DNA of 64,000 bases from Arthrobacter agilis (lineage in GTDB: Bacteria; Actinomycetota; Actinomycetes; Actinomycetales; Micrococcaceae), in contig NZ_VHIM01000003.1 in the NCBI RefSeq assembly GCF_006494655.1, positions 310,001 through 374,000 of the forward strand, given 5' to 3'. Each line of letters opens with the position of its first letter. Within the stretch, counting starts at the first letter, position 1. Both the position numbers and the translations under genes were made by a program. This document shows, piece by piece, positions 1 to 64,000 of this stretch. The notes under the pieces were generated by a model. That model made no database searches. It worked only from the letters and a program-made list of their open reading frames with translations, and was not told where the DNA came from.

Positions 1-1
1 C

Positions 2-292
2 ATCATGCTGCAGGGGGCCTACGAACTCGGCTGGCACCTGCCCTACGACATCGTCCACTTCCTGGAGGAGCCCTTCGCCGGTATCGCCGTCATGGGCGGC
101 GTCCTCGCCTGGCTCGTCAACACCCTGTGCTCTGCCGTCCTGGGCCTCGCCTGGGGCAGCATCGTGATGGCCGTGGTGCTCCCACTGCTGAAGGTGCTGC
201 CGTTCGGCAAGGACAAGGGCGGGCACGAGGCGGGCGACTTCCGCGCCGCCGTCGCGGGGCACCGCCCGTCGAAGGACGAGGCGGACTCCTAG
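2..292 (+). CDS. DUF808 (YedI-like) membrane protein, C-terminal fragment
   Basis: The reading frame is open to the left window edge, so only about the last 96 residues are present. Visible are a phrase like DIVHFLEEP followed by a hydrophobic stretch rich in Gly/Ala/Val (GGVLAWLVNTL and the following roughly 25 residues) and a charged cytoplasmic tail ending at a TAG. The layout resembles the C-terminus of DUF808 inner-membrane proteins (E. coli YedI type), whose function is unknown. It converges on the Nramp-like gene 44 bases downstream. The family call is by recollection of the C-terminal pattern. Confidence 0.6.
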   Translation: MMLQGAYELGWHLPYDIVHFLEEPFAGIAVMGGVLAWLVNTLCSAVLGLAWGSIVMAVVLPLLKVLPFGKDKGGHEAGDFRAAVAGHRPSKDEADS

Positions 293-336
293 CGCTGTCC
301 CGGGGAGGGTAGCGCATACGGCCCGGACGGAATCAG

Positions 337-1644
337 CTAGCCCCCGAGGAGCGGCTGCAGGGAGCTCACCAGCTGGTTGATCCCGAGGACCACGAACAAC
401 AGCGTGATGATCCCGAGGACCACGTTGCCCGGCAGCTTGTTCGCGTACTTCGTCGGTATCCGCTTGCCGTTCAGCAGACCCAGGAGCGTGATGGCGAGGA
501 AGGGCATGAAGAGCGAGCCCAGCACGCCGTAGGCGAGGATGAGCCCGATCGGCTGACCGAGCGCGAAGAGGATCATCGGAGGGAAGGTCAGCCAGAGCAC
601 GTAGAACCGGAAGTACTTGCCGCCCACGCGCGTATCGGGGTGGCCGGACTCCTTGCCGCGCATGTTGCCCCAGAAGTCCGCGAACATGAGTGAGACGCCG
701 TTCCACACGCCGATGATCGAGGAGAACGACGCCGCCCAGAAGCCGATGAGGAAGCCGACCCCCACGACGTCGCCGTACTCGTCACGGAGCACCGTGGAGA
801 GATCGAGCAGGCCGGCGTCCCCCGCGCTGAGCGTGACGCCCGCGGAACGGACCACCTCGGCGCCGACGATCAGCATGGCGATGACGAAGATGCCGGTCAT
901 GACGTACGCCATGGAATTGTCGATCCGCATCACCTTCATCCACTTCGGCGTGTACCAGCCCTTCTCGCGCAACCAGTAGCCGTAGGCGGCCAGCGTGATG
1001 GTGCCGCCCACCCCTCCCGCGAGCGCCAGCGTGTACAGCATGCCGCCCTCCGGGATGAGGGGGACCAGCCCGGCCACCATGTCGGGGATGTTCGGGGCGG
1101 CGATGATCGCCAGTCCCACGACCGTGATGAACATGATGCCGACCAGGGCGGCGGTGATCTTCTCGAACACGGCGTAGCGGCCGAACCACACCATCACGAA
1201 ACCGAGGAGGCCCATGAGGATGGCCCAGCCCCACAGCGGGAGGGCGGGGAACAGGGCCGCGAGGGGGAGTGCAGCGGAAGACATCGCCGTCGCACCGTAG
1301 ACGAACCCCCAGATCATCACGTACGGGGCGAAGTACCAGGTGGTCCAGCGGCCCAGGGAGCGCCAGCCCTCGAAGATGGTGTATCCCGTGGCCAGCGTGA
1401 AGCGGCCCGCGCCCTCGACGAGGACGATCTTCAGGAAGACGCCGAGGATCACGGCCCACAGCAGGCCGTACCCGTACCGCGAGCCGGCCACGAGCGTGGC
1501 GACCATGTCCGCAGCTCCGACGCCGGTGGCGGCGACCACGAGGCCGGGCCCCACGATCTTCCATTTGGCGGGCTTGCCGCCGTCGTCGTCCACGCGGTCG
1601 GCGTGATCGAGCTTCCCGGGCGGCAGGGTGTTCTCGCCGGACAT
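337..1644 (-). CDS. Nramp-family divalent metal transporter, atypical motifs
   Basis: 435 residues with about 11 hydrophobic segments and the Nramp fold signature region (GPGLVVAATGVG, then AGSRYGYGLLW). This would place it in the inner membrane as an ion-coupled metal importer. However, canonical Nramp proteins carry DPGN in helix 1 and MPH(N) in helix 6 as metal ligands. Here helix 1 reads GAAD at the aligned position and the helix 6 region reads GGVGGTITL, so both ligand motifs are gone. Substrate is therefore uncertain: manganese, iron, magnesium or something else. The ATG is followed by a hydrophilic N-terminus of about 28 residues. It lies 204 bp downstream of an MFS gene on the same strand, with an inverted repeat in between. 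Confidence 0.8.
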   Translation of the reverse strand: MSGENTLPPGKLDHADRVDDDGGKPAKWKIVGPGLVVAATGVGAADMVATLVAGSRYGYGLLWAVILGVFLKIVLVEGAGRFTLATGYTIFEGWRSLGRWTTWYFAPYVMIWGFVYGATAMSSAALPLAALFPALPLWGWAILMGLLGFVMVWFGRYAVFEKITAALVGIMFITVVGLAIIAAPNIPDMVAGLVPLIPEGGMLYTLALAGGVGGTITLAAYGYWLREKGWYTPKWMKVMRIDNSMAYVMTGIFVIAMLIVGAEVVRSAGVTLSAGDAGLLDLSTVLRDEYGDVVGVGFLIGFWAASFSSIIGVWNGVSLMFADFWGNMRGKESGHPDTRVGGKYFRFYVLWLTFPPMILFALGQPIGLILAYGVLGSLFMPFLAITLLGLLNGKRIPTKYANKLPGNVVLGIITLLFVVLGINQLVSSLQPLLGG

Positions 1645-1753
1645 GGTGCCTCCTCATTGAGCGCGGCCGTGCGGAACCGCGGTGGTCCCGGCCGCTGGTG
1701 CAGCTGCCGTCGTCGAAGCCGTTGCGGCGGACCTCCGGTCCGCACACCTTTTG

Positions 1754-1768
1754 GTTCGAAGTACGAAC
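1754..1768. promoter_or_regulatory. Inverted repeat upstream of the Nramp-like gene
   Basis: Perfect 5-bp arms GTTCG and CGAAC separated by 5 bases (AAGTA), about 110 bp upstream of the Nramp-like start codon, in the 204-bp gap after the MFS gene. Size and position fit a repressor operator, but the arms match no metalloregulator site I know. The order of arms is opposite to the actinobacterial SOS box, so LexA is unlikely. Confidence 0.35.
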
Positions 1769-1848
1769 GAGTGTACGCGCGGCGCCGCCCTCCGTCGGGG
1801 AAATGCCTCATGGGCCGTTCCGGAGAGGGCAGCCCCGCATGCGGCCGC

Positions 1849-3093
1849 TCAGGCCTCTGCGGCGTCGATCGCCCGGTCCGTGAGGAGGGGCATGAGTGCG
1901 AGCAGCGCCAGACTCAGCACGCCCATGATCCCGAACATGATCTGCAACCCCAGCCACTGCGCGAGCAGCCCGCCCGCGGCGGCCCCGAGCGGCATGGTGC
2001 CCCATGCCAGTAACCGGTAGGCGCTGTTGACCCGCCCGAGCAGCCGGTCAGGGGTGATGCGCTGGCGCAGGGAGACGGTGATGACGTTCCACAGCACGAT
2101 GAACACACCACCCGCGAAGAAGATCACGCCCAGCACGACGGCGTTGGTGGTCACGGCCGGAGCGCCGACGAACAGGGCTATCCCGACGACGGCCACGGCC
2201 AGCGCCCGCGATCGTCCGAGGGCCGCCTCCAGTCTCTCCGCGGTAAAGGATCCGACCAGTGCCCCGAGCGCGGACGCCGTCAGCAGCACACCGAACCCCA
2301 CCTCGGTGAGCCCGAGCGGTGAGGCGGGCCCGACGGCGAAGAGCACCAGCACCGCGAACGCCCCGCTGGACGCGAAGTTGGACACCCCCGTCATCACGGC
2401 CAGCGTGCGAAGGACCCGCTGGTTCCCGAGGAACCGCAGCCCCTCCGCGATGTCGGCCCGCAGCGTGGTCTTCAGCTCACGCTCGATGCGGAACGCCCCG
2501 GGAACCAGCAGGAGACTCCCGACGGCGGCGAGCCAGAGGGCGGCGGGCACGCCGAACCCCGCGACGACGCCGATCGCGACGAGCAGGCCGCCCAGCGGCG
2601 GACCGATGAACTGGTTGGTCGTCAGCTCCACCGCGTAGAGCCTTCCGTTGGCCCGTGAGAGCTGGGACCTGCGGACGAGTTGCGGCAGGATCGACTGCGC
2701 CGAGGTGTCGTACAAGGTCTCGGCCACCCCTACGGCGAGAGCCACCACGTACAGCGCCCACAACGAGCCGAGATCTAGCAGGATCACGGCGACGAGCGCC
2801 GCAGGCAGGAGGGCGCGGGCCACGTTGGCCCACAGCATGAGCCTGCGACGGTCGAGGCGGTCGGCGAGGGCTCCTGCTGTGAGCGCGAAGAGGAGCCAGG
2901 GGAGTGTCGCGGCGACGGACAGCCCGGCGATGAGGGTGGGCGATTGCGTGAACTGGATGGCCAGGAGTGGAAGCGCGATCTTGAAGACGCCGTCGGCCAG
3001 GTTGGACAGGCCGGAGGAGGTCCAGAGCCGCCAGTAGGGCTGCCCCAGGGGCGAGCGATCGCGCTCGCCCCTGGACACGGCGTCAGCAGTCAT
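1849..3093 (-). CDS. MFS transporter (MFS_3, EntS/Tet(V)-like)
   Basis: 414 residues with about 12 hydrophobic helices. The N-terminal FWRLW-like start (YWRLWTSSGLSNLADGVFKIALPLLA) and the loop-2 motif GALADRLDRRRLM are typical of the MFS_3 group that includes siderophore exporters such as EntS and macrolide/tetracycline pumps. The function inferred is proton-driven export of a small molecule; the substrate cannot be read from the sequence. The ATG lies 32 bp after the copA stop on the same strand, so it may be read through from the copper operon, although nothing in the protein says copper. Confidence 0.85.
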   Translation of the reverse strand: MTADAVSRGERDRSPLGQPYWRLWTSSGLSNLADGVFKIALPLLAIQFTQSPTLIAGLSVAATLPWLLFALTAGALADRLDRRRLMLWANVARALLPAALVAVILLDLGSLWALYVVALAVGVAETLYDTSAQSILPQLVRRSQLSRANGRLYAVELTTNQFIGPPLGGLLVAIGVVAGFGVPAALWLAAVGSLLLVPGAFRIERELKTTLRADIAEGLRFLGNQRVLRTLAVMTGVSNFASSGAFAVLVLFAVGPASPLGLTEVGFGVLLTASALGALVGSFTAERLEAALGRSRALAVAVVGIALFVGAPAVTTNAVVLGVIFFAGGVFIVLWNVITVSLRQRITPDRLLGRVNSAYRLLAWGTMPLGAAAGGLLAQWLGLQIMFGIMGVLSLALLALMPLLTDRAIDAAEA

Positions 3094-3125
3094 GAGCAGA
3101 CCCTGCCATACGCCGGGTGCGGCGG

Positions 3126-5399
3126 CTACCTGCCGAAGCGGCGCAGCCTCAGCGAGTTGAGGACCACGAGGACTGAACTCGCCGCCATGGCGGCTCCGGC
3201 GAGCATCGGGTTCAGCAGGCCGAACGCCGCGACGGGGATACCGACGGCGTTGTAGAAGAACGCCCAGAACAGGTTGCCCTTGATGGTGCCGAGCGTCCGC
3301 CGCGAGAGCTCGATGGCCTGGGCCACCTGCTCGAGGCTGTTGCCCATGACGGTGAGATCCGCGGCCTCGATGGCCACGTCGGTACCGGACCCCATGGCGA
3401 TCCCGAGGTCGGCCTGTGCCAGTGCTGCCGCGTCATTGACGCCGTCTCCCGCCATCGCAACGGTCGCACCCCCCGCCTGGAGGCCGCGCACCACATCGAC
3501 CTTGCCCTCGGGTGTCACGCCGGCGTGGACGTCGGCGGGATCGATGCCGACCGCCGCCGCGACCTGCAGGGCGACGGCGCGGTTGTCGCCCGTCAGCAGG
3601 ACGGGCCGAAGCCCGAGATCGCGGAGCCGCCCGATCGCGGTGGCCGAGCCGTCCTTGACGGTGTCGGACAGCGTCACGAAGCCGGCCACGACGTCGTCGA
3701 CCGCGACCCACACCGCCGTCGTGCCCGCATCCTCTGCTGCACCGAAGGCGCGGGCCTGAGCTGCGGAAGGGCGGATGCCGTTCTGCTCGAGCCAGGAGGC
3801 GCGACCCGCCGTGACGGTCGAGCCGTCGACCGTTCCGCGTACGCCACCGCCCGGTGCGCTCGAGAAGCCCTGCGCGTCCGGCAGGCGCCCGGTACCGGCA
3901 GCATGCCGCGCGATGGCCTGGGCGATCGGGTGCTCGCTCTGCGCCTCCACGGCTCCGGCGAGCCGCAGCAGCGTGGCGGTGGAGCCCTCGCCCTGCACCA
4001 CGACGTCGTCGACGGCCATGGTGCCCGTGGTGACCGTGCCGGTCTTGTCGAGCACGATCGTGTCCACTGTGCGGGTGTCCTCGAGGACCTGGGGCCCGCG
4101 GATGAGGATGCCGAGCTGGGCGCCGCGGCCGGTCCCGGTCAGGAGCGCCGTCGGCGTCGCGAGGCCGAGCGCGCACGGGCAGGCGATGACGAGGACGGTC
4201 ACCGACGCCGTGAAGGCCGCGTCGAGGTCTCCTGTCAGGACGAGCCAGAGCACGAAGGTCAGCACCGCGAGCACGAGGACCACAGGCACGAAGACCGCGC
4301 TGATGCGGTCCGCGAGCCGGGCGATCCGCGCCTTGCCGCTCTGCGCCTGGCTGACCAGGCGCCCCATGTGGGAGAGCACGGTGTCCGAGCCGACCCGTGT
4401 CGCCGTGACCACCAGCCGACCGGAGGTGTTGATGGTGGCGCCGGTGACGGCATCGCCGGGGGAGACCTCGACGGGGACGCTCTCGCCCGTCAGGAGGGCG
4501 GTGTCCACGGCGCTGGTGCCCTCGGTGACCACGCCGTCGGTCGCGATCTTCTCGCCGGGGCGCACCACGAACTCGTCACCGGGAATCAGCGCGTGCGCAG
4601 GAAGCGTGACCTCGGTGCGCTCGCCGTCGACCGTGCGGAGCACGTGTGCCTCCTTGGCGCCGAGGCTCAGGAGGGCGGTCAGGGCGCTCCCGGCCCGCTG
4701 CTTGGCGGACGCCTCGAGGAAGCGGCCCAGCAGCAGGAAGGTGACGACGACGGCGGCCACCTCAAAGTAGAGCGAGTGCTCCGTCATGTCCATGCCGGCC
4801 ATGCCGGCGTGCTCCGTCAGCGCGGGGTCGGCGACGAGTTGCCAGGTCGAGAAGAGGAATGCGGCGGTGACGCCGATCGAGACCAGGGTGTCCATGGTGG
4901 AGGCGAAGTGGCGGGCGTTGACGGCCGCCGCCCGGTGGAACGGCCATGCCGACCACGTCACGACGGGCAGGGACAGAGCGAACACCACCCAGCCCCAGTT
5001 CGCGAACTGCAGGGCCGGCACCATCGAGATCAGGAGGACGGGCACGGAGAGGACGGCCGCGAGGACCAGCCGGGCGCCCAGCCGCGACGGCGTGTGGTCG
5101 TGGTCGTGGTCCTGGCCGCCGTCGCCGTCGTGCTCGGGGCGCACCACGTGGGCGCCGTAGCCCGTGGCGACCACGGTGTCGATCAGGTCCTGGTCGCTGA
5201 CGGTCGCCGGAACGCGGACGACGGCGCTCTCGAGCGGCAGGTTCACGCTCGCCTCGACGCCGGCCAGCTTGCCGAGCTTCCGTTCGACGCGTCCCACGCA
5301 CGAGGCGCAGGTCATGCCCTGGATGGACAGTTCGACGACGCGCTGGTCGCCACCGGAGGCCGGTGCGGAGGCCTGGCCCGGAATCTGCTGGGTGGCCAT
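3126..5399 (-). CDS. copA: Copper-translocating P1B-type ATPase
   Basis: 757 residues. It has one N-terminal heavy-metal-associated domain with GMTCASC (Cys31 and Cys34), two membrane pairs, the TGES actuator motif, the CPC metal site in the sixth helix (CPCALGLATP), the phosphorylation site DKTGTVT, the HP locus (SEHPIAQAIA) and the GDGVND hinge. The C-terminal helices end with the MAxSSxxVxxNSLRLR pattern of Cu(I) exporters. It pumps cytosolic Cu(I) out at the cost of ATP. I chose the ATG at 5399, one base after the copZ TGA, because residues upstream of it in the open frame are low-complexity antisense-like sequence. copZ and csoR precede it on the same strand, which strongly supports copper rather than another metal. 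Confidence 0.96.
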   Translation of the reverse strand: MATQQIPGQASAPASGGDQRVVELSIQGMTCASCVGRVERKLGKLAGVEASVNLPLESAVVRVPATVSDQDLIDTVVATGYGAHVVRPEHDGDGGQDHDHDHTPSRLGARLVLAAVLSVPVLLISMVPALQFANWGWVVFALSLPVVTWSAWPFHRAAAVNARHFASTMDTLVSIGVTAAFLFSTWQLVADPALTEHAGMAGMDMTEHSLYFEVAAVVVTFLLLGRFLEASAKQRAGSALTALLSLGAKEAHVLRTVDGERTEVTLPAHALIPGDEFVVRPGEKIATDGVVTEGTSAVDTALLTGESVPVEVSPGDAVTGATINTSGRLVVTATRVGSDTVLSHMGRLVSQAQSGKARIARLADRISAVFVPVVLVLAVLTFVLWLVLTGDLDAAFTASVTVLVIACPCALGLATPTALLTGTGRGAQLGILIRGPQVLEDTRTVDTIVLDKTGTVTTGTMAVDDVVVQGEGSTATLLRLAGAVEAQSEHPIAQAIARHAAGTGRLPDAQGFSSAPGGGVRGTVDGSTVTAGRASWLEQNGIRPSAAQARAFGAAEDAGTTAVWVAVDDVVAGFVTLSDTVKDGSATAIGRLRDLGLRPVLLTGDNRAVALQVAAAVGIDPADVHAGVTPEGKVDVVRGLQAGGATVAMAGDGVNDAAALAQADLGIAMGSGTDVAIEAADLTVMGNSLEQVAQAIELSRRTLGTIKGNLFWAFFYNAVGIPVAAFGLLNPMLAGAAMAASSVLVVLNSLRLRRFGR

Positions 5400-5400
5400 G

Positions 5401-5625
5401 TCAGGCTCCCGCCGGCACCACGGTGTATCCGGCCTCGGCGACGGCGGCGTCGATCGATGCGGCATCCAGCGGCGTGGAGGAGGAGATGGTGGCGGTGGAG
5501 GTTCCGCCCTTGACGAGGTCGACGTCGACGTTCTGGACACCGGCGAGGTCCGAGAGTTCCTCCGTGACCGCGCTGACGCAGTGGCCGCAGGTCATCCCGG
5601 TGATGGCGATCGTGGTGGTGGTCAT
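5401..5625 (-). CDS. copZ: Copper chaperone CopZ
   Basis: 74 residues: a single heavy-metal-associated domain with the Cu(I) site GMTCGHC near the N-terminus, followed by the beta-alpha-beta pattern of the family. It carries Cu(I) in the cytoplasm to the N-terminal domain of CopA. Its TGA and the copA ATG are separated by one base, which suggests translational coupling. csoR lies 29 bp upstream on the same strand, making a three-gene csoR-copZ-copA unit. Confidence 0.95.
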   Translation of the reverse strand: MTTTTIAITGMTCGHCVSAVTEELSDLAGVQNVDVDLVKGGTSTATISSSTPLDAASIDAAVAEAGYTVVPAGA

Positions 5626-5654
5626 GATGTTCTCCTTCGGTGGCGGTGTGTGGT

Positions 5655-5981
5655 TCAGCGGAGCAGGCGGCCGATGGCGGCCGTCGCTTCCCGGACTTTC
5701 TCCTCGACCGCGGAGTCGTCGCCCGAGGCCTGCGCCTCCTGGGCGGCGCCGACGACGCAGTGTGAGATGTGCTCTTCGAGCAGGCCCATGGAGACGGCGT
5801 GCAGGGCCTTGTTGACCGCAGCGACCTGCGTGAGGATGTCGATGCAGTACTTGTCCTCCTCGACCATGCGGGCTATCCCGCGCACCTGGCCCTCGATGCG
5901 TCGCAGGCGCTTGAGGTAGGCGTCCTTCTCGGCGGTATAGCCGTAGGGCGCGGTGTTACCGCTGTAAGTCTCCGTGGTCAT
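5655..5981 (-). CDS. csoR: Copper-sensing transcriptional repressor CsoR
   Basis: 108 residues, all-helical DUF156/CsoR family. The Cu(I) ligand set of CsoR is visible as Cys46 (KYCIDIL), His71 and Cys75 (EEHISHC). The DNA-contact helix region LKRLRRIEGQVRGI is conserved. Apo-CsoR represses and Cu(I) binding releases it. It heads the csoR-copZ-copA unit, and an inverted repeat of CsoR type lies 23 bp upstream of its ATG, so autoregulation is expected. The x-Cys-His-Cys ligand pattern argues against the formaldehyde (FrmR) or nickel (RcnR) relatives. Confidence 0.95.
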   Translation of the reverse strand: MTTETYSGNTAPYGYTAEKDAYLKRLRRIEGQVRGIARMVEEDKYCIDILTQVAAVNKALHAVSMGLLEEHISHCVVGAAQEAQASGDDSAVEEKVREATAAIGRLLR

Positions 5982-6003
5982 CGTGGTCCTCGCATGGTCT
6001 CGA

Positions 6004-6024
6004 CTATACCCGTGGGGGGTATAG
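6004..6024. promoter_or_regulatory. CsoR operator between csoR and the DUF305 gene
   Basis: A perfect inverted repeat with arms CTATACCC (6004-6011) and GGGTATAG (6017-6024) around a 5-base G-rich centre. CsoR operators in actinobacteria are GC-centred palindromes of the form ATACCC...GGGTAT, which this matches closely. It sits 23 bp upstream of csoR and 108 bp upstream of the divergent DUF305 start, so one site could control both directions. Confidence 0.85.
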
Positions 6025-6132
6025 CGGCGGAACCCGTATGCTTATTCCCGGTCCCGCCGCAGGACGTTGCGGGAACGTCCAGCAGCATGCCGTACGTTGG
6101 TCAACCGGCCCACCACCAACCCAAGGACTTCC

Positions 6133-6795
6133 ATGACGCTCTCGCTGCCGGGCTGGCAGAAACGCCTCCTCCTCATCCTGTCCGCGCTCGCCGTCGTCGC
6201 GCTGTTCGCCCTCGCGTTCTCGACGGGACGCATGTCCGCAGCCCCCACGTACCCGGATACCACCAGTGCCGATGCCGGCTTCGCGCGTGACATGCAGGCC
6301 CACCACAACCAGGCCGTCGAGATGTCCCTGATCGTGCGGGACAAGGTGGACGACGAGACCCTGCGTGCCGTCGCGTACGACATCGCGACGACGCAGCAGC
6401 AGCAGGCGGGGCAGATGTACGCCTGGCTCGAGGAGTGGGGCCTGTCGCAGAGCAGCTCCCAACCCCGTATGCAATGGATGAGCGCGGGATCGGGTGACCA
6501 CGGAGGGATGGACATGGGTGCGGCCGGCTCGAGCGGCTCCATGCTCGAATCGGACGGCAGGATGCCCGGCATGGCCACCGACGAGCAGCTCGACCAGTTG
6601 CGGGCGGCATCGGGCGACGACGCCGCACGGCTCTTCCTGAACCTGATGATCACGCACCACCTCGCCGGTGTGGACATGGCGAAGGCCGGCGCCGAACTGG
6701 GGACGACCGATCAGGTCCGGGACCTCGCCCTCAAGATGCAGGCCGGACAGCAGTCGGAGATCGCCCTGATGCGGTCGCTGCTCGACAAGCTCTAG
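6133..6795 (+). CDS. DUF305 secreted/anchored four-helix protein
   Basis: 220 residues from the ATG at 6133, preceded by AAGGAC. A single N-terminal hydrophobic helix (LLLILSALAVVALFALAF) would export or anchor it. Two DUF305 repeats follow, each with the family His pair (MQAHHNQAVEM and MITHHLAGVDM), separated by a Met- and His-containing linker (DHGGMDMG, GRMPGM). DUF305 proteins are ferritin-like helical bundles often found next to copper genes, and the Met/His-rich linker suits Cu(I). Divergent placement from csoR across a CsoR operator suggests an extracytoplasmic role in copper handling. An in-frame ATG at 6067 has no ribosome site. Confidence 0.85.
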   Translation: MTLSLPGWQKRLLLILSALAVVALFALAFSTGRMSAAPTYPDTTSADAGFARDMQAHHNQAVEMSLIVRDKVDDETLRAVAYDIATTQQQQAGQMYAWLEEWGLSQSSSQPRMQWMSAGSGDHGGMDMGAAGSSGSMLESDGRMPGMATDEQLDQLRAASGDDAARLFLNLMITHHLAGVDMAKAGAELGTTDQVRDLALKMQAGQQSEIALMRSLLDKL

Positions 6796-6873
6796 CCCCC
6801 AGGTCCACGGCCGTGATCCACGGTTCGGGGACCGACAGCACCCGCCGGTACATTTGGATCCGGCACCGCCCGA

Positions 6874-6893
6874 TCCGCGGCCAGCGCCGCGGA
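6874..6893. terminator. GC-rich hairpin after the DUF305 gene
   Basis: Arms TCCGCGG and CCGCGGA around a 6-base loop, in the 121-bp gap between the DUF305 and DUF3105 genes. There is no T tract. It may be a terminator of the first gene or part of the leader of the second. Confidence 0.35.
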
Positions 6894-6916
6894 CCCCCAG
6901 CACTGAAGGATGACCG

Positions 6917-7570
6917 TTGAACAAGAAGCGATCACAGGAGAACCAGGACCGCCAGGCTCGCCTCGCGGCCATCCAGGCCGAGCAGCGCAAGGGTGAACGG
7001 AAGCGCAACGCCCTGATCTTCGGAGGGATCGGCGCCGTGATCCTCGCCGTCATCATCGCCGTGACCCTGGTGATCGTGAACCAGATCCAGGTCAACCAGG
7101 AGCGTGACGCGGCGGCGTCCCAGCCGATCGAGGGGATCGAGGAGTACCCGGACGTCACCTTCAACCACGTGGAGGGCGACGTCGAATACGACCAGTCGCC
7201 TCCCGTGGGCGGCGACCACAACCCCATCTGGACGAACTGCGGCATCTACACCGAACCCGTTCCGGACGTGAACTCGGTCCACTCCATGGAGCATGGCGCC
7301 GTCTGGATCACGTACAACTCGGAGATCGGCCAGGCCGAGATCGACAAGCTCACGGAACTCGTGGGCAACCGCTCGTATGTGCTGCTCAGCCCGTACCCCG
7401 ACCTGGACACCCCGATCGCGGCCAGCGCCTGGGGCCTCCAGCTCAAGGTCGATTCCGCGGACGATTCCCGGCTCGCGACCTTCCTCGACAAGTACATCCA
7501 GGGCGAACAGACCCGCGAGCCCGGCGCGGCCTGCTCCGGAGGCATCACCCCGGAGGGCCTCGCCTCCTGA
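6917..7570 (+). CDS. DUF3105 membrane-anchored protein
   Basis: 217 residues. A basic, glutamine-rich cytoplasmic N-terminus of about 30 residues is followed by one transmembrane helix (roughly 32-55) and an extracytoplasmic domain. That domain has the DUF3105 signature: PPVGGDHNPIWTNCGIY and a later HSMEHGAVWITY. A second cysteine lies near the C-terminus (GAACSGG), so a disulfide with the WTNCG cysteine is possible. The start is TTG at 6917, chosen because GAAGGA lies six bases upstream. A nearby ATG at 6910 is in another frame that encodes nothing family-like. Function is unknown; DUF3105 genes often lie beside DUF305 genes, as here. Confidence 0.85.
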   Translation: MNKKRSQENQDRQARLAAIQAEQRKGERKRNALIFGGIGAVILAVIIAVTLVIVNQIQVNQERDAAASQPIEGIEEYPDVTFNHVEGDVEYDQSPPVGGDHNPIWTNCGIYTEPVPDVNSVHSMEHGAVWITYNSEIGQAEIDKLTELVGNRSYVLLSPYPDLDTPIAASAWGLQLKVDSADDSRLATFLDKYIQGEQTREPGAACSGGITPEGLAS

Positions 7571-7587
7571 TCGACCCGGGCGATGAT

Positions 7588-7627
7588 CGACGGCGGGGTC
7601 GGCGTTCCTCCACCGACCCCGCCGTCG
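7588..7627. terminator. Strong hairpin terminator after the DUF3105 gene
   Basis: A perfect 15-bp GC-rich stem (7588-7602 pairing with 7613-7627) with a 10-base loop, 18 bp after the DUF3105 stop codon. No T tract follows, as is common for actinobacterial intrinsic terminators. Confidence 0.7.
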
Positions 7628-7748
7628 TCCGCCGGAGCGGGTACCACGGTCAGCGAGATGTATCGCTTTCCGCCGGTCCACCTGATGGGTAACGTGGGAC
7701 TGCAGGGCGGCCCACCGGTGGCCGGACGCGACCGGAAAGCAGGGAACC

Positions 7749-8489
7749 GTGACCGACGACCAGATTCTCGGGGAATTGTCCCTCCCAGGCATGCTGCAGG
7801 ACATGGTGCTCGACAGCTCCGACATCAATGATTTCCTCGAGGGTCTCGCGAGGCTCTCTGCCGATACCCTCTCCACGGGCGGACGCGAGATGCTGTGCGG
7901 CATCACCCTCCTGCGTCCCCGGTCGAAGGGGACGGTGGCGAGCAGCAGCGAGCAGGCGAGACTCATGGACGAGGTCCAATACGAGTTCGACGACGGTCCC
8001 TGCATTCGAGCGGCCCGGGACGGCCAGGTCTACAGGGTCGACGACTTCCTGAACGAGAACCGTTTCGGGGAGTACACCGCCGCCATCTCGGATCACGGGA
8101 TCCGCTCCGCGATCGGCGTGCCGATCCCCCTCGACGGGCTGGCCGCGGCCGGGCTCGATCTGTATTCCCCGCAGCCGCATGCCTTCGACGACGAGTCCGT
8201 CGCCGCCGCCGTCGATCTCGCTCGCGAGGCCTCGAAGTCCCTGCGGATGGCGGTGCGGATCGCCCACCTGAGTGACACGGGGGAGCAGCTGAAGGCCGCG
8301 ATGAGCTCCCGCACGATCATCGATGTGGCCGCCGGGGTCATCATGGGGCAGAACCGCTGCAGCCATGACGCCGCCATGACCATCCTCAAGGCCGCCTCCA
8401 ACGGCCGGAACCGGAAGCTGGCGGACATCGCGGCGGCCGTCGTCACGTCGATCGGGCAACCGCTCCCCGAGACGTACTTCGACTCCTGA
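7749..8489 (+). CDS. GAF-ANTAR antiterminator-type regulator
   Basis: 246 residues from a GTG at 7749 preceded by AGGGAA. A GAF sensor domain covers about residues 20-165 (CGITL, VASSSEQARLMDEVQYEFDDGPC). A C-terminal ANTAR domain covers about 175-235, with helices like RTIIDVAAGVIMGQNRCSHDAAMTILKAAS. ANTAR domains bind paired hexaloop RNA stems and prevent transcription termination; GAF binds a small ligand or relays a signal. No RNA target was found. A paralogue with the same architecture lies at 49553-50380. The gene for a D-threonine-aldolase-like enzyme begins 8 bp downstream and is probably cotranscribed. Confidence 0.9.
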   Translation: MTDDQILGELSLPGMLQDMVLDSSDINDFLEGLARLSADTLSTGGREMLCGITLLRPRSKGTVASSSEQARLMDEVQYEFDDGPCIRAARDGQVYRVDDFLNENRFGEYTAAISDHGIRSAIGVPIPLDGLAAAGLDLYSPQPHAFDDESVAAAVDLAREASKSLRMAVRIAHLSDTGEQLKAAMSSRTIIDVAAGVIMGQNRCSHDAAMTILKAASNGRNRKLADIAAAVVTSIGQPLPETYFDS

Positions 8490-8497
8490 GGTACCAG

Positions 8498-9595
8498 ATG
8501 CCCCCTCCGCTCGACGTCCCGACGCCCACCGTCGTGATCGACGCCGCGGTCCTCGAGCGCAACATCGCTTCCATGGCGCAGTCCGCCCGCGTGCGCGGAC
8601 TCCAGCTCCGGCCACACGCCAAGACCCATAAGATCCCGGAGATCGCCCGCCTGCAGCTGGAAGCAGGCGCGGCAGGACTCACCGTCGCGACGATCGGCGA
8701 GGCCGAGGTCTTCGCGGACGCGGGGATCGGCGACGTCTTCATCGCCTACCCACTGTGGGTGGACGGGCCGGCCGCACTGCGCCTCCTCGCACTGGCGCAG
8801 CGACTCCGCCTCGCCGTCGGCGTGGACTCGGTGGAGGGGGTGCGGCAACTGTCCCGGAGCCTCGGGTCGGGTGCCGGACGCGTGGCGGTCCGCGTCGAAG
8901 TGGACAGCGGCCACCATCGCAGCGGTGTTCTCCCGCACCAGGCCGTCACTGTCGCCCTCGCAGCGCGTTCTGCGGGACTCAGGGTCACCGGACTGTTCAC
9001 GTTTCCGGGCCACAGCTACGGCCCAGACCTCGCCGCGCAGGCCGCTGTCGATGAGCAGGAAGCCCTGGCAGAGGCAGCAGCCGACCTGCGGGACGCAGGA
9101 TTCTCATCCCTCGAGATCAGCGGCGGGTCCACCCCCTCCGCGCGCCTCGGCCCGGCCGGGGTGCTCACCGAACTCCGGCCGGGGGTGTACGTGTTCGGGG
9201 ACGCGCAGCAGCGGGAGCTGGGGCACTGCGGGCCCGAGGACATCGCCCTGAGCGTCGAGAGTACGGTCGTCAGCCGCAGGACCGGCACGGACGGAGCGCC
9301 CGACCGCTTCGTTGTCGACGCCGGCAGCAAGGTCCTCGGCAGCGACCGCGCCGCATGGGCCACCGGGCACGGCCGTCTGCTCGAGAACCCCGACGCCCGC
9401 ATCGTCGCTCTGTCCGAGCACCACGCGACGGTCGAGCTGCCCGCAGGTCAGCCCCTTCCCGCGCTGGGATCGCGCCTGCGCGTGGTTCCCAACCACGTAT
9501 GCCTCACCATCAACCTCGTCGACAGCGTGTACGTGGTGCGGAACGGCGTGGTCGAGGGATTGTGGTCGGTGGCGGCGCGGGGACGGAACAGCTGA
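8498..9595 (+). CDS. D-threonine aldolase-like PLP/metal enzyme
   Basis: 365 residues of the alanine-racemase-fold type III family. The likely PLP lysine is Lys42 in RPHAKTHK, and the phosphate-binding region follows (ISGGSTPSAR). The C-terminal beta domain ends with PNHVCLTINL, which supplies the His and Cys that bind the divalent metal in D-threonine aldolases and D-serine dehydratases. The reaction is probably cleavage of a D-3-hydroxyamino acid to glycine plus aldehyde, or dehydration of D-serine; sequence alone does not decide. The ATG has GAGG six bases upstream. The gene ends one base before the convergent EAL gene. Confidence 0.85.
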   Translation: MPPPLDVPTPTVVIDAAVLERNIASMAQSARVRGLQLRPHAKTHKIPEIARLQLEAGAAGLTVATIGEAEVFADAGIGDVFIAYPLWVDGPAALRLLALAQRLRLAVGVDSVEGVRQLSRSLGSGAGRVAVRVEVDSGHHRSGVLPHQAVTVALAARSAGLRVTGLFTFPGHSYGPDLAAQAAVDEQEALAEAAADLRDAGFSSLEISGGSTPSARLGPAGVLTELRPGVYVFGDAQQRELGHCGPEDIALSVESTVVSRRTGTDGAPDRFVVDAGSKVLGSDRAAWATGHGRLLENPDARIVALSEHHATVELPAGQPLPALGSRLRVVPNHVCLTINLVDSVYVVRNGVVEGLWSVAARGRNS

Positions 9596-9596
9596 G

Positions 9597-10361
9597 TCAG
9601 GAGGCGACGATGGCTGGCGATGGGCCCGCCTGGAGCTGCGGGAGTTCTTCGAAGGCGGGCTTCGCGAACCAGTACCCCTGGAACAGGCGGATGCCGGCCG
9701 CCCTGAGGGCGAGGAACTCCGCCTCGGTCTCGATTCCTTCCGCGAGGACGACGAGATCGAGGTCCCGGCTCATGGCGACGATGCCGGCGATGACGATGCG
9801 GCGGGCCGCACTTGAGTCCACGCCCCGGACGAGCTTCATGTCGATCTTGATCAGATCGGGCTGGAAGTCGACGAGCAGCCCGAGCCCTGCGTGACCGGCC
9901 CCGAAGTCGTCGATGGCGGTGGTGAACCCCTGCCGCCGATACTCGGTGATGATGTTCATGAGGTGAGCGGTGTCCGATACCTCCTCGTTCTCCGTGAACT
10001 CGAACATGATCGAGGAGGTCGGGAAGCTGTACCGTTTCGCCGCCTGCAGCGTGGCCCGCAAGCATGCGGCCGGTTCATAGACGGCATTCGGCATGAAGTT
10101 GATGGACAGCATCAGATCCTCGCCCACGGGGAACAGGCGCGCGGCGAGTTCGATCGCCTTGACGCGACAGTCCTGGTCGAAGCGGTACTTCTGCTCCGGC
10201 GAGACCTTGGACAGGATCTCGGCGGCGCCCTCACCCGAGGTACCCCTGACGAGGGCCTCGTAGCCCCAGACGCGTTCAGCGACCGCGTCGTAGATCGGCT
10301 GGAAAGCCATGCTGAAGTCGAAGTCGAGCCCCGACGACGACGAGCAGCCCTTGCAGGCCAT
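9597..10361 (-). CDS. EAL-domain protein (c-di-GMP phosphodiesterase candidate)
   Basis: 254 residues, essentially one EAL domain. Catalytic landmarks are present: YEALVRG (Glu35), the Asn of SINFMPN, the Glu of FEFTENE, DDFGAG, IKID and EGIET, then QGYWFAKP. All metal and base residues expected for c-di-GMP hydrolysis are visible, so activity is likely. The short N-terminus has a CxxC (Cys3, Cys6) and a run of serines, and there is no sensor domain or membrane segment. In this window a GGDEF protein lies at 54998-56560. The start is ATG at 10361; its 3' end abuts the convergent upstream gene. Confidence 0.9.
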   Translation of the reverse strand: MACKGCSSSSGLDFDFSMAFQPIYDAVAERVWGYEALVRGTSGEGAAEILSKVSPEQKYRFDQDCRVKAIELAARLFPVGEDLMLSINFMPNAVYEPAACLRATLQAAKRYSFPTSSIMFEFTENEEVSDTAHLMNIITEYRRQGFTTAIDDFGAGHAGLGLLVDFQPDLIKIDMKLVRGVDSSAARRIVIAGIVAMSRDLDLVVLAEGIETEAEFLALRAAGIRLFQGYWFAKPAFEELPQLQAGPSPAIVAS

Positions 10362-10477
10362 GCGTATTCCCCTTCCTGATGGCGTTCGTCAACCCTAGGA
10401 CAGACTCGGGGCGAGTACGACACAATTTTTCCCGAGCTGGAAGGCAGGGGAAGTGCGCTTCCTACCCGCCGGGAGCC

Positions 10478-12091
10478 CTACAGGTCGACGGCAGCACCGA
10501 TCGGCTCCAGCACCACGTCGGGATAGTCCTTCCTGAAGTGCCCGACCTTCCACTTGTCACCGAACACGGCGACCTTCTCGCCGTCGGCCCGGACCATGAT
10601 CTCGCCGCCACGGAACGTCTCGGGGACGCCCTGGCTCTCGGGCGCCACGCGCATCGCGAGGGTGTAGGACAGGTTGTCGAGCGACGTCGGGGCGTTGAAC
10701 TCGGTCCCGAGGCGCTGCGCTGCGACCTCGAACTGCAGCGCCCCGACGGCGGCGAGCACCGGTGCCTGATCACCTCGGAGGTCCGAGCGCAGCACCTGCA
10801 CCACACCCTCGTGTTCGAGCTGCTCGATCCCGCGGCGGAACTGCTTGTAGCGCCCCGGATCCTTCGCGCGCGCGACGGCGAACAGTTCGGGGGAGAACCG
10901 GGGGATGTCCGGGAACTGGACGGGCTCCTCGGCGAAGAGGCTGTCGCCCACGCGGAGGCTCGTGGCGTTGACCAGCCCGACGACGTCGCCCGGCCACGCG
11001 GTGTCCACGACCTCGCGGCTGCGGCCGAGGACGCGGTGCGCGTATTTCGTGGCGAAAGGTTTGCCGGTGCGCTGGTTCGTGATGACCATGCCGCGTTCGA
11101 AGGTGCCGGAGCAGATGCGCAGATACGCGATGTGGTCGCGGTGCGCGCTGTCCTGGCCGGCCTGGACCTTGAAGACGAAGCCGGACATCGGTGCCTCGAT
11201 CGGCCGCGGCTCGTCCTCACGGGACGGTCTGGGCGACGGTGAGGGAGCCACATCCACGAGGATGTCGAGCAGCTGGGAGACGCCGAAGTTCTTGGCCGCG
11301 GCGGCGAAGAGGACAGGCGTCTGCCGTGCCGCTTCGAACTCCTCGCGATCGAACGATCCGTTGGAGGACTCCACGAGGCCGGACTCCTCGCGGGCCTCGA
11401 GCCACGGGCCGGCGTCGCGCGGGTCGAGGGCATCGATGTCCACCTCCGTCTCGGCGGCGGCCTGCGCTCCGGCGTCGACCGCTTCGAGGGCGATGGAACG
11501 TTGGGCGCGGAGGTCCAGGAGGCCCTGGAAGTGACCGGCGATGCCGGCCGGCCAGGTGAGGGGGACGGGGGTCATCCCGGTACGCTCGCCGACGTCGTCG
11601 ATCAGGCCGAGGGCGTCGAGACCCGGGCGGTCCCACTTGTTGATCACCGTGATGATAGGGATGTTGCGCGCCTTGCAGACGGCGAGCAGCTTCACGGTCT
11701 GCGGCTCGAAGCCCTTGGCGGCGTCGATGAGCATGACGGCGGAGTCGACGGCGGCGAGGACGCGGTAGGTGTCCTCCGAGAAGTCGGCGTGGCCGGGGGT
11801 GTCCACGACATTGAGGATGGTGTCCCGGTAGGTCAGCTGCAGCGCGGCCGAGCTGATCGAGATGCCGCGCTCCTGCTCGATGCCCATCCAGTCGGACACA
11901 GTGGCGTGGCGGCTCGACTTCCCGTGCGTCACGCCGGCGTCCTGGATGGCCCTCGCGAGCAGGGCGAGGGCTTCGGTGAGCGTGGATTTGCCGGCGTCGG
12001 GGTGGGAGATCACGGCGAAGGTGCGACGGCGTCCGGCTTCGCGGCGGACGGCATCGGCGTCGAGGACGGGGGATTCGGTTAACAGGGCCAC
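10478..12091 (-). CDS. prfC: Peptide chain release factor 3
   Basis: 537 residues, close to the E. coli RF3 length of 529. The GTPase domain has the P-loop SHPDAGKST, the switch region QERGISISSAA, DTPGHADFSED and NKWDRPG. The domain II/III segments typical of RF3 follow, with GAVGALQFEV near residue 450. RF3 is a translational GTPase that recycles RF1/RF2 from the ribosome after peptide release. The ATG is followed by a 26-residue N-terminus. It is monocistronic in appearance: 116 bp from the EAL gene and 143 bp from the NmrA-like gene, which is separated from it by a hairpin. Confidence 0.95.
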   Translation of the reverse strand: MALLTESPVLDADAVRREAGRRRTFAVISHPDAGKSTLTEALALLARAIQDAGVTHGKSSRHATVSDWMGIEQERGISISSAALQLTYRDTILNVVDTPGHADFSEDTYRVLAAVDSAVMLIDAAKGFEPQTVKLLAVCKARNIPIITVINKWDRPGLDALGLIDDVGERTGMTPVPLTWPAGIAGHFQGLLDLRAQRSIALEAVDAGAQAAAETEVDIDALDPRDAGPWLEAREESGLVESSNGSFDREEFEAARQTPVLFAAAAKNFGVSQLLDILVDVAPSPSPRPSREDEPRPIEAPMSGFVFKVQAGQDSAHRDHIAYLRICSGTFERGMVITNQRTGKPFATKYAHRVLGRSREVVDTAWPGDVVGLVNATSLRVGDSLFAEEPVQFPDIPRFSPELFAVARAKDPGRYKQFRRGIEQLEHEGVVQVLRSDLRGDQAPVLAAVGALQFEVAAQRLGTEFNAPTSLDNLSYTLAMRVAPESQGVPETFRGGEIMVRADGEKVAVFGDKWKVGHFRKDYPDVVLEPIGAAVDL

Positions 12092-12195
12092 CCCTCCATT
12101 GTCCCCGATCCCGCACGGCGGATCGTCGGGGCGTGCAGGAGTTCGCTGTGCGCGTGGGGATCGGGGACGGCCACGCGCCGCGTTCGCTGCGAGGC

Positions 12196-12226
12196 CGGGT
12201 GGCCTGCCCTGCCGGCAGGCCGCCCG
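12196..12226. terminator. Hairpin terminator of the homoprotocatechuate operon
   Basis: An 8-bp perfect stem GGCCTGCC/GGCAGGCC (12201-12208, 12214-12221) is extended by CGGG/CCCG and a G-U pair, with a 5-base loop. It lies just after the stop of the last gene of the minus-strand operon (12235) and upstream of prfC. It should separate operon transcription from prfC. Confidence 0.6.
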
Positions 12227-12234
12227 GGGCCGGG

Positions 12235-13149
12235 TCAGGCTGGGGCGCCGCCCAGGTGTGCTGCGAGGACATCCCGGACGGACGTCCAGCGATGCGTCCC
12301 GTAGCGGTCGTTGTCCGTGTGGCGCAGCTCCGCCTCACCGCTGAACATGCTGACGAAGTACTGCATGCCCTGCCAGGCGGGGAACGTGGCGTCCTCGTCC
12401 CTCGACACCCGGCGGCCGATCCGTGCCATGCCGGACAGCATTCCGGTCGTCCCCGCCCACTGGGTGCTGAAGGGTGTGCCCGTGAGGTCGGTCAGGGTGT
12501 GCGCGATATCGCGCGCCGTGACGCTGTCGCCCGCCACCTCGATGACCCGCGGGGCGGTGTCGTCGAGTGCCGTGAGTGCCACCACGCGCGCGACGTCGTC
12601 CTTGGTCGTGAAGTCCAGCGTCTGGTCCGGGGAGGACCAGAAGAGCACGCGTCGCCGCCTGAACAGGATCATGGGCGCCTGGCCCGTGAGCATGTCCGTG
12701 AACGCCCCGTTCAGCACCGAGGTGACGCGGAGGGGGGCTGCGTCGAGCTCGGCCGCGACGTCGCGGCGGAGGTCGAAGTTCCGGTTGCTTCCCGGGGTGA
12801 TGCGGCGGTAGTCGGCCGAGTAGTCCGACGGGATGAAACGCCGTACCCCGGCCTCGACGGCGGCCGAGAGCAGGGCCCGCTGGGCGTCGACGATGACGGA
12901 CCGGGCCCCGCTCAGCGCGGACACCACGACGTCGGCACCCGAGAGCGCGGCAACGAGTGCGGCGTGGTCCGCGTAGGCGGCCTCATGGACCGCCACGCGC
13001 TCCTCGTCGGCGTACATCCCGTCCGCCGTCCCGCTGCCCGGACGGGTCAGGACACGCAGGGAGATGCCAGGATCCGCCGTGAGCAGTTCGCGGACGATCC
13101 GATGCCCGAGGTCTCCGGTGGCGCCGGCGACGAGGACGGTACTGGTCAT
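12235..13149 (-). CDS. NmrA-like / isoflavone-reductase-type NAD(P)-binding protein
   Basis: 304 residues from the ATG at 13149. The N-terminal Rossmann motif is VAGATGDLGHRIV, and FIPSDYSADY recalls the isoflavone reductase and NmrA group of atypical short-chain dehydrogenases. No catalytic YxxxK is evident in the usual place, so it may be a redox sensor or a reductase. It starts 20 bp after the stop of hpaI on the same strand and precedes the terminator, so it is probably the last gene of the operon. Its role in aromatic degradation is not clear from sequence. Confidence 0.75.
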   Translation of the reverse strand: MTSTVLVAGATGDLGHRIVRELLTADPGISLRVLTRPGSGTADGMYADEERVAVHEAAYADHAALVAALSGADVVVSALSGARSVIVDAQRALLSAAVEAGVRRFIPSDYSADYRRITPGSNRNFDLRRDVAAELDAAPLRVTSVLNGAFTDMLTGQAPMILFRRRRVLFWSSPDQTLDFTTKDDVARVVALTALDDTAPRVIEVAGDSVTARDIAHTLTDLTGTPFSTQWAGTTGMLSGMARIGRRVSRDEDATFPAWQGMQYFVSMFSGEAELRHTDNDRYGTHRWTSVRDVLAAHLGGAPA

Positions 13150-13168
13150 GAGGGGTGCTCTTCTCTGG

Positions 13169-13984
13169 TCAATAGCTGACGGGGGGTGTGGGGCCGTCGT
13201 CGGAGACGGCGGGAGGAATGAACTCGGAGGCCAGGGCTTCGGAACCACGCGCGAGGAGGGCGACGTCGGCTCCGACGAGGATGAAGCGGGCACCGGCGTC
13301 GAGATAGTGCCGGGCCGTCGTCGGGTTGAACGCGTTGACACCCGCTGGTGTGCCCGCCTTGGAAGCTGCCGTGAGGCAGTGTCCGACGGCGGCACGGACG
13401 TCAGGGTGCTCCTGCTGGCCGAGGAGTCCCATGGACGAGGCGAGGTCGGAGGGCCCCACGAAGATGGCGTCCACCCCGTCGACCGCGAGGATGTCCTCCA
13501 CCGCCTCGACGGCGGCTGCCGATTCGATCTGCACGGTGACGCTGATGGTCCCGGCAGCGGAGCCGAGGTAGTCCGGAATGCGGTTCCAGCGGGCCGCGCG
13601 GGCCAGTGCGGAACCGACTCCGCGGACGCCCTCGGGAGGATAGCGGGTGGCGGCGACGGCCGCCCGCGCATCGTCCACGGAATTCACCATCGGTATGAGG
13701 AGGTTCTGGACGCCGAGGTCCAGGTACTGCTTGATCAGGACGGTGTCGTTGACCGGCGGGCGGACGAGGGTCTGCACGGGATGGCCGTGGATGGCCTGGA
13801 GCTGGGCGAGGATGGATTCGAGGCCGTTCGGGCTGTGCTCGGCATCGACCAGCAACCAGTCGAGCCCGGATCCGGCGCAGATCTCGGCGACCAGGGGACT
13901 GCCCGAGCAGATCCACATGCCGGTGAGCGGGCGATCGGCGGCCCCGAGGACGTCCGCGAAGGTGGGTGCTAGACGAATTGGCAC
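13169..13984 (-). CDS. hpaI: 4-hydroxy-2-oxoheptanedioate aldolase (HpaI/HpcH)
   Basis: 271 residues from a GTG at 13984 that overlaps the 3' end of hpaH by 16 bp. Class II HpcH/HpaI aldolase features are in order: GMWICSGSPLVAEICAGSGLDW, DAEHSPNG (catalytic His), the QTLVRPP arginine, VQIESAAAV with the metal-binding Glu, and DAIFVGPSDLA with the metal-binding Asp. It performs the last pathway step, retro-aldol cleavage of 4-hydroxy-2-oxoheptane-1,7-dioate to pyruvate and succinic semialdehyde. Earlier starts in the same open frame would run far into hpaH on the same strand and were rejected. Confidence 0.9.
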   Translation of the reverse strand: MPIRLAPTFADVLGAADRPLTGMWICSGSPLVAEICAGSGLDWLLVDAEHSPNGLESILAQLQAIHGHPVQTLVRPPVNDTVLIKQYLDLGVQNLLIPMVNSVDDARAAVAATRYPPEGVRGVGSALARAARWNRIPDYLGSAAGTISVTVQIESAAAVEAVEDILAVDGVDAIFVGPSDLASSMGLLGQQEHPDVRAAVGHCLTAASKAGTPAGVNAFNPTTARHYLDAGARFILVGADVALLARGSEALASEFIPPAVSDDGPTPPVSY

Positions 13985-14754
13985 GTCACTGCTCCCAACG
14001 GTCCGAAGTCGGCGTGGACGGTGTCCCCCGCATAAACCCACATGGGCCGCGTGAAGGACCCGGCGAGGATGATGTCCCCGGCCTTCAGCCTGTCCCCGTG
14101 GGCTGCGATCTTGTTGGCGAGCCAGTGCACGCCCGCGGCGGGATGGTCGAGGACCCCGGCGGCGACCCCTGTTTCCTCGACCACCTGGTTCTTGTAGAGG
14201 ATCGCGGACACCCAGCGCAGATCGACGGCGTCGGGCCGCACCGGGCGCCCGCCGACGACCATGGCGCCCATGGCGGCGTTGTCGGAGATGGTGTCCACGA
14301 TGGTGCGTCCCTCCATCTCGATGCGGGAGTCCAGGATCTCGAGGGCGGGCACCACGTAGTCGGTGGCATTCAGGACATCGAAGATCGTGCAGCCCGGCCC
14401 GCTGAGATCGTCCTTCAGCACGAAGGCCAGTTCCACCTCGACCCGGGGATGGGAATACCGGCTCCACTCCACCGAGCACCCGGTCTCCAGGACCATGTCG
14501 TCGAAAATGGCACCGTAGTCGGGTTCGGTGATGCCGGTGGCAGCCTGCATGGCCCGCGAGGTGAGCCCGATCTTCCGGCCCACGAGCCTGCGCCCGGCGT
14601 CCTCGTTCCGCTGCCGCCACAACCGCTGGACCGCATAGGAATCCTCGACCGTCATGTCCGGGTGCCGAGCGGTCAGCAGGGGTACCGGGACCCGGCTCCG
14701 GCCGGCCTCCAGCAGTTCATCGGCGATGGCCTCGATGGTCGCGGGGTCGAGCAT
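13969..14754 (-). CDS. hpaH: 2-oxo-hept-3-ene-1,7-dioate hydratase
   Basis: 261 residues, near the 267 of E. coli HpaH. Features of the hydratase/decarboxylase branch of the FAH superfamily are visible: [35 protein letters not shown] (metal-binding Glu pair), and [12 protein letters not shown]. It adds water across the double bond of 2-oxohept-3-enedioate. Two in-frame ATGs exist six bases apart; I chose 14754 because the AGGAG upstream is then seven bases away, against one for 14760. It sits between hpaD and hpaI and overlaps hpaI. Confidence 0.9.
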
Positions 14755-14797
14755 GCGCATACTCCTCAGATGATCGGGCGGTTCAGAAACGTCCGGC

Positions 14798-14830
14798 GCC
14801 GGTCCCGCACCTCGATCGGGCGGGACCGGC
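14798..14830. promoter_or_regulatory. Intercistronic hairpin between hpaD and hpaH
   Basis: Perfect 11-bp stem (14798-14808 with 14820-14830) and 11-base loop, in the 91-bp gap between the hpaD stop and hpaH start. It lies inside an operon and has no T tract. It could act as a partial terminator or as an RNA-stability element. Confidence 0.5.
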
Positions 14831-14845
14831 ACCACGGTGTGCGGC

Positions 14846-15922
14846 TTAGAGCTGCGCGCCGAGCTTGAAGCCCTCCGCGTCCTCGCCGTCCTTACGGGTG
14901 TAGGAGAAGCCATCGGCGCCGACGGTAACGGCCATCTCGCTCTTCTCCTCCCGCTCGATGACGGGCTGCGGGTTCCCGTCGAGGTCCAGGACGAGGGATG
15001 CCTCGGTGTACCAGGACGGGACGACGGCGTTGCCCCACCAGTCGCGGCGCTGGTTGTCGTGCACGTCCCAGGTGATGGTCGGGTTGTCGGGGTCCCCGGT
15101 GTAGTAATCCTGCGTGTAGATCTCGATGCGGTGGTCGTCGGGGTCGAGGATGTAGAGGTAGAAGGCGTTGGAGACGCCGTGGCGTCCGGGTCCGCGCTCG
15201 ATGCGGTCGCTGATGCGCAGGGCGCCCATCTTGTCGCAGATCTGGATGATGTTGTGCTTCTCGTGGGTGGCGAAGGCGACGTGGTGCATGCGGGGTCCGT
15301 TGCCGCCGGTGAGTGCGGTGTCGTGCACGGTCTGCTTGCGGTGCATCCAGGCGGCGTAGGTGACGCCGTCGGAATCCTGGATGTCCTCGGAGACCCGGAA
15401 GCCCAGATCCTCCAGGTACGCCCGCCCCCGGGGCACGTCGGGGGTGACCTGGTTGAAGTGGTCCAGGCGCACCAGTTCCCCGGCGGAGTAGAGGTCGTAC
15501 CGCTGGGTGAGGCGTTCCACATGCTGGACGTCGTAAAAGAACTCGTAGGGAAAGCCCAGCGGGTCCTCGACCCGCACGGAATCACCGACACCCTTGGTGA
15601 AACCGTTCGCACGGCGTTCCGTGCGGCAGCCGAGCTCCCGGTAATACGCTTCGGCGGCGTCAACCTCGGCCGGTGACTTCACGCGGTACGCGAAGGCGGC
15701 GACGGCGGCGACCGGTCCCTGGCGCAGCACGAGATTGTGGTGGATGAACTCCTCCAGGGAGCGCAGGTAGATCGCGTTCCCGTCCTCCTCGGTGACGTGC
15801 AGCCCGAGGACGTCGACGTAGAACTCCCGCGACCGGGCGAGATCGGTGACCACGATCTCCATGTAGGCGCAGCGCACGATATCCGGCGCGGGCAGGGTGG
15901 GAGTGGGGACGAAATCTGTCAC
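14846..15922 (-). CDS. hpaD: 3,4-dihydroxyphenylacetate (homoprotocatechuate) 2,3-dioxygenase
   Basis: 358 residues of the type I (vicinal-oxygen-chelate) extradiol dioxygenases, with two related beta-alpha-beta-beta-beta modules. The 2-His-1-carboxylate metal site is readable: His in RLDHFNQV, His in RMHHVAFATH and Glu in HRIEIYTQDYY. Their spacing matches the Fe enzyme of Brevibacterium fuscum and the Mn enzyme MndD of Arthrobacter globiformis, and the C-terminal extension is also like theirs. It cleaves homoprotocatechuate next to the hydroxyls to 5-carboxymethyl-2-hydroxymuconate semialdehyde, the substrate of the HpaE gene 48 bp upstream. Whether it uses Fe or Mn cannot be told from sequence. 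Confidence 0.93.
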   Translation of the reverse strand: MTDFVPTPTLPAPDIVRCAYMEIVVTDLARSREFYVDVLGLHVTEEDGNAIYLRSLEEFIHHNLVLRQGPVAAVAAFAYRVKSPAEVDAAEAYYRELGCRTERRANGFTKGVGDSVRVEDPLGFPYEFFYDVQHVERLTQRYDLYSAGELVRLDHFNQVTPDVPRGRAYLEDLGFRVSEDIQDSDGVTYAAWMHRKQTVHDTALTGGNGPRMHHVAFATHEKHNIIQICDKMGALRISDRIERGPGRHGVSNAFYLYILDPDDHRIEIYTQDYYTGDPDNPTITWDVHDNQRRDWWGNAVVPSWYTEASLVLDLDGNPQPVIEREEKSEMAVTVGADGFSYTRKDGEDAEGFKLGAQL

Positions 15923-15970
15923 GGGAGTCTCTCTTCTTCGAGTGAGTGGGGAAAGGGCGGAGGGCTGGTT

Positions 15971-17512
15971 CTAGCCTTCGTTGGCTGCTGAGTCCTCGAT
16001 GCTGCCGAACTTCGGGGTGTGGACGGTGCCGAGGGTGATGTGCACGGCCTGCTGGTCGGTGTAGAAGTCGATGGAGCGGTAGCCGCCCTCGTGTCCGAGC
16101 CCGGAGGCCTTGACGCCGCCGAAGGGGGTGCGGAGGTCGCGGACATTGTGGCTGTTGAGCCAGACCATGCCGGCTTCGACGTTGTCGGCGAAGGTGTGGG
16201 CGCGGGTCAGGTCCTGCGTCCAGAGGTACGCCGCGAGCCCGTAGCGCGTGTTGTTGGCAAGAGCCAGGGCTTCCTCGTCACTGTCGAAGGGCGTGATGGC
16301 GACGACGGGGCCGAAGATCTCCTCCTGGAAGATCTGCGCATCGGGGGAGACATCCGCGAAGACCGTCGGGGCGATGTAATTGCCGTGCGGGAGATGCTCC
16401 GGGCGGCCGCCGCCGGCGAGGAGGCGGCCCTCGGTCTTCCCGATCTCCACGTAGGAGGCGACCTTCTCGAAGTGCTCGGGGTGCACGAGCGCGCCGACCT
16501 CGGTCTTCGGGTCGTGCGGGTCGCCGACGACGATGGCCTTCGCCCGCGCTGCGTACTTCTCGCAGAACTCCTCGTAGACGCCACGTTCGACGAGGATGCG
16601 TGAGCCCGCGGTGCAGCGTTCACCGTTGAGGGAGAACACACCGAAGAGCGCCGAATCGATGGCGGCGTCGAGGTCGGCATCGGCGAAGACGACGCAGGGC
16701 GACTTCCCGCCGAGCTCCATGGACAGGCCCTTCAGGTTCGCGGCGGCGTTCCGGAAGATCGTCTGGCCCGTGGTCGTCTCGCCGGTGAAGGAGATCAGCG
16801 GGACGTCGGGGTGCTTCACGAGGGCGTCGCCGGCTTCCTCGCCCAGGCCGTTCACGAGGTTGAAGACGCCGTCGGGCAGGCCGGCGTCCCGAAAGATCTG
16901 CGCCCAGAGGGAGGCGGAAAGGGGGGTGAACTCCGCCGGTTTGAGGACCACGGTGTTGCCGGTGGCCAACGCGGGCGCGAGTTTCCAGGACTCGAGCATG
17001 AACGGCGTGTTCCACGGGGTGATGAGCCCTGCGACCCCGATGGGCTTCCGGTTCACGTAGTTGATCTGCGATCCGGGGACCTTCATGGCGTCGTCGAACT
17101 GGGCCACGATGAGGTCCGCGAAGAAGCGGAAGTTCTCCGCGGCCCGCAGGGCCTGGCCCTTCGCCTGGGTGATGGGCAACCCGGTGTCGAACGTCTCGAG
17201 TTCTGCAAGCCGTTCCTCCTGGGCCTCGACGGCATCGGCGATCCGGTTGAGCACACGGGCACGCTCGCGGGGTTTCATCCGCGGCCACGGCCCGGTGGTG
17301 AAGGCGTCGCGGGCGGCGGCGACGGCGGCATCGATGTCCTCCTGCTGACCCGCGGCGGCGGTGGCGTAGGTGGTGTTGGACACCGGGTCGAGGACGTCGA
17401 AGGTCGCCCCGCCGATCGAGTCGACGAACCGGCCGCCGATGTAGTGCTGGATGGAGGTGGGCAGATTCTCGGGCACGTAGTGCCTGGTCGTCAGATCGCC
17501 AGGGCTGGTCAT
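15971..17512 (-). CDS. hpaE: 5-carboxymethyl-2-hydroxymuconate semialdehyde dehydrogenase
   Basis: 513 residues, aldehyde dehydrogenase superfamily. Visible are TPWNTPFMLESWKLAPAL (cofactor region), SFTGETTTG, the catalytic Glu in MELGGKSP and the catalytic Cys in NGERCTAGSR, then EEIFGPVVAI and the C-terminal GGVKASGLGHEGG. The placement between hpaD and the regulator identifies the substrate as the ring-cleavage semialdehyde, oxidised with NAD+ to the dicarboxylate. The GntR gene ends nine bases upstream, so the two are co-transcribed. Confidence 0.92.
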   Translation of the reverse strand: MTSPGDLTTRHYVPENLPTSIQHYIGGRFVDSIGGATFDVLDPVSNTTYATAAAGQQEDIDAAVAAARDAFTTGPWPRMKPRERARVLNRIADAVEAQEERLAELETFDTGLPITQAKGQALRAAENFRFFADLIVAQFDDAMKVPGSQINYVNRKPIGVAGLITPWNTPFMLESWKLAPALATGNTVVLKPAEFTPLSASLWAQIFRDAGLPDGVFNLVNGLGEEAGDALVKHPDVPLISFTGETTTGQTIFRNAAANLKGLSMELGGKSPCVVFADADLDAAIDSALFGVFSLNGERCTAGSRILVERGVYEEFCEKYAARAKAIVVGDPHDPKTEVGALVHPEHFEKVASYVEIGKTEGRLLAGGGRPEHLPHGNYIAPTVFADVSPDAQIFQEEIFGPVVAITPFDSDEEALALANNTRYGLAAYLWTQDLTRAHTFADNVEAGMVWLNSHNVRDLRTPFGGVKASGLGHEGGYRSIDFYTDQQAVHITLGTVHTPKFGSIEDSAANEG

Positions 17513-17521
17513 GATGTGGTC

Positions 17522-18193
17522 CTAACTGGGGTGTGCGCCGGTCTGGGCGAGGTAGGCGTCGAGGGTGGCACTGCGGTGGAGGCGGGCGGCGCGTTCGATG
17601 TCTGCGGCGTCAGCTCCGGATTCGATGAGTTGGAGGAGTGCCTCGTGTTCCTCGACCGATTCATGGGCGCGGCCGGGGACGAAGCGGAAGGTCGAGGAAC
17701 GCATCGAGGCCAGGCGTCCCCAGCCCCGGTGCACGAGGTTCAGGATGTGGGGGTTCGGGCAGTTCTCGAACAGGACGCTGTGGAAGTCCTTGTTCAACAG
17801 GGTGAAGCGCGGCGGGTCGAAGTGCTGCAGGCATTCGCGCATCTCCTCGTTGACCGCGCGGGCCCGGGCGATGTCTGCCGGGCCGATCAGGGGGGAGGAG
17901 AGAGCAGTCGCCGCTCCCTCGACGATGCTCAGGGTCTGCATCGTGTAGAGGTATTCGATCGGGTCGATACCGGCCACGGTCGCGCCGACGTTCCGCTCGA
18001 AGGTCACGAGTCCTTCCGCTTCGAGTCTCCTGATGGCCTCGCGGACGGGCACCACGCTGATGCCGAGCTCCTCGGCGATCTTCGCCAGGACCAGGCGGAA
18101 TCCCGGGGAGTACGTGCCGTCGGCGATGCGTGCCTTGACGGAGTTGTAGGCTCGTTCGGACTTGCTGCTCGTAGCCGTGCCCGCATCACCCAT
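17522..18193 (-). CDS. GntR-family (FadR/FCD) regulator of the hpa operon
   Basis: 223 residues. A winged-helix DNA-binding domain occupies about 15-80 (KARIADGTYSPGFRLVLAKIAEELGISVVPVREAIRRLEAEG region), followed by an all-helical FCD effector domain with the metal/ligand His residues (NKDFHSVLFE, EEHEALLQ, ARLHRSATL). I chose ATG 18193, which has GGGAG six bases upstream and overlaps the stop of the preceding gene by 8 bp. Being the second gene of the operon it probably controls it, binding the palindrome at 19676-19697. A likely effector is homoprotocatechuate or a pathway intermediate, by analogy. Confidence 0.88.
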   Translation of the reverse strand: MGDAGTATSSKSERAYNSVKARIADGTYSPGFRLVLAKIAEELGISVVPVREAIRRLEAEGLVTFERNVGATVAGIDPIEYLYTMQTLSIVEGAATALSSPLIGPADIARARAVNEEMRECLQHFDPPRFTLLNKDFHSVLFENCPNPHILNLVHRGWGRLASMRSSTFRFVPGRAHESVEEHEALLQLIESGADAADIERAARLHRSATLDAYLAQTGAHPS

Positions 18194-19658
18194 GAGCACT
18201 CCCGGCGTCCTGTTCCTCATAGCGGGCCCGCCATGCGGCGTTCATGGGGTAGAGGCCGTCCACCGAGTGCCCTTCCCGGACCATGCCGGCGATGAATTCC
18301 TCCTCGCGTTCCTGGGTCAGGGAATCCTCCGCGAGTTCCTCCGCAAGGGCCGGTGGGATGACGAGGATGCCGTCGGCGTCCGCGACGATGATGTCGCCGG
18401 GCTGGACGGTGGTGCCGCCGCAGGCGATGGTGATGTCGATGTCCCAGGGGATGTGGCGTCGGCCGAGCACGGCGGGGTGGGGGTTGGCGTAGTAGGTGGG
18501 GATCTCCATGGCGGCCACGGCAGCGAAGTCACGCACTCCGCCGTCTGTGATGATCGCAGCAGCACCGCGGACCTGGGCCCGGAGCGCGAGGATGTCCCCG
18601 ATCGTGCCCGTGCCCTTCTCCCCGCGTGCCTCCATCACGAGGATCTCGCCCTCGTTGACCGAGTCGACGGCCCGCTTCTGCGCGTTGTAGCCCCCGCCGT
18701 GTGCCTGGAAGAGGTCTTCACGATTGGGGACGTACCGCAGTGTGCGCGCTAGGCCCACCACGCGGCGGTCGGGGCGGGTCGAGGTGAGGCCGTCGATGCT
18801 GACGTTGTTCAGCCCACGTTTGCGCAGCTGCGAGGAGAGCGTCGCCGTGGCAACCCTCTCCAGCTTTTCCTTCAGCTCGGGGGTCAGCGCCGAGGTGCGG
18901 GGGGAAAGTCCGGCAGCTTCCGGGGAACCGTAGGCTTCCTCGCGCTGCACGTCGTCGGCTTTCGGTTGGGCGCCGAAGCCCTCGAGCGGTCGTGTGCCGT
19001 CGGTCATCCGGGTTGCGAGGCGACCCGTGGCGAGCCGACCGTCCGTGGTCGTCACCTCGACCTCGACGACGTCGCCCGGCACGGCGACCGACGCGCCGGC
19101 CGGGGTGCCGGTGAGGATGATATCGCCGGTCTCGAGCGTCAGGAGCTGGGACAGGTCGGCGACGAGCCGCGCGAAAGGAAACAGCAGATCCGCGGTGGTG
19201 TCGTCCTGGACCGGGGCGCCGTTGTGCCAGGTGCGGATGCGCAGCGCAGCAGGATCAACCTCGTCCGCGGGAATCAGCCCCGGTCCTACGGGCGTGAAGC
19301 CGTCTCCGCCCTTCGAGCGGAGGTTGGAGCCCTTGTCTGCGTACCGGAGGTCGTACACCCCGAGGTCGTTGCCCGCCGTCACCCAGGCCACGTGCTTCCA
19401 GGCATCCGAGATGGATACCCGGCGCGCAGGGGTTCCGATTATCAGTGCGATCTCGCCCTCGAAAGCGAGCAGCTCACAGCCCGCCGGCCGCTCCACCGCC
19501 AGGTCGGTCAGGGCGAGGGACGACGACGGCTTCAGGAAGTAGGACGGCTGCTGGGGTGTGCGTCCGCGCTGTGCGGCCCGGCTGGGGTAATTGATGTGCA
19601 CGGCGATGACCTTACCGGCCGCCCGGAGGCCGCTGCTGTCGAGGAGCTTCATTGTCAT
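18186..19658 (-). CDS. FAH-domain / RraA-domain fusion (HpaG-like isomerase/decarboxylase)
   Basis: 490 residues with two unrelated halves. Residues about 15-225 are an FAH-superfamily domain (ELLAFEGEIALIIG with metal-binding Glu residues, KGGDGFTPVGP, GDIILTGTPAG). Residues about 255-465 are an RraA/HMG-aldolase-type domain (GDILALRAQ, then IITDGGVRDF with the Arg-Asp pair of the active enzymes). E. coli HpaG is instead two tandem FAH domains acting as 5-oxopent-3-ene-1,2,5-tricarboxylate decarboxylase and isomerase. This is first gene of the operon, so it probably does those steps with the RraA half replacing the second FAH half; which half does which step is inference. Start ATG 19658 or the ATG two codons later. 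Confidence 0.85.
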   Translation of the reverse strand: MTMKLLDSSGLRAAGKVIAVHINYPSRAAQRGRTPQQPSYFLKPSSSLALTDLAVERPAGCELLAFEGEIALIIGTPARRVSISDAWKHVAWVTAGNDLGVYDLRYADKGSNLRSKGGDGFTPVGPGLIPADEVDPAALRIRTWHNGAPVQDDTTADLLFPFARLVADLSQLLTLETGDIILTGTPAGASVAVPGDVVEVEVTTTDGRLATGRLATRMTDGTRPLEGFGAQPKADDVQREEAYGSPEAAGLSPRTSALTPELKEKLERVATATLSSQLRKRGLNNVSIDGLTSTRPDRRVVGLARTLRYVPNREDLFQAHGGGYNAQKRAVDSVNEGEILVMEARGEKGTGTIGDILALRAQVRGAAAIITDGGVRDFAAVAAMEIPTYYANPHPAVLGRRHIPWDIDITIACGGTTVQPGDIIVADADGILVIPPALAEELAEDSLTQEREEEFIAGMVREGHSVDGLYPMNAAWRARYEEQDAGSAHG

Positions 19659-19675
19659 CCCATGTCCCTACCGCA

Positions 19676-19697
19676 TCGTATACAAGATTGTATACGA
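19676..19697. promoter_or_regulatory. GntR-type operator of the hpa operon
   Basis: Perfect 10-bp inverted arms, TCGTATACAA (19676-19685) and TTGTATACGA (19688-19697), with a 2-base centre. The core fits the FadR/GntR consensus with GT and AC placed symmetrically. It ends 18 bp upstream of the first operon gene, where bound repressor would block initiation or early elongation. The likely ligand is the GntR protein encoded at 17522-18193. Confidence 0.85.
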
Positions 19698-19762
19698 AGA
19701 GTACGGGACGTGACGTTCTTCTTCAAGGGCGACCTGAGCGCCGGTACTGCCCGCCCGGCGCA

Positions 19763-19797
19763 GCTCGCCCGCCCCGGCGTGCTGGGGGCGGGCGAGC
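19763..19797. terminator. Hairpin terminator of the ABC exporter genes
   Basis: Perfect 13-bp GC stem (19763-19775 with 19785-19797) and 9-base loop, 18 bp beyond the stop codon of the minus-strand permease gene and upstream of the hpa operator. It should insulate the hpa promoter from read-through. Confidence 0.7.
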
Positions 19798-19814
19798 CGG
19801 CTTGGTTCCCCAGA

Positions 19815-22406
19815 TCAGTCCGCCGCCAGGCCCGCGACAGGGGAGAGTCTCGCCGCGCGGCGGGCTGGCAGGACGGACGCCAGCAAGCCGGCCGCGACGG
19901 CGATCGCGAGCACTGCCCCGATCTGCCCCAGGGGGATCGACGGAGTAACGGACGCGATGCCACCGAGGGCCGACTGCGCCCCGAGCCAGCCGTACAGGAC
20001 GCCGAGGCCCGAGCCGAGGAGGGCAGCCACTCCGGCGATCAGCACGGCCTCGACGGCGAGCATCCCGCGCAGCTGCCCACGGGTCAGCCCGAGCGCTCGC
20101 AGCAGGGAATTCTCCCGGCGCCGCTCGAGGACCGAGAGGGACAGCGTGTTGGCCACGCCGATGAGCGCGATCAGCACGGCGACGGCGAGCAGGGCCGTGA
20201 CGATCAGCAGCATCACGTCGATGATCTGGTTGTACGCGAGCCGCTCGATCGCCGCCCCCGTCACGTTGTACTCCGAGATGCCGGTGGCGGCCACGATCTG
20301 CGACTGCACCTCGGCGACCCCGTTCCCGTCCAGGCCGTCGTCGAGCTTCAGCCACACCGTGGCCCCGAGGTAGGCGGACAGGCTCTCACCGGTGATGCCG
20401 GGTCCGGTGTCGTCGGTATCGCCGAGATAACTGGCGAGGGCGTCCGGCGGAGTCCCGCCGAGTCGCTCCGCCGTCGCCGTGGTGATGAGGGGTTGGAAGA
20501 AGCCCGCATCGGTCGCGACGACCGGCAGGTCCGCCGGACCGTTCCCGCCCTCGAGGGTCACCTGGTCCTGCTCCCAGGTCTGCGGTGCCAGGACCATTCC
20601 GTCCGTCAGTTCGACGCCGGAGAGCCTGAGGACCTGTGCGAGCTGGACGGGGTCGGCGGCGTAGACCAGCCATGCGCCGTCCTCGGGGCTGGTCAGCATG
20701 ACGGGGGTGATCTCGACGGCGCTCTCCACACCGTCGATGGCGAGGAGCGTCGGTTCGTCGACGGGCGATGCCGCCGGCGTGTCACCCGCCGAGAGGGTTC
20801 CCGGGCCGCTGACCTGGAGGTCGACGGCGTAGTTCTCGTCGAGTTCGCGATCGAAGGTGGTGCGCGCGGTCTGTGCGCCGACCATCATCATGGTCACGAG
20901 GGTGACGCCGACCATCAGGGCGGCCGAGGAGGCGGTGGTGCGGCCAGGGTTGCGGATCGCGTTCACCGACGCGAGGTTGCCCGGAACGCCCAGGGGGCGG
21001 GCGATCCGCCCGATCGCGGCGACACTCGCCGGGACGAAGAACGGCGCGAGGAGGATGATCCCGAGGAACGAGACGGCTCCGCCCGCGACGGCCGGGAGGA
21101 TCGCCGAGGTCGCAGCTCCGAACGCCAGGAGCACGACGCCGACGGCGAGGGCCGCGAGCCCGGCACCGAGCCGCATCCGGCCGCTCCGGGTGCCCGCGGC
21201 CGGCGGCTCCGTGGGTCGGAGCGCTGCCAGCGGTGCTACGCGGGTGGCCGCCCGTGCCGGAACGAGCGCTGCGAGGAGGGTCATCAGGATACCCACCGAG
21301 AGGGCGATCAGGACGGCTGACGCTGGGACCGCCAGGGTGGCGAAGGAGCCGAACTCGGTCTGCCTCGCGAGCCCCACGAGCGCAGCCATGACGCCGACGG
21401 CGAGGAGTACGCCGAGGACGGACGACACGAGTCCCACGAGCGCCGCTTCGACCAGGACCGACGCCCGCACCTGCCTCCGTTCGGCGCCGATGCACCGCAG
21501 CAGGGCGAGTTCCCGCGTGCGCTGGGCGACGAGGACGGAGAAGGTGTTGGAGATGACGAGGCCGGCCACGATCACGGCGACCGCGGCGAAGGCGAGCAGG
21601 ATCCCGGTGAGGAGATCGCTGCCGTTCGAGAGCATTGCGACGTCCGCCGTCGTCTGCTCGCCGGCGGTGCGCACCGTCAGGGCGCCTGCTCCGTCGACGG
21701 ACGGGGTGGCGGCAGCGACAGCCGTGGTCGCCGCGTCACGCGTCGCTCCCGCATCGGCGCCGGGGGCGAGGCTGAGCTGGACGTTGCGGACATAGGTCTC
21801 TCCGCCGCTGAGGGCGCGGATGATGGTCGGCGAGGCAAGGACCTGGACGGCGCCCGAAAGACCCGGGTCGGCGCTGGGTGCCATGAGTCCGGTCACCGTG
21901 AGGGCGTTCCCGAGCGATGTCGCGTCGGGGCCGGCAGCCGACGCCGCGGCATCATCGATGGCGACGGTGTCACCCGGGACGACTCCGAGCCGTTCAGCGG
22001 ACGTCTCGTCGAGCACGACCTCGCCCGGCGCCCGGGGTGCGGAACCGCTGGTGATCACCGCACCCTCGAGTTCCGGCGGGGCCACCGACGTGAGGACCGC
22101 GTACGACGTCTCGGAGCCGGTGGTCAGCTGGGTGAAGGAGCGTTCGAGTCCGTAGACGGCGTCGACACCGGGAAGGGAGCCGAGCGATTCGACGGCGTCG
22201 GCCGGAACCCCTGAGCCGTCGTCGGCCGTCACCACCAGATCCGCCGTCGCGTAGGACGCGCCGACGCTCTGCCGGAGGCTCGCATTGGTGGTGGCGCCGA
22301 CCATGAGGGTCGCCGCGAGGAAGGCGACGCCGAGCATCACCGCGAGGCCGACGGCGATGAAGCGGCGTGCATGGACGCGCACCTGGGCGAGGGCTACCTG
22401 CAGCAC
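19815..22406 (-). CDS. ABC transporter permease, double FtsX type
   Basis: 863 residues from a GTG at 22406 placed one base after the ATPase stop (TGACGTG). The topology has an N-terminal helix, a large extracytoplasmic domain, three helices (first FtsX core around 260-400), a central helix pair, a second extracytoplasmic domain, and a last FtsX core of three helices ending near 855. This is the predicted-permease layout of actinobacterial MacB-like exporters that extrude lipids or peptides mechanically. Substrate unknown. An upstream ATG in frame at 22475 would overlap the ATPase by 68 bp, so the GTG is preferred. Confidence 0.88.
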   Translation of the reverse strand: MLQVALAQVRVHARRFIAVGLAVMLGVAFLAATLMVGATTNASLRQSVGASYATADLVVTADDGSGVPADAVESLGSLPGVDAVYGLERSFTQLTTGSETSYAVLTSVAPPELEGAVITSGSAPRAPGEVVLDETSAERLGVVPGDTVAIDDAAASAAGPDATSLGNALTVTGLMAPSADPGLSGAVQVLASPTIIRALSGGETYVRNVQLSLAPGADAGATRDAATTAVAAATPSVDGAGALTVRTAGEQTTADVAMLSNGSDLLTGILLAFAAVAVIVAGLVISNTFSVLVAQRTRELALLRCIGAERRQVRASVLVEAALVGLVSSVLGVLLAVGVMAALVGLARQTEFGSFATLAVPASAVLIALSVGILMTLLAALVPARAATRVAPLAALRPTEPPAAGTRSGRMRLGAGLAALAVGVVLLAFGAATSAILPAVAGGAVSFLGIILLAPFFVPASVAAIGRIARPLGVPGNLASVNAIRNPGRTTASSAALMVGVTLVTMMMVGAQTARTTFDRELDENYAVDLQVSGPGTLSAGDTPAASPVDEPTLLAIDGVESAVEITPVMLTSPEDGAWLVYAADPVQLAQVLRLSGVELTDGMVLAPQTWEQDQVTLEGGNGPADLPVVATDAGFFQPLITTATAERLGGTPPDALASYLGDTDDTGPGITGESLSAYLGATVWLKLDDGLDGNGVAEVQSQIVAATGISEYNVTGAAIERLAYNQIIDVMLLIVTALLAVAVLIALIGVANTLSLSVLERRRENSLLRALGLTRGQLRGMLAVEAVLIAGVAALLGSGLGVLYGWLGAQSALGGIASVTPSIPLGQIGAVLAIAVAAGLLASVLPARRAARLSPVAGLAAD

Positions 22407-22407
22407 G

Positions 22408-23196
22408 TCAGGCCCCCAGCGTGGCGAGGGCGCCGAGGATCGCCTCGGGGGTGGACTGCTGGAGTTCGCCGACAAGGGCGCCGTCCTTCATGAGGACGAC
22501 GCGGTCGGCATAGGACGCGGCCACGGGATCGTGGGTGACCATGATGATGCTCTGGCCCATCTCGCGGCAGCTGCGCCTGAGGAGGGAGAGCACTTCCGCG
22601 CCCGTGGTCGAGTCGAGGTTGCCGGTCGGCTCGTCACCGAAGATCACATCGGGCCGCGTGAGGAGGGCCCGCGCGACGGCGACCCGCTGCTGCTGTCCGC
22701 CGGAGAGTTCATGGGGGCGGTGGGAGAGGCGGTCCGTCAGCCCGAGCGTGGAGGCGATCTGCTGCAGCCACGCCGAGTCCACCTTCCCTCCGGCCAGCGC
22801 GACCGGCAGGGTGATGTTCTGTTCGGCGGTCAGGGTGGGCACCAGATTGAAGGCCTGGAACACGAATCCCACGTGCTCGCGTCGAAGCCGGGTGAGATCC
22901 GCGTCGGCCAGGCCGGTGATGTCCGTCCCGCCGATCCAGAGCCTGCCGGCATCCACGCTGTCCAGTCCCGCGAGACAGTGCATCAGCGTGGACTTGCCGG
23001 ACCCGGACGGCCCCATGATCGCCGTGAAGCGCCCCTTCTCGAAGTCGAGGGAGACATCCCTCAGTGCGTGCACGGCCGTCTCACCCCGGCCGTAGTGCTT
23101 GGACACATTGCGCGCAGAGACGGCGGTGTTCGTCGGAACGGGGGTATCGGCCGGGCTGCCCGGGAGATTCACAGGAGAATTCGTGGAAATGGTCAT
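22408..23196 (-). CDS. ABC transporter ATPase, MacB/LolD type
   Basis: 262 residues. Walker A is GPSGSGKST, the Q-loop region is FVFQAFNLVP, the signature is LSGGQQQRVAVARALL, and Walker B is VIFGDEPTGNLDS with the NLDS D-loop typical of the MacB/LolD/FtsE subfamily. The H-loop His is in MVTHDPVAA. It energises the FtsX-type permease directly downstream. The N-terminal 25 residues are Pro/Thr/Asn-rich and of low information. Gene order, spacing and subfamily make the pair an exporter. Confidence 0.93.
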   Translation of the reverse strand: MTISTNSPVNLPGSPADTPVPTNTAVSARNVSKHYGRGETAVHALRDVSLDFEKGRFTAIMGPSGSGKSTLMHCLAGLDSVDAGRLWIGGTDITGLADADLTRLRREHVGFVFQAFNLVPTLTAEQNITLPVALAGGKVDSAWLQQIASTLGLTDRLSHRPHELSGGQQQRVAVARALLTRPDVIFGDEPTGNLDSTTGAEVLSLLRRSCREMGQSIIMVTHDPVAASYADRVVLMKDGALVGELQQSTPEAILGALATLGA

Positions 23197-23336
23197 GAGT
23201 CCACGCTAAAGAGGCGCACGGCCCGGCGAATCAGTACCAGGTTCCGGGTCTGCCGGGCGGAGGTCATCCCGCGGTATGAGCAGTGGCCCGCATCGGTCGC
23301 GCTCGGAGAGCCGCCCGCGCTGAACCGGGTGCAGCC

Positions 23337-24944
23337 CTACCGCCCGGCTGCCTCCGCCGTCGTCGTGCTCCCTGATCCGGCGTCGGAGGGCCGGAGGCTC
23401 CACGCTGCGAGGACGGCGGCGCCGACCATGAGCAGCGCGGCGATGCCGGAGGTGACCGCCACGCCGCTGTCGAACGCGTGGAAGGCGGAGTCGCGCAGCG
23501 CGGATGCGCCGGTCGCCCCGAGCTGGGTGGCCACCTCGACCGCACCACCGAGTGTCTCCGTGGCCGATTCCGCCTGGGCGGAACTGAGGCCCGCAGGGAG
23601 CAGGAGGTCCCGCTGGTAGGAGGCGAGCAGGATGCTGCCCAGCACGGCCGTCCCGAGGACGGAGCCCACCTCGTAGGCGGTCTCCGACACGGCGGAGGCC
23701 GCGCCGGCCTTCGCCGCGGGGACGGTGGAGAGGATGAGGTCGTTGGAGACCGTCTCGGATGCCCCCACCCCGACGCCGAGGACGACGAACGCCACCATGA
23801 GGAAGGTTGCGCTGCCGCCCTCACCGAGCAGTGCGATCATCGCGTAGGCGACGGCCGAGAACAGCAGGGACACAGGGACCACCACGTGCGGCGGCACGCG
23901 ACGGGCGAGCGGGACGACGGCGAGTCCGGCGATGATCGTCACGAGGAGGCCGGGGAGAAGCACGAGGCCGGCATCGAGCGGACTGTAGCCGAGGACGAGC
24001 TGGAGGTGCTGCGACACGAAGAACAGGAACCCGACGAGCGAGAAGATCGCGAGGAGGTTCACCAGGACGGCGCCGGAGAAGGCGCGCACCGTGAACAGGC
24101 GGACGTCCAGCATGGGGTCACGCCGCTGCAGCTGACGCGTCACGAAGGCGGTCCCGGCAGCGATGCCGATGAAGGCGGCCGTGACCGAGACCAGGAGCGG
24201 CCCGCCCTTGGCGAAGTCCTTGATGGCGTAGACGATCGGGAGCATGGTGGCGATGGACAGGATGATGCCGGCGTAGTCCACGCGTCCGGGGTTGGCGTCC
24301 CTCGACTCGGGCACGATCGCGGGCGTCAGGGCGAGCATGAGCGCCAGGACGGGAACGGCGAGGAGGAACACCGATCCCCACCAGAAGTGTTCCAGGAGGA
24401 TCCCGCCGAGCAGAGGACCGAGCGCGGCGCCGGCCGAGAACCCGGCGGCCCAGACGGCGATGGCGATGCGCCGCTGGTTGCGGTCGGTGAAGATGTTGCG
24501 GATCAGGGAGAGCGTGGAGGGCATGAGCATCGCGCCGAAGACGCCGAGTCCCACGCGGGAGGCGAGGAGGTGGCCCGCCGTCGGCGCGAAGGCGGCGGCG
24601 ACGGAGAACAGGGCGAAACCCGCCGCGCCGATCATGAGCATCCGGCGCCGGCCGAAGCGGTCGCCGAAACTGCCCATCGCCACGAGCAGGCCGGCGAGTA
24701 CCAACGGATAGCTGTCGACTATCCAGAGCAGCATGGTGCCGCTGGTGGCGAAATGACGCGAGATCTCGGGGAGGGTGAAGCTCAGCACCGTGTTGTCGAC
24801 GGAGACCAGGAGCACGGGCAGCATCAGCACGGCCAGCGAGAACCAGGCGCGGCGGTCCGCCCCGGGAGCGGTCGGGCGGGGGGAGGACTGAACGGCACGC
24901 GGGTTCACCCCGGACCGACGTGCTGAAGAGGATGTCGTGGTCAT
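23337..24944 (-). CDS. MFS drug efflux transporter, DHA2 (14-TM, EmrB/QacA type)
   Basis: 535 residues with about 14 hydrophobic helices. Helix 1 has LPVLLVSVDNTVLSFTLPEI, whose acidic residue marks DHA2 proteins, and loop 2 has GSFGDRFGRRRML. Motif C is a GPLLGG-like sequence (AALGPLLGGILLEHFWW). It probably expels toxic cations or antibiotics with proton antiport. A TetR-type repressor gene is divergent, and an imperfect palindrome lies 11 bp upstream of this ATG. That is the standard layout of a repressor-controlled drug pump. Confidence 0.9.
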   Translation of the reverse strand: MTTTSSSARRSGVNPRAVQSSPRPTAPGADRRAWFSLAVLMLPVLLVSVDNTVLSFTLPEISRHFATSGTMLLWIVDSYPLVLAGLLVAMGSFGDRFGRRRMLMIGAAGFALFSVAAAFAPTAGHLLASRVGLGVFGAMLMPSTLSLIRNIFTDRNQRRIAIAVWAAGFSAGAALGPLLGGILLEHFWWGSVFLLAVPVLALMLALTPAIVPESRDANPGRVDYAGIILSIATMLPIVYAIKDFAKGGPLLVSVTAAFIGIAAGTAFVTRQLQRRDPMLDVRLFTVRAFSGAVLVNLLAIFSLVGFLFFVSQHLQLVLGYSPLDAGLVLLPGLLVTIIAGLAVVPLARRVPPHVVVPVSLLFSAVAYAMIALLGEGGSATFLMVAFVVLGVGVGASETVSNDLILSTVPAAKAGAASAVSETAYEVGSVLGTAVLGSILLASYQRDLLLPAGLSSAQAESATETLGGAVEVATQLGATGASALRDSAFHAFDSGVAVTSGIAALLMVGAAVLAAWSLRPSDAGSGSTTTAEAAGR

Positions 24945-24954
24945 GCTTCAAAGC

Positions 24955-24974
24955 TATACCGTCCAGCCGGTACA
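24955..24974. promoter_or_regulatory. Putative TetR operator between pump and repressor
   Basis: Arms TATACCG (24955-24961) and CGGTACA (24968-24974) around TCCAGC, with one mismatch between arms. The site begins 11 bp upstream of the pump ATG and 51 bp before the repressor GTG, the expected place for a shared operator. Confidence 0.6.
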
Positions 24975-25005
24975 GTACAACAAACGTGACGGGTATCATC
25001 GGGAG

Positions 25006-25563
25006 GTGTCCAGTTCCCGTGAGCGCATCCTCGACAGCTTCGAAAACGCGCTGATCCGCGATGGTGAGAGGGCTGCCACCATGGAGGCCGTCGCGGCGGC
25101 CGCCGACGTCTCCAAGGGTGGGCTCCTCTACCACTTCCCGTCCAAGGAAGCGCTCGTGGAAGGGCTCGCGGCACGCCTGCTCGCCCTCGCCGAACGAGAC
25201 CGCGAGGCCATGACGCAGGCTCCCGATGGAGCGGCCCGGTACTACGTGCGGACCTCGGTGTTCGAGGACAGTCCCCTTGATCGTGCCCTCGTCTCGATGG
25301 CACGCCTTGCGCAGCAGGGGCACCCGACGGCGAAAGGCGCCCTCGCCGAGATCCAGGAACGGTGGCTCGACGCCCTCGAGGCGCAGCTCGGCGACCGCAC
25401 CACGGCTCGCGCCGTGAAGCTCCTCGGGGACGGCCTGTACTACGACGCCGCTTTCTTCGCCTCGGCAGGATCCGGTCGTGGCGGCGAGGAGGAGACCGCC
25501 CGACTTCTGGACGTCGTCGATCTCATCGTCAGTGCCGGTGCCGGTGGAGCCGTCGGGCCCTGA
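25006..25563 (+). CDS. TetR-family transcriptional repressor
   Basis: 185 residues from a GTG at 25006. The N-terminal HTH is clear: SRERILDSFENALIRDGERAATMEAVAAAADVSKGGLLYHFPSKEALVEGL, given here by its ends and the YHFPSKEAL recognition-helix end. The ligand-binding helices that follow are divergent, as normal. The GTG has GGGAG immediately beside it, which is tight. Upstream ATGs at 24937 and 24943 would overlap the pump start and place the operator inside the gene, so they were rejected. It probably represses the divergent DHA2 pump and itself. Confidence 0.88.
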   Translation: MSSSRERILDSFENALIRDGERAATMEAVAAAADVSKGGLLYHFPSKEALVEGLAARLLALAERDREAMTQAPDGAARYYVRTSVFEDSPLDRALVSMARLAQQGHPTAKGALAEIQERWLDALEAQLGDRTTARAVKLLGDGLYYDAAFFASAGSGRGGEEETARLLDVVDLIVSAGAGGAVGP

Positions 25564-25672
25564 GCTGCGGTCCGCCGACTTACCGCCGGTCGCACGGCGG
25601 GACCGGCCTGTGGGCCACTAGGGTGATCCGTGCACGCTCTTTCCGATGTACGGCAGCACAGGGGACGATCGC

Positions 25673-26092
25673 ATGATTCATGGATTCCGGGATTTCATCC
25701 TGCGCGGCAACGTGATCGAGCTGGCCATCGCGGTGGTCATCGGCAGTGCCTTCACCGCGCTCGTCGGAGCGTTCACCACGAACATCATCAGCCCGGTGCT
25801 CGCCGCGGCCGGAGGCGTCGACGCTTCCGGCTGGGGGTTCCCGGTCCGGCCGGGCAATGACGCCACCTTCGTGGACATCGGGGCGCTGGTCACGGCTATC
25901 ATCACGTTCCTCATCACCGCGGCGGTCGTGTACTTCCTCTTCGTGGTGCCGATGAACCGTGCCAACGCCCGGCTGCGCTCGCTCTCCGCATCCCAGGAGC
26001 CGGAGGAGGAGCCGACCCCCGTGGACATCGCCCTGCTCACCGAGATGCGGGATCTCCTGAAGGAGATCTCAGCCAGGGACGCACGCCCGTGA
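25673..26092 (+). CDS. mscL: Large-conductance mechanosensitive channel MscL
   Basis: 139 residues, close to the 136 of E. coli MscL. It has the N-terminal amphipathic helix (FRDFILRGNVIELAIAVVIG), where the GNV..LAxxxxIG gating stretch lines the pore, a second helix (ITFLITAAVVYFLFVVPMN) and a charged C-terminal bundle ending TEMRDLLKEI. It opens on membrane tension to release solutes during hypo-osmotic shock. ATG 25673 is preceded by AGGGG at good spacing. The stop overlaps the next gene's GTG by four bases. Confidence 0.95.
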   Translation: MIHGFRDFILRGNVIELAIAVVIGSAFTALVGAFTTNIISPVLAAAGGVDASGWGFPVRPGNDATFVDIGALVTAIITFLITAAVVYFLFVVPMNRANARLRSLSASQEPEEEPTPVDIALLTEMRDLLKEISARDARP

Positions 26093-26778
26093 CCGGCGCG
26101 GCGGCGCTCGCAGGAGGCTCGAGCCGGCCGGTTCAGCTGCGCGCAGGCGTGCGTCTCGGCGTCGTCGCCATCGTGGCGCTCGCCGTCGTCGCCACCTTCC
26201 TGGACACGGCGTCGCGGGCCGCCGTCAATCCGTTCAACTTCTTCGGGTTCTTCACCATGCAGAGCAACATCATGGCTGCGGCCGTCCTGCTGGCCACAGC
26301 GGTGCTGCAGGTGCGCGGCGCGGGGGGCCCGGCATGGCTCGCGCCCGTCCGGGCGGCCACGACCACCTACATGTTCGTGGTCGGGGTGGTCTACAACCTG
26401 TTGCTCGCCGGGCTGGCCGGCGGAGTGGAACTCGCCTGGGCCAACTGGGTCCTGCACGTGGCCTTCCCGGTCTACGCCGTCCTGGACTGGATGGTCGCAG
26501 CCGATCGGAGGCCGTTGTCCTACCGCGTCATCCGGCTGATCCTCGTGTACCCACTGGTCTGGGCCGTCGTGGTCCTCATTCGGGGGGCCACCGATGGCTG
26601 GGTGCCGTACCCGTTCCTCGACCCGGCCTCCGGCTACGCATCGGTGCTGGCCCATGTGCTCGGCATCGCCGTGGCCTTCGCGGCTTTCGGTGCGCTCATC
26701 ATCCTCGTCAGCCGGCGGGTCCCGCCCCTCGGGCCCGTCCTGGGGCAGCGTCGGGCGACGCTGCGCGACGGGACCTGA
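26089..26778 (+). CDS. Pr6Pr-family membrane protein
   Basis: 229 residues, about six hydrophobic helices. The family signature is FNFFGFFTMQSN near residue 45-56, and later conserved polar positions fall in W(A)NW..HV and the ASVLAHVLGI segment. It matches proteins annotated as Pr6Pr family membrane proteins in actinobacteria, which have no established function. Start is GTG 26089, giving a 4-bp overlap (GTGA) with mscL and so translational coupling. Pairing with mscL may be incidental. Confidence 0.75.
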   Translation: MTGAAALAGGSSRPVQLRAGVRLGVVAIVALAVVATFLDTASRAAVNPFNFFGFFTMQSNIMAAAVLLATAVLQVRGAGGPAWLAPVRAATTTYMFVVGVVYNLLLAGLAGGVELAWANWVLHVAFPVYAVLDWMVAADRRPLSYRVIRLILVYPLVWAVVVLIRGATDGWVPYPFLDPASGYASVLAHVLGIAVAFAAFGALIILVSRRVPPLGPVLGQRRATLRDGT

Positions 26779-26785
26779 AGAGCCC

Positions 26786-28273
26786 TCATCGTCTCGTGTC
26801 CGCGAGGTCGGAAGTGGACGGCCCTTCGAGGAGCTTTCCGTCCGCGGTGAACCGTGAGCCGTGCAACGGGCAGTCCCAGGACCGCTCGGCATCGTTCCAC
26901 GTGAGAATGCCCTTGAGGTGCGGGCACACGGCGGACACCCGGTGCTGGACGCCGTCGACCGTGCAGATGCCGACCGGCCTCGCGCCCTCGCGGACCACGC
27001 GGCCCTCTCCTTCTCCGGGTGCCGAGGCGCCGCTCTTCGCCAGTCCGGACAGCCACCCGGTCACCATCTCCATGCCCACCATCGCATTGGTCTGTGCTGT
27101 CTGCAGGGCGTCCGCCGGGCTGACCCGCGTGCGGTAGAGCGTGCCGGCCCACGGCATGTTGCCGCCGAGGATCTCGCTCGACAGGGCGAGCGATGCGGCC
27201 ACGGCGTTGGTCATGCCCCACTTGTTGTAGCCGGTGGCCGCGTAGATGTGTCCACCTCCCGCCGGGACCTTCCCGACGTAGGGGACCGCGGCCGCGGGCG
27301 CGTAGTCCTGGGCCGACCAGGCGAAGGCGGGCGTCGCCGTCGGGAAGTACTCCTGCGCCCAGCGCGTCAGGTCGTCCACCCTGGACTGCGTGTTCGAACT
27401 GTGGCCCACCTTGTGTCCGTTGCCGCCGACGATCAGGTACTTCGCGCCGTTCACGACGGCGGTCCGCAGGGACCTGGTGGGTGAATCGGCGCTCAGGTAC
27501 ATGTCTTCGGGGACGGCGTCATGAACCGTCAGCGCCACGCAGTACGAGCGCATGGGCTGCAGCACGGCGAAGTATCCGCCGCGGTCGAGGATGGGGATTC
27601 CGCTGGCCAGCACCACGTTCGACGCGGAGACCGGCCCCGCGGTCGTGGCCAGCTCGACCCCGGCGGATCCGGTCTTGACCACTCCCTGGGCGCGGACGCC
27701 CTCCACGAGCACCCCGCCGTGCCGCCTGAACTCCGAGGCGAGGCCCGCGAGGACCTCGAGCGGGTGGAACTGCGCCTGGTCCTTGAGTCGCAGTGTTTTC
27801 CGCACGGGGAACGGCAGGGTGGCGGCGCTTCCGAGCTGGGTGTCCAGCCCGGCCTCCGTGCAGGCCTCGTGCTCGGCGACGAGCAGTCGCGCTCCGGTGT
27901 CCGTGGTCGCGTAGTCGACGGCGTCGCGCCTGTCGTAGGCGATGCCGTGCTCGTCGCAGAATCGCAGGAGCCAGCTCTGGCCCTCCCTGTTGCCCATGAC
28001 GTAGGCACGGGCGAGCTCTGCGTCGTGATGCTTGAGGATGGTCGAGATCGTGGTGCCCTGGAGGAGGGAGAGCTTCGCCGTCGTGTTGCCCGTGGTGACC
28101 GCTCCCGTGGTCCGGGCCTCGAGAACCGCCACACGGTGACCGGCCCGCGCCAGCAGCAGCGCGGTCGTCAGTCCGGTCAGGCCGGCTCCCACCACGACGG
28201 AGTCGAAGGCGCTCCCCGCCGGCAGGGAGTCCGACGGGATGGACGGAGCGGTATCGAGCCAGAGCGATCTCAT
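26786..28273 (-). CDS. FAD-dependent oxidoreductase with C-terminal Rieske domain
   Basis: 495 residues from the ATG at 28273. The FAD/NAD(P)-binding fold is at the N-terminus (VVVGAGLTGLTTALLLARAGHRVAVLEA). A DAO-type domain follows, with ATGYNKWGMTNAVAAS as the C-terminal FAD loop. Residues after about 420 form a Rieske [2Fe-2S] domain with CPHLKG and CPLHGSRF supplying Cys-X-His and Cys-X2-His. It resembles the glycine-oxidase-like plus Rieske proteins common in soil bacteria, whose substrates are mostly unknown. It is divergent from the photolyase-like gene with a 134-bp shared promoter region, and convergent with the Pr6Pr gene. Confidence 0.9.
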   Translation of the reverse strand: MRSLWLDTAPSIPSDSLPAGSAFDSVVVGAGLTGLTTALLLARAGHRVAVLEARTTGAVTTGNTTAKLSLLQGTTISTILKHHDAELARAYVMGNREGQSWLLRFCDEHGIAYDRRDAVDYATTDTGARLLVAEHEACTEAGLDTQLGSAATLPFPVRKTLRLKDQAQFHPLEVLAGLASEFRRHGGVLVEGVRAQGVVKTGSAGVELATTAGPVSASNVVLASGIPILDRGGYFAVLQPMRSYCVALTVHDAVPEDMYLSADSPTRSLRTAVVNGAKYLIVGGNGHKVGHSSNTQSRVDDLTRWAQEYFPTATPAFAWSAQDYAPAAAVPYVGKVPAGGGHIYAATGYNKWGMTNAVAASLALSSEILGGNMPWAGTLYRTRVSPADALQTAQTNAMVGMEMVTGWLSGLAKSGASAPGEGEGRVVREGARPVGICTVDGVQHRVSAVCPHLKGILTWNDAERSWDCPLHGSRFTADGKLLEGPSTSDLADTRR

Positions 28274-28407
28274 GAGGGGTCCCTTCAGAGCTGATCGGTG
28301 TTTCCACCGAACCACTAAGCCTACTTACAGTCAAGCATTCCGGGACCTGTCGGAAGCGGGCGCTACCGTGGCGTCCATCGACCGCCCACCGCCAGGAAGG
28401 TACCGCC

Positions 28408-30060
28408 GTGCATGTGCAGCTCGTCCTCCCGCACCAGCTCTTCGAGGAGCACCTGGAGGCGCCTGAGGGCACGCTCTTCGTGTTCCTCGAGGACGACCTC
28501 CTGTTCCGCAGCCTCCGGTTCCACCAGCAGAAACTCGTCCTGCACCGTGCCGCCATGACCATCTTCGCCGGCAGGATCGGGGCTGCCGGGTACGGCGTGC
28601 GCTATGTGGAAACCTCGGCGGAGACCCCCAGCCAGGAGCAACTCCTCGCCGTTCTGGTCGAATGCGAGGCGACGGCCGTCAGCTATTTCGACGTCGTGGA
28701 CGACTGGCTCGACCGGCGCCTCACCCGGACCCTCGCTGCTGCCGGTGTCGAGACCAGCGTGCTCGAGACGCCGCAGTTCATCACGCCCCAGGAGGTCGTC
28801 GCCACCTACTTCGCCTCGCACAACTGGCGCATGCAGACGTTCTACGAATGGCAGCGCAAGCGGCTCGGCATCATGGTGGAGCCCGACGGGTCCCCGGAAG
28901 GCGGCCGCTGGAGCTTCGACACAGAGAACCGCAAGAAACTGCCGAAGCGGATCGTGCTGCCGGACCTCCCGCAGTTCGAGCGTCTCCCGGAGGTCGAGGA
29001 CGCGATCGACTGGGTGCGGAGGGAGTTCCCGGACAATCCGGGGAACGCGGGGTCCTTCAACTGGCCCGTGACGCATCGCCAGGCATTCGACGCCCTCGAA
29101 GCATTCCTCGCGGAACGCTTCGAGCTGTTCGGGCCCTACGAGGACTCGATCGCCGTCGGGCAGACCTGGCTCTTCCACTCGGCCTTGAGTTCCAGCATGA
29201 ATTCGGGGCTGCTCAATCCGACCGAGGTGGTGGACCTCGCCCTGGATTTCGCCGGCCGGCACGGTACGCCGATCGCCAGCGTGGAGGGATTCATCCGCCA
29301 GGTGATCGGCTGGCGCGAGTACATCCGGGCATCCTACGTACTGCGTGGGCGCGAGATGCGTGTGGGCAATACTCTCGGCTTCACGGCGGATCTCGACGAG
29401 CGCTGGTGGACCGGAGACACGGGGCTCGAGCCCGTCGATTCCGTGATCACGCGCATCCTCGACACGGCCTATGCGCACCATATCGAGCGGCTCATGATCC
29501 TCGGCAACGCGGCCCTGCTGATGCGCGCCCGGCCCGACGCCGTCTACGAGTGGTTCATGGAGATGTTCATCGACGCCTACGACTGGGTGATGGTGCCCAA
29601 CGTCTACGCGATGAGTCAGTACGCCGCCGGCACCATGATCACCACGAAGCCCTACGTCAGCGGCAGCAACTACATCCGGAAGATGAGCGACTTCGGCGAG
29701 GGCCCGTGGCGGTTCAGCTGGGACGCGCTCTACTGGGAGTTCGTCGCCGACCACCGCGAGCTCTTTGCCCGCAACCCACGCTCGCGCATGAGCGTGAATC
29801 TGCTGGACAGGATGGACCCCGAACGGCGGACGTCCCTGCGCGGCGAGGCCGCCCGCTGGATCCCGGGCAGGGGGTCAGGATCGGCTGCGGGCAACGGCGG
29901 CGCAGGGGCCGGGAACGACGCCGGGCCGGAGCCGGCGCGGACGCCCACGAAGGCGCGCGCACCCCTCGAGGAGGAACCGTCGCCCGGGGAGCGGTCCGCG
30001 GTCGAGCGCCGGATGGTGGAGGCGAAGCCGATGACGGAGGCCACGCTGCCCGGCCTATAG
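28408..30060 (+). CDS. Photolyase/cryptochrome of the FeS-BCP (PhrB) lineage lacking cluster cysteines
   Basis: 550 residues from a GTG with AAGG seven bases upstream. The N-terminal antenna-binding domain and the FAD domain with VGQTWLFHSALSSSMNSGLLNP, QVIGWREYIR, AHHIERLMILGN and DAYDWVMVPNV are those of iron-sulfur bacterial cryptochromes/(6-4) photolyases. In that family, four Cys bind a [4Fe-4S] cluster, two of them in a MSDYCxxCxY segment. Here that segment is MSDFGEGPWRF (residues 426-436), the following loop is shortened, and the whole protein has one Cys (VECEA). The last 75 residues are a low-complexity Gly/Pro/Glu tail. It may repair DNA or sense light without the cluster. An aldo/keto reductase follows after 9 bp. 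Confidence 0.88.
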   Translation: MHVQLVLPHQLFEEHLEAPEGTLFVFLEDDLLFRSLRFHQQKLVLHRAAMTIFAGRIGAAGYGVRYVETSAETPSQEQLLAVLVECEATAVSYFDVVDDWLDRRLTRTLAAAGVETSVLETPQFITPQEVVATYFASHNWRMQTFYEWQRKRLGIMVEPDGSPEGGRWSFDTENRKKLPKRIVLPDLPQFERLPEVEDAIDWVRREFPDNPGNAGSFNWPVTHRQAFDALEAFLAERFELFGPYEDSIAVGQTWLFHSALSSSMNSGLLNPTEVVDLALDFAGRHGTPIASVEGFIRQVIGWREYIRASYVLRGREMRVGNTLGFTADLDERWWTGDTGLEPVDSVITRILDTAYAHHIERLMILGNAALLMRARPDAVYEWFMEMFIDAYDWVMVPNVYAMSQYAAGTMITTKPYVSGSNYIRKMSDFGEGPWRFSWDALYWEFVADHRELFARNPRSRMSVNLLDRMDPERRTSLRGEAARWIPGRGSGSAAGNGGAGAGNDAGPEPARTPTKARAPLEEEPSPGERSAVERRMVEAKPMTEATLPGL

Positions 30061-30069
30061 TCTTCAAGC

Positions 30070-31053
30070 ATGGAACAGAGAATTCTCGGAAGAACCGGCC
30101 GTCCCGTCTCCGTCGTCGGCCTCGGCACCTGGCAGCTCGGTGCGGACTGGGGCGAGGTGGAGGACAAGGACGCTGTCGCGGTGCTCGATGCAGCGGTCGA
30201 GGCGGGCGTGACCTTCTTCGACACGGCCGACGTCTACGGCGACGGCAGGAGCGAGGCGACGATCGGTGGCTTCCTAAAGGACAATCCCGACCTCGACGTC
30301 TTCGTGGGCACCAAGATGGGCCGCCGCGTGGACCAGACACCCGAGAACTACACGCTGTCGAACTTCCGGCAGTGGATCGACCGCTCGCGCACCAACCTCG
30401 GCGTCGATTCCCTCGACCTCGTGCAGCTCCACTGCCCGCCCACCGCCGTCTACAGCTCCGACGAGGTCTACGACGCCCTGGACACCCTCGTGGCCGACGG
30501 CGTCATCAGGAACTACGGCGTCAGTGTGGAGCGGACCGACGAGGCACTGGCGGCCATAGCCCGCGGCACCACCGCGAGCGTGCAGATCATCCTGAACGCG
30601 TTCCGCCTCAAGCCGCTCGACGAGGTCCTGCCGGCTGCGAAGGCTGCCGGCGTCGGGATCATCGCGCGGGTACCGCTCGCGTCGGGCCTGCTCTCCGGCA
30701 AGTACACGAAGGACACCGCCTTCGCCGAGGACGACCACCGGAACTACAACCGGAACGGTGCCGCCTTCGACGTCGGCGAGACCTTCTCCGGCGTCGACTA
30801 CGAGACCGGACTGCAGGCAGCCCGTGAGTTCGCCGAGCTGGTGCCGGAGGGCATCACGACGGCGCAGGCCGCGCTCGCGTGGATCATCGCCCAGGACGGC
30901 CTCAGTACCGTCATCCCCGGTGCGCGCACCCCGGAGCAGGCGCGCTCCAACGCCGCCGCCGCCGGTTTCGTCGATCAGGCCGACGACATGAGCGACGCCG
31001 TCGCGGCCATCTACGACCGCCATTTCAGGGCCACCGTGCACCCGAAGTGGTAG
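30070..31053 (+). CDS. Aldo/keto reductase
   Basis: 327 residues, (beta/alpha)8 aldo-keto reductase. The catalytic tetrad is visible: Asp and Tyr in FFDTADVYGDGRSE, Lys in VGTKMGRR and His in DLVQLHCPP. NADPH-binding residues lie in VIPGARTPEQARSNAAA. It reduces an aldehyde or ketone; substrate unknown. It begins 9 bp after the photolyase-like gene on the same strand and so is likely co-transcribed with it, perhaps as a stress gene. Confidence 0.93.
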   Translation: MEQRILGRTGRPVSVVGLGTWQLGADWGEVEDKDAVAVLDAAVEAGVTFFDTADVYGDGRSEATIGGFLKDNPDLDVFVGTKMGRRVDQTPENYTLSNFRQWIDRSRTNLGVDSLDLVQLHCPPTAVYSSDEVYDALDTLVADGVIRNYGVSVERTDEALAAIARGTTASVQIILNAFRLKPLDEVLPAAKAAGVGIIARVPLASGLLSGKYTKDTAFAEDDHRNYNRNGAAFDVGETFSGVDYETGLQAAREFAELVPEGITTAQAALAWIIAQDGLSTVIPGARTPEQARSNAAAAGFVDQADDMSDAVAAIYDRHFRATVHPKW

Positions 31054-31187
31054 GCGCGCGACCGGGGTCCGCCGATTGCACAAGGCGGGTTCCGGTCGAC
31101 CCGGCCCTCGGCTAGGGTGGGGAACACCCACGTCAGACGGAGTTAGAGGACGTCTGTCATTGTTAGATCACCGACGAAGGAATCGAC

Positions 31188-31442
31188 ATGACTGAAAACA
31201 CCTCAAGCGTTGGCGCCGGCGAGTCCCACACCATCCGCGACTGGACGGACCTCGCCGAGGAGATGTGGTCCTACCTGACGGGTCGGGGCGCAGCCATCAA
31301 CTACACCCTCCAGGACATGACCATCGAGGTGCCGCGCGATATCGGCCCCGATGCACCGCGTGCCACCTGGAAGTTCAACGGAACGCTGCGCATCACCACG
31401 AGTGACAACGCTGCAAGCGGCTCCGATCCCTACACGGGCTGA
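31188..31442 (+). CDS. Small conserved-looking orphan protein
   Basis: 84 residues, ATG with GAAGGA six bases upstream. The sequence is soluble and acidic, with IRDWTDLAEEMWSYLTGRGAAINYTLQDMTIEVP as the most structured part; it starts with a predicted helix followed by two beta-like strands. No family recognised. It lies 15 bp upstream of an FHA-domain gene and probably forms an operon with it. Its second half (TWKFNGTLRITTSD) resembles a beta strand pair, so a small alpha/beta fold is plausible. Confidence 0.75.
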   Translation: MTENTSSVGAGESHTIRDWTDLAEEMWSYLTGRGAAINYTLQDMTIEVPRDIGPDAPRATWKFNGTLRITTSDNAASGSDPYTG

Positions 31443-31457
31443 GCCGACCCGAGCGAC

Positions 31458-32375
31458 ATGGCCTCATCACTCAGGCTCGACATTGACATCGACTTCTCCC
31501 TGGGAGAGCCGGCACTCGACGGTAAGCCGGAGGCTCGACTCTCAGGCACGGTGAAGGCTGCCGGCACCACCGTCGAGGTGTTCGTGGATGATCCCACCGC
31601 GTTCCGGGGCGACAATCTGCCCGGGATCGGCCAGGTGCGGACCATCGCGAAGGAGCTGGCGGATCGTGGGCTGGCGATCTCGGTGAGCGGGCCCAAGGGT
31701 CTGCTCGTCAGTATCGGCGCCGTGCAGTCGTCGATGACCCAGCGGCTCATCACCCGATCCCCGCACATCCGCCTCGGGTCTCCCGGGACCCTCGCGCCGC
31801 TGCTCGGGATCGGTCGCCGGGCGCTGGAGAAGGGCGATTCGCCGTCGCTCCTGCCGCCCGGTACCCCGTTCCCGCTGGTGCCGACGGTCAATCGGCGGAT
31901 CAAGCGCACCATCACGACGACGCACTATCTGCCCGGGAGCGGCCGCCCGCGACTGATCTTCGTGCAGAACTCCGAGACGTGGAACGGCCAGGTGCCGAGG
32001 GAATTCGAACTCCTCGGCGACCGCACCACGATCGGCAGCGGCGATGAGGCCCTGCTCCAGCTCTCCGGCCTGGATGACCTCCACGCGGAGGTCATCCATA
32101 CGGAGGACGACGAATACGTGCTGGTGCCCCACGGCGTCATCACGGGGAGCGTCAACGGCAAGGAGGAATCGATCCTCCGCACCGGCGCTCGCATCCAGCT
32201 CGGTGAATGGGCTCTGGCCTTCTTCCGGGAGGAGTACGCGGACCACGGGCGGCCCTTCGGTGGTCGCAACGGCGGCGAGCTCTCCTACCAGCGCCCGCAA
32301 CGCAACCCGCGCACGGGCGCCACGGAGACGGACGGCTCGGAGGGCGTGGGCGACTTCCGCCGGAACCCGCGCTGA
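31458..32375 (+). CDS. FHA-domain protein
   Basis: 305 residues. The last third (about 165-275) is an FHA domain, seen in FELLGDRTTIGSGDEALLQLSGLDDLHAEVIHTEDDEYVLVP by its pattern of strands, with the IGSG corresponding to the GR in the usual IGR motif and LDDLHAEV to the SRxHAxI motif. The N-terminal 150 residues show no recognised domain but have beta-rich hydrophobic patterns. FHA domains bind phosphothreonine; the Arg and Ser ligands of classic FHA are partly replaced here, so phosphopeptide binding is not certain. No kinase gene lies nearby. Confidence 0.8.
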   Translation: MASSLRLDIDIDFSLGEPALDGKPEARLSGTVKAAGTTVEVFVDDPTAFRGDNLPGIGQVRTIAKELADRGLAISVSGPKGLLVSIGAVQSSMTQRLITRSPHIRLGSPGTLAPLLGIGRRALEKGDSPSLLPPGTPFPLVPTVNRRIKRTITTTHYLPGSGRPRLIFVQNSETWNGQVPREFELLGDRTTIGSGDEALLQLSGLDDLHAEVIHTEDDEYVLVPHGVITGSVNGKEESILRTGARIQLGEWALAFFREEYADHGRPFGGRNGGELSYQRPQRNPRTGATETDGSEGVGDFRRNPR

Positions 32376-32435
32376 TCGGACAGCACAGGGCCGGGCGGAT
32401 CGTCACCGTGGAGCCGGCGAGAGGGGCCGCGCGGC

Positions 32436-32993
32436 ATGGCGGATAGTGTGGAGCTCCTGCTGGAGCCGGCATCCGACCTGCAGTTGCTGGAGGACTGGGC
32501 GGCGCTCGAAGCCGCCGGGCTGCCCAATCAGTCGCGGCACCAGTCCTTCAGCAACGCACCGCACATCACGCTCGCCGCGGCCGCGCGCATCGACGACCGG
32601 TACGACGACGACCTCGCGGACGCCGCCGCGGGACCTGCCGTCGACCTGGTCACGGCCGGGTTCCTCGTCTTCCCCACGCGCCGCAGGTTCGTCCTCGCGC
32701 GGCAGGTCGTCGCGCACACCGAGCTGACGGCGCTGCACCGGCGCGTCTGGTTCGCCCTCGACGGAGTCCCGGAGGCCGTGCCCACCACCGTCAGGGGCGC
32801 CTGGACGCCGCACATCACCCTCGGCCATGGTCTCACCGCCGAGCAGCTCGCAACCGCTCTCGATGTCCTCAGGGGGCGTCCACCCGCGCGACTGACCGCC
32901 GGAATCGTGCGCCGGTGGGATGCCGGCGGAAAGCGCCTCATCCTGCTCGGTGGTGGTACCGCCGTGCTGTCAGCGGGCTCCGGCCCTCAGTGA
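32436..32993 (+). CDS. 2H phosphoesterase (2'-5' RNA ligase/LigT family)
   Basis: 185 residues with two copies of the catalytic H-x-T/S motif, PHITLAA (about 42) and PHITLGH (about 127), spaced as in 2H phosphoesterases. These enzymes open 2',3'-cyclic phosphates or hydrolyse related nucleotide cyclic phosphates; the physiological substrate is unknown. The 3' end overlaps the convergent lipase maturation factor gene by 24 bp. Confidence 0.85.
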   Translation: MADSVELLLEPASDLQLLEDWAALEAAGLPNQSRHQSFSNAPHITLAAAARIDDRYDDDLADAAAGPAVDLVTAGFLVFPTRRRFVLARQVVAHTELTALHRRVWFALDGVPEAVPTTVRGAWTPHITLGHGLTAEQLATALDVLRGRPPARLTAGIVRRWDAGGKRLILLGGGTAVLSAGSGPQ

Positions 32994-34412
32994 AGCAGGG
33001 TGGACCAGCACACCCTGCGGTTCCCGGATCCACCAGAGGCCGGTGTCGCGTTTCTCCTGCCGGGTGGAGAAACGGTAGATGAAGACCCGTGCACGTATGT
33101 AGCGCGGCGGTGCGCCGTCGAACGGGTCGTCCCGCAGAAGTCCCAGGGTCTGAGGATCGGCCTGCAGGAGCTTCACGAGGAGCGGCGTGAACCATCCACG
33201 CTCCGAGCCGAGGGCGAGGAACCACATCATCCAGTCCAGCCGCAGGTGGTAGGGCGCGAACTGGCGCGGCCTCCGGGCCGGGTCACCCGGTTTGCCCTTG
33301 AACCCGTACTCCCGCCACTGCGCCCCGGGGCCCATGTCGTCGAGCGTTCCCTCGATCACCACCTCGTAGCGCACCTTGGTGACGCTGCCGAAGGCACCGT
33401 AGGCATTGCCGAGGTGCCATCGGTTGAAGCCGGCGTTCATGAGTTGGTGCCTGGCGAAGAGATTCAGGAGGGACGGCCAGCTCAGGTAGGCGAGCAGGAG
33501 CATTGCGAGGACGACGACGCCGGTGAACCAGGGAGGGGTCGGCGCGTAGGCGTCTCCCAGCGACAGGGCGGGAACCAGTGCGGAGTAGAAGGAATCGGGG
33601 ACGGCGGCGAAAGCCAGGATGATCGTCAGGACGTTCAGCCAGGCGAAGTTGCCCGAGAGCACGAGCCAGCCCTGCGTGAGGATCATGACGAGGGCTGCGA
33701 AACCTGCAACGGGCTGGGGAGCGAACAGCAACCACGGCACCAGGAGCTGCGTCATGTGGTTCCCGGCGACCTCGACGCGGTGCAGGGGCTTCGGCAGGAG
33801 ATGGAAGAACCTGCTGGCCGGGTTCGGCATCGGCTGGGTCTCGTGGTGGTAGTTCAGCGCGGTGAGATCCCGCCAGGAACGATCGCCCCGCATCTTGATC
33901 ATCCCGGCTCCGAACTCCAGCCGGAAGACGAGCCAGCGGAGCATGAGGAGGACGAGGAAGGGCGGCGCTACCTCGTCCGAGCCGAGGAAGGCGACGATGA
34001 AGCCTGCCTCGAGGAGGAGGCTCTCCCAGCCGAAGCCGTAGAACACCTGCCCCACGTTCACGATCGACGTGTAGAGCCACCAGATGAGGAGGAACGCCAC
34101 GAGCGGAAGCCAGGGTGGCCCCGCCTGCGGTCCGCCGAGTACCAGGGCCGCCGAGACCACCACGCCCGTCCAGCCGACGGCACGCAACCGGCGGTCGGTG
34201 TATCCGCGTCGGAAGAGGGTCGGTCCGGGGCGCCGCCCTGCACGCTCGAGATACTCCGGGACGGGTAACAGCCCCTTCTCCCCGAGCAGTGCGGGAAACT
34301 GGTTCAGGGCGGAAACGAACGCAACGAGGTACACGGCTGCGACCCCGCGCTGCACGATCTGCCGGCCCACCTCGTAGCCCTCGGCCGTCAGGGCCTCGCC
34401 CACCCAGTCCAT
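32970..34412 (-). CDS. Lipase maturation factor family membrane protein
   Basis: 480 residues from ATG 34412. Several hydrophobic helices, with conserved features of LMF1-type proteins: WRDLTALNYHHETQPMPNPASRFFHLLPKPLHRVEV in the centre (quoted here only by its ends WRDLTALNYHHETQ and PLHRVEV), NNAYGAFGSVTKVRYEVVIEG-like GNAYGAFGSVTKVRYE, then APYHLRLDWMMWFLA. Eukaryotic LMF1 folds lipases in the ER. Bacterial relatives are of unknown function. The gene overlaps the convergent 2H phosphoesterase by 24 bp at its 3' end. Confidence 0.88.
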   Translation of the reverse strand: MDWVGEALTAEGYEVGRQIVQRGVAAVYLVAFVSALNQFPALLGEKGLLPVPEYLERAGRRPGPTLFRRGYTDRRLRAVGWTGVVVSAALVLGGPQAGPPWLPLVAFLLIWWLYTSIVNVGQVFYGFGWESLLLEAGFIVAFLGSDEVAPPFLVLLMLRWLVFRLEFGAGMIKMRGDRSWRDLTALNYHHETQPMPNPASRFFHLLPKPLHRVEVAGNHMTQLLVPWLLFAPQPVAGFAALVMILTQGWLVLSGNFAWLNVLTIILAFAAVPDSFYSALVPALSLGDAYAPTPPWFTGVVVLAMLLLAYLSWPSLLNLFARHQLMNAGFNRWHLGNAYGAFGSVTKVRYEVVIEGTLDDMGPGAQWREYGFKGKPGDPARRPRQFAPYHLRLDWMMWFLALGSERGWFTPLLVKLLQADPQTLGLLRDDPFDGAPPRYIRARVFIYRFSTRQEKRDTGLWWIREPQGVLVHPASLRAGAR

Positions 34413-34511
34413 GCTTCCAGCGTCCTGTTGTCCGCGAACCGACGTCAAGGAGGAGCCCGGGAGTATCGGTACGCATCACTGCGGCCCCGGATGGTAGGAC
34501 GGCTGGGCCCG

Positions 34512-35366
34512 TCAGGGGGAGTCGGGGTGCGGGATCTCCACCAACGCCTGGACCGCCGAATGGTCGCTGGCGTGCCTGCCGTCGAGGGTGGAGGTATTGA
34601 CGGCGGCCGAGCGCACCAGCACGTCCGGTGTCGTGAGGATCCAGTCGATGCGGCGACCGCCGTCCACCGGCGGGCTGTACCGCGGGTAGGTGCCGTAGTC
34701 CGGCGTGCGGTGCTCGCCGGCGAGGGTCCAGGCGTCCCCGAGCACTCCCGATTCCATGAATCTCCGGTACGCCGGCGAGGTGCCGGCGTCGGAGTTGAAG
34801 TCGCCCATGACGATCGAGGGCAGCCTCGGGTGGAAGAACCTCACGAGGTCCAGCACTGCGTGCACGCTGCGGAGGCACGCGTTCTCCGATTCGTGGTCGA
34901 AGTGGGTGTTGACGAGGAGGAGCTCCTGCTCCGTGGTGGTATCGCGGAACCGGCCCCACGTGACGATCCGCGGCACGCCGTTGCCCCAGGTCGAGGAGCC
35001 GATGAGTTTCGGGGTGTCGGAGAGCCAGAACTGGTCCCACTCGACGAGCTGGAGGCGCCGTGAGTCGTAGAAGATGGCGGAGTATTCACCCCGGCTGCCG
35101 CCGTCCCGGCCGGAGCCGATCATCCGGTACCTCGCGGGCAGGGCTGCTTCGATGACCACCAGCTGGTGGTGCAGTGCCTCCTGCACGCCGAGGACGGTAG
35201 GCATTTCCCGGCGGACGACGTCCTGCAGGGCCGGTGCGCGGTCGGGCCAGTAGTCGGGGTCGCCGGGCTGCGTCGCCGGCCGGTCGTACCGGATGTTGAA
35301 CGTCATCACGTGGAGGGATGAGCGCCCGCACCTGATGAGCGGGGTCTTTGCTGATGTGCGGGGCAT
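34512..35366 (-). CDS. Endonuclease/exonuclease/phosphatase-family hydrolase
   Basis: 284 residues from ATG 35366, which has AAAGG five bases upstream; a GTG at 35387 is possible. The EEP metal and catalytic residues are in order: FNIRYD, GVQEALHHQ (Mg-binding Glu), VNTHFDHES, MGDFNSD, RRIDWIL and SDHSAV. Phosphodiester or phosphomonoester hydrolysis is inferred; the substrate may be nucleic acid, a phospholipid or sugar phosphate. No signal peptide is seen. Confidence 0.88.
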   Translation of the reverse strand: MPRTSAKTPLIRCGRSSLHVMTFNIRYDRPATQPGDPDYWPDRAPALQDVVRREMPTVLGVQEALHHQLVVIEAALPARYRMIGSGRDGGSRGEYSAIFYDSRRLQLVEWDQFWLSDTPKLIGSSTWGNGVPRIVTWGRFRDTTTEQELLLVNTHFDHESENACLRSVHAVLDLVRFFHPRLPSIVMGDFNSDAGTSPAYRRFMESGVLGDAWTLAGEHRTPDYGTYPRYSPPVDGGRRIDWILTTPDVLVRSAAVNTSTLDGRHASDHSAVQALVEIPHPDSP

Positions 35367-35427
35367 GGCGCCTTTCAGGTGCGGCACGGGGATCGTGGCT
35401 GCTGCCCGGCGCTGCGCCGGAGCAGGA

Positions 35428-36858
35428 TCAGTCCAGGTGGTCCACGAGCTTCGCCGCGATTCCTGTGTAGCTCCCCGGCGTCAGGGCGAGGAGCCTCTGC
35501 TCGGCCTCCGGGCTGAGCCCGAGCCCGCCGACGAACTCGCGCATGCGGGCGGCATCGACCCGATGCCCCCGGGTCAGGTCCTTGAGGCGCTCGTACGGGT
35601 CGTCGAGGCCGGGGACGCCCGCGATGGCCTCGGCGCGCATGACCATCTGCACAGCCTCGCCGAGCACTTCCCAGTTCCCGTCGAGGTCGGCCGCCAGGAC
35701 CGCCTCGGCGACGTCGAGCCGCGCAAGTCCCTTGGCCACGTTCGAGATGGCGAGCAGTGAGTGGCCCAGCGCCACGCCGATGTTGCGCTGGCTCGACGAG
35801 TCTGTCAGGTCCCGCTGCCAGCGGGACGTCACGAGTGTCGAGGCCAGGACGTCGAGCAGCCCGGAGGAGATCTCGAGGTTGGCCTCCGCGTTCTCGAAGC
35901 GGATCGGGTTCACCTTGTGCGGCATGGTCGAGGACCCCGTGGCCCCCGCAACCGGGATCTGCGCGAAGTAGCCGATCGAGATGTAGCTCCACACATCGGT
36001 GCAGAAGTTGTGGAGGATGCGGTTGAAGCGGGCGATGTCCGAGTACAGCTCGGCCTGCCAGTCGTGCGATTCGATCTGCGTGGTCAGCGGGTTCCACGTC
36101 AGGCCGAGTCCTTCGACGAACGACCGCGCGACGTCCTCCCAGTCGGTGCGGGGAGCGGACGCGTAATGCGCGGCGTAGGTGCCGGTGGCGCCGTTGATCT
36201 TGCCGAGGAAATCGGTCGCCTCGATGCGGTCCAGCTGCCGCGTCAGGCGGTGCGCGACGACGGCCATCTCCTTGCCGAGCGTGGTCGGCGTCGCGGGCTG
36301 ACCGTGGGTGCGCGACAGCATCGGGGTATCGCGCGACGAGCGCGCCAGCTCCGCGATGGACCCGACGAGGGCGCGCGCAGCCGGCAGCCAGACGTCGACG
36401 ACGGCGCCCTTGATGCCGAGGGCGTAGGAGAGGTTGTTGATGTCCTCCGAGGTGCAGCCGAAGTGGACGAGGGGCTTCAGGTGTTCGATGCCGATGCCTT
36501 CGAGGCGCCGGCCGATGTAGTACTCCACCGCCTTGACGTCGTGCACGGTCACGGCCTCGATCTCGCCGAGCTCCGCCACCGCGGCGGCATCGAAGGACGT
36601 GACCACCGAGCGGAGCTGCGTTTCCTGGTCCTCGGTGAATGGCTGCGTGCCGGGCAGGACGGCGTGGCGCGTGAGATGGATCAGCCACTCGACCTCGACG
36701 TGCACGCGATCACGATTCAGGGCGGCCTCCGAGAGGAAGTCGATCAGGGGGGCCACGGACTCGCGGTACCGACCGTCCAGGGGACCGAGCGTCAGCGACG
36801 TTCCCTCCCCTCGGGACAGAGCAGCGAATTCAACCCGGGAGAGCGCGGAGTCAGCCAT
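35428..36858 (-). CDS. purB: Adenylosuccinate lyase
   Basis: 476 residues of the fumarase/aspartase superfamily. The signature loop GSSTMPHKVNP (catalytic Ser and Lys) is present, as are SRTHGQPATPTTLGKE (catalytic His) and FGCTSEDINN. It catalyses two steps of purine synthesis: SAICAR to AICAR plus fumarate, and adenylosuccinate to AMP plus fumarate. The long length and sequence RVHVEVEWLIHL are like the E. coli-type PurB rather than the short Bacillus-type. Confidence 0.95.
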   Translation of the reverse strand: MADSALSRVEFAALSRGEGTSLTLGPLDGRYRESVAPLIDFLSEAALNRDRVHVEVEWLIHLTRHAVLPGTQPFTEDQETQLRSVVTSFDAAAVAELGEIEAVTVHDVKAVEYYIGRRLEGIGIEHLKPLVHFGCTSEDINNLSYALGIKGAVVDVWLPAARALVGSIAELARSSRDTPMLSRTHGQPATPTTLGKEMAVVAHRLTRQLDRIEATDFLGKINGATGTYAAHYASAPRTDWEDVARSFVEGLGLTWNPLTTQIESHDWQAELYSDIARFNRILHNFCTDVWSYISIGYFAQIPVAGATGSSTMPHKVNPIRFENAEANLEISSGLLDVLASTLVTSRWQRDLTDSSSQRNIGVALGHSLLAISNVAKGLARLDVAEAVLAADLDGNWEVLGEAVQMVMRAEAIAGVPGLDDPYERLKDLTRGHRVDAARMREFVGGLGLSPEAEQRLLALTPGSYTGIAAKLVDHLD

Positions 36859-36960
36859 GGCTCCATCCTTTCACGGAGCCGACACCCCACCCGACGAAAT
36901 CAAATCCACATAGGCGACCACCGCCCCGGCCCTTCGGCGCCGGACTCCTAGCCTCGATGG

Positions 36961-36990
36961 AGGAACAGGAACAGGAACAGGAACAGGAGG
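36961..36990 (+). repeat. Hexanucleotide repeat that ends in a ribosome binding site
   Basis: Four perfect tandem copies of AGGAAC (36961-36984) followed by AGGAGG (36985-36990), which is both a one-off fifth unit and the Shine-Dalgarno sequence for the ATG at 36996. The repeat is in frame with the downstream gene, so copy number changes would not shift frame, but could change leader length or add weak ribosome sites. Confidence 0.85.
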
Positions 36991-36995
36991 TGGAC

Positions 36996-37319
36996 ATGGA
37001 CGATGGCGCGGAGGCATGGGCGGGTCCGCGAGCAGGGTGTCGGACGGGCGGCCAGGTCGGCGAGGAGATCGATGCGATGGTCGCCGCGCTGGCCTGGCAC
37101 GTGGCGCGGCTGACCGACGTTCAGCGGCATGCACTGTCCGTGACGCTGCTGTCCTGGGAGTCCCCGGCGGGCGCCGCTTTCCGCTCCTACCTCGCGGCAC
37201 GGTGCGCCGACCTGTCGCGCACGATAGACCTGCTCGAATCAGCGGCACGCGATCTCCGGAGCTACGGCCTGCTCGTGCAGGAGGCCGAGGCGACTGTGCG
37301 CGCGGTGGGCCCGCCATGA
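36996..37319 (+). CDS. WXG100-like helical protein
   Basis: 107 residues from ATG 36996, five bases after AGGAGG. An in-frame ATG at 36957 would only add a Glu/Gln run encoded by the hexamer repeat. Two long helices are predicted, connected at SWESPAGAAFRSYL, a turn that resembles the W-x-G turn of WXG100/ESX-type helical hairpins though the Gly is displaced. Heptad-like hydrophobic spacing continues to the end (TIDLLESAARDLRSYGLLVQEAE). Its stop overlaps the start of the next gene by ATGA. It may be a helical partner or targeting subunit for that hydrolase. Confidence 0.7.
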   Translation: MDDGAEAWAGPRAGCRTGGQVGEEIDAMVAALAWHVARLTDVQRHALSVTLLSWESPAGAAFRSYLAARCADLSRTIDLLESAARDLRSYGLLVQEAEATVRAVGPP

Positions 37320-38767
37320 CGGACGATCTGCGGCCCGTGCCGGAGGGCGGGGGAGTGGTGGCACTCCGGGGTGGCGTCGGAGGTGTCCGGTTCCAGTGGG
37401 AGGAGCTTGAGGAAGCCGCTCGTGTCCTCGAAGTCCTCGGCACGGACGTCGGAGCGGTCGCCGTCGCTCTGGGCCTTCTCGACGTCGACCTCGGCGAGCT
37501 TCCTTGGCGGGTCCTGCTGCTGCAGATGCCAGGCGCAGGGGCCGGCCGGCTCTACGAGGTTGCGCGTTCCGAGCTCGAGTCCGCATGGATCTCGGCGAGG
37601 GAGGATGCCGGGGGTCTGCACGCCACGGCGCAACGGCTCCGCGCCGGCTTGCGCGCCTACCACCTCGCCGATGACGCGGCGCGGGCGGCCACGGACGCTG
37701 CCCGAAGCCTGACCGGCGCCGCAGCGGTGGCCGTGGCGCAGGCTGCCGTCGACCGCGGTGCCCTGCCCGTCGGCCCGCTGGACCTGCGGGGACGGGACGC
37801 ATCGGACGTCGTGTTCGACGGGAGCGTCGAGGGCCTCCTGGACCGCGTGGCCGTGATCGAGGCCGAGGGCGGTGGTCATTTCGAGGTGCTGGCCGCGGGG
37901 ACACGAGCGCACCCCGTCTACGTGCTGGTTCTTCCCGGCACACAGGCGGGGCGCACGGACGGAGCGCAGGGCAGCAACCCCTTCGACGTCGCCGGTATCG
38001 CCGAGGCGCTCGCGGAAGACAGCCGCTTCACGGCAGCCGCGGTCGGGGAGGCCCTGGAGCAGGCCGGAGCCGAGCCCGGAAGCCCGCTGATCATCGCGGG
38101 ATACAGCCAGGGCGGACTCCACGCGATGAACCTTGCCGGCGACGAGCGGTTGGGCGGGCAGTACGACGTCCAGCTGGTCGTGACCGCCGGGTCGCCGACA
38201 GGGTGGCACCCGACGGGCAGCGGCGAATATCTGCACCTCGAACACGGCGCGGACGCGGTTCCCGAACTCGACACCACCGTGAATGACGACCACCGGCGTC
38301 GTACCACCGTGACCCTGGATCATGCCGTCCCGCCGCTCGGGCGAACCGCCGACGGCACCTCTGAGCCGTGGGGCCTCGGCCCGCCGCACAAACTGGAGAA
38401 CTACAGGGTCGGTGCCCGGCTCGTGGACACGAGCGATGCCGCATCCCTGGTCCCCGCAGCAGCGCTGCTCGCGACGGCGGGGTCCACCGGTGTGGCGCGC
38501 AGATACGCGTTCACCGCCGTACGGCGCCCCGGCGCAGGAGGGAGCGGCGTCGGCGGGGCGGCGATGCGTCGGGGTAACGTCGGGCCCACGCCGAATCCAC
38601 GTCCCGGTCCGCGTCCTGCTCCCGGTCCGTCCCCGAGCCCGAGTCCCGCTCCCGGCCCGTCCCCGAGCCCGAGTCCCGCTCCCGGCCCGTCCCCGAGCGT
38701 GAATCCCGGGGCGCGCACGGACGCCCCGCGCCCGGGTCTAGGCTATGCGCATGACTTCGATCGATGA
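37316..38767 (+). CDS. Alpha/beta-hydrolase with helical N-terminus and proline-repeat tail
   Basis: 483 residues. Residues 1-170 are helical and alanine-rich, with a WEELEEAARVLEVLGTDV helix like WXG proteins. Residues about 190-390 contain an alpha/beta-hydrolase core with nucleophile elbow GYSQGG (Ser) and HxxG-less strands around VLVLPGT and VVTAGSPTGW; a late His (PHKLENY) could complete a triad. Residues about 430-475 are a Pro/Ser/Gly tail with a 10-residue repeat (PGPSPSPSPA). No signal peptide. Starts with ATGA overlap after the helical partner gene. This may be a substrate of an ESX-like secretion route, but no secretion genes are in the window. Its end overlaps the aminotransferase start. 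Confidence 0.75.
   Translation: MTDDLRPVPEGGGVVALRGGVGGVRFQWEELEEAARVLEVLGTDVGAVAVALGLLDVDLGELPWRVLLLQMPGAGAGRLYEVARSELESAWISAREDAGGLHATAQRLRAGLRAYHLADDAARAATDAARSLTGAAAVAVAQAAVDRGALPVGPLDLRGRDASDVVFDGSVEGLLDRVAVIEAEGGGHFEVLAAGTRAHPVYVLVLPGTQAGRTDGAQGSNPFDVAGIAEALAEDSRFTAAAVGEALEQAGAEPGSPLIIAGYSQGGLHAMNLAGDERLGGQYDVQLVVTAGSPTGWHPTGSGEYLHLEHGADAVPELDTTVNDDHRRRTTVTLDHAVPPLGRTADGTSEPWGLGPPHKLENYRVGARLVDTSDAASLVPAAALLATAGSTGVARRYAFTAVRRPGAGGSGVGGAAMRRGNVGPTPNPRPGPRPAPGPSPSPSPAPGPSPSPSPAPGPSPSVNPGARTDAPRPGLGYAHDFDR
38618..38698 (+). repeat. 30-bp tandem repeat in the hydrolase tail
   Basis: Two and two-thirds copies of a 30-bp unit beginning GCTCCCGG (38618, 38648, 38678), encoding PAPGPSPSPS-type repeats. 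Units differ by at most one base, so the array is recent and could vary in copy number in frame. Confidence 0.85.
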
Positions 38768-39938
38768 CCTTTCCGCAGGGGCGTCCGTGCGCGCCAGGAC
38801 CGACCTCCCAGCAGACCCGTCGGGTGCTCCGGCCACCACTGATGAGGGGCTCCGACCCCGCGGGGTCTTCGGCAAGCTGCCGCGGTACGCAGCGGGGAAG
38901 CCGCCGGTGGTGGTGGAGGGGCTGGAGAGCTTCAAGCTGTCATCGAACGAGAACCCACTCCCGCCACTGCCGGCCGTGCTGGAGGCGATCGCATCCGAGA
39001 CATCGATCAACCGGTACCCCGACCCCATGACGACCGCCCTGCGCACCGAACTGGCAGGGTACCTCGGCGTCCCCGCCACGGATATCGTGACCGGGGCGGG
39101 GAGCCTCGGAGCCCTCAACCAGATCCTCGCGACCTTCGCCGGCCAGAACGATTTCGGGGCGCCGGACGAAGTGGTCTACGCCTGGAGATCCTTCGAGGCC
39201 TATCCGATCAGCGTGGGCCTGGCGGGTGCGGCCGGCGTCCAGGTGCCGGTGCGCGCCGATGGCACCCACGATCTCGACGCCATGGCGGCCGCGATCACCG
39301 AGCGCACGAGGGTGGTGATGCTGTGCACGCCGAACAATCCGACGGGTCCCATCCTCACGCACTCCGAGGTGCTGGAGTTCCTCGCGAAGGTGCCCACGGA
39401 CGTGGTCGTGGTCATCGATGAGGCGTATCAGGAATTCGTGCGACGACCGGACGCGGTCAACGGCATCGGGCTCTACCGGGACTTCGAGAACGTGATCGTG
39501 CTGCGGACGTTCTCGAAGGCCCACGGACTGGCCGGCCTGCGTGTCGGCTACTCCGTCTCGCAGCAGACCCTCACCCAGCATCTGCGGGTCGGTGCGGTGC
39601 CCTTCGCGGTGTCGCAGGTTGCCGAGCATGCAGCCGTCACGTCGCTGCGCCACGTCGGAGAGGTCGAGGCGCGTGTTCAGTCCATCGTCGACGAACGCAC
39701 GCGCGTGGTCGCCGGTCTTCGGGCGCTGGGGTGGACCATCCCGGAGGCGGAGGGGAACTTCGTCTGGCTGGCGCTCGGCGAGCACACGCAGGATTTCGCA
39801 GCGCGGGCTGCAGAGCACGCTCTGTCCGTTCGTGCTTTCGGGTCCGAGGGGGTGCGCGTCTCCATCGGCGAGGAGGAGGCGAACAGTCGCTTCCTCGCGC
39901 TGTGCGGAGAGTACACGCACCGTCCTGCCGCCCGCTGA
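38751..39938 (+). CDS. Histidinol-phosphate/aromatic aminotransferase (HisC/Pat-like)
   Basis: 395 residues of fold-type I class II aminotransferases. Seen are FKLSSNENPLPPLP (substrate/PLP entrance), the TGAGSLGALNQILATFAG region, CTPNNPTG, DEAYQEF and the PLP lysine in TFSKAHGLAGLRVGY. These fit HisC or the paralogous phenylalanine/tyrosine aminotransferase Pat of actinobacteria. No his genes lie nearby, so Pat is the better guess. ATG 38751 was chosen over ATG 38745 two codons earlier, though neither has a strong ribosome site. It overlaps the hydrolase gene by 17 bp. The branched-chain 2-oxoacid dehydrogenase genes follow after a gap of 136 bp. Confidence 0.88.
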   Translation: MTSIDDLSAGASVRARTDLPADPSGAPATTDEGLRPRGVFGKLPRYAAGKPPVVVEGLESFKLSSNENPLPPLPAVLEAIASETSINRYPDPMTTALRTELAGYLGVPATDIVTGAGSLGALNQILATFAGQNDFGAPDEVVYAWRSFEAYPISVGLAGAAGVQVPVRADGTHDLDAMAAAITERTRVVMLCTPNNPTGPILTHSEVLEFLAKVPTDVVVVIDEAYQEFVRRPDAVNGIGLYRDFENVIVLRTFSKAHGLAGLRVGYSVSQQTLTQHLRVGAVPFAVSQVAEHAAVTSLRHVGEVEARVQSIVDERTRVVAGLRALGWTIPEAEGNFVWLALGEHTQDFAARAAEHALSVRAFGSEGVRVSIGEEEANSRFLALCGEYTHRPAAR

Positions 39939-39953
39939 GACTGTCTTAAATAG

Positions 39954-40015
39954 GCGGGGGGCCCCGCGCTGACTAGTCTTGGTCAGTATGTCACCGGAAG
40001 ATATGTGATCCGGTG
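39954..40015. promoter_or_regulatory. Inverted-repeat region upstream of bkd genes
   Basis: Three small inverted repeats occur in succession: GCGGGG/CCCCGC (39954-39967), CTGAC/GTCAG (39969-39986) and CACCGG/CCGGTG (39992-40015). The first may terminate the aminotransferase transcript; the others lie where the bkd promoter and its operator should be. No regulator gene is adjacent. Confidence 0.35.
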
Positions 40016-40074
40016 TATGGGTTTCGACAGACATTCCTCGCGGGGAATGTACAGGGTCGGGTGAGGAGCGAGGG

Positions 40075-41298
40075 ATGAGCGGCAGCCGTTTGCCGGCAGC
40101 GGAGTTCGAGGTCGAGGACGTGGTGCGAACAGCCCAGGCTGCGCATCAGGACGGCTTCAGCCAGCAGGAACCCGAGGGTGGCATGCTGCAGGTCCTTCGT
40201 CCTGACGGTTCGATGGCAGGAGGCCTGACTGCGGAGATCGGCGGTGCGCCGGTCGACTTCTCCCCCTACCTCTCCTCCGATCCCGCCCACCTCCGCTCGC
40301 TGTACCGCGACATGTACCTCATTCGTCGCTTCGACCAGGAGTCCACTGCTCTCCAGCGCCAGGGTCAGCTGGCGCTGTGGGTGCCGCTCGCCGGGCAGGA
40401 GGGAGCGCAGATCGGATCGGGCCGCGCCATGGCGCCCCAGGACTACGCGTTCCCGACGTACCGCGAGCACGGGGTGGCCCTGACCCGGGGCGTGGCGCTG
40501 GCGGACATCCTGCGGCTCTTCAGGGGAGTGACGAACGGTGGCTGGGATCCGCGCGAGCACAACTTCCATCTGTACACCCTCGTACTCGCCGCGCAGTCCC
40601 TCCACGCCGTCGGCTACGCGATGGGGATGCAGCGGGACCAGCTTGCGGACCCCGCCCTCGACCCTGGAGCATCGATCGCCTACTTCGGAGACGGAGCCAG
40701 TTCGGAGGGCGATGTCCATGAGTCGATGGTCTTCGCCGCCTCCTTCGACGCGCCGGTGGTGTTCTTCTGCCAGAACAACCAGTGGGCCATCTCCGTCCCC
40801 GCCACGGTGCAGACCAGGGTTCCCCTGGCCAAGCGTGCCGAGGGCTACGGTTTCCCGGGTGTCCGCGTGGACGGCAACGACGTCGTCGCCGTGGAGGCCG
40901 TGACGCGCTGGGCCCTCGACCACGCCCGGTCCGGTAGGGGCCCCGTGCTCATCGAGGCGTACACCTATCGGATGAGCGCCCACACCACGGCGGATGACCC
41001 CACGAAGTACCGGTTGACCGGCGAGGAGCAGGACTGGCAGCCGCGCGATCCGCTGGTGCGCCTCGAGGCCCACCTGCGGTCTGCGGGAGGCGCGGACGAG
41101 GCCTTCTTCGATGACCTCGCCGCCGAGGCGAAAGTCATGGCCACCGGTCTGCGCGACGCCGTTCTCACGATGACGGCTCCGGATCTCGAGAGCCGGTTCG
41201 CCGCCGTCTATGCCGAGCCGCACGCACTCGTGCAGGAGGAGCTGGGATTCTTCCGGCAGTACGAGGCCGGGTTCGCCGACGAAGGGAAGAATGCCTGA
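40075..41298 (+). CDS. bkdA: Branched-chain 2-oxoacid dehydrogenase E1 alpha
   Basis: 407 residues. The thiamine diphosphate motif begins GDGASSEGD and ends FCQNNQWAIS. RRFDQES, LAGQEGAQIG and TYREHGVALTRG are typical of E1alpha, and SAHTTADDPTKYR is the phosphorylation-loop-like region. It decarboxylates a 2-oxoacid with E1beta. The N-terminal 60 residues are polar and unlike the pyruvate enzyme. ATG with GAGGGATG beside it; the stop overlaps the next ATG by one base. Pyruvate is an alternative substrate, but a heterotetrameric E1 with this pairing in actinobacteria is usually branched-chain. Confidence 0.88.
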   Translation: MSGSRLPAAEFEVEDVVRTAQAAHQDGFSQQEPEGGMLQVLRPDGSMAGGLTAEIGGAPVDFSPYLSSDPAHLRSLYRDMYLIRRFDQESTALQRQGQLALWVPLAGQEGAQIGSGRAMAPQDYAFPTYREHGVALTRGVALADILRLFRGVTNGGWDPREHNFHLYTLVLAAQSLHAVGYAMGMQRDQLADPALDPGASIAYFGDGASSEGDVHESMVFAASFDAPVVFFCQNNQWAISVPATVQTRVPLAKRAEGYGFPGVRVDGNDVVAVEAVTRWALDHARSGRGPVLIEAYTYRMSAHTTADDPTKYRLTGEEQDWQPRDPLVRLEAHLRSAGGADEAFFDDLAAEAKVMATGLRDAVLTMTAPDLESRFAAVYAEPHALVQEELGFFRQYEAGFADEGKNA

Positions 41299-42272
41299 TG
41301 GCGACCATGACCATCGCGAAGGCCATCAACGAGGGGCTCCGGGCCGCGTTGGACGCCGATCCGAAGACCCTCCTCATGGGGGAGGACATCGGTGAACTCG
41401 GCGGCGTGTACCGGGTCACCGATGGTCTGAAAAGGGATTTCGGTGCCCTGCGGGTCGTCGATTCGCCCCTCGCCGAGTCAGGCATCATCGGCACCGCGAT
41501 CGGCCTGGCAATCCGTGGATACCGGCCTGTGTGCGAGATCCAGTTCGATGGCTTCGTGTTCCCCGGGTTCAACCAGATCACCACGCAGCTCGCGAAGCTC
41601 CGGACCCGCAGCGACGGGATGCTGAGCGCGCCGGTGGTGATCCGGATCCCTTACGGCGGCGGGATCGGGAGCGTGGAACACCACTCGGAGTCGCCCGAGG
41701 CGTTGTTCGCGCACACCGCGGGGCTCCGCATCATCACGCCGTCGAACCCACAGGACGCCTACTGGATGATCCAGCAGGCCGTCGCGTGCGAGGATCCGGT
41801 GATCGTCTTCGAACCCAAGCGCCGGTACTGGCTCAAAGGCGAAGTGGACACGACGTCCCCGGCCGGTGACCCGTTCTCCGCCCACGTCCTCAGGAACGGC
41901 ACCGATGCGACGGTCGTCGCCTACGGGCCGCTCGTGCCCGTTGCACTCGCGGCGGCCGCAGCCGCCGAGGAGGACGGCCGCAGCATCGAGGTGATCGATC
42001 TCCGGTCCATCTCACCCATCGATTTCGACACCGTCGAGCGTTCGGTGACGCGCACGGGTCGCCTGGTCGTCGCCCACGAAGCGCCCACCTTCGGAGGGAT
42101 AGGCGGCGAGATCGCGGCGCGTATCTCCGAACGGGTGTTCCTGTCCCTCGAAGCGCCCGTGATCCGGGTGGGCGGTTTCCACATGCCCTACCCGGTGGCC
42201 CGCGTGGAGGAACAGTACCTGCCGGACATCGACCGCATCCTCGAGGCACTCGACCGTGCCTTCGCGTACTGA
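41298..42272 (+). CDS. bkdB: Branched-chain 2-oxoacid dehydrogenase E1 beta
   Basis: 324 residues, transketolase pyrimidine domain at the N-terminus ([18 protein letters not shown], the Glu that activates thiamine diphosphate lies in this region), then [30 protein letters not shown] and a C-terminal transketolase domain ([19 protein letters not shown]). The start ATG uses the last base of the bkdA stop (TGATG), so translation is coupled. It forms an alpha2beta2 E1 with BkdA, and E2 follows 8 bp after its stop. Confidence 0.92.
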
Positions 42273-42280
42273 AGGACACC

Positions 42281-43969
42281 ATGACGCTCAAGACGTTCAA
42301 CCTGCCCGATGTCGGTGAAGGCCTCACCGAGGCGGAAGTGGTGCAGTGGCGGGTCGCGCCCGGTGCGGCTGTGTCCGTCAACGACATCATCTGCGAGATC
42401 GAGACGGCGAAGTCCCTGGTGGAGCTCTCCTCGCCCTATGCGGGCACCGTCGCCGAGCTCCTGGTGCCCGAGGGTGAGACCATCGAGGTCGGCACGCCCA
42501 TCATCTCCGTCGAGGACGGTGCGGACACCGGTAGCACCGGTGACACCGCCGACAGTGGTGGCACCGCCGAGACTGGGAACGACGGCGCCACGGACGGCGC
42601 TGGCGACGGCTCCCGGACTCGTGCTGCCGACCGCCGGACCGGCAGTGACGACCCGGTCCCCGTGCCGGAGATGCCGGGAGAAATGGCCGGGCCCCAGGCG
42701 GGTGATGACACCCCGGACGCGGCGACTGCGCCCGGTTCGGCTTCCGCAGAGACGACGCCGGGCCCCCTCGTCGGCACCGGCCCCAAGGCTGACGCGGTAA
42801 AGCGTCGCCCCCGCAAAGGAGTGCCCTCTCCGACGCCGCTGTCGCCCGCCCGCGCCGCCGAGTCGGATCGCCCGGTCCCGGAAACGCTGCAGTCCCCGGC
42901 CGACGGGAATGCGCGGGTGACCGCAGGGTCCGGCCGGACGGCGACGGCGAACCGGGCGTCGAGGACCATGCAGCCGAGTACCACCCAGCCGGCCGCCGCG
43001 CAGTCGCAGGCCGCACCCGCGACGCAGGCGACGCCGTCGTCAGCAGGCACCGGCGCGCCGGGGCGGGTCAATCCGCTGAACCAGTTGATCCACCGCGTGC
43101 TCGCGAAGCCCCCGGTGCGCAAGGCGGCGCGCGATCTCGGGATCAACCTCGCCGACGTCCCGGCCACCGGGTCCGCGGGTGAGGTGACGAAGCAGGACCT
43201 CATGAGCTACCAGGCCCAGCGTGAGGCCGAGCAGGACGGCGCCGACTCCTTCTGGGAGGACCGTTCGCTCCTCGGGGGCGGTCGGATCGAGCGCATTCCG
43301 GTCAAGGGAGTCCGCAAGGCCACGGCCCGGGCCATGGTGCAGAGTGCGTTCACGGCGCCGCACGTCAGCATCTTCGTGGACGTCGACGCCTCGCGGACCA
43401 TGGAGTTCGTCAAGCGGCTCAAGGCGAGCCGCGACTTCGAGGGCATCAGGGTCTCGCCCCTGCTGATCCTCGCGAAGGCCGTCATCTGGGCTGCCGCACG
43501 GAACCCATCGGTGAACGCCACGTGGTCGGACGAGGAGATCCTGGTCAAGCACTTCATGAACCTCGGCATCGCCGCCGCGACCCCGCGCGGTCTCATGGTG
43601 CCCAACATCAAGGATGCCCAGGATCTTTCGCTGAAGGAACTCGCCCTCGCACTGAACGAGCTGGCGACGACGGCGCGGGCAGGGAAGACGCAGCCCGCAC
43701 AGATGCAGGGCGGGACGCTCACGATCACCAACATCGGGGCCCTCGGCATCGACACCGGTACGCCCATCATCAACCCGGGCGAGGTGGCCATCGTGGCGTT
43801 CGGCACCATCAAGCAGAAACCCTGGGTACTCGACGGCGAGGTGATTCCCCGCTGGATCACCACGTTGGGAGGGTCCTTCGACCATCGTGTGGTGGACGGG
43901 GACCTCAGTGCCCGCTTCATGGCCGACGTCGCGTCCATCCTCGAAGAGCCGGCGCTGCTACTCGACTAG
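42281..43969 (+). CDS. bkdC: Branched-chain 2-oxoacid dehydrogenase E2 (dihydrolipoamide acyltransferase)
   Basis: 562 residues. One lipoyl domain at the N-terminus carries the lipoylated Lys44 ([11 protein letters not shown]). A long low-complexity linker rich in Thr, Gly, Ala, Pro and Asp (about 80-260) leads to an E3/E1-binding domain ([31 protein letters not shown], ends given by [11 protein letters not shown]), a second short linker, and the catalytic acyltransferase domain with [10 protein letters not shown]. It transfers the acyl group to CoA. No E3 gene is next to it. Confidence 0.93.
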
Positions 43970-43978
43970 GGTGGTTGC

Positions 43979-44203
43979 ATGAACCAGCAGTCGCCCGGCG
44001 AGGAGCCGCAGCGCCGAGCCGGACCGCGCTACCCGATGAGTCGATTGCTGCTCGTCATCGCGATCGGCTTCGTCGCGTCGAGCCTGCTGCAGATCGCTTT
44101 CCCGGGACTCGGCACCGTGGCTCGCCTGTCGATCCTGGTGATCATCGCGGCCCTGATCTCCCTCGCCGTCACGGCGCGTCAGCAGCGCCGGCCGCCTCGC
44201 TGA
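43979..44203 (+). CDS. Small two-helix membrane protein
   Basis: 74 residues, ATG 9 bp after the E2 stop. A polar N-terminus (about 20 residues) precedes two hydrophobic segments (LLLVIAIGFVASSLLQIAF, then ARLSILVIIAALISLAVTA) and a basic tail. No family recognised; topology predicts a hairpin in the membrane with both ends inside. Probably read with the bkd genes. Confidence 0.65.
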   Translation: MNQQSPGEEPQRRAGPRYPMSRLLLVIAIGFVASSLLQIAFPGLGTVARLSILVIIAALISLAVTARQQRRPPR

Positions 44204-44497
44204 CGCCTCGCGTCGTGCACGTGGCGCCGCCCGCGTCGTCGTGCACGTGGTGCGGCCTGCGTCGTCGCGCACGGCTTTTGACGCCGACCGAGCGGAAACC
44301 AGGCGTGTCGCAGGGTGACACGCCGCGAGGCCGAAGAAGTGCGTGCAGGAACCAGCGGGGTATCCCGCTGAGGGAGCGTCCGGGCTCGGCGCGGTCGTCG
44401 GGACGGGTTGCCGGGCCGGGTGCGCGAGATCGGTGCTGTGCGGGTGCCCGACGTCGCCGTGCGGGCCGGAGTGCCGCGGTCGAGCCGCCGCTGGAGG
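44204..44497. other. Convergent intergenic region with imperfect repeats and a hairpin
   Basis: 294 bp without a supportable gene between convergent transcripts. It holds three imperfect direct copies of a 23-27-bp unit starting GCGTCGT (44210, 44233, 44259) with GTGCACGTGG inside two of them, and a perfect 8-bp hairpin GGCGTGTC/GACACGCC (44302-44309, 44317-44324) that may be a bidirectional terminator. The rest, up to 44497, shows nothing I can name. Confidence 0.6.
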
Positions 44498-45790
44498 TCA
44501 GGCCCGGTTCTCCTCGATCGCGCTCCGCAGGATCGGTGCCAGACGCCGCACGCCCTCCACGATGTCCTCGGGGGAGACAGCACTGAAAGCGAGCCGCAGC
44601 TTGTTCGAGGGTTCGTCGGACGGTGAGAAGGCGGCGCCCGGGATGAAGACGACGCCGGCGTCGATCGCCGTGTACAGCAGCGGGTAGGTGTCGATTCCCT
44701 CGGGCAGGGTGACCCAGACGAAGAACCCGCCGTCGGGAGTGGTCCAGTGGACGCCGTCGGGGAACTCCTCGGCGAGAGCGCCGAGCATGGCGTCGCACCG
44801 CTCGCGGTACAGACTGCGCATCGCCTGCAGGTGGCCGCGCCAGTCGTAGTCGGTGAGGTACGCGGTGACGAGCATCTGGGTGAGCGGCGAGGGGCAGAGC
44901 ACCACGGCCTCGCAGGCCAGGTAGAACCGGCGGTAGAGGTGTTTGGGTACCAGTGCCCAGCCGAGGCGCACGCCGGGTGCGAAGATCTTGGAGAAGGACC
45001 CGAGGTAGATGACATCGTCGGGATTGTGGGCCCGCATGGGTTCGAGCGGTTCGCCGTCGAAGCGGAGCATGCCGTAGGGGTTGTCCTCGAGGACCAGGAT
45101 GGTGTTGTCGCGGCAGATGTCCACCACGCGCTGGCGGCGGTCGGCGGCCAGCGTGATGCCGCTCGGGTTGTTGAAGCTGGGGATCGTGTACAGCAGCTTG
45201 ATCGTGCGGCCCTGCTCCTGCAGTTCGCCGATGATCCGTTCGAGCTCGTCCGGGATCAGGCCGTTCTCGTCCATCGGGACGGTGACGACATCCACCTCGT
45301 ACGCCTCGAAGGTGTTCAGTGCGCCGACATAGGTCGGGTCCTCACAGAGGATCACGTCTCCGGGATTGCAGAAGACCTTCGCCGCGACATCCTGCGCGGA
45401 CTGGGAGCCCGTGGTGATCACGATGTCTTCGGGGTTCGCTCCCTCGATGCCCTCCGCGGCCATGACGTCGCAGACGAGCCGACGCAACTCCTCCATGCCC
45501 TGGCCCCCGCCGTACTGGAGGGCCTCGAGCCCGTGCTCCGCGATGATCCTCTGGGCGGTGCGGCCGAGGTCCTCGAGGGGCAGGGACTTCAGATAGGGGC
45601 TGCCTCCCGCGAGGGACACGAGCCCCGGGCGAATGGAGATGTCGAACACGTCGCGGACGGCGGACTGCTTGATGTTGGCCGCGCGCAGGGAGAACAGGCC
45701 TTCGTGGCGCGCTGCGGAGTCGATGGCGCGATCGAGGGCCGTCTCGGTCTCGGCAGGCAGGAGGTCGGAGGATTCGCGGGAGGTCGTCAC
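44498..45790 (-). CDS. PLP-dependent aminotransferase (class I, 2-aminoadipate/MocR-type catalytic domain)
   Basis: 430 residues from a GTG at 45790. Fold-type I features: ISIRPGLVSLAGGSPYL, YGGGQGMEELR, CEDPTYVGALNTF, PSFNNPSG, LEDNPYGMLRF and the PLP lysine in GSFSKIFAPGVRLGW. It resembles LysN/2-aminoadipate and the catalytic half of MocR regulators but lacks a GntR DNA-binding domain. Probably acts on branched-chain, aromatic or 2-aminoadipate amino acids. It faces the bkd cluster but is transcribed toward it, so shared regulation is unproven. Confidence 0.9.
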   Translation of the reverse strand: MTTSRESSDLLPAETETALDRAIDSAARHEGLFSLRAANIKQSAVRDVFDISIRPGLVSLAGGSPYLKSLPLEDLGRTAQRIIAEHGLEALQYGGGQGMEELRRLVCDVMAAEGIEGANPEDIVITTGSQSAQDVAAKVFCNPGDVILCEDPTYVGALNTFEAYEVDVVTVPMDENGLIPDELERIIGELQEQGRTIKLLYTIPSFNNPSGITLAADRRQRVVDICRDNTILVLEDNPYGMLRFDGEPLEPMRAHNPDDVIYLGSFSKIFAPGVRLGWALVPKHLYRRFYLACEAVVLCPSPLTQMLVTAYLTDYDWRGHLQAMRSLYRERCDAMLGALAEEFPDGVHWTTPDGGFFVWVTLPEGIDTYPLLYTAIDAGVVFIPGAAFSPSDEPSNKLRLAFSAVSPEDIVEGVRRLAPILRSAIEENRA

Positions 45791-45853
45791 GCCCAGAGTC
45801 TAGGCCGGGGTTGACCAAGAGGCAACGGCTGTTGCCTTCACCTGCGTGCCGCG

Positions 45854-46822
45854 TCACACCCAGCCGGCATCGCGGGCCTTCAGCGCGGCCTGGAATCTGC
45901 TGTCGGCGCGCAGCGTCTCGAGCATCCAGGCGATGTGCCGACGACACGTCCGCACGTTGATGTCGAGGCGGCGTGCGATCGACTCGTCGGACAGGCCGTT
46001 CGCGAGTCCCTGGAGAATGGAGCGCTGCAGGCTGCTGAGTGGGCTTTCCACCTGCACCGGCGCGAGGAAGGACTCGCTGATCTCCCAGGCGATCTCGAAC
46101 AGCTGCGTGAAGATGTTGATGAGGCTGTGGTCCCTGATGACCAGGGCAGCCTTGTCCTCCCGGGACAGTTGGCGCCCCACCAGCGCCAGTTTCTCGTCGA
46201 AGATGAGCATGCGCAGCGGGATGAACGGCAGGACGCCGAACTCGCCGCCACCCTGGGCGATGGCTTCGACGGCCTTGCGTGTGGGGACGTGGTCGCGCGT
46301 GCTCGTGTCGTACAGCGTCCGGCGTCGCACGCCTTTCTCGAGCAGTTCGAGGTCCTTCCGGACGCTCTCCTCGTGGACGTCCGCCGTCGACCCCTGGCCC
46401 GGCTGGGCGATGTAGACCTTCTCCGCGACGTCGCGGCCGTAGTCGATGAGCACACGGTGGATCAGGTGCGGGTCCTCGAGCGTTTCCACCGACGTACTCG
46501 CCAGCACGTGTTTCCGGGCGTCGAGGAACGTGGGAAGGAGGCTCGACAGTTCACGCCGCTGGCTGCTGATGCGTGCCTTGAGGTCCTGCATCTCGCGCTC
46601 GTCGGCATCCACGAGGTCCGCGAGGGCTACGTCGGGTGACACCGCGACGAGGCCGTCGTCGCTGCCGGCCTGCGGGCTGAGGAGGCGGCGGGCGCGCAGC
46701 TCGCCGACGGCGTCGTCGATGCGCCTGAGCGTCAAGCCCAGTGCCTCCGAGACCTCGGAGCGCGTCCAGCCCGGATGGCCCACGGCGTAGCGGTAGACCT
46801 CGAGCGACGTCGCATCCAGCAT
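45854..46822 (-). CDS. TrmB-like plus LuxR-type HTH regulator
   Basis: 322 residues from ATG 46822 with AGGGAG six bases upstream. Residues 1-60 form a winged helix like TrmB/MarR (TRSEVSEALGLTLRRIDDAVGELRARRLL). The middle part (about 80-250) has the weak phospholipase-D-like/TrmB sensor pattern without catalytic HxK. The C-terminal about 60 residues are a LuxR HTH (LQGLANGLSDESIARRLDINVRTCRRHI). In actinobacteria such regulators often lie beside tiny secreted peptide genes, as here: the divergent peptide gene starts 370 bp away. It may sense that peptide, or a product, and control the adjacent cassette. Longer in-frame starts have no support. Confidence 0.85.
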   Translation of the reverse strand: MLDATSLEVYRYAVGHPGWTRSEVSEALGLTLRRIDDAVGELRARRLLSPQAGSDDGLVAVSPDVALADLVDADEREMQDLKARISSQRRELSSLLPTFLDARKHVLASTSVETLEDPHLIHRVLIDYGRDVAEKVYIAQPGQGSTADVHEESVRKDLELLEKGVRRRTLYDTSTRDHVPTRKAVEAIAQGGGEFGVLPFIPLRMLIFDEKLALVGRQLSREDKAALVIRDHSLINIFTQLFEIAWEISESFLAPVQVESPLSSLQRSILQGLANGLSDESIARRLDINVRTCRRHIAWMLETLRADSRFQAALKARDAGWV

Positions 46823-47192
46823 GAACTCTCCCTGTCCGCCTACCCGCCGGCAGCCGACGAGGTGGTGAAAAACATGACATGTCCAGTTAATGACACCCAG
46901 GACGGCCTGGCAATTCTCCTCAGCAGGATTGCCGTCATCTCCGTGCAATTCCGCGGATCTACCGGCCCGGGAACCCGATCCGGTCGGACCGCCGCCTCCT
47001 GCCTCGTCCGCTCCGAGTCCTCTACGCGTCATGTCCGCAAACGGCCACTCGTACAGCTGGACACTACCTGTACCAGGCGGACATTCTGATGGAGCCGGTC
47101 ACCAGGAATCCACGGACTCCGACGGACACGGTCGCTGCGGAACAGCAGTGTGGGCAGCTCGACCTCTTGGAGACGGGCACGGAAGGATCCTC
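46823..47192. promoter_or_regulatory. Divergent control region with nested inverted repeats
   Basis: 370 bp between the regulator and the peptide gene without a supportable gene. At 46876-46883 is an 8-bp palindrome GACATGTC, 54 bp from the regulator start. At 47031-47084, an outer inverted repeat (ATGTCCGC at 47031-47038, GCGGACAT at 47077-47084) encloses an inner one (GTACAG at 47051-47056, CTGTAC at 47068-47073, 11-base spacer). The inner pair has lux-box-like size. No consensus -35/-10 was convincing. The arrangement suggests dimer or tetramer binding by the LuxR-type protein. Confidence 0.6.
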
Positions 47193-47333
47193 ATGAAGAA
47201 GGTACTCGGCACAACTGCAGGACTGCTGATCCTTGTAGGAACTGTTGCGCCGGCAGGTCACTCCGTCAGTGCCGCGAGCTGGGACTGGCCTAAGGCGTCG
47301 GTCTCGGCGAGCAGCTGGGACTGGCCCAAGTAA
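47193..47333 (+). CDS. Small secreted peptide with duplicated SWDWPK motif
   Basis: 46 residues, ATG with GGAAGG six bases upstream. A signal peptide is clear: MKK, a hydrophobic core about residues 8-19, and a signal-peptidase-like site VSA after residue 27. The remaining 19 residues contain two near-identical blocks SVSA-A-SWDWPK (24-34) and SVSA-S-SWDWPK (36-46), joined by one Ala; the second SVSA could be a second cleavage site. Release would give ASWDWPK and SSWDWPK. The codons of the two SWDWPK blocks differ by one base, so the duplication is recent or selected. No precursor family recognised. It heads an operon with a LanB-type domain protein. Confidence 0.8.
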   Translation: MKKVLGTTAGLLILVGTVAPAGHSVSAASWDWPKASVSASSWDWPK

Positions 47334-47338
47334 GACAC

Positions 47339-47367
47339 GCGGCGCCGGACTAGAGCCCGGACGCCGC
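47339..47367. terminator. Hairpin (partial terminator) after the peptide gene
   Basis: A 10-bp stem with a single-A bulge: GCGGCG (47339-47344) with CGCCGC (47362-47367) and CCGG with CCGG inside, 8-base loop. It starts 6 bases after the peptide stop and lies before the next gene. No T tract. It could reduce read-through so that peptide is made in excess of the enzyme. Confidence 0.5.
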
Positions 47368-47418
47368 ATTCAGAGCCCGCCCCAGCGGGGGTGATCACAG
47401 ACCCTGAAGGAGAGTGCC

Positions 47419-48390
47419 ATGAGTCAGCTGACAGCCGTGCGAACCGCCTCACGGACGGTCGTCAGCACTCAGTGGTGGCATCTCTCCCTCTCCACGGGTG
47501 GCTTCGATGTAGCGGACGGCATCGTCGAAGAGCTGATCACCCCGCTGGTGGCGCAGGCGCAGGCGCTCGGCGCCAAACGCTGGTACTTCACCCGGGGCGA
47601 GGATGCCTCCACGGGGATCGTCAGCCAGATCCGACTCAGCATCCATGCACACCCCCGTGTTCTCGAGCGGCTCCGCGGTTTCGAGCGGGTCCTCGAGGCC
47701 GGCAGTGCAACGGCCCGCCCGCTCCTGGCAGTGCGCCAGCACTACACCGCGCCGGCCAGCAACACCTACTACTCCGGTGGGTCGGAGATGGCCGACCCCC
47801 AGCTCGAGTCGAACCTGGTGAAATACGGTGGAGTCGAGGGACTGCACCTCGCGGAAGAAGTCTTCGAACTCAGCTCCGAACTCGCCCTCTGGGCCAACCA
47901 GCGATTCCCCCGCATGCAGAGCCGCTCCGCGCTCGGAGCCCTGGTGCTGTTCGACGCGGCCCAGGGCATGATGCGCGGACCGCGCTCGGCCGGCTGGCCC
48001 GATCGCCGTCGTCTGACCTGGGACCTCTACTGGGACAGCCACCTGAGGACCTGCACGGCCGACGTCGGCCCCCGTGCTGCGAGCGTGCGCGAGGCGATGA
48101 CGGCCCAGGTGGCCTCGAAGGCCACTGGTTTCCACGCCCTCATGGCCGCCACGGCCTCGGAATCGGCCGTCCACAACTGGCGACGGCGCTGGTACCGCGC
48201 GCTCGACACCTACCTCTACCGTGCGGACAAGGTCAGGGTCAGTCGCAGTGCACAGCATCTGACGGTGTACCAGGCGCACATGGCCCTCAACCGTCTCGGA
48301 TTCGTGGCGCGCGAGGAAGCGGCACTCGGGCTGTACGCCCGGACCTGGACACCCGGGGCGGACCATACCGCGACGCGGCACCCGCTGTAG
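47419..48390 (+). CDS. Stand-alone LanB elimination-domain (thiopeptide-type bacteriocin biosynthesis) protein
   Basis: 323 residues, ATG with AAGGAG six bases upstream. The protein resembles the C-terminal glutamate-elimination domain of class I lantibiotic dehydratases: WYFTRGEDAS at 55-64 corresponds to the WFxRYxD start, IRLSIHAHP to HLRLRxxG, and KYGGVEGLHLAEEVFELSSELAL at 135 onward to the RYGG....AExxFxxDS motif. No tRNA-dependent glutamylation domain (LanB N-terminus), cyclase, protease or exporter is nearby. The same fold also serves as [4+2] cyclase in thiopeptides. The role here may be modification or binding of the upstream peptide. The second most informative support is its gene neighbour, a tiny Trp/Ser-rich peptide. 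Confidence 0.75.
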   Translation: MSQLTAVRTASRTVVSTQWWHLSLSTGGFDVADGIVEELITPLVAQAQALGAKRWYFTRGEDASTGIVSQIRLSIHAHPRVLERLRGFERVLEAGSATARPLLAVRQHYTAPASNTYYSGGSEMADPQLESNLVKYGGVEGLHLAEEVFELSSELALWANQRFPRMQSRSALGALVLFDAAQGMMRGPRSAGWPDRRRLTWDLYWDSHLRTCTADVGPRAASVREAMTAQVASKATGFHALMAATASESAVHNWRRRWYRALDTYLYRADKVRVSRSAQHLTVYQAHMALNRLGFVAREEAALGLYARTWTPGADHTATRHPL

Positions 48391-48437
48391 TGCGAGGACG
48401 AAGCTTCCCGAGCAACCGACGAGCGAAGGACCCCATC

Positions 48438-48629
48438 ATGAATCCCAGGAATACCCTCGTACTGGCCACGGACCCCGCCGATCTCTCCGAGGCCCTCGGA
48501 TGCTCGTCGGAGGCGGTCGCGTCGATGCAGGACAGCGGCGTGCTCGAGCCGCACGGACAGCTCTGGGAGATCGGCGCGGCACGGGACTACCTGCGCGACG
48601 CCGCCTGGGCGGACAGCCTCTGGCACTGA
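48438..48629 (+). CDS. 63-residue HTH/excisionase-like protein
   Basis: 63 residues, ATG with GAAGGA seven bases upstream, 47 bp after the LanB-domain gene. The region LSEALGCSSEAVASMQDSGVLEPHGQLWEIGAARDYLRDA reads like a MerR/excisionase winged helix: helix, turn, helix, then a short wing and a last helix (core residues LGCSSEAVASMQDSG). It has no repeats like the peptide. It could be a DNA-binding accessory, or a recognition element for the enzyme; unusual C-terminus WADSLWH. No homologue recognised. Confidence 0.65.
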   Translation: MNPRNTLVLATDPADLSEALGCSSEAVASMQDSGVLEPHGQLWEIGAARDYLRDAAWADSLWH

Positions 48630-48661
48630 CCGGCCGGAGGGTGCAGCCGTCCGCTCAATCC

Positions 48662-48699
48662 CCGATAGCAGTGAAGGACGCCGATAGCAGAGAAGGACG
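48662..48699 (+). repeat. 19-bp tandem direct repeat before the terminator
   Basis: CCGATAGCAGTGAAGGACG (48662-48680) is followed at once by the same 19 bases with one change (T to A) at 48681-48699. The second copy ends inside the left arm of the terminator, so the first copy could in principle pair with the right arm instead. Confidence 0.75.
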
Positions 48700-48722
48700 C
48701 CGGCGCGCTGCCCGGCGTCCTT
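48693..48722. terminator. Bidirectional intrinsic terminator of the peptide cassette
   Basis: Perfect 11-bp stem AAGGACGCCGG (48693-48703) with CCGGCGTCCTT (48712-48722), 8-base loop, followed by CTT. On both strands the stem ends in T-rich sequence. It lies between the plus-strand cassette and the convergent FMN reductase. Confidence 0.85.
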
Positions 48723-48744
48723 CTTGGCCTCTGATGCAGCGGGG

Positions 48745-49305
48745 TCAGACTCCTGCCGGAGTTGCCGCGCCCGCCAGCGCTTCGAGCACGTCCGTCACTT
48801 GGCCAACCACTTCGGCGTCGTCCTTCGGGTGCAGCTCGGCGAAACGCGTGATGGACCCGCCGATCGAGAGCTTCGCGTCCTCGACCACGAGGGCGCCCGC
48901 GACGCCGAGGGCGCGACGGGCCTCGTCATGGGCCCACACCCCGCCGTACTGGCCGAAGGCCGAGCCGATCACGGCCGCGGGCTTGCTGGAGAGCGCTCCG
49001 GCGCCGAAGGGGCGGGACAACCAGTCGATGGCGTTCTTCAGGACGGCGGGCATGGTGCCGTTGTATTCGGGGGAGACCAGCAGGAAGGCGTCCGCGTTTC
49101 CCGCGACCGTGCGCAGCTTCTCGGCGCTGGCCGGCCGGTCCACGTCGTTGTCGATGTCCTCGTTGTAGAACGGGATGTCGGCGAGGCCGTCGAAGGTCAG
49201 GACGTCCACGCTCTCCGGGGCATGCTCGGCAGCGGCCTCTGCGAGCTGGCGGTTGATGGAGCCCTCGCGCAGGCTTCCGACAAGGGTGAGGACTGTGGTG
49301 GTCAT
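48745..49305 (-). CDS. NAD(P)H-dependent FMN reductase (flavodoxin-like fold)
   Basis: 186 residues from ATG 49305. The FMN-binding loops are readable: LVGSLREGSINRQLAEA (phosphate loop), VSPEYNGTMPAVLKNAIDW and SKPAAVIGSAFGQYGG. It matches NADPH-dependent FMN reductases including chromate and azo reductases. It probably provides reduced flavin or detoxifies quinones. It is divergent from the second GAF-ANTAR gene across 247 bp that contains a 12-bp palindrome. Confidence 0.92.
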   Translation of the reverse strand: MTTTVLTLVGSLREGSINRQLAEAAAEHAPESVDVLTFDGLADIPFYNEDIDNDVDRPASAEKLRTVAGNADAFLLVSPEYNGTMPAVLKNAIDWLSRPFGAGALSSKPAAVIGSAFGQYGGVWAHDEARRALGVAGALVVEDAKLSIGGSITRFAELHPKDDAEVVGQVTDVLEALAGAATPAGV

Positions 49306-49419
49306 GCGGATCTCCAGGGGTGGTGGGTTCGCGGCAGGGCCGGCGGGGCGTGTGGGGCACGTGTGAGCGCCCGAACGTCCCAGCGGACTGCGATCCGCTT
49401 TTATTCCATCGAGGGACGG

Positions 49420-49431
49420 GGACAGCTGTCC
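49420..49431. promoter_or_regulatory. Palindrome in the divergent FMN reductase / GAF-ANTAR region
   Basis: GGACAGCTGTCC is a perfect 12-bp palindrome 115 bp upstream of the FMN reductase start and 122 bp from the GAF-ANTAR start. A good -10 box TATACT (49501-49506) lies 46 bp upstream of the GAF-ANTAR ATG, but I saw no good -35. Its binding factor is unknown. Confidence 0.4.
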
Positions 49432-49552
49432 GTGCGGGAGTTCGTGCCCGCTCCGGAGAGCGGGCGGAGCGGCGGGGGACGGTCCTTGTAGACTGACATG
49501 TATACTGGCAGGACATCGGTTCCGGCCGGACGCGGACCGAGGTGGTGATTGC

Positions 49553-50380
49553 ATGGAAGAACTGCCCGAGGAAATGCGAGGCGTGTCGAGGCGCGGTGAC
49601 GACGACGGCTCACCGAACCGGCGGCTCCACATGGTCGCGCAGGAGGTCGAGGCCCTCCCTCCTGCGGAGTCCGCCGCCCGTTTGCAGGACCTTCTGGTGG
49701 ATCACCCCGACGTCCGGGCCTTCCTGCAGGAGCTGGCCGAGTTCACGGCCCGCACGCTCGGCTCGGAGGGCGAGACCTTCTGTGGCATCACCCTGCAACG
49801 CTCTCCGAACGAACAACTGACTGTCGCCAGCAGCGGCGATCGGGCCCGCGCCATGGACGAGGTCCAGTACGAACACAACGACGGCCCGTGCCTCTATGCG
49901 CTTCGTGTCCACGACGAGGTGTTCATCCCCGAGGTCGAGGTCGAGGGGCGCTGGCCCGAGTTCATGGAGCACATCTCCCGGAACGGCGTCAGCGCCATGT
50001 TCTGCCTCCCGCTGGATCTCGAGGGGCAGGCCCGGGCCGCCTTGAACCTGTACGCGGAGAACGCCGCCGTCTTCAGCCCGGAGTACAGGAGGGTCGCGCG
50101 GGCTTTCACGGTGCAGGCGTCCCAGGCACTCAGGCTCGCGGTCCGGGTGGCCCAGCATGCAGCCACGGCGGAGGACCTCCATTCCGTGTTGCAGACCCGC
50201 ACGGAGATCGACCTCGCCATCGGGATCATCATGGGTCAGGACAACTGCTCCCAGAAGGACGCCTTCGACAAGCTGCGCCGCGCGTCCAACGCCCGCAATG
50301 TGAAGCTGCGCGTGCTGGCTGCCGGAATGGTGGCGGGACTCAACGGATCCGTTCCCCGGGCGCACTTCGATCCTGCCTGA
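49553..50380 (+). CDS. GAF-ANTAR antiterminator-type regulator (second paralogue)
   Basis: 275 residues, ATG with GAGGTGG upstream. The GAF domain (about 65-195) has CGITLQR, VASSGDRARAMDEVQYEHNDGPC and LPLDLEG as in the paralogue at 7749. The ANTAR domain (about 205-260) has TRTEIDLAIGIIMGQDNCSQKDAFDKLRRASN. The N-terminal 40 residues are extra and charged. Such GAF-ANTAR proteins act on nascent RNA to prevent termination; no RNA target was seen. It converges on ald. Confidence 0.9.
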   Translation: MEELPEEMRGVSRRGDDDGSPNRRLHMVAQEVEALPPAESAARLQDLLVDHPDVRAFLQELAEFTARTLGSEGETFCGITLQRSPNEQLTVASSGDRARAMDEVQYEHNDGPCLYALRVHDEVFIPEVEVEGRWPEFMEHISRNGVSAMFCLPLDLEGQARAALNLYAENAAVFSPEYRRVARAFTVQASQALRLAVRVAQHAATAEDLHSVLQTRTEIDLAIGIIMGQDNCSQKDAFDKLRRASNARNVKLRVLAAGMVAGLNGSVPRAHFDPA

Positions 50381-50452
50381 CGGCGCCCCAGCCGCCCGCG
50401 GTACCCAGCCACCTGCGGCACCCCGGACGCCGGCGCCTCGCGGCCCAAGGCA

Positions 50453-51565
50453 TCAGACGAGCGCTGCCGGATCCTCCGCGAGATCGAGGCCGTGAGCTTC
50501 CGACACCGAGTGGTGGGCCACCTGGCCCGCGGCGACGTTCAGCCCGCGGGCGAGGGTGGGGTCGGCGTCGAACGCACCCCGTACGCCCTTGTCCGCCAGG
50601 GCGACGGCGTACCGGAGGGTCACGTTGGTCAGGGCGTATGTGGAGGTGTTCGGGACGGCGCCGGGCATGTTGCCCACGCAGTAGAACAGCGAGCCGTGCA
50701 CCGCGAAGGTGGGCTCCTCGTGCGTGGTGACGCGCGAGTCCTCGAAGCAGCCACCCTGGTCGACGGCGATGTCCACGAGGACGCTGCCGGGTTTCATGCG
50801 TGCCACGAGCGCGTTGGTGACGAGCTTCGGTGCGCGGGCGCCGGGGATGAGGACGGAGCCGATGACGAGGTCCGCCTCGAGCACGGACGTCTCGATCTCG
50901 AGCGAGTTCGAGGCCACGGTCTTCACGCGGCCCGCGTAGCGGGCATCGATCTCGCGGAGTCGCGCGATGTCGATGTCGAGGATCGTGACCTCCGCGCCGG
51001 TTCCCACCGCCATCGCCATGGCGTTGGTCCCCGCGACACCTGCCCCGAGAACCACCACCTTCGCCGGTCGAACCCCGGCAACCCCGCCGAGGAGCAGACC
51101 CGGTCCGCCCGCGGGAGCCGTCATCACCTGTGCGCCGACCTGCACGGAGAGGCGACCGGCGACCTCGGACATCGGGGCGAGGAGGGGGAGGGAGCGGCCG
51201 TCCTGCACGGTCTCGTAGGCGATGGCGGTCACGCGGGCATCGATCAGCGCCCGCGTGAGTTCGGGCTCGGCAGCCAGGTGCAGATAGGTGAAGAGGATCA
51301 GACCCTCGCGGAAGCGGTGGTACTCGGCGGCCACGGGCTCCTTGACCTTCAGCACCATGTCAGCTCGCGCCCACACGTCGTCGGCGGAATCGACGAGCTC
51401 CGCGCCCGCGGCCTCGTACTCGGCGTCCACGATGCTGGAGCCGATCCCGGCGCCGCGCTCGACGAGGACGGTGTGGCCGTGGGTGCGGAACTCGTGCACT
51501 CCGGATGCCGTGATGGCGACGCGGTACTCGTTGTTCTTCACTTCTTTGGGGACGCCGATGATCAT
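50453..51565 (-). CDS. ald: Alanine dehydrogenase
   Basis: 370 residues, one less than the M. tuberculosis enzyme. Features: IGVPKEVKNNEYRVAI, the catalytic Lys region LKVKEPVAAEY, the His region HLAAEP, the Rossmann motif VVLGAGVAGTNAMAMAVGTGAEVTILD and DIAVDQGGCFEDSRVTTH. It reversibly deaminates L-alanine to pyruvate and ammonia with NAD+. ATG with GGAGAG upstream. A PucR-type regulator gene is divergent, as in alanine dehydrogenase loci of other actinobacteria. Confidence 0.95.
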   Translation of the reverse strand: MIIGVPKEVKNNEYRVAITASGVHEFRTHGHTVLVERGAGIGSSIVDAEYEAAGAELVDSADDVWARADMVLKVKEPVAAEYHRFREGLILFTYLHLAAEPELTRALIDARVTAIAYETVQDGRSLPLLAPMSEVAGRLSVQVGAQVMTAPAGGPGLLLGGVAGVRPAKVVVLGAGVAGTNAMAMAVGTGAEVTILDIDIARLREIDARYAGRVKTVASNSLEIETSVLEADLVIGSVLIPGARAPKLVTNALVARMKPGSVLVDIAVDQGGCFEDSRVTTHEEPTFAVHGSLFYCVGNMPGAVPNTSTYALTNVTLRYAVALADKGVRGAFDADPTLARGLNVAAGQVAHHSVSEAHGLDLAEDPAALV

Positions 51566-51831
51566 GGGGCTCTCCAGGCTGCGATCGGGCGGATGGGGTA
51601 GGTCAAGGATAAGGAGCGCTCAGTCCCGTACGGCAGGAGGCCGCGATCCCCGACCTCCTTCGGGAGCGGGCGGGCGGCGGCAGGCGAGGTGGGAAACCGC
51701 GCCGGGAGTGCAGGCGGCTGACGTGTGACCTGGACCACTAGCAGGGTCGCACCGGCGGCGCTATCGACAGATGTCGCGTCCAGCGGCGGCAAATGTCGCC
51801 CGGCCGGCGGGTACGCCCCTACGCTTGGGCT
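51566..51831. promoter_or_regulatory. Divergent ald / pucR promoter region
   Basis: 266 bp between the two starts. Two direct repeats CAGATGTCGC (51770-51779) and CAAATGTCGC (51790-51799) lie 21 bp apart near the PucR start, one mismatch in ten. They are candidate binding sites for the PucR protein. No strong -35/-10 was identified. Confidence 0.4.
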
Positions 51832-53112
51832 GTGCAGAACCAGGCCATCGAGGATGTCGTCGAGACTATCGCCCAGCGGTTGGGCCGCGGTCTCTCGCTC
51901 GAGGACCCCGACGGCGTCCTGCTCGCCTACAGCAGTCACCAGACGTCGGCCGACCGCGTCCGCGTCGCGTTCCTGCTGAGCAAGCGGGTTCCGGCCGACG
52001 TGAACGAATGGCAGCTGCGCCACGGCATCGCGCAGGCCGTTCGGGCGGTGGCCGTGCCGGCCAACGAGGAGCTGGGAATGCTGGGCCGGGTCTGCGTGCC
52101 GCTCCTCGTCCGGGGATTCCGGGTGGGCTACCTCTGGGTCCAGCAGCATTCGAGCGACGATCCTGCTGCAGGCATCCTCGCGACCCTGCCTGCCGTCCGC
52201 CCCGTCATCGATCACCTCGCGGAGCTGCTGCTCGAGACGGACACTGCATCCTCGGAGCGACGGGTGCAGCGCGAGGCGACTTTCCTGGCGGGGTGCCGGG
52301 GTGTTGCTGCGGCCGCCGAGGAACTCCGGGGCTGGCGGGAGCTCGGGGGCCGCGGCCCCTGGCGGCTCGCCGTGCTGTTCGAACACGCCGACGAGCCGGA
52401 CCGGGCCCGGTGGCATGGCGACCGCGGGGCGCGCGGGCCGGGCGCAGCCGCGCCGTATCGCGGCGAGGACCCGAACGAGGCAGCTCTCCTCCAGCGCACC
52501 CTCGCCCTGCAGGCGACGGTCGGGGTCACGCCCGTCCTGTTCAGCGCGGGAGCGCCGGATTCCGCCGTGCTGCTCTGCGACGGCGCGGTCGGCCGCGCTG
52601 CCCTGGACCAGGTTCTCGAGCGCTTCAGGATGGAAGTGGTCAAGCGGACGGGGCGCGCTCCCGGACGGTTGATCCTGGGCCTCAGCGAGCCTGTTGCCGA
52701 TCCGCGTGATCTCGCCGCCGGGTACCTGCAGGCGCAGTACGCGGTTCAGGCCGCCGCCGTCGATCCTCAGTTGGAGAGCTTGTGCGCGTACGCGGACACC
52801 GGGGTGTACCAGGTCCTTGCGGCACTGGGCTGGCAGGCGCCGGCCGCCGTCAGCGGCCGCTTCGAGGAGCTGGCCGAAGCAGATCGCATGGACGAGCTCC
52901 TGCCGGTCCTCGAGCTGCTCTACGACAAGAACGGATCGGTGCAGGACGTCGCCGCCCACCTCCATCTCCATCGGAGCAGCGTGTACAACCGGCTCGCGCG
53001 GGTCCGCGCGGTCATCGGCGCCGACCCGCTGGCCGGTCCGGTGCGCCTGGATCTGCACCTGGCGCTGAAGTCCCGGCGCTGGCGCTCACGGCCCCGTTTC
53101 GAGCAGACCTGA
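51832..53112 (+). CDS. PucR-family regulator of ald
   Basis: 426 residues from a GTG at 51832; an ATG further upstream in frame at 51793 has no support. It has a PucR-like N-terminal sensor part (about 1-130, IAQRLGRGLSLEDPDGVLLAYSS), a GGDEF-like middle, and a C-terminal PucR HTH (ELLYDKNGSVQDVAAHLHLHRSSVYNRLARVRAVIGADP, core HLHLHRSSVYNRL). Members of this family activate ald, adenine or gamma-aminobutyrate genes in response to the substrate. The divergent ald is the likely target. Its 3' end overlaps the convergent HTH gene by 27 bp. Confidence 0.85.
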   Translation: MQNQAIEDVVETIAQRLGRGLSLEDPDGVLLAYSSHQTSADRVRVAFLLSKRVPADVNEWQLRHGIAQAVRAVAVPANEELGMLGRVCVPLLVRGFRVGYLWVQQHSSDDPAAGILATLPAVRPVIDHLAELLLETDTASSERRVQREATFLAGCRGVAAAAEELRGWRELGGRGPWRLAVLFEHADEPDRARWHGDRGARGPGAAAPYRGEDPNEAALLQRTLALQATVGVTPVLFSAGAPDSAVLLCDGAVGRAALDQVLERFRMEVVKRTGRAPGRLILGLSEPVADPRDLAAGYLQAQYAVQAAAVDPQLESLCAYADTGVYQVLAALGWQAPAAVSGRFEELAEADRMDELLPVLELLYDKNGSVQDVAAHLHLHRSSVYNRLARVRAVIGADPLAGPVRLDLHLALKSRRWRSRPRFEQT

Positions 53113-53520
53113 CGCGTCCGTGTCGGGTGCTCCATCGCGCTCCACCGCGGCACGGCGGTCACGCTGCTCCCGCAGCCACTCCTCGACGTCCGCCCGGCGG
53201 ATGCGGCGGTGGGACCCGCGGTACTCGACGGGGAGCGTGCCCGCATCCGTGAGCTTGCGCAGGTAGCTGTGGGAGATGCCGGCCACCTCCGCGGCCTGTG
53301 CGGTGGTCAGGACGTCGGACACCGACGTCACCTGGACGGCATCGCCGTCGCCCAGGCGAGAGAGGAGGTCGACGACGGCCGCCTGCGCCTCCGCGGGAAG
53401 GCGATGCGCGGTTCCGTCCACGAAGACCGTGACGTCGCGGCTGTTCGAGAGGGCCCGGCGCAGCTGCCCGGCAGATTCCGGAGGGAGGGTTGCTGCGGAT
53501 CGTGGCGCCCGAACGGTCAT
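53086..53520 (-). CDS. Excisionase-family HTH protein, antitoxin-like
   Basis: 144 residues. The C-terminal part has a MerR/excisionase HTH (LTTAQAAEVAGISHSYLRKLTDAGTLPVEYRGSHRRIRRADVEEWLRE, core ISHSYLRKLTDAG). The N-terminal part (about 20-70) contains a VTVFVDGTAHRLPAEAQAAVVDLLSRLGDG-like region typical of antitoxins that pair with PIN-domain toxins. Usually the toxin gene follows on the same strand, but here the next sequence on that strand is the opposite-strand PucR gene, so this is an orphan. Confidence 0.8.
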   Translation of the reverse strand: MTVRAPRSAATLPPESAGQLRRALSNSRDVTVFVDGTAHRLPAEAQAAVVDLLSRLGDGDAVQVTSVSDVLTTAQAAEVAGISHSYLRKLTDAGTLPVEYRGSHRRIRRADVEEWLREQRDRRAAVERDGAPDTDASGLLETGP

Positions 53521-53676
53521 GAGGCCATTGTGTCAGCAGACGTGCGGGCGCGTGGCAACGACGGACAGCCCTGAGAATCTGCTTCCGTTCAGGGGGGCGG
53601 AGAGCCTACCGTAGACGAATCAGTACCCTTACTACTTGCGACCAGCGTTGGTTGCAAGACGGAAACGGTGAGTCCC

Positions 53677-53940
53677 ATGACAACAATCGATCACGGACGA
53701 GGCCTACACACCACTGCCTTCGCCCCCACGCTCACGGCCACAGGTGAATCCCCCTCCTGCCCCCAGTGCCACACCGACGAGTTCCTGATCTTCGAGGAGT
53801 TCATCCCCGCCCGGCAGGCGAACCATTCGACGGAACTCCTGCCCGCGAGCGCCAGTTACAGCTGTTCGGAGTGCGGCCTCTTCACTGCCCACGCGGTTCC
53901 CGACGGATGGCGTCCGCCGCACTGGTTCTGGTACAGCTGA
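53677..53940 (+). CDS. Small zinc-ribbon-like protein
   Basis: 87 residues from ATG 53677; a GTG at 53668 three codons earlier is an alternative. Two CxxC pairs (CPQC at about 29 and CSEC at about 66) suggest a single zinc site. The linker is FEEFIPARQANHSTELLPASASY. The C-terminus ends with an aromatic cluster WRPPHWFWYS. No family recognised. The stop abuts the stop of the convergent membrane protein gene without spacing. Confidence 0.65.
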   Translation: MTTIDHGRGLHTTAFAPTLTATGESPSCPQCHTDEFLIFEEFIPARQANHSTELLPASASYSCSECGLFTAHAVPDGWRPPHWFWYS

Positions 53941-54822
53941 TCACCTGACGGTCGGAGCTTCGCCTGCGGCGTTCGTGTCCGGCTCCTGGGTGGGTGATTC
54001 CCGGACGTGCTCGGCTCCTGCGTCCCGGGGCGCGTCTCGTCGGGACGTCGTCGGCGGCGAGGCAGGGGTCGGGCTCTTCGTCGCAGCGAGGCGGTAGGCG
54101 ATCCCGTCCTCCACAGGCTTGTGCTGGAGAAGATGCAGGAGAGTCGCCACGCAGAGGGCGAGCCCGGTCATCTCGAGCGTCTCCTCGACGAGGGTGAGCA
54201 CGAAGAACGACGGCGCAAACCCCTCGTCGGCCATGACGATGCCGGACAGTGTCTCCGCGCCCACCGACCCACCCACGAAGACGAGGCCCGCTGTGACCAG
54301 CCCCAGCAGGGCAGGGCGGGGAAGCGAGAGGACGAGCCGCAGCAGGAGAGCGCACAGGACCGTAGCGATCAGTACGCCGGGAATGACCCAGGTGAAACCG
54401 ATGGTGAACGGTATGTACCGAGCCAGTTCGCTCCCGATCACATCCAGCCGTTCATGCAGCTCGAGTGTCTCGTCGAGCGACAGGAAGATCGCGAGGAACG
54501 AGAAGAAACCCCATGACAGGCGGAACTGCGCCGCATGCCGTGCGTAGTAGCCGGTGATCAGTCCGATCACGATCCACAGACCTGCGCTGAACCACGTGGG
54601 AACGTTTATCTCGCGGCCCACGTCGAAGAAGTAGAACCAGAACTGGATGTCAGGGTAGGTGTCGGGAGTCGACTGGGCGATGGCCCTCCACAAGAGGTAG
54701 CTCGTCACGCTGAGAAAAGTCACTGGCACCATCAGGACGAGGAACGCCCGGAAGAGCCGGATCCGCCGCCACTCATGGACGACGACGTCCACGCTTCCTC
54801 TGCCTGCCGTTCCCTGCGTCAT
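53941..54822 (-). CDS. Membrane protein with duplicated acidic ETLE motifs
   Basis: 293 residues, about six or seven hydrophobic helices up to residue 230, and a disordered tail rich in Pro, Ser, Thr and acidic residues. Two intramembrane or loop motifs are similar: FLSLDETLELHERLD (about 108) and TLVEETLEMTG (about 210). Repeated acidic/His clusters near membranes suggest metal or lipid-head-group hydrolase, but no known family was recognised. The ATG is 12 bp from a hexanucleotide repeat. Confidence 0.7.
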   Translation of the reverse strand: MTQGTAGRGSVDVVVHEWRRIRLFRAFLVLMVPVTFLSVTSYLLWRAIAQSTPDTYPDIQFWFYFFDVGREINVPTWFSAGLWIVIGLITGYYARHAAQFRLSWGFFSFLAIFLSLDETLELHERLDVIGSELARYIPFTIGFTWVIPGVLIATVLCALLLRLVLSLPRPALLGLVTAGLVFVGGSVGAETLSGIVMADEGFAPSFFVLTLVEETLEMTGLALCVATLLHLLQHKPVEDGIAYRLAATKSPTPASPPTTSRRDAPRDAGAEHVRESPTQEPDTNAAGEAPTVR

Positions 54823-54834
54823 TGGTCGCCAATC

Positions 54835-54889
54835 TTCACTGTCACTGTCACTGTCACTGTCACTGTCACTGTCGATGTCACAATCGATA
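54835..54889 (-). repeat. Hexanucleotide microsatellite upstream of the membrane gene
   Basis: Five perfect tandem GTCACT units (54841-54870), with degenerate units on both sides (TTCACT 54835-54840; GTCGAT and GTCACA after). Seen from the gene strand the unit is AGTGAC. It lies 12 bp upstream of the ATG, inside the leader or promoter of the 53941-54822 gene, where copy number would alter expression, not frame. Confidence 0.85.
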
Positions 54890-54997
54890 CCGCTGTCGGT
54901 GTCCCTGCTCGGGCGCCCTCACGAGGGCCTTGGAAGAGCCTAGCGGCTGGCGGGGGGGTGAATGAGGAACACCGACTCCCCGGCCAGGGGCGTAGGC

Positions 54998-56560
54998 CTA
55001 CCAGGGCCCGACGGCGCGGTCCCGGCCCTCCCGTTTGGCTCGGTAGAGATTCCGGTCGGCTTCGCGCAGGAGGCCGGCGGTCTGCGTGCCCGGTGTGCAG
55101 CGGGCGATACCGATGCTCGCCGTCAGGCACAGACCGAGATGGATGTGCGGCCATCGGAGTTCACGCAGTGTGTCCAGCACCTGGAGAACCACGCCCTGCT
55201 GATCGGCGTCGCGGTCGAGGACCAGGAGGAACTCCTCGCCGCCGATACGGGCGACGTGGCGGACCCCGCGGCACTCCTGCAGGCACGTAGCGACGGCGAC
55301 CAGCACGTCGTCGCCCGCAGCGTGTCCGTAGCGGTCGTTCACCAGCTTGAAGTGGTCGAGGTCGAGGATGGCGAGGGCGCCGGCGGGGCCACCGTCCACC
55401 TGCCAGGAGTTGATGATGTCCGGGAGGGAGTCCTCGACCCACCGCCGGTTGGGGATCCTGGTGAGCGGGTCGACGGCCACGGCGGCTTCGGCCTCTTCGG
55501 CCCGCAGGATCGCCTCGGTGACGTTCTGCTCGGCGAACCGGTGATCCACCTCGGACCGGCGGGCCTCGATCCAGCGCCTCCGGGCTGCACCGTGGAACGT
55601 GCGATGCAGTTCGTAGGCGCGCTGGAAGTCTCCCTGCGCTGCGGCGAGGGTCGCCCGCTCCTCCAGGACGGAGGCCCCGATGTCCTCCAGCTCGTGCAAC
55701 TCGATCAGTTCCTGGGCCTCGTCGAGGGACTCCAGGGCCAGGTCGAGGTTCCCGAGCCCGAGGTGGATCTGCGCGAGCAGGAGCTTGCGGCTGGCCCGGA
55801 GTTCGGGCTGGGAAGCAGGGGTCGCGTCCATCCCGTACCGGTCGAGGACCACCAGGGCGTCCTCCGGCCGCCCGGCTGCGACGTGGCTGCGGATGAGGAC
55901 GTCACTCAGTCCGGCCTCCAGTTCCGGTGCCGCCTCGATCACCCGATCGATCGTCGCGACCCAGCTGTCCGCCTCGTCCTGCATCAGCTCGTCCATCGCG
56001 GCATGGTAGGCATTGGAGGCGAGCTGGGCCATCAGTTCGAGATCGTCGAGGTCTTCGGCGAGGAGCATAGCCCGGCGCGAGACATCGAAGCCATGCCCGG
56101 GTAGGCCCGCCGCGAACAGCCCCACGGCCTGGCGGGTCAGCAGTTTGGCCCGCAGCCTGGGACGCTCGGTGCCGTCCAGCAGGGTCACGGCGATCGTCGC
56201 GTGTTCAGCACCTGCGCCCGAGAGCCCGGCGATGATGTTCATCATTCCGAGAAGCGCGTGGCACCGACTGGCGAGCCTCGCATCACCCTGCTCGGTGGCC
56301 CACGCGAGAACGCCCGTACCCCGCGCCACGGCGTCCCGTGTGCCGTCACTGCGAGCCAGCGCATCCAGTTTCGTGATCTCGGCCCACAGTGCGACGTCGG
56401 TTCGCCCCAGCGACTCCGCGACGGCCTGGATGGCAGCGGCCTCCGCCACCGCGCGAGGCAGGTCGATGCAGATCTCCGCATCCTCGAGCGCGCCGATGAG
56501 GTCCCGCTCCTGTGCGAGGAGCAGCGAACCACCCTCCGTGGCGGCGTCGAGCTTCGTCAT
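54998..56560 (-). CDS. TPR-like GGDEF protein (diguanylate cyclase candidate)
   Basis: 520 residues from ATG 56560, with GGGAG upstream. The first 340 residues are helical hairpins with the spacing of TPR repeats (AAAIQAVAESLGRTDVALWAEI, ALLGMMNIIAGL, QLASNAYHAAMDEL regions). A GGDEF domain covers about 355-515, with DPLTRIPNRRWVEDSLP, DLDHFKLVNDRYGHAAGDDVL and the active site ARIGGEEFLLV. All catalytic residues appear intact, so c-di-GMP synthesis is likely. The RxxD feedback-inhibition site is not present upstream of GGEEF (RGVR). An EAL protein lies at 9597-10361 in this window. Confidence 0.88.
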   Translation of the reverse strand: MTKLDAATEGGSLLLAQERDLIGALEDAEICIDLPRAVAEAAAIQAVAESLGRTDVALWAEITKLDALARSDGTRDAVARGTGVLAWATEQGDARLASRCHALLGMMNIIAGLSGAGAEHATIAVTLLDGTERPRLRAKLLTRQAVGLFAAGLPGHGFDVSRRAMLLAEDLDDLELMAQLASNAYHAAMDELMQDEADSWVATIDRVIEAAPELEAGLSDVLIRSHVAAGRPEDALVVLDRYGMDATPASQPELRASRKLLLAQIHLGLGNLDLALESLDEAQELIELHELEDIGASVLEERATLAAAQGDFQRAYELHRTFHGAARRRWIEARRSEVDHRFAEQNVTEAILRAEEAEAAVAVDPLTRIPNRRWVEDSLPDIINSWQVDGGPAGALAILDLDHFKLVNDRYGHAAGDDVLVAVATCLQECRGVRHVARIGGEEFLLVLDRDADQQGVVLQVLDTLRELRWPHIHLGLCLTASIGIARCTPGTQTAGLLREADRNLYRAKREGRDRAVGPW

Positions 56561-56852
56561 GCGCGCTCCCAGTGATCGTGGCAGCGCCGAGAGGCGAAAC
56601 AGTTGTTCCGAGACCACCGTGGAGACCATGGACTGCGCTGACGTGCCGCGTGAGACCGGCAGGACCAGTCTGCCGTGTCCGGTCCGCAGCCTCAAGGGTT
56701 TGGCGGCGCCGACTCGGGAGCACGCAGGAGTCCCCGACCCCGGCAGTGGCGCAGCGCGCCCTCCAGCCCCGACACGCAGGTGCCTATGCTGGGTGGGTAC
56801 CCGCAGCCCGAGGGGACCGACGGGCGCTGTGCGGGTGGAAGACGGTGGGGTG
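56561..56852. other. Divergent intergenic region without recognised features
   Basis: 292 bp between the GGDEF gene and the DUF2256-DUF3253 gene. I see no gene, tandem repeat or convincing palindrome; TATGCT at about 56784 is a possible -10 for the plus-strand gene but lacks a clear -35. Confidence 0.4.
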
Positions 56853-57272
56853 ATGGCGGGCAGCAGCGGTGGCGGCCGGAGTGGCGGGGCGTTGAGGTCC
56901 CCCGAGCCGCCGCGCGAGGTGAAGACGTGCCGATCCTGCGGGCGCCGTATCGAGTACCGGAAGAAGTGGGAGCGTCACTGGGCGGACATCGCCTACTGCA
57001 GCGATGCGTGCAGGGCGCGCAAGATCCGTGCCGTCGACTCGGCCCTGGAGGGCTGGCTCCTCGAACACCTCTCCGCAGGATCCCGCGGGTCCGGTGTGGA
57101 CCCGGCGGCGGCGGCCGCGGCACTCGAACGCGACGCCGGCTCGCTGCATGAGCCGGCGAGGAGCGCGGCCCGCCGCCTGGTCAACCGTGGGCTCGCCGAG
57201 ATGATCCAGCGCGGCGTCGTCGTCGATCCGTCCACCGCGAAGGGCCCGGTCACCCTCCGGCGGCCGCGGTGA
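56853..57272 (+). CDS. DUF2256 plus DUF3253 protein
   Basis: 139 residues from ATG 56853 (GGGG two bases upstream; a GTG six codons earlier is possible). Residues about 23-60 match DUF2256, with KTCRSCGRR, KKWERHW and YCSDACRARK. This gives a four-Cys zinc site of unknown function. Residues about 65-137 match DUF3253, a winged-helix-like domain (LEGWLLEHLSAG, ARSAARRLVNRGLAEMIQRG, DPSTAKGP). The fusion is common in actinobacteria and fungi-like bacteria. It may bind nucleic acid; this is inference. Confidence 0.88.
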   Translation: MAGSSGGGRSGGALRSPEPPREVKTCRSCGRRIEYRKKWERHWADIAYCSDACRARKIRAVDSALEGWLLEHLSAGSRGSGVDPAAAAAALERDAGSLHEPARSAARRLVNRGLAEMIQRGVVVDPSTAKGPVTLRRPR

Positions 57273-57324
57273 CCGGCGGCACCCGGCCCACTGGCAGGGA
57301 CTGCCGCAGGCTTCCGGTCCGGGG

Positions 57325-58773
57325 CTAGCCCGCCGTCGTCAGTGCTGCCCGGGGTACGGGCTCGTAGCGGTCGGTAGTCGCCGCGGCGCGCGCTGCGTGC
57401 CTGATGCCGGCGAGGCCGTGCCCCGCCTCGAGCAGGCCGGCCGCCCTGGCCTGCACGAGGACGTTCCCCAGGGCTGTCGCCTCCACAGGTCCGGCCACGA
57501 CCGGAATGCCCGTACGGTCCGCCGTCAGCTGGCACAGGAGGGAGTTCTGGGAGCCACCCCCGACGATGTGGATCACCCCGATACGGCGACCCGAGAGCCG
57601 CGCCGCGTCCTGCAGCGTGCGGGCGTAGCCTGCGGCGAGGCTGTCCAGGATGCATCGCACCACGGCTTCCCGCGTGGGGAGGTCGCCCGCCGCGCTCCGG
57701 ATCCGTGCCGGCATGCCGTCGGGCGCCAGGAAGTCGTTGCTGTCCGCGTCGATGACAGGCCCTCCGGCAGGCAGGGCCGCCGCCGCGCCGAGCAGCCCGG
57801 CCAGATCCGGCAGCGGTCCTTCGGCGTTCCACTCGCGCAGGCATTCCTGCAGGAGCCAGAGGCCCCCCGTGTTGCGGAGGTAGCGGATGGTCCCGTCCAC
57901 GCCCCGCTCGTTCGTGAAGTTCGCGGCGCGGCTCTCATCGGTCAGGATCGGGGTGTCGAGTTCCACGCCGACGAGCGACCACGTGCCGGAGGAGATGTAG
58001 GCGAAGTCCCTCCCCGTGGCGGGTACAGCCGCCACGGCGGAGGCGGTGTCGTGCGAGCCGACGGCGACGACGGTGGTCTGCGCCGGCAGGCCCGTCGCCG
58101 CGGCGACGTCAGGCAGCAGCTGCCCCACGACCGTGCCGGGCTCCACGAGCGGCGGGAACACCTCCGGACGCAGGTCCAGTGCGTCGAAGAGGTCGGCGGC
58201 CCACGTGCCCGTGGCGGCGTCGAGCAGGCCCGTGGTCGAGGCGTTGGTGGCTTCGGTGCGGCGGACGCCGGTCAGGCGATGGGCGAGCAGGTCCGGGATC
58301 AGCAGGGCCTGCACCCCGTCCAGTGACCGCTCCGCAGCCAACTGGTACACCGTGTTGAACGGCAGGAACTGCAGCCCGGTCCGCGCGTAGAGCTGCTCCT
58401 GGGGCGCCGCTGCGTGGACGGCGTCGATGGTCGCAGCGGTCCGCCCGTCCCGGTAACTGAAGGGCAGGTGCAGCAGCTCGCCGTCGCCGTCGACCAGCCC
58501 GTAGTCCACGGCCCACGTATCGATCCCGATGCTCTGCACTGTCTCGCCGGCGCTCGCCGCGGTCTCGGCAGCTGACCGGAGTCCCACGATCACCTCGGCG
58601 AACAGGGCATCCACATCCCACCGGAGTGCGCCGTCGAGCACCTGTACGCCGTTGGGAAAACGGTGCACCGTGGTGAGTTCGGGGCCCTTCTCCGTCAGCC
58701 GTCCGAGGATCACCCGCCCTGAGGATGCCCCGATGTCGACGGCGGCGAAGACAGCCGTTCCAGTCTCGTCCAC
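57325..58773 (-). CDS. rhaB: Rhamnulokinase
   Basis: 482 residues from a GTG at 58773, one base after the stop of the preceding gene (TGACGTG); a GTG at 58800 would overlap it. FGGY-family sugar kinase: N-terminal ATP/phosphate region AVDIGASSGRVILG, DTWAVDYGLVD, VGSHDTASAVAAVP, and C-terminal ISSGTWSLVGVE. The C-terminal domain has VGGGSQNSLLCQLTAD. It phosphorylates L-rhamnulose at C1. It follows rhaI and the aldolase/dehydrogenase gene in one unit. Confidence 0.93.
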   Translation of the reverse strand: MDETGTAVFAAVDIGASSGRVILGRLTEKGPELTTVHRFPNGVQVLDGALRWDVDALFAEVIVGLRSAAETAASAGETVQSIGIDTWAVDYGLVDGDGELLHLPFSYRDGRTAATIDAVHAAAPQEQLYARTGLQFLPFNTVYQLAAERSLDGVQALLIPDLLAHRLTGVRRTEATNASTTGLLDAATGTWAADLFDALDLRPEVFPPLVEPGTVVGQLLPDVAAATGLPAQTTVVAVGSHDTASAVAAVPATGRDFAYISSGTWSLVGVELDTPILTDESRAANFTNERGVDGTIRYLRNTGGLWLLQECLREWNAEGPLPDLAGLLGAAAALPAGGPVIDADSNDFLAPDGMPARIRSAAGDLPTREAVVRCILDSLAAGYARTLQDAARLSGRRIGVIHIVGGGSQNSLLCQLTADRTGIPVVAGPVEATALGNVLVQARAAGLLEAGHGLAGIRHAARAAATTDRYEPVPRAALTTAG

Positions 58774-58774
58774 G

Positions 58775-60862
58775 TCAGCGGAGGAAGGCCGCGGCGACAC
58801 CCGCGTCCACGGGGATGTGCAGCCCCGTGGTGTGCGAGAGCTCGTCCGAGGTGAGGACGGCGACGGCGTTCGCCACGTTCTCGGGCAGTACCTCGCGCTT
58901 GAGGAGGGTGCGCTGGGCGTAGTACTCGCCGAGCTTGTCCTCCTCGACGCCGTAGACCGCGGCGCGCTTGGCGCCCCAGCCGCCGGCGAAGATGCCCGAG
59001 CCCCGCACCACGCCGTCGGGGTTGATGCCGTTGACGCGGACGCCGTAGCCCCCGAGTTCGGCGGCGAGGAGCCTGACCTGATGGGCCTGGTCGGCCTTCG
59101 TGGCGCTGTAGGCGATGTTGTTGGGGCCCGCGAAGACGGAGTTCTTGGAGGAGATGTAGATGATGTCCCCGCCCATGTCCTGCTCGATCAGGACCTTCGC
59201 GGCTGCCTGCGACATGAGGAAGGAGCCCTTCGCCATGACGTCGTGCTGCAGGTCCCAGTCCTTCTCCGTGGTCTCCAGGAGCGGCTTGGAGATGGAGAGG
59301 CCGGCGTTGTTGACCACGAGGTCCAGCCCGCCGAACGCCAGGACGGCGGCCTGGACGGCCTGGCGCACCTGCGCGGGGTCGGTGACGTCGGCCTGGACGC
59401 CGACGGCGACGTCGGCACCGCCGAGCTCCTCGGCCACCGCCGCCGCGCTGTCGATGTTCAGGTCCGCGATGACCACACACGCCCCTTCCGCCGCGAGACG
59501 CGTGGCGATGGCCTTGCCGATGCCCGACGCCGCGCCCGTCACCAGGGCGATGCGTCCGGCGTGGGACTTGGGCTTCGGCAGCCGGGCCAGTTTGGCCTCC
59601 TCGAGGGCCCAGTACTCGATGCGGAACTTCTCGCTCTCCTCGATGGGGGCGTAGGTGGAGACGGCCTCGGCGCCGCGCATCACGTTGATGGCGTTGAGGT
59701 AGAACTCCCCGGCGACGCGGGCGGTCTGCTTGTTGGCGCCGAAGGAGAACATGCCGACGCCGGGCACGAGCACGATCGCCGGGTCGGCTCCCCGCATGGC
59801 GGGGGAGTCCGGCGTGGCGTGGCGGTCGTAGTACGCGGCGTAGTCGGCCCGGTATTCCGTGTGCAGTTCGCGCAGGCGCAGCAGGCAGCTCTCGACGTCG
59901 GCGCCGGCCGGGAGATCGAGGACGAGCGGCTTCACCTTGGTGCGCAGGAAATGATCGGGGCAGCTCGTGCCGAGGGCGCCGAGGCGCGGGTGGGCCTCGG
60001 CGGCCAGGAAGTCGAGGACGCGGGGGTCATCGGTGAAGTGGCCCACCTGGGCCTTGTCGGTGGAGGCGAGCCCGCGGATGGTCGGGGCGAGGGCTGCGGC
60101 CTTCGCCCGGCGCTCGTCCTCGGGCAGCGGGCCGTAGCCCTCGAGGACGGGCCCGAAGGGCTCGGCCGTGCCGTGCTCGGCGATGTACCGTTCTGCGGTC
60201 TCGATGATCCAGAGCGAGTTCGCTTCGGCTTCGTCGGACGTCTCGCCCCAGGCGGTGATGCCGTGCCCGCCGAGGATGGTGCCGATCGCCTCGGGATTGG
60301 CCTCCTTGATGGCGGCGATGTCGAGGCCGAGCTGGAATCCGGGACGGCGCCAGGGCACCCAGAGAACCTTCGAGCCGAAGATCGTGGCGGTGAGTGCCTC
60401 GCCGTCGGCTGCCGTGGCGATCGCGATGCCCGAATCCGGGTGCAGGTGGTCCACGTGTGCGGCGTCGACGAGGCCGTGCATGGCGGTGTCGATGGACGGC
60501 GCCGCGCCGCCCTTGCCGTGGAGGGTGTAGTCGAACGCGGCGACCATCTCGTCCTCGCGCTCGAGGCCGGGGTAGACGCCCTGCAGGGCGCGCATGCGGT
60601 CGAGGCGGAGGACGGCGAGGCCCGACTCCGTCAGGGTCCCGAGGTCACCTCCGGAGCCCTTGACCCAGAGCAGGTCGACGTCGTCTCCCGTGACGGGGTC
60701 GGTGCCGACGCCCTTCGCGGACGTGTTGCCGCCGGCGTAGTTGGTGTTCCGCTTGTCGGCACCGAGGCGGTTGGACCGGCCGATGAGATCGGCGACCGTC
60801 GATGCGCCGCTCGCACCGGTACCGGTGGAGGTGGTCGTTCCTGTCGTCGTCGTCACGCTCAT
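58775..60862 (-). CDS. Bifunctional rhamnulose-1-phosphate aldolase / lactaldehyde dehydrogenase (SDR) fusion
   Basis: 695 residues from ATG 60862, which overlaps the rhaI stop (ATGA). Residues about 25-400 are a class II aldolase domain with HPDS-type metal His (HVDHLHPDSG) and GGHGITAWG. Residues about 430-695 are a short-chain dehydrogenase with TGAASGIGKAIA and YSATKADQAH (Tyr and Lys). In actinobacteria this fusion splits L-rhamnulose-1-phosphate into dihydroxyacetone phosphate and L-lactaldehyde and then oxidises or reduces the lactaldehyde. Neighbours rhaI and rhaB support the role. Confidence 0.93.
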   Translation of the reverse strand: MSVTTTTGTTTSTGTGASGASTVADLIGRSNRLGADKRNTNYAGGNTSAKGVGTDPVTGDDVDLLWVKGSGGDLGTLTESGLAVLRLDRMRALQGVYPGLEREDEMVAAFDYTLHGKGGAAPSIDTAMHGLVDAAHVDHLHPDSGIAIATAADGEALTATIFGSKVLWVPWRRPGFQLGLDIAAIKEANPEAIGTILGGHGITAWGETSDEAEANSLWIIETAERYIAEHGTAEPFGPVLEGYGPLPEDERRAKAAALAPTIRGLASTDKAQVGHFTDDPRVLDFLAAEAHPRLGALGTSCPDHFLRTKVKPLVLDLPAGADVESCLLRLRELHTEYRADYAAYYDRHATPDSPAMRGADPAIVLVPGVGMFSFGANKQTARVAGEFYLNAINVMRGAEAVSTYAPIEESEKFRIEYWALEEAKLARLPKPKSHAGRIALVTGAASGIGKAIATRLAAEGACVVIADLNIDSAAAVAEELGGADVAVGVQADVTDPAQVRQAVQAAVLAFGGLDLVVNNAGLSISKPLLETTEKDWDLQHDVMAKGSFLMSQAAAKVLIEQDMGGDIIYISSKNSVFAGPNNIAYSATKADQAHQVRLLAAELGGYGVRVNGINPDGVVRGSGIFAGGWGAKRAAVYGVEEDKLGEYYAQRTLLKREVLPENVANAVAVLTSDELSHTTGLHIPVDAGVAAAFLR

Positions 60863-62025
60863 GCTCCCCATCCGGCCTGCTGGCCGCCCTGTCGTTCACT
60901 GTTGATCCGGTCCTGGTAGCCGCTGGCACGGTATGCGTCCATCGAATCCGCCGGGAGGCCCTTCGACTCGCGCCACGCAGCCAGGCCCGGGCGGACGTCC
61001 GTGTAGAAGGCGTCCATCAGGATCGCGTTTGCACCGAGGACGTCCCCGGACTCCTGGGCGGCGGTGAGGGCCGGCCGGTCGATGAGCAGCGCCCGCGCCG
61101 TCATCTCCTGGACGTTGAGCACCGAGCGGAGCTGCCCCGGTATCTTCTCCTCGAGGTTGTGGCACTGGTCGAGCATCAGGGCGATACCGCTGTCGGGGGA
61201 CAGCCCACCGCCGCGCACCACCTCGGCCATGATCCGGAACAGCTGGAACGGATCCGCGGCACCGACGATCAGGTCGTCATCCGCGTAGAACCGGGAGTTG
61301 AAGTCGAAGGAGCCGAGTTTCCCGAGCCGGATGAGCTGCGCCACGATGAACTCGATGTTGGTGCCCGGAGCATGATGTCCGGTGTCGAGGCACACGAGGG
61401 CTTTCTCGCCCAGCTGCAGGCAGTGGGCGTAGGAGGTGCCCCAGTCGGGGACATCCGTGTGGTAGAACGCCGGCTCGAAGAACTTGTACTCCAGCACCAG
61501 GCGCTGGTTCTCGCCGAGGCGGTCGTAGACCGCCCGCAGGGAGTCCTGCAGCCAGTCCTGGCGAGAGCGCATGTCCGCCTGGCCGGGATAGTTCGAGCCA
61601 TCGGCCAGCCAGATCTTCAGGTCACGCGAACCGGTGACGTTCATGACCTCGATGCACTCGTACATGTGGTCGATCGCCTTGTTCCGCACGGCGGCGTCGC
61701 TGTGCGTGAGGCTGCCGAACTTGTAGTCGTCGTCCTGGAAGGTGTTGCTGTTGACGGTCCCGAGCGTCATGCCGTGGTCGGCCGCGTAGGAGGCCAGGGC
61801 GCCGTAGTCGTCGACCTTGTCCCACGGAATGTGCAGGGCGACGCTGGGGGCAAGACCCGTCAGCCTGTGCACCATTCCGGCGTCGGCGATCTTCTCCTGC
61901 ACCGTGCGTGGCGTGCCGGGCGTCGCGAAGACCTTGAAGCGCGTCCCCGAGTTGCCGTAGGCCCAGGAGGGAACCTCGATGGCGAGCTGCTCCAGCTCCG
62001 GCGTGATGTCGTCGATGACAGTCAT
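60859..62025 (-). CDS. rhaI: L-rhamnose isomerase
   Basis: 388 residues from ATG 62025, seven bases after GGAGAG. TIM-barrel xylose-isomerase-like fold of the Pseudomonas stutzeri RhaI type: HIPWDKVDDYGALASYA, NSNTFQDDDYKFGSLTHSD (core TFQDDDYKFG), YKFFEPAFYHTDVPDWG (metal-binding Glu) and CLDTGHHAPGTNIEF (metal-binding Asp and His). It converts L-rhamnose to L-rhamnulose. It is the first gene of the rhaI-aldolase-rhaB operon and shares a divergent control region with the LacI gene. Confidence 0.93.
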   Translation of the reverse strand: MTVIDDITPELEQLAIEVPSWAYGNSGTRFKVFATPGTPRTVQEKIADAGMVHRLTGLAPSVALHIPWDKVDDYGALASYAADHGMTLGTVNSNTFQDDDYKFGSLTHSDAAVRNKAIDHMYECIEVMNVTGSRDLKIWLADGSNYPGQADMRSRQDWLQDSLRAVYDRLGENQRLVLEYKFFEPAFYHTDVPDWGTSYAHCLQLGEKALVCLDTGHHAPGTNIEFIVAQLIRLGKLGSFDFNSRFYADDDLIVGAADPFQLFRIMAEVVRGGGLSPDSGIALMLDQCHNLEEKIPGQLRSVLNVQEMTARALLIDRPALTAAQESGDVLGANAILMDAFYTDVRPGLAAWRESKGLPADSMDAYRASGYQDRINSERQGGQQAGWGA

Positions 62026-62141
62026 GTACTCTCTCCAGCGTGTGGCGTCCGGGTGCCCCATCACAGGCCGGACAGCAGTTTCTCGGGTCGCTTCCCCGCC
62101 CCGGGGACGGCTCGGGAGGAGAAGTGGAATCGCCGCACCTT

Positions 62142-62166
62142 TGAATCGTTTCATTGGTACGTTTCA
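62142..62166. promoter_or_regulatory. LacI-type operators of the rha operon
   Basis: TGAATCGTTTCA (62142-62153) is the reverse complement of the operator at 63378-63389. A degenerate copy TGGTACGTTTCA lies at 62155-62166. Both overlap or follow the expected start of the minus-strand rha transcript, typical for LacI-family repression. Confidence 0.8.
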
Positions 62167-62167
62167 A

Positions 62168-62196
62168 AGTTATCCTTGCTTCAGACCGAGTGTCAA
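62168..62196 (-). promoter_or_regulatory. Promoter of the rha operon
   Basis: On the minus strand TTGACA (62196-62191) and ATAACT (62173-62168) are 17 bp apart, giving a sigma-70-type promoter whose start would lie near 62161, inside the operator pair. The 5' leader would be about 135 nt. Confidence 0.65.
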
Positions 62197-62251
62197 CAGC
62201 CCGCCGCTCGTCCGTTCGGCGGGTCCGAGCACCGAGGAGTCCGAGGTATCA

Positions 62252-63283
62252 ATGGAGAGCCGACCCGTGAGCATCAAGGACGTCGCCGATCGGGCAGGGG
62301 TAGCCGTCGGCACCGTGTCGAACGTGCTCAACCATCCCGCACGCGTCTCGTCCGCCACGCGTGAGCGGGTCCAGTCCGCGATCGATCACCTGGGTTTCGT
62401 GCGGAACGACGCCGCGCGCCAGCTGCGTGCAGGCCAGAGCCGCACCATCGGGCTCATCGTGCTCGACGTCGGCAACCCGTTCTTCTCGTCGCTCGCCCGC
62501 GCAGCGGAGGACTGCGCCGCCGAGAACGGCAGCACCGTGGTGCTGGGCGACAGCGGGCAGGACCTCGAGCGCGAGGCCCGCTACATCGACGTCTTCGAGC
62601 AGCAGCGCGTCCAGGGCATGCTCATCTCGCCCGTGGGTGACGTGGGTCCGCGCGTCGAGGCCCTGCGCAAGCGCGGTATGCCGGTTGTCCTGGTGGACCG
62701 CGTGGATGCACAACGGCGCTGCAGTTCGGTCTCCGTGGATGATGTGGCCGGCGGCTACATGGCCGTGCGGCACCTGCTCGCGGCAGGACGCCGCCGCATC
62801 GTGTTCGTCGGGACGAAGGCGGACTTCCGGCAGGTGGCCGACCGGCTGGCGGGTGCGCGCCAGGCGGTGGAGGAGCAGGACGACGCCGTGCTCGAGGTGG
62901 TGGAGGCGGATGCCATGACCGTCCTCGCCGGACGCGACGTGGGTGGTGCGATCGCACGCCGTGCGGCGGGAGGCCTGCCCGACGGCATCTTCTGCGCCAA
63001 TGATCTCCTCGCGATCGGCGTCATGCAGGCCGTGCTCCTGATCCGCGGGCTCCGCATTCCCGAGGACCTGGCGCTGATCGGGTACGACGACATCGATTTC
63101 TCCGCCTCCACCGTGGTGCCCCTGACGAGTGTCCGCAAGCCCACGGAACTGATGGGGCGGACCGCCGTTGACCTGCTCCTCGAGGAGATCGAGGCCCCTT
63201 CCTCCCGACGTCGGCAGGTCATCTTCGACCCCGAGCTGGTGGAACGCGGCAGCACGACGGCGGCGGTGCGGGCCGTCGGGTGA
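62252..63283 (+). CDS. LacI-family regulator of the rhamnose genes
   Basis: 343 residues from ATG 62252 with GAGG five bases upstream. The N-terminal LacI HTH is IKDVADRAGVAVGTVSNVLNHP, followed by the hinge helix (DAARQLRAGQSRTIGLIV). The periplasmic-binding-like sensor contains FFSSLARAAED, VVLVDRVD, FVGTKADFRQVADRLAG and IGYDDIDFSAS. Both operators with the pattern TGAA(A/T)CG(A/T)TTCA lie at the flanking promoters, so it should repress the rha operon and the ABC importer until rhamnose or rhamnulose is present. Confidence 0.93.
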   Translation: MESRPVSIKDVADRAGVAVGTVSNVLNHPARVSSATRERVQSAIDHLGFVRNDAARQLRAGQSRTIGLIVLDVGNPFFSSLARAAEDCAAENGSTVVLGDSGQDLEREARYIDVFEQQRVQGMLISPVGDVGPRVEALRKRGMPVVLVDRVDAQRRCSSVSVDDVAGGYMAVRHLLAAGRRRIVFVGTKADFRQVADRLAGARQAVEEQDDAVLEVVEADAMTVLAGRDVGGAIARRAAGGLPDGIFCANDLLAIGVMQAVLLIRGLRIPEDLALIGYDDIDFSASTVVPLTSVRKPTELMGRTAVDLLLEEIEAPSSRRRQVIFDPELVERGSTTAAVRAVG

Positions 63284-63329
63284 TCTTCCGACGCCCCGCA
63301 CCGGTCGATCACAGCTCGGTCTCGAGCTG

Positions 63330-63358
63330 TTGACGGTGATCTGTGTCACGCCTACTAT
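63330..63358 (+). promoter_or_regulatory. Promoter of the sugar ABC importer operon
   Basis: TTGACG (63330-63335) and TACTAT (63353-63358) with a 17-bp spacer. Transcription would start near 63365, 13 bp before the operator at 63378. Confidence 0.75.
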
Positions 63359-63377
63359 TCGGAATGGATCGTTCCTC

Positions 63378-63389
63378 TGAAACGATTCA
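63378..63389. promoter_or_regulatory. LacI operator downstream of the importer promoter
   Basis: TGAAACGATTCA is the exact reverse complement of the rha operator at 62142-62153 and begins about 20 bp after the -10 box, so bound repressor would block the elongating polymerase. Confidence 0.85.
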
Positions 63390-63407
63390 TTTTTCTGAGG
63401 AGTTGCG

Positions 63408-64000
63408 ATGACGCACCTGGATGGTCCTGGCAGCGGGGCCACCGACCCGATCGATCCGGCCCGGACACCCGTGCTCTCCCTCCGCGGGGCACTGAAGACC
63501 TTCGGCCCGGTCGTGGCACTCGCGGATGGCACGGTGGAGCTGAGGGCGGGTGAGATCCACGCCCTGGTCGGGGAGAACGGTGCCGGGAAGTCGACGCTCG
63601 TGAAGATCCTCGCGGGAGTACATCAGCCTGACGCAGGCGAGTTCGTCGTCGCAGGTGAGCCCGTCAGCTTCCGTACGGTCGCCGACAGCAAGGCTGCGGG
63701 GATCTCCGTGATCTACCAGGAGCCCACGCTCTTCCCCGACCTTTCCGTGGCCGAGAACATCTTCATCGGACGGCAGCCCACAGGCCGCTTCGGCCTCATC
63801 AGCCGCGTCGAGATGCGCCGGCGGGCCGAGGAGCTGTTCGATCAGTTGGGTGTGCCCATCGATCCCGACCGCGTGGCGGAGGGTCTCTCGATCGCCGACC
63901 AGCAGATCATCGAGATCGCCAAGGCCATCTCGCTCGACGCCCGCATTCTCGTGATGGACGAGCCCACGGCCGCCCTCAGCGGCATCGAGGTGGAGCGCCT
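63408..64000 (+). CDS. Sugar ABC importer ATPase (RbsA/MglA type), partial
   Basis: The gene runs off the right edge; 197 codons are visible. ATG 63408 has AGGAG seven bases upstream. After a 24-residue polar N-terminus comes an ABC ATPase domain: Walker [10 protein letters not shown], the Q-loop region [21 protein letters not shown], and Walker [14 protein letters not shown]. Signature [14 protein letters not shown] is the variant typical of sugar double-ATPases. The position next to the LacI regulator and rha enzymes makes rhamnose the likely substrate (RhaT-like), but the specificity lies in genes beyond the edge. Confidence 0.93.

Follow-up and report, generated by a model that had tools for sequence, protein, structure and literature searches.

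A four-gene cassette in Arthrobacter-related soil bacteria is real and conserved, and it has the look of a module, not described so far, that makes peptides or signals with them. In the window, the whole 64,000-nucleotide stretch of DNA that was analysed and to which all coordinates refer, the cassette consists of a TrmB-LuxR type regulator of 322 residues (45854–46822, reverse strand) and, divergent from it on the forward strand, a peptide precursor of 46 residues (47193–47333), a solo Lant_dehydr_C (LanB elimination-domain) protein of 323 residues (47419–48390) and a conserved small protein of 63 residues (48438–48629). An earlier note had proposed these genes as a unit, and all four open reading frames (ORFs) were found where it placed them; its interpretation of them is supported in part. 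No paper on this cassette was found in the open literature searched.

A close regulator orthologue (E ≤ 7.1e-105) is present in 81 of 395 Micrococcaceae genomes. Every one of the 81, which span five genera, contains a lone LanB elimination-domain gene with a short W-x-W ORF directly upstream; the neighbours are thus conserved together, a point on which the original proposal hung. The reverse search, by enzyme, was positive in 87 of the 395 genomes, namely the same 81 and six diverged, split-LanB or weak cases. The regulator is located approximately 9–12 kb away in five of the 81, with the peptide, enzyme, small protein and two operator-like sites still together. An early view that these five genomes lack the peptide and the enzyme was wrong, both being found at that distance from the regulator. 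A W[DEG]W ORF was observed in 79 of 80 real enzyme-upstream regions versus 11 of 4000 shuffled-DNA trials. As a natural control, the same rule found none upstream of 33 other LanB_C hits, a set that includes two split LanBs and one fragment. One locus, L197, has a TTG-start ORF with WDW 607 bases upstream, which falls outside the control rule. No enzyme related to the cassette LanB_C was found on the plasmids or the viral contigs searched, and the stretches around regulators of other families (L139–L149) contain no enzyme of the cassette family. In one genus, solo LanB_C paralogues elsewhere lack W[DEG]W ORFs, indicating that the enzyme family is not always in need of the peptide.

The precursor, MKKVLGTTAGLLILVGTVAPAGHSVSAASWDWPKASVSASSWDWPK, contains both features claimed for it, a Sec-like signal (about 47193–47273) and two SWDWPK cores (47277–47294 and 47313–47330), all on the forward strand. 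At one end, precursors are propeptides with a Sec signal and between one and six cores; at the other they are bare ORFs, MKSWDWF for example. In one genus the ORF is nearly bare, about 7 to 22 residues, many being 7–9 residues long. Cysteine occurs in two of 80 precursors, in the signal part only, and in no core. Cores of the AWDW, IWDW and VWDW types are without Ser or Thr, which rules out a Ser-based chemistry shared by every core. Across all 38 genomes belonging to the window's genus, pairwise comparison of the final six codons gives 980 synonymous and 416 non-synonymous differences, and that of the preceding six codons 581 and 3123, respectively. The peptide core is under purifying selection. 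This unselected comparison supersedes a first codon test of 15 precursors, in which the cores showed 165 synonymous and 0 non-synonymous differences, a zero that was partly built in because those precursors were chosen for two intact SWDWPK copies. The same 15 are exactly the loci with regulator identity ≥ 88%.

The 323-residue protein matches Pfam Lant_dehydr_C with 58.7 bits (gathering cut-off 24.4; E 1.3e-15) over positions 1–248 of 255. Its match to NCBIfam TIGR03891 (thiopeptide-type bacteriocin biosynthesis), 36.8 bits, is under the curated cut-off of 48.45; all 28 aligned relatives match this model at E ≤ 0.001. The enzyme family profile also matches MibB (5ehk) with E 0.0041, over 47 columns only. 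Judged by these profiles, the protein is a solo LanB elimination-domain homologue. The kinship to LanB that the earlier note had put up for a structure search holds at the level of sequence only, because the structure model (mean pLDDT 44.8) is unusable. The elimination residues of NisB are R786, R826 and H961, according to the parts of PMC4341554 and PMC12241602 available to us. We mapped them by motif, taking RxR to correspond to NisB R784/R786. The His of the HMxxNR motif is kept in 23 of 25 enzymes compared, and YGG is preceded by Lys both in the window enzyme and in all eight split LanBs. The RxR motif is kept in all eight split LanBs compared; in the window enzyme its second Arg is Ser, and the protein may thus be non-catalytic. 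The label of a 'repurposed' LanB would be consistent with this loss.

The claim that only the elimination domain is present agrees with a whole-genome search, in which profile A7 detected no LanB_N in the window's genome; neither a LanB N-half nor a LanC cyclase was found among the window neighbour ORFs scanned. Profile A7 replaced PF04738, which alone was too insensitive and missed known split LanBs (G264, G956 and G023). It detected all four control genomes, although the rows of the profile itself came from three of them, which leaves G023 (E 5.4e-120) as the one independent control. Among 48 non-control genomes it matched in one (G477), elsewhere in the genome. A class I lanthipeptide system requires the glutamyl-tRNA dependent N-half (Lant_dehydr_N), which the window's genome lacks by this search, and a lanthipeptide precursor needs Cys and Ser/Thr in the core, a combination that the cassette cores do not provide. 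Split LanBs were seen in L134, L150 and L197, and in L150 a related regulator (36%) adjoins a split LanB_N/LanB_C pair, so that a regulator of this kind is found inside the cluster as it is in the cassette. Split class I LanBs of the GodF/GodG type (PMC5303826, in the part available) share the LanB C-half family with the 323-residue protein. Unlike them, the cassette has no LanB_N detected in its genome, its cores have no Cys and not universally Ser/Thr, and its RxR motif is altered.

Residues 261–315 of the regulator form a LuxR-type HTH (Pfam GerE, E 4.9e-9), and the family profile matches TrmBL2 over columns 13–251 (E 5.8e-5), consistent with the predicted TrmB-like N-terminus and LuxR C-terminus. 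No TPR model is among its Pfam matches. Two putative operator-like sites are found on the forward strand: site A, GACATGTCCAGTTAATGACA (46876–46895), which is conserved across loci, and site B, GTCATGTCCGCAAACGGCCA (47028–47047), 152 bp from A and upstream of the peptide gene. The 20-bp site A occurs once per genome in 18 of 20 genomes, every time at the cassette; the reversed pattern, used as a control, had 7 matches in these 20 genomes. As the sites are found only at the cassette, no regulon or output genes are visible outside it. TrmB is absent from the portions available to us of an Arthrobacter LuxR survey (PMC9659744) and of PMC3466318.

In the family of the 63-residue protein, a C-terminal RDxAWAxxxW pattern is invariant. 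The protein is weakly winged-HTH-like: the HTH-like character claimed for it gains from matches to HTH_17 in 3 of 23 relatives, but the best E is 0.0064 and a fold search with the protein's model (mean pLDDT 67) returned no match at E ≤ 0.001. At the cassette end, a G+C-rich hairpin predicted by folding (approximately 48693–48722) lies before the convergent FMN reductase gene. The strong terminator proposed here stands as a strong hairpin but not as a U-tract terminator, none of which was found in the window by a terminator scan.

Several other explanations were considered. The peptide could be a plain secreted pheromone that leaves the cell by Sec, is processed to SWDWPK and returns through an oligopeptide permease to be bound by the TrmB-LuxR regulator, in the manner of RRNPP systems; the LanB_C protein would then be an accessory. 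A Sec-like signal, called by a hydropathy rule with L053 counted as signal-bearing, is present in 51 of 80 precursors, and a dedicated regulator adjoins the peptide. Among distinct precursors, Ala stands one or two residues ahead of all 41 internal cores, a position that a processing site might need, and such multi-copy cores resemble the tandem Phr propeptides described in the part of PMC11343458 available to us. RRNPP(A) systems, these propeptides included, likewise have a Sec propeptide with a C-terminal or repeated short core and an adjoining cytosolic regulator. Their regulator is a TPR protein, whereas that of the cassette is TrmB-LuxR, and their hosts are Bacillota rather than Micrococcaceae. 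The cassette also differs in having a RiPP-type enzyme and the 63-residue protein as regular neighbours, and one genus without a signal: 29 of the 80 precursors have none (28 from that genus and L042), many being bare ORFs of 7–9 residues. The enzyme gene occurs just as regularly as the regulator gene, and the confinement of the operator-like sites leaves such a pheromone without visible output genes. We consider this explanation unlikely.

It is improbable that the ORF is a cis-acting leader, an attenuator or ribosome-arrest element that responds to Trp or to translation and regulates the enzyme, while the free peptide has no role. Each core has two close Trp codons, some forms are very short, and a stem-loop lies directly 3' of the peptide stop codon (47339–47367, forward strand), with a mean z of -1.52 in 76 distinct homologous stretches versus -0.06 in 68 distinct stretches before the enzyme. 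Ahead of the enzyme RBS is a block, CGCCCCAGCGGGGGTGATCA (47378–47397, forward strand), conserved in 36 aligned loci of 80; loci g88 and g91 show no obvious copy. The block has one exact match in the genome and one with 2 mismatches (1 hit for a reversed control pattern), no covarying structure was found in the aligned loci, and the best Rfam match over the region has E 1, under every gathering score. For a Trp attenuator, a terminator is expected after the leader ORF, but the cassette has the stem-loop and no U-tract terminator. Moreover, the non-Trp residues of the core are kept while their codons vary, Pro using all four, there are up to six core copies, the last core lies 0 to 14 residues from the stop codon, and Sec-like signals are as frequent as stated above.

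It is very unlikely that the cassette is a small module for attack or immunity, with the W-x-W peptide itself acting like a bacteriocin and the enzyme or small protein either maturing it or giving the producer protection. Short Trp-rich peptides that are secretable in 51 of 80 cases, a solo RiPP-type enzyme and a dedicated regulator would suit such a module, but the core hardly varies and is not diversifying, there are bare forms, no exporter gene was found among the window neighbours read, and PADLOC matched only the regulator's HTH region. That an ordinary class I lanthipeptide cluster is decaying here to a functionless remnant is hardly credible: LanB_C without LanB_N, the altered RxR motif and broken copies (the L034 peptide, and enzymes in pieces or partial frame in G293, G557, G561 and G579, at least four genomes out of the 81) point that way, but the peptide ORF and enzyme gene persist in 81 of 81 genomes of five genera with the core under selection.

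The explanation we favour, with a probability of roughly 0.45, is that the cassette is a peptide module which regulates itself and derives from a split-LanB RiPP (lanthipeptide-like) cluster, and that its solo LanB_C protein either binds the peptide or modifies it. Gene content, co-occurrence, peptide-level selection, the conserved operator-like sites and the lack of a detectable LanB_N in the window's genome were computed directly. In the proposed mechanism, the TrmB-LuxR regulator would bind the two putative operators upstream of the peptide gene and control the other three genes of the cassette. What acts would be a very short peptide built on an x-Trp-Asp/Glu-Trp core, presumably cut from propeptides that contain up to six cores and usually a Sec signal, with the Ala ahead of the internal cores as a possible processing site; in one genus this peptide would be made almost bare, from an ORF about 7 to 22 residues long. 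The solo LanB_C-like protein may then act on the peptide, by binding or modification, without glutamyl-tRNA chemistry, and the mature peptide or its product would probably be sensed by the regulator and feed back on it. The ancestry would lie in a split-LanB RiPP cluster; in favour of such a link are the related regulator beside the split LanB pair of L150 and the stem-loop between precursor and enzyme, an arrangement found in many RiPP operons. Against the favoured explanation speak the cores that lack Ser, the lost second Arg of RxR, the broken enzyme genes in at least four genomes and the paralogues that do without the peptide.

A more specific form of this module is possible but doubtful: a conserved W-x-W ligand bound or chemically altered by a tRNA-independent relic of the LanB elimination domain, with the TrmB-LuxR protein as its intracellular receptor in a closed feedback loop, a new kind of peptide system in Actinomycetota. 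Within it, the seven-codon MKSWDWF gene would, just as tentatively, be among the shortest natural peptide genes. Microcin C7-type systems have a natural gene of only seven residues beside a modifying enzyme, and the MKSWDWF ORF would resemble it. Unlike microcin C7, the cassette has an unrelated enzyme family, a Trp-rich core and no exporter gene seen in it. ComX is a short modified-Trp pheromone matured by a dedicated enzyme, and the cassette is similar in pairing a short Trp peptide with such an enzyme; unlike ComX, it has neither a prenyltransferase nor a histidine kinase, and its regulator is a cytosolic-type DNA-binding protein.

In 81 of the 395 Micrococcaceae genomes searched, very short and strongly conserved W-x-W peptides go together with one half of a RiPP enzyme, standing alone, and with a regulator of their own. 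Since seven-codon genes are under the usual annotation limits, similar systems may be missed. Cores of 4–7 residues are cheap to synthesise, making the idea directly testable. If it is true, a LanB elimination domain would be at work without its tRNA-dependent partner, and peptide control would be added to a group with few known peptide signals.

Close orthologues of the regulator (322 residues, 45854–46822, minus strand) were found 81 times in 395 Micrococcaceae genomes (E ≤ 7.1e-105), in five genera. We read the neighbourhoods for all 81 regulator-positive genomes: 75 beside the regulator, five displaced, plus one more genome, G099. In every case a W-x-W open reading frame (ORF) lies directly upstream of the enzyme gene, so the neighbours grouped in the earlier note are conserved together. 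The gap between the two genes, stop codon through start codon, is 82–154 bases in the 80 genomes measured. In the five displaced genomes (loci L063, L065 and L172–L174 with L178–L182) the regulator is about 9–12 kb from the rest, and the peptide, enzyme, small protein and two operator-like sites are still together. By eye, apparent other metabolic genes adjoin the regulator at L063 and L065.

A reverse search with the enzyme profile returned 87 of the 395 genomes at E ≤ 1e-10, the 81 among them. The others carry diverged regulators with the short ORFs MEATFSQILRSGGIYDWPTVA and MTASAARRIWAWPESWPILGRK (G254 and G300), split-LanB genes (G264 and G251; G543 is like G251 by eye) or a weak match (G482). 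The enzyme is in pieces or in a partial frame in G293, G557, G561 and G579. Enzyme matches occur in 5 of 248 genomes of the order and 20 of 394 of the class; L134, one of five strong matches outside the order, has a Lant_dehydr_N gene just upstream. Ten enzyme loci come from named genomes, nine of them Arthrobacter (A. agilis, A. bussei, A. cheniae and further species). The tenth (L013; also G579/L027) belongs to a public record titled Vibrio cholerae strain 35D, its regulator 89% identical; the presence of an Arthrobacter cassette indicates that this record is mislabelled or contaminated.

The 80 genomes yield 63 distinct precursors. The first core, the W-x-W block, is most often SWDWPK (34), followed by SWDWF (12), AWDW (9), SWEWF (8), VWDWI (6), NWEWPK (4), VWDWPQ (2) and VWDWL (2), with IWDW, IWDWKN and IWGWPQ once each. 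Asp or Glu occupies the middle position in 120 of 121 copies, and Ala stands one or two residues ahead of the core in all 41 internal cores of distinct precursors. Over the 80 genomes, 50 precursors have one core, 23 two, five three, one four and one six. By a hydropathy rule, 51 carry a Sec-like signal and 29 do not, the latter being 28 genomes of one genus and L042. At 12 loci the peptide is MKSWDWF, once with an extra Met; at the two of these loci inspected, its ATG is preceded by a G-rich ribosome-binding-like stretch.

Our chance control counted ORFs upstream of the enzyme that have W[DEG]W together with a ribosome-binding-like stretch. Of 80 real upstream regions 79 contain such an ORF, versus 11 of 4000 shuffles and none of 33 regions upstream of other LanB_C matches. 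The precursor's last six residues read SWDWPK in 33 of all 38 genomes from the window's genus and NWEWPK in four; they are broken in one (L034, whose precursor has lost the second core and ends in SQPQAGSPVVPG). Counted over pairs that are not independent, the last six codons show 980 synonymous versus 416 non-synonymous differences, and the six preceding codons 581 versus 3123. Across the two cores of the 15 closest loci, which were picked for intact cores, there are 165 synonymous and no non-synonymous differences.

The four ORFs lie in the window where the earlier note placed them, and its description of the regulator holds: the N-terminus is TrmB-like (family profile versus TrmBL2, columns 13–251, E 5.8e-5) and the C-terminus is a LuxR helix-turn-helix. 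The 323-residue enzyme (47419–48390) is a Lant_dehydr_C protein scoring under the TIGR03891 cut-off; its probable kinship to LanB rests on sequence. For the LanB N-half we built a profile, A7, on three split LanB N-halves (G264, G251 and G956). It matched in all four control genomes, these three by their own rows and G023 independently (E 5.4e-120), and in one of 48 non-control genomes (46 of the 81 cassette genomes, G254 and G300), namely G477, elsewhere in the genome (E 3.5e-18). No match was found in the window's genome. Given this rarity, the enzyme must, as far as profile searches indicate, work without the glutamylation half in almost every genome tested. In NisB, H961 is essential, with R786 and R826 implicated as well (PMC4341554, PMC12241602); we mapped the arginines onto the enzyme by motif only. 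In alignments, all 8 split LanBs compared have the RxR motif, Ser replaces its second Arg in the window enzyme, and the His of HMxxNR is retained in 23 of 25. In the small protein (48438–48629), conservation is stronger at the C-terminal RDAAWADxLW than in the HTH-like part, the diverged L015 copy included; this protein may be a partner of the enzyme or one of its substrates.

Two 20-bp operator-like sites, A (46876–46895, GACATGTCCAGTTAATGACA) and B (47028–47047, GTCATGTCCGCAAACGGCCA), lie between genes, upstream of the peptide gene (47193–47333). Their spacing is about 118–152 bp at loci fitting both; some loci, mainly of one genus, have variant sites outside the first pattern. In the window's genome the joint pattern with at most one mismatch occurs at just these two places (reversed control, one). 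The site A pattern matches exactly once, at the cassette, in 18 of 20 genomes taken from the 81, and has no match in the other two, both from a genus whose sites are variants; in the same 20 genomes the reversed control gives seven matches. Direct control through the predicted operators thus seems confined to the cassette. A stem-loop 3' of the peptide stop has a mean z of -1.52 (76 distinct stretches), and comparison stretches before the enzyme -0.06 (n = 68). Between peptide and enzyme, the block CGCCCCAGCGGnGGTnAyCA (47378–47397) is conserved in sequence in 36 aligned loci, without covariation, and has one exact copy in the genome.

In another Micrococcaceae genus, L150 (G264) brings together LanB_N, LanB_C, an M50 peptidase and a related TrmB-LuxR regulator. 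This gene set suggests a split-LanB cluster as the source of both regulator and enzyme, the W-x-W peptide replacing the usual precursor; L150 is possibly near the ancestral arrangement. At L152 (G254), by eye, a diverged cassette adjoins genes that resemble the window's FMN reductase, alanine dehydrogenase and PucR-type genes, an argument for vertical inheritance. Enzyme and regulator pairwise distances correlate (r 0.77, 26 loci), and no relatives were found on plasmids or in viral contigs. Several genomes of one Micrococcaceae genus, g5, have extra solo Lant_dehydr_C paralogues (L183–L207), and L195 holds four of them in a stretch of about 12 kb. These paralogues lack an upstream W[DEG]W ORF, and a search of seven g5 genomes with A7 detected no LanB_N.

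The cassette belongs with Lant_dehydr_C by membership test, but it falls short on defining features of both lanthipeptide and RRNPP systems and is therefore filed under neither. Precursors with a signal peptide favour export and signalling, and a plain pheromone is a rather unlikely reading. Bare precursors and the limited spread of the operator-like sites point to intracellular action, on the enzyme or close to it. We rank ahead of the pheromone a peptide module that regulates itself and whose enzyme acts on the peptide, at a probability of about 0.45. What is firm, and exceeds what the earlier note observed, is that a family of tiny conserved peptides is regularly accompanied by a solo LanB_C protein.
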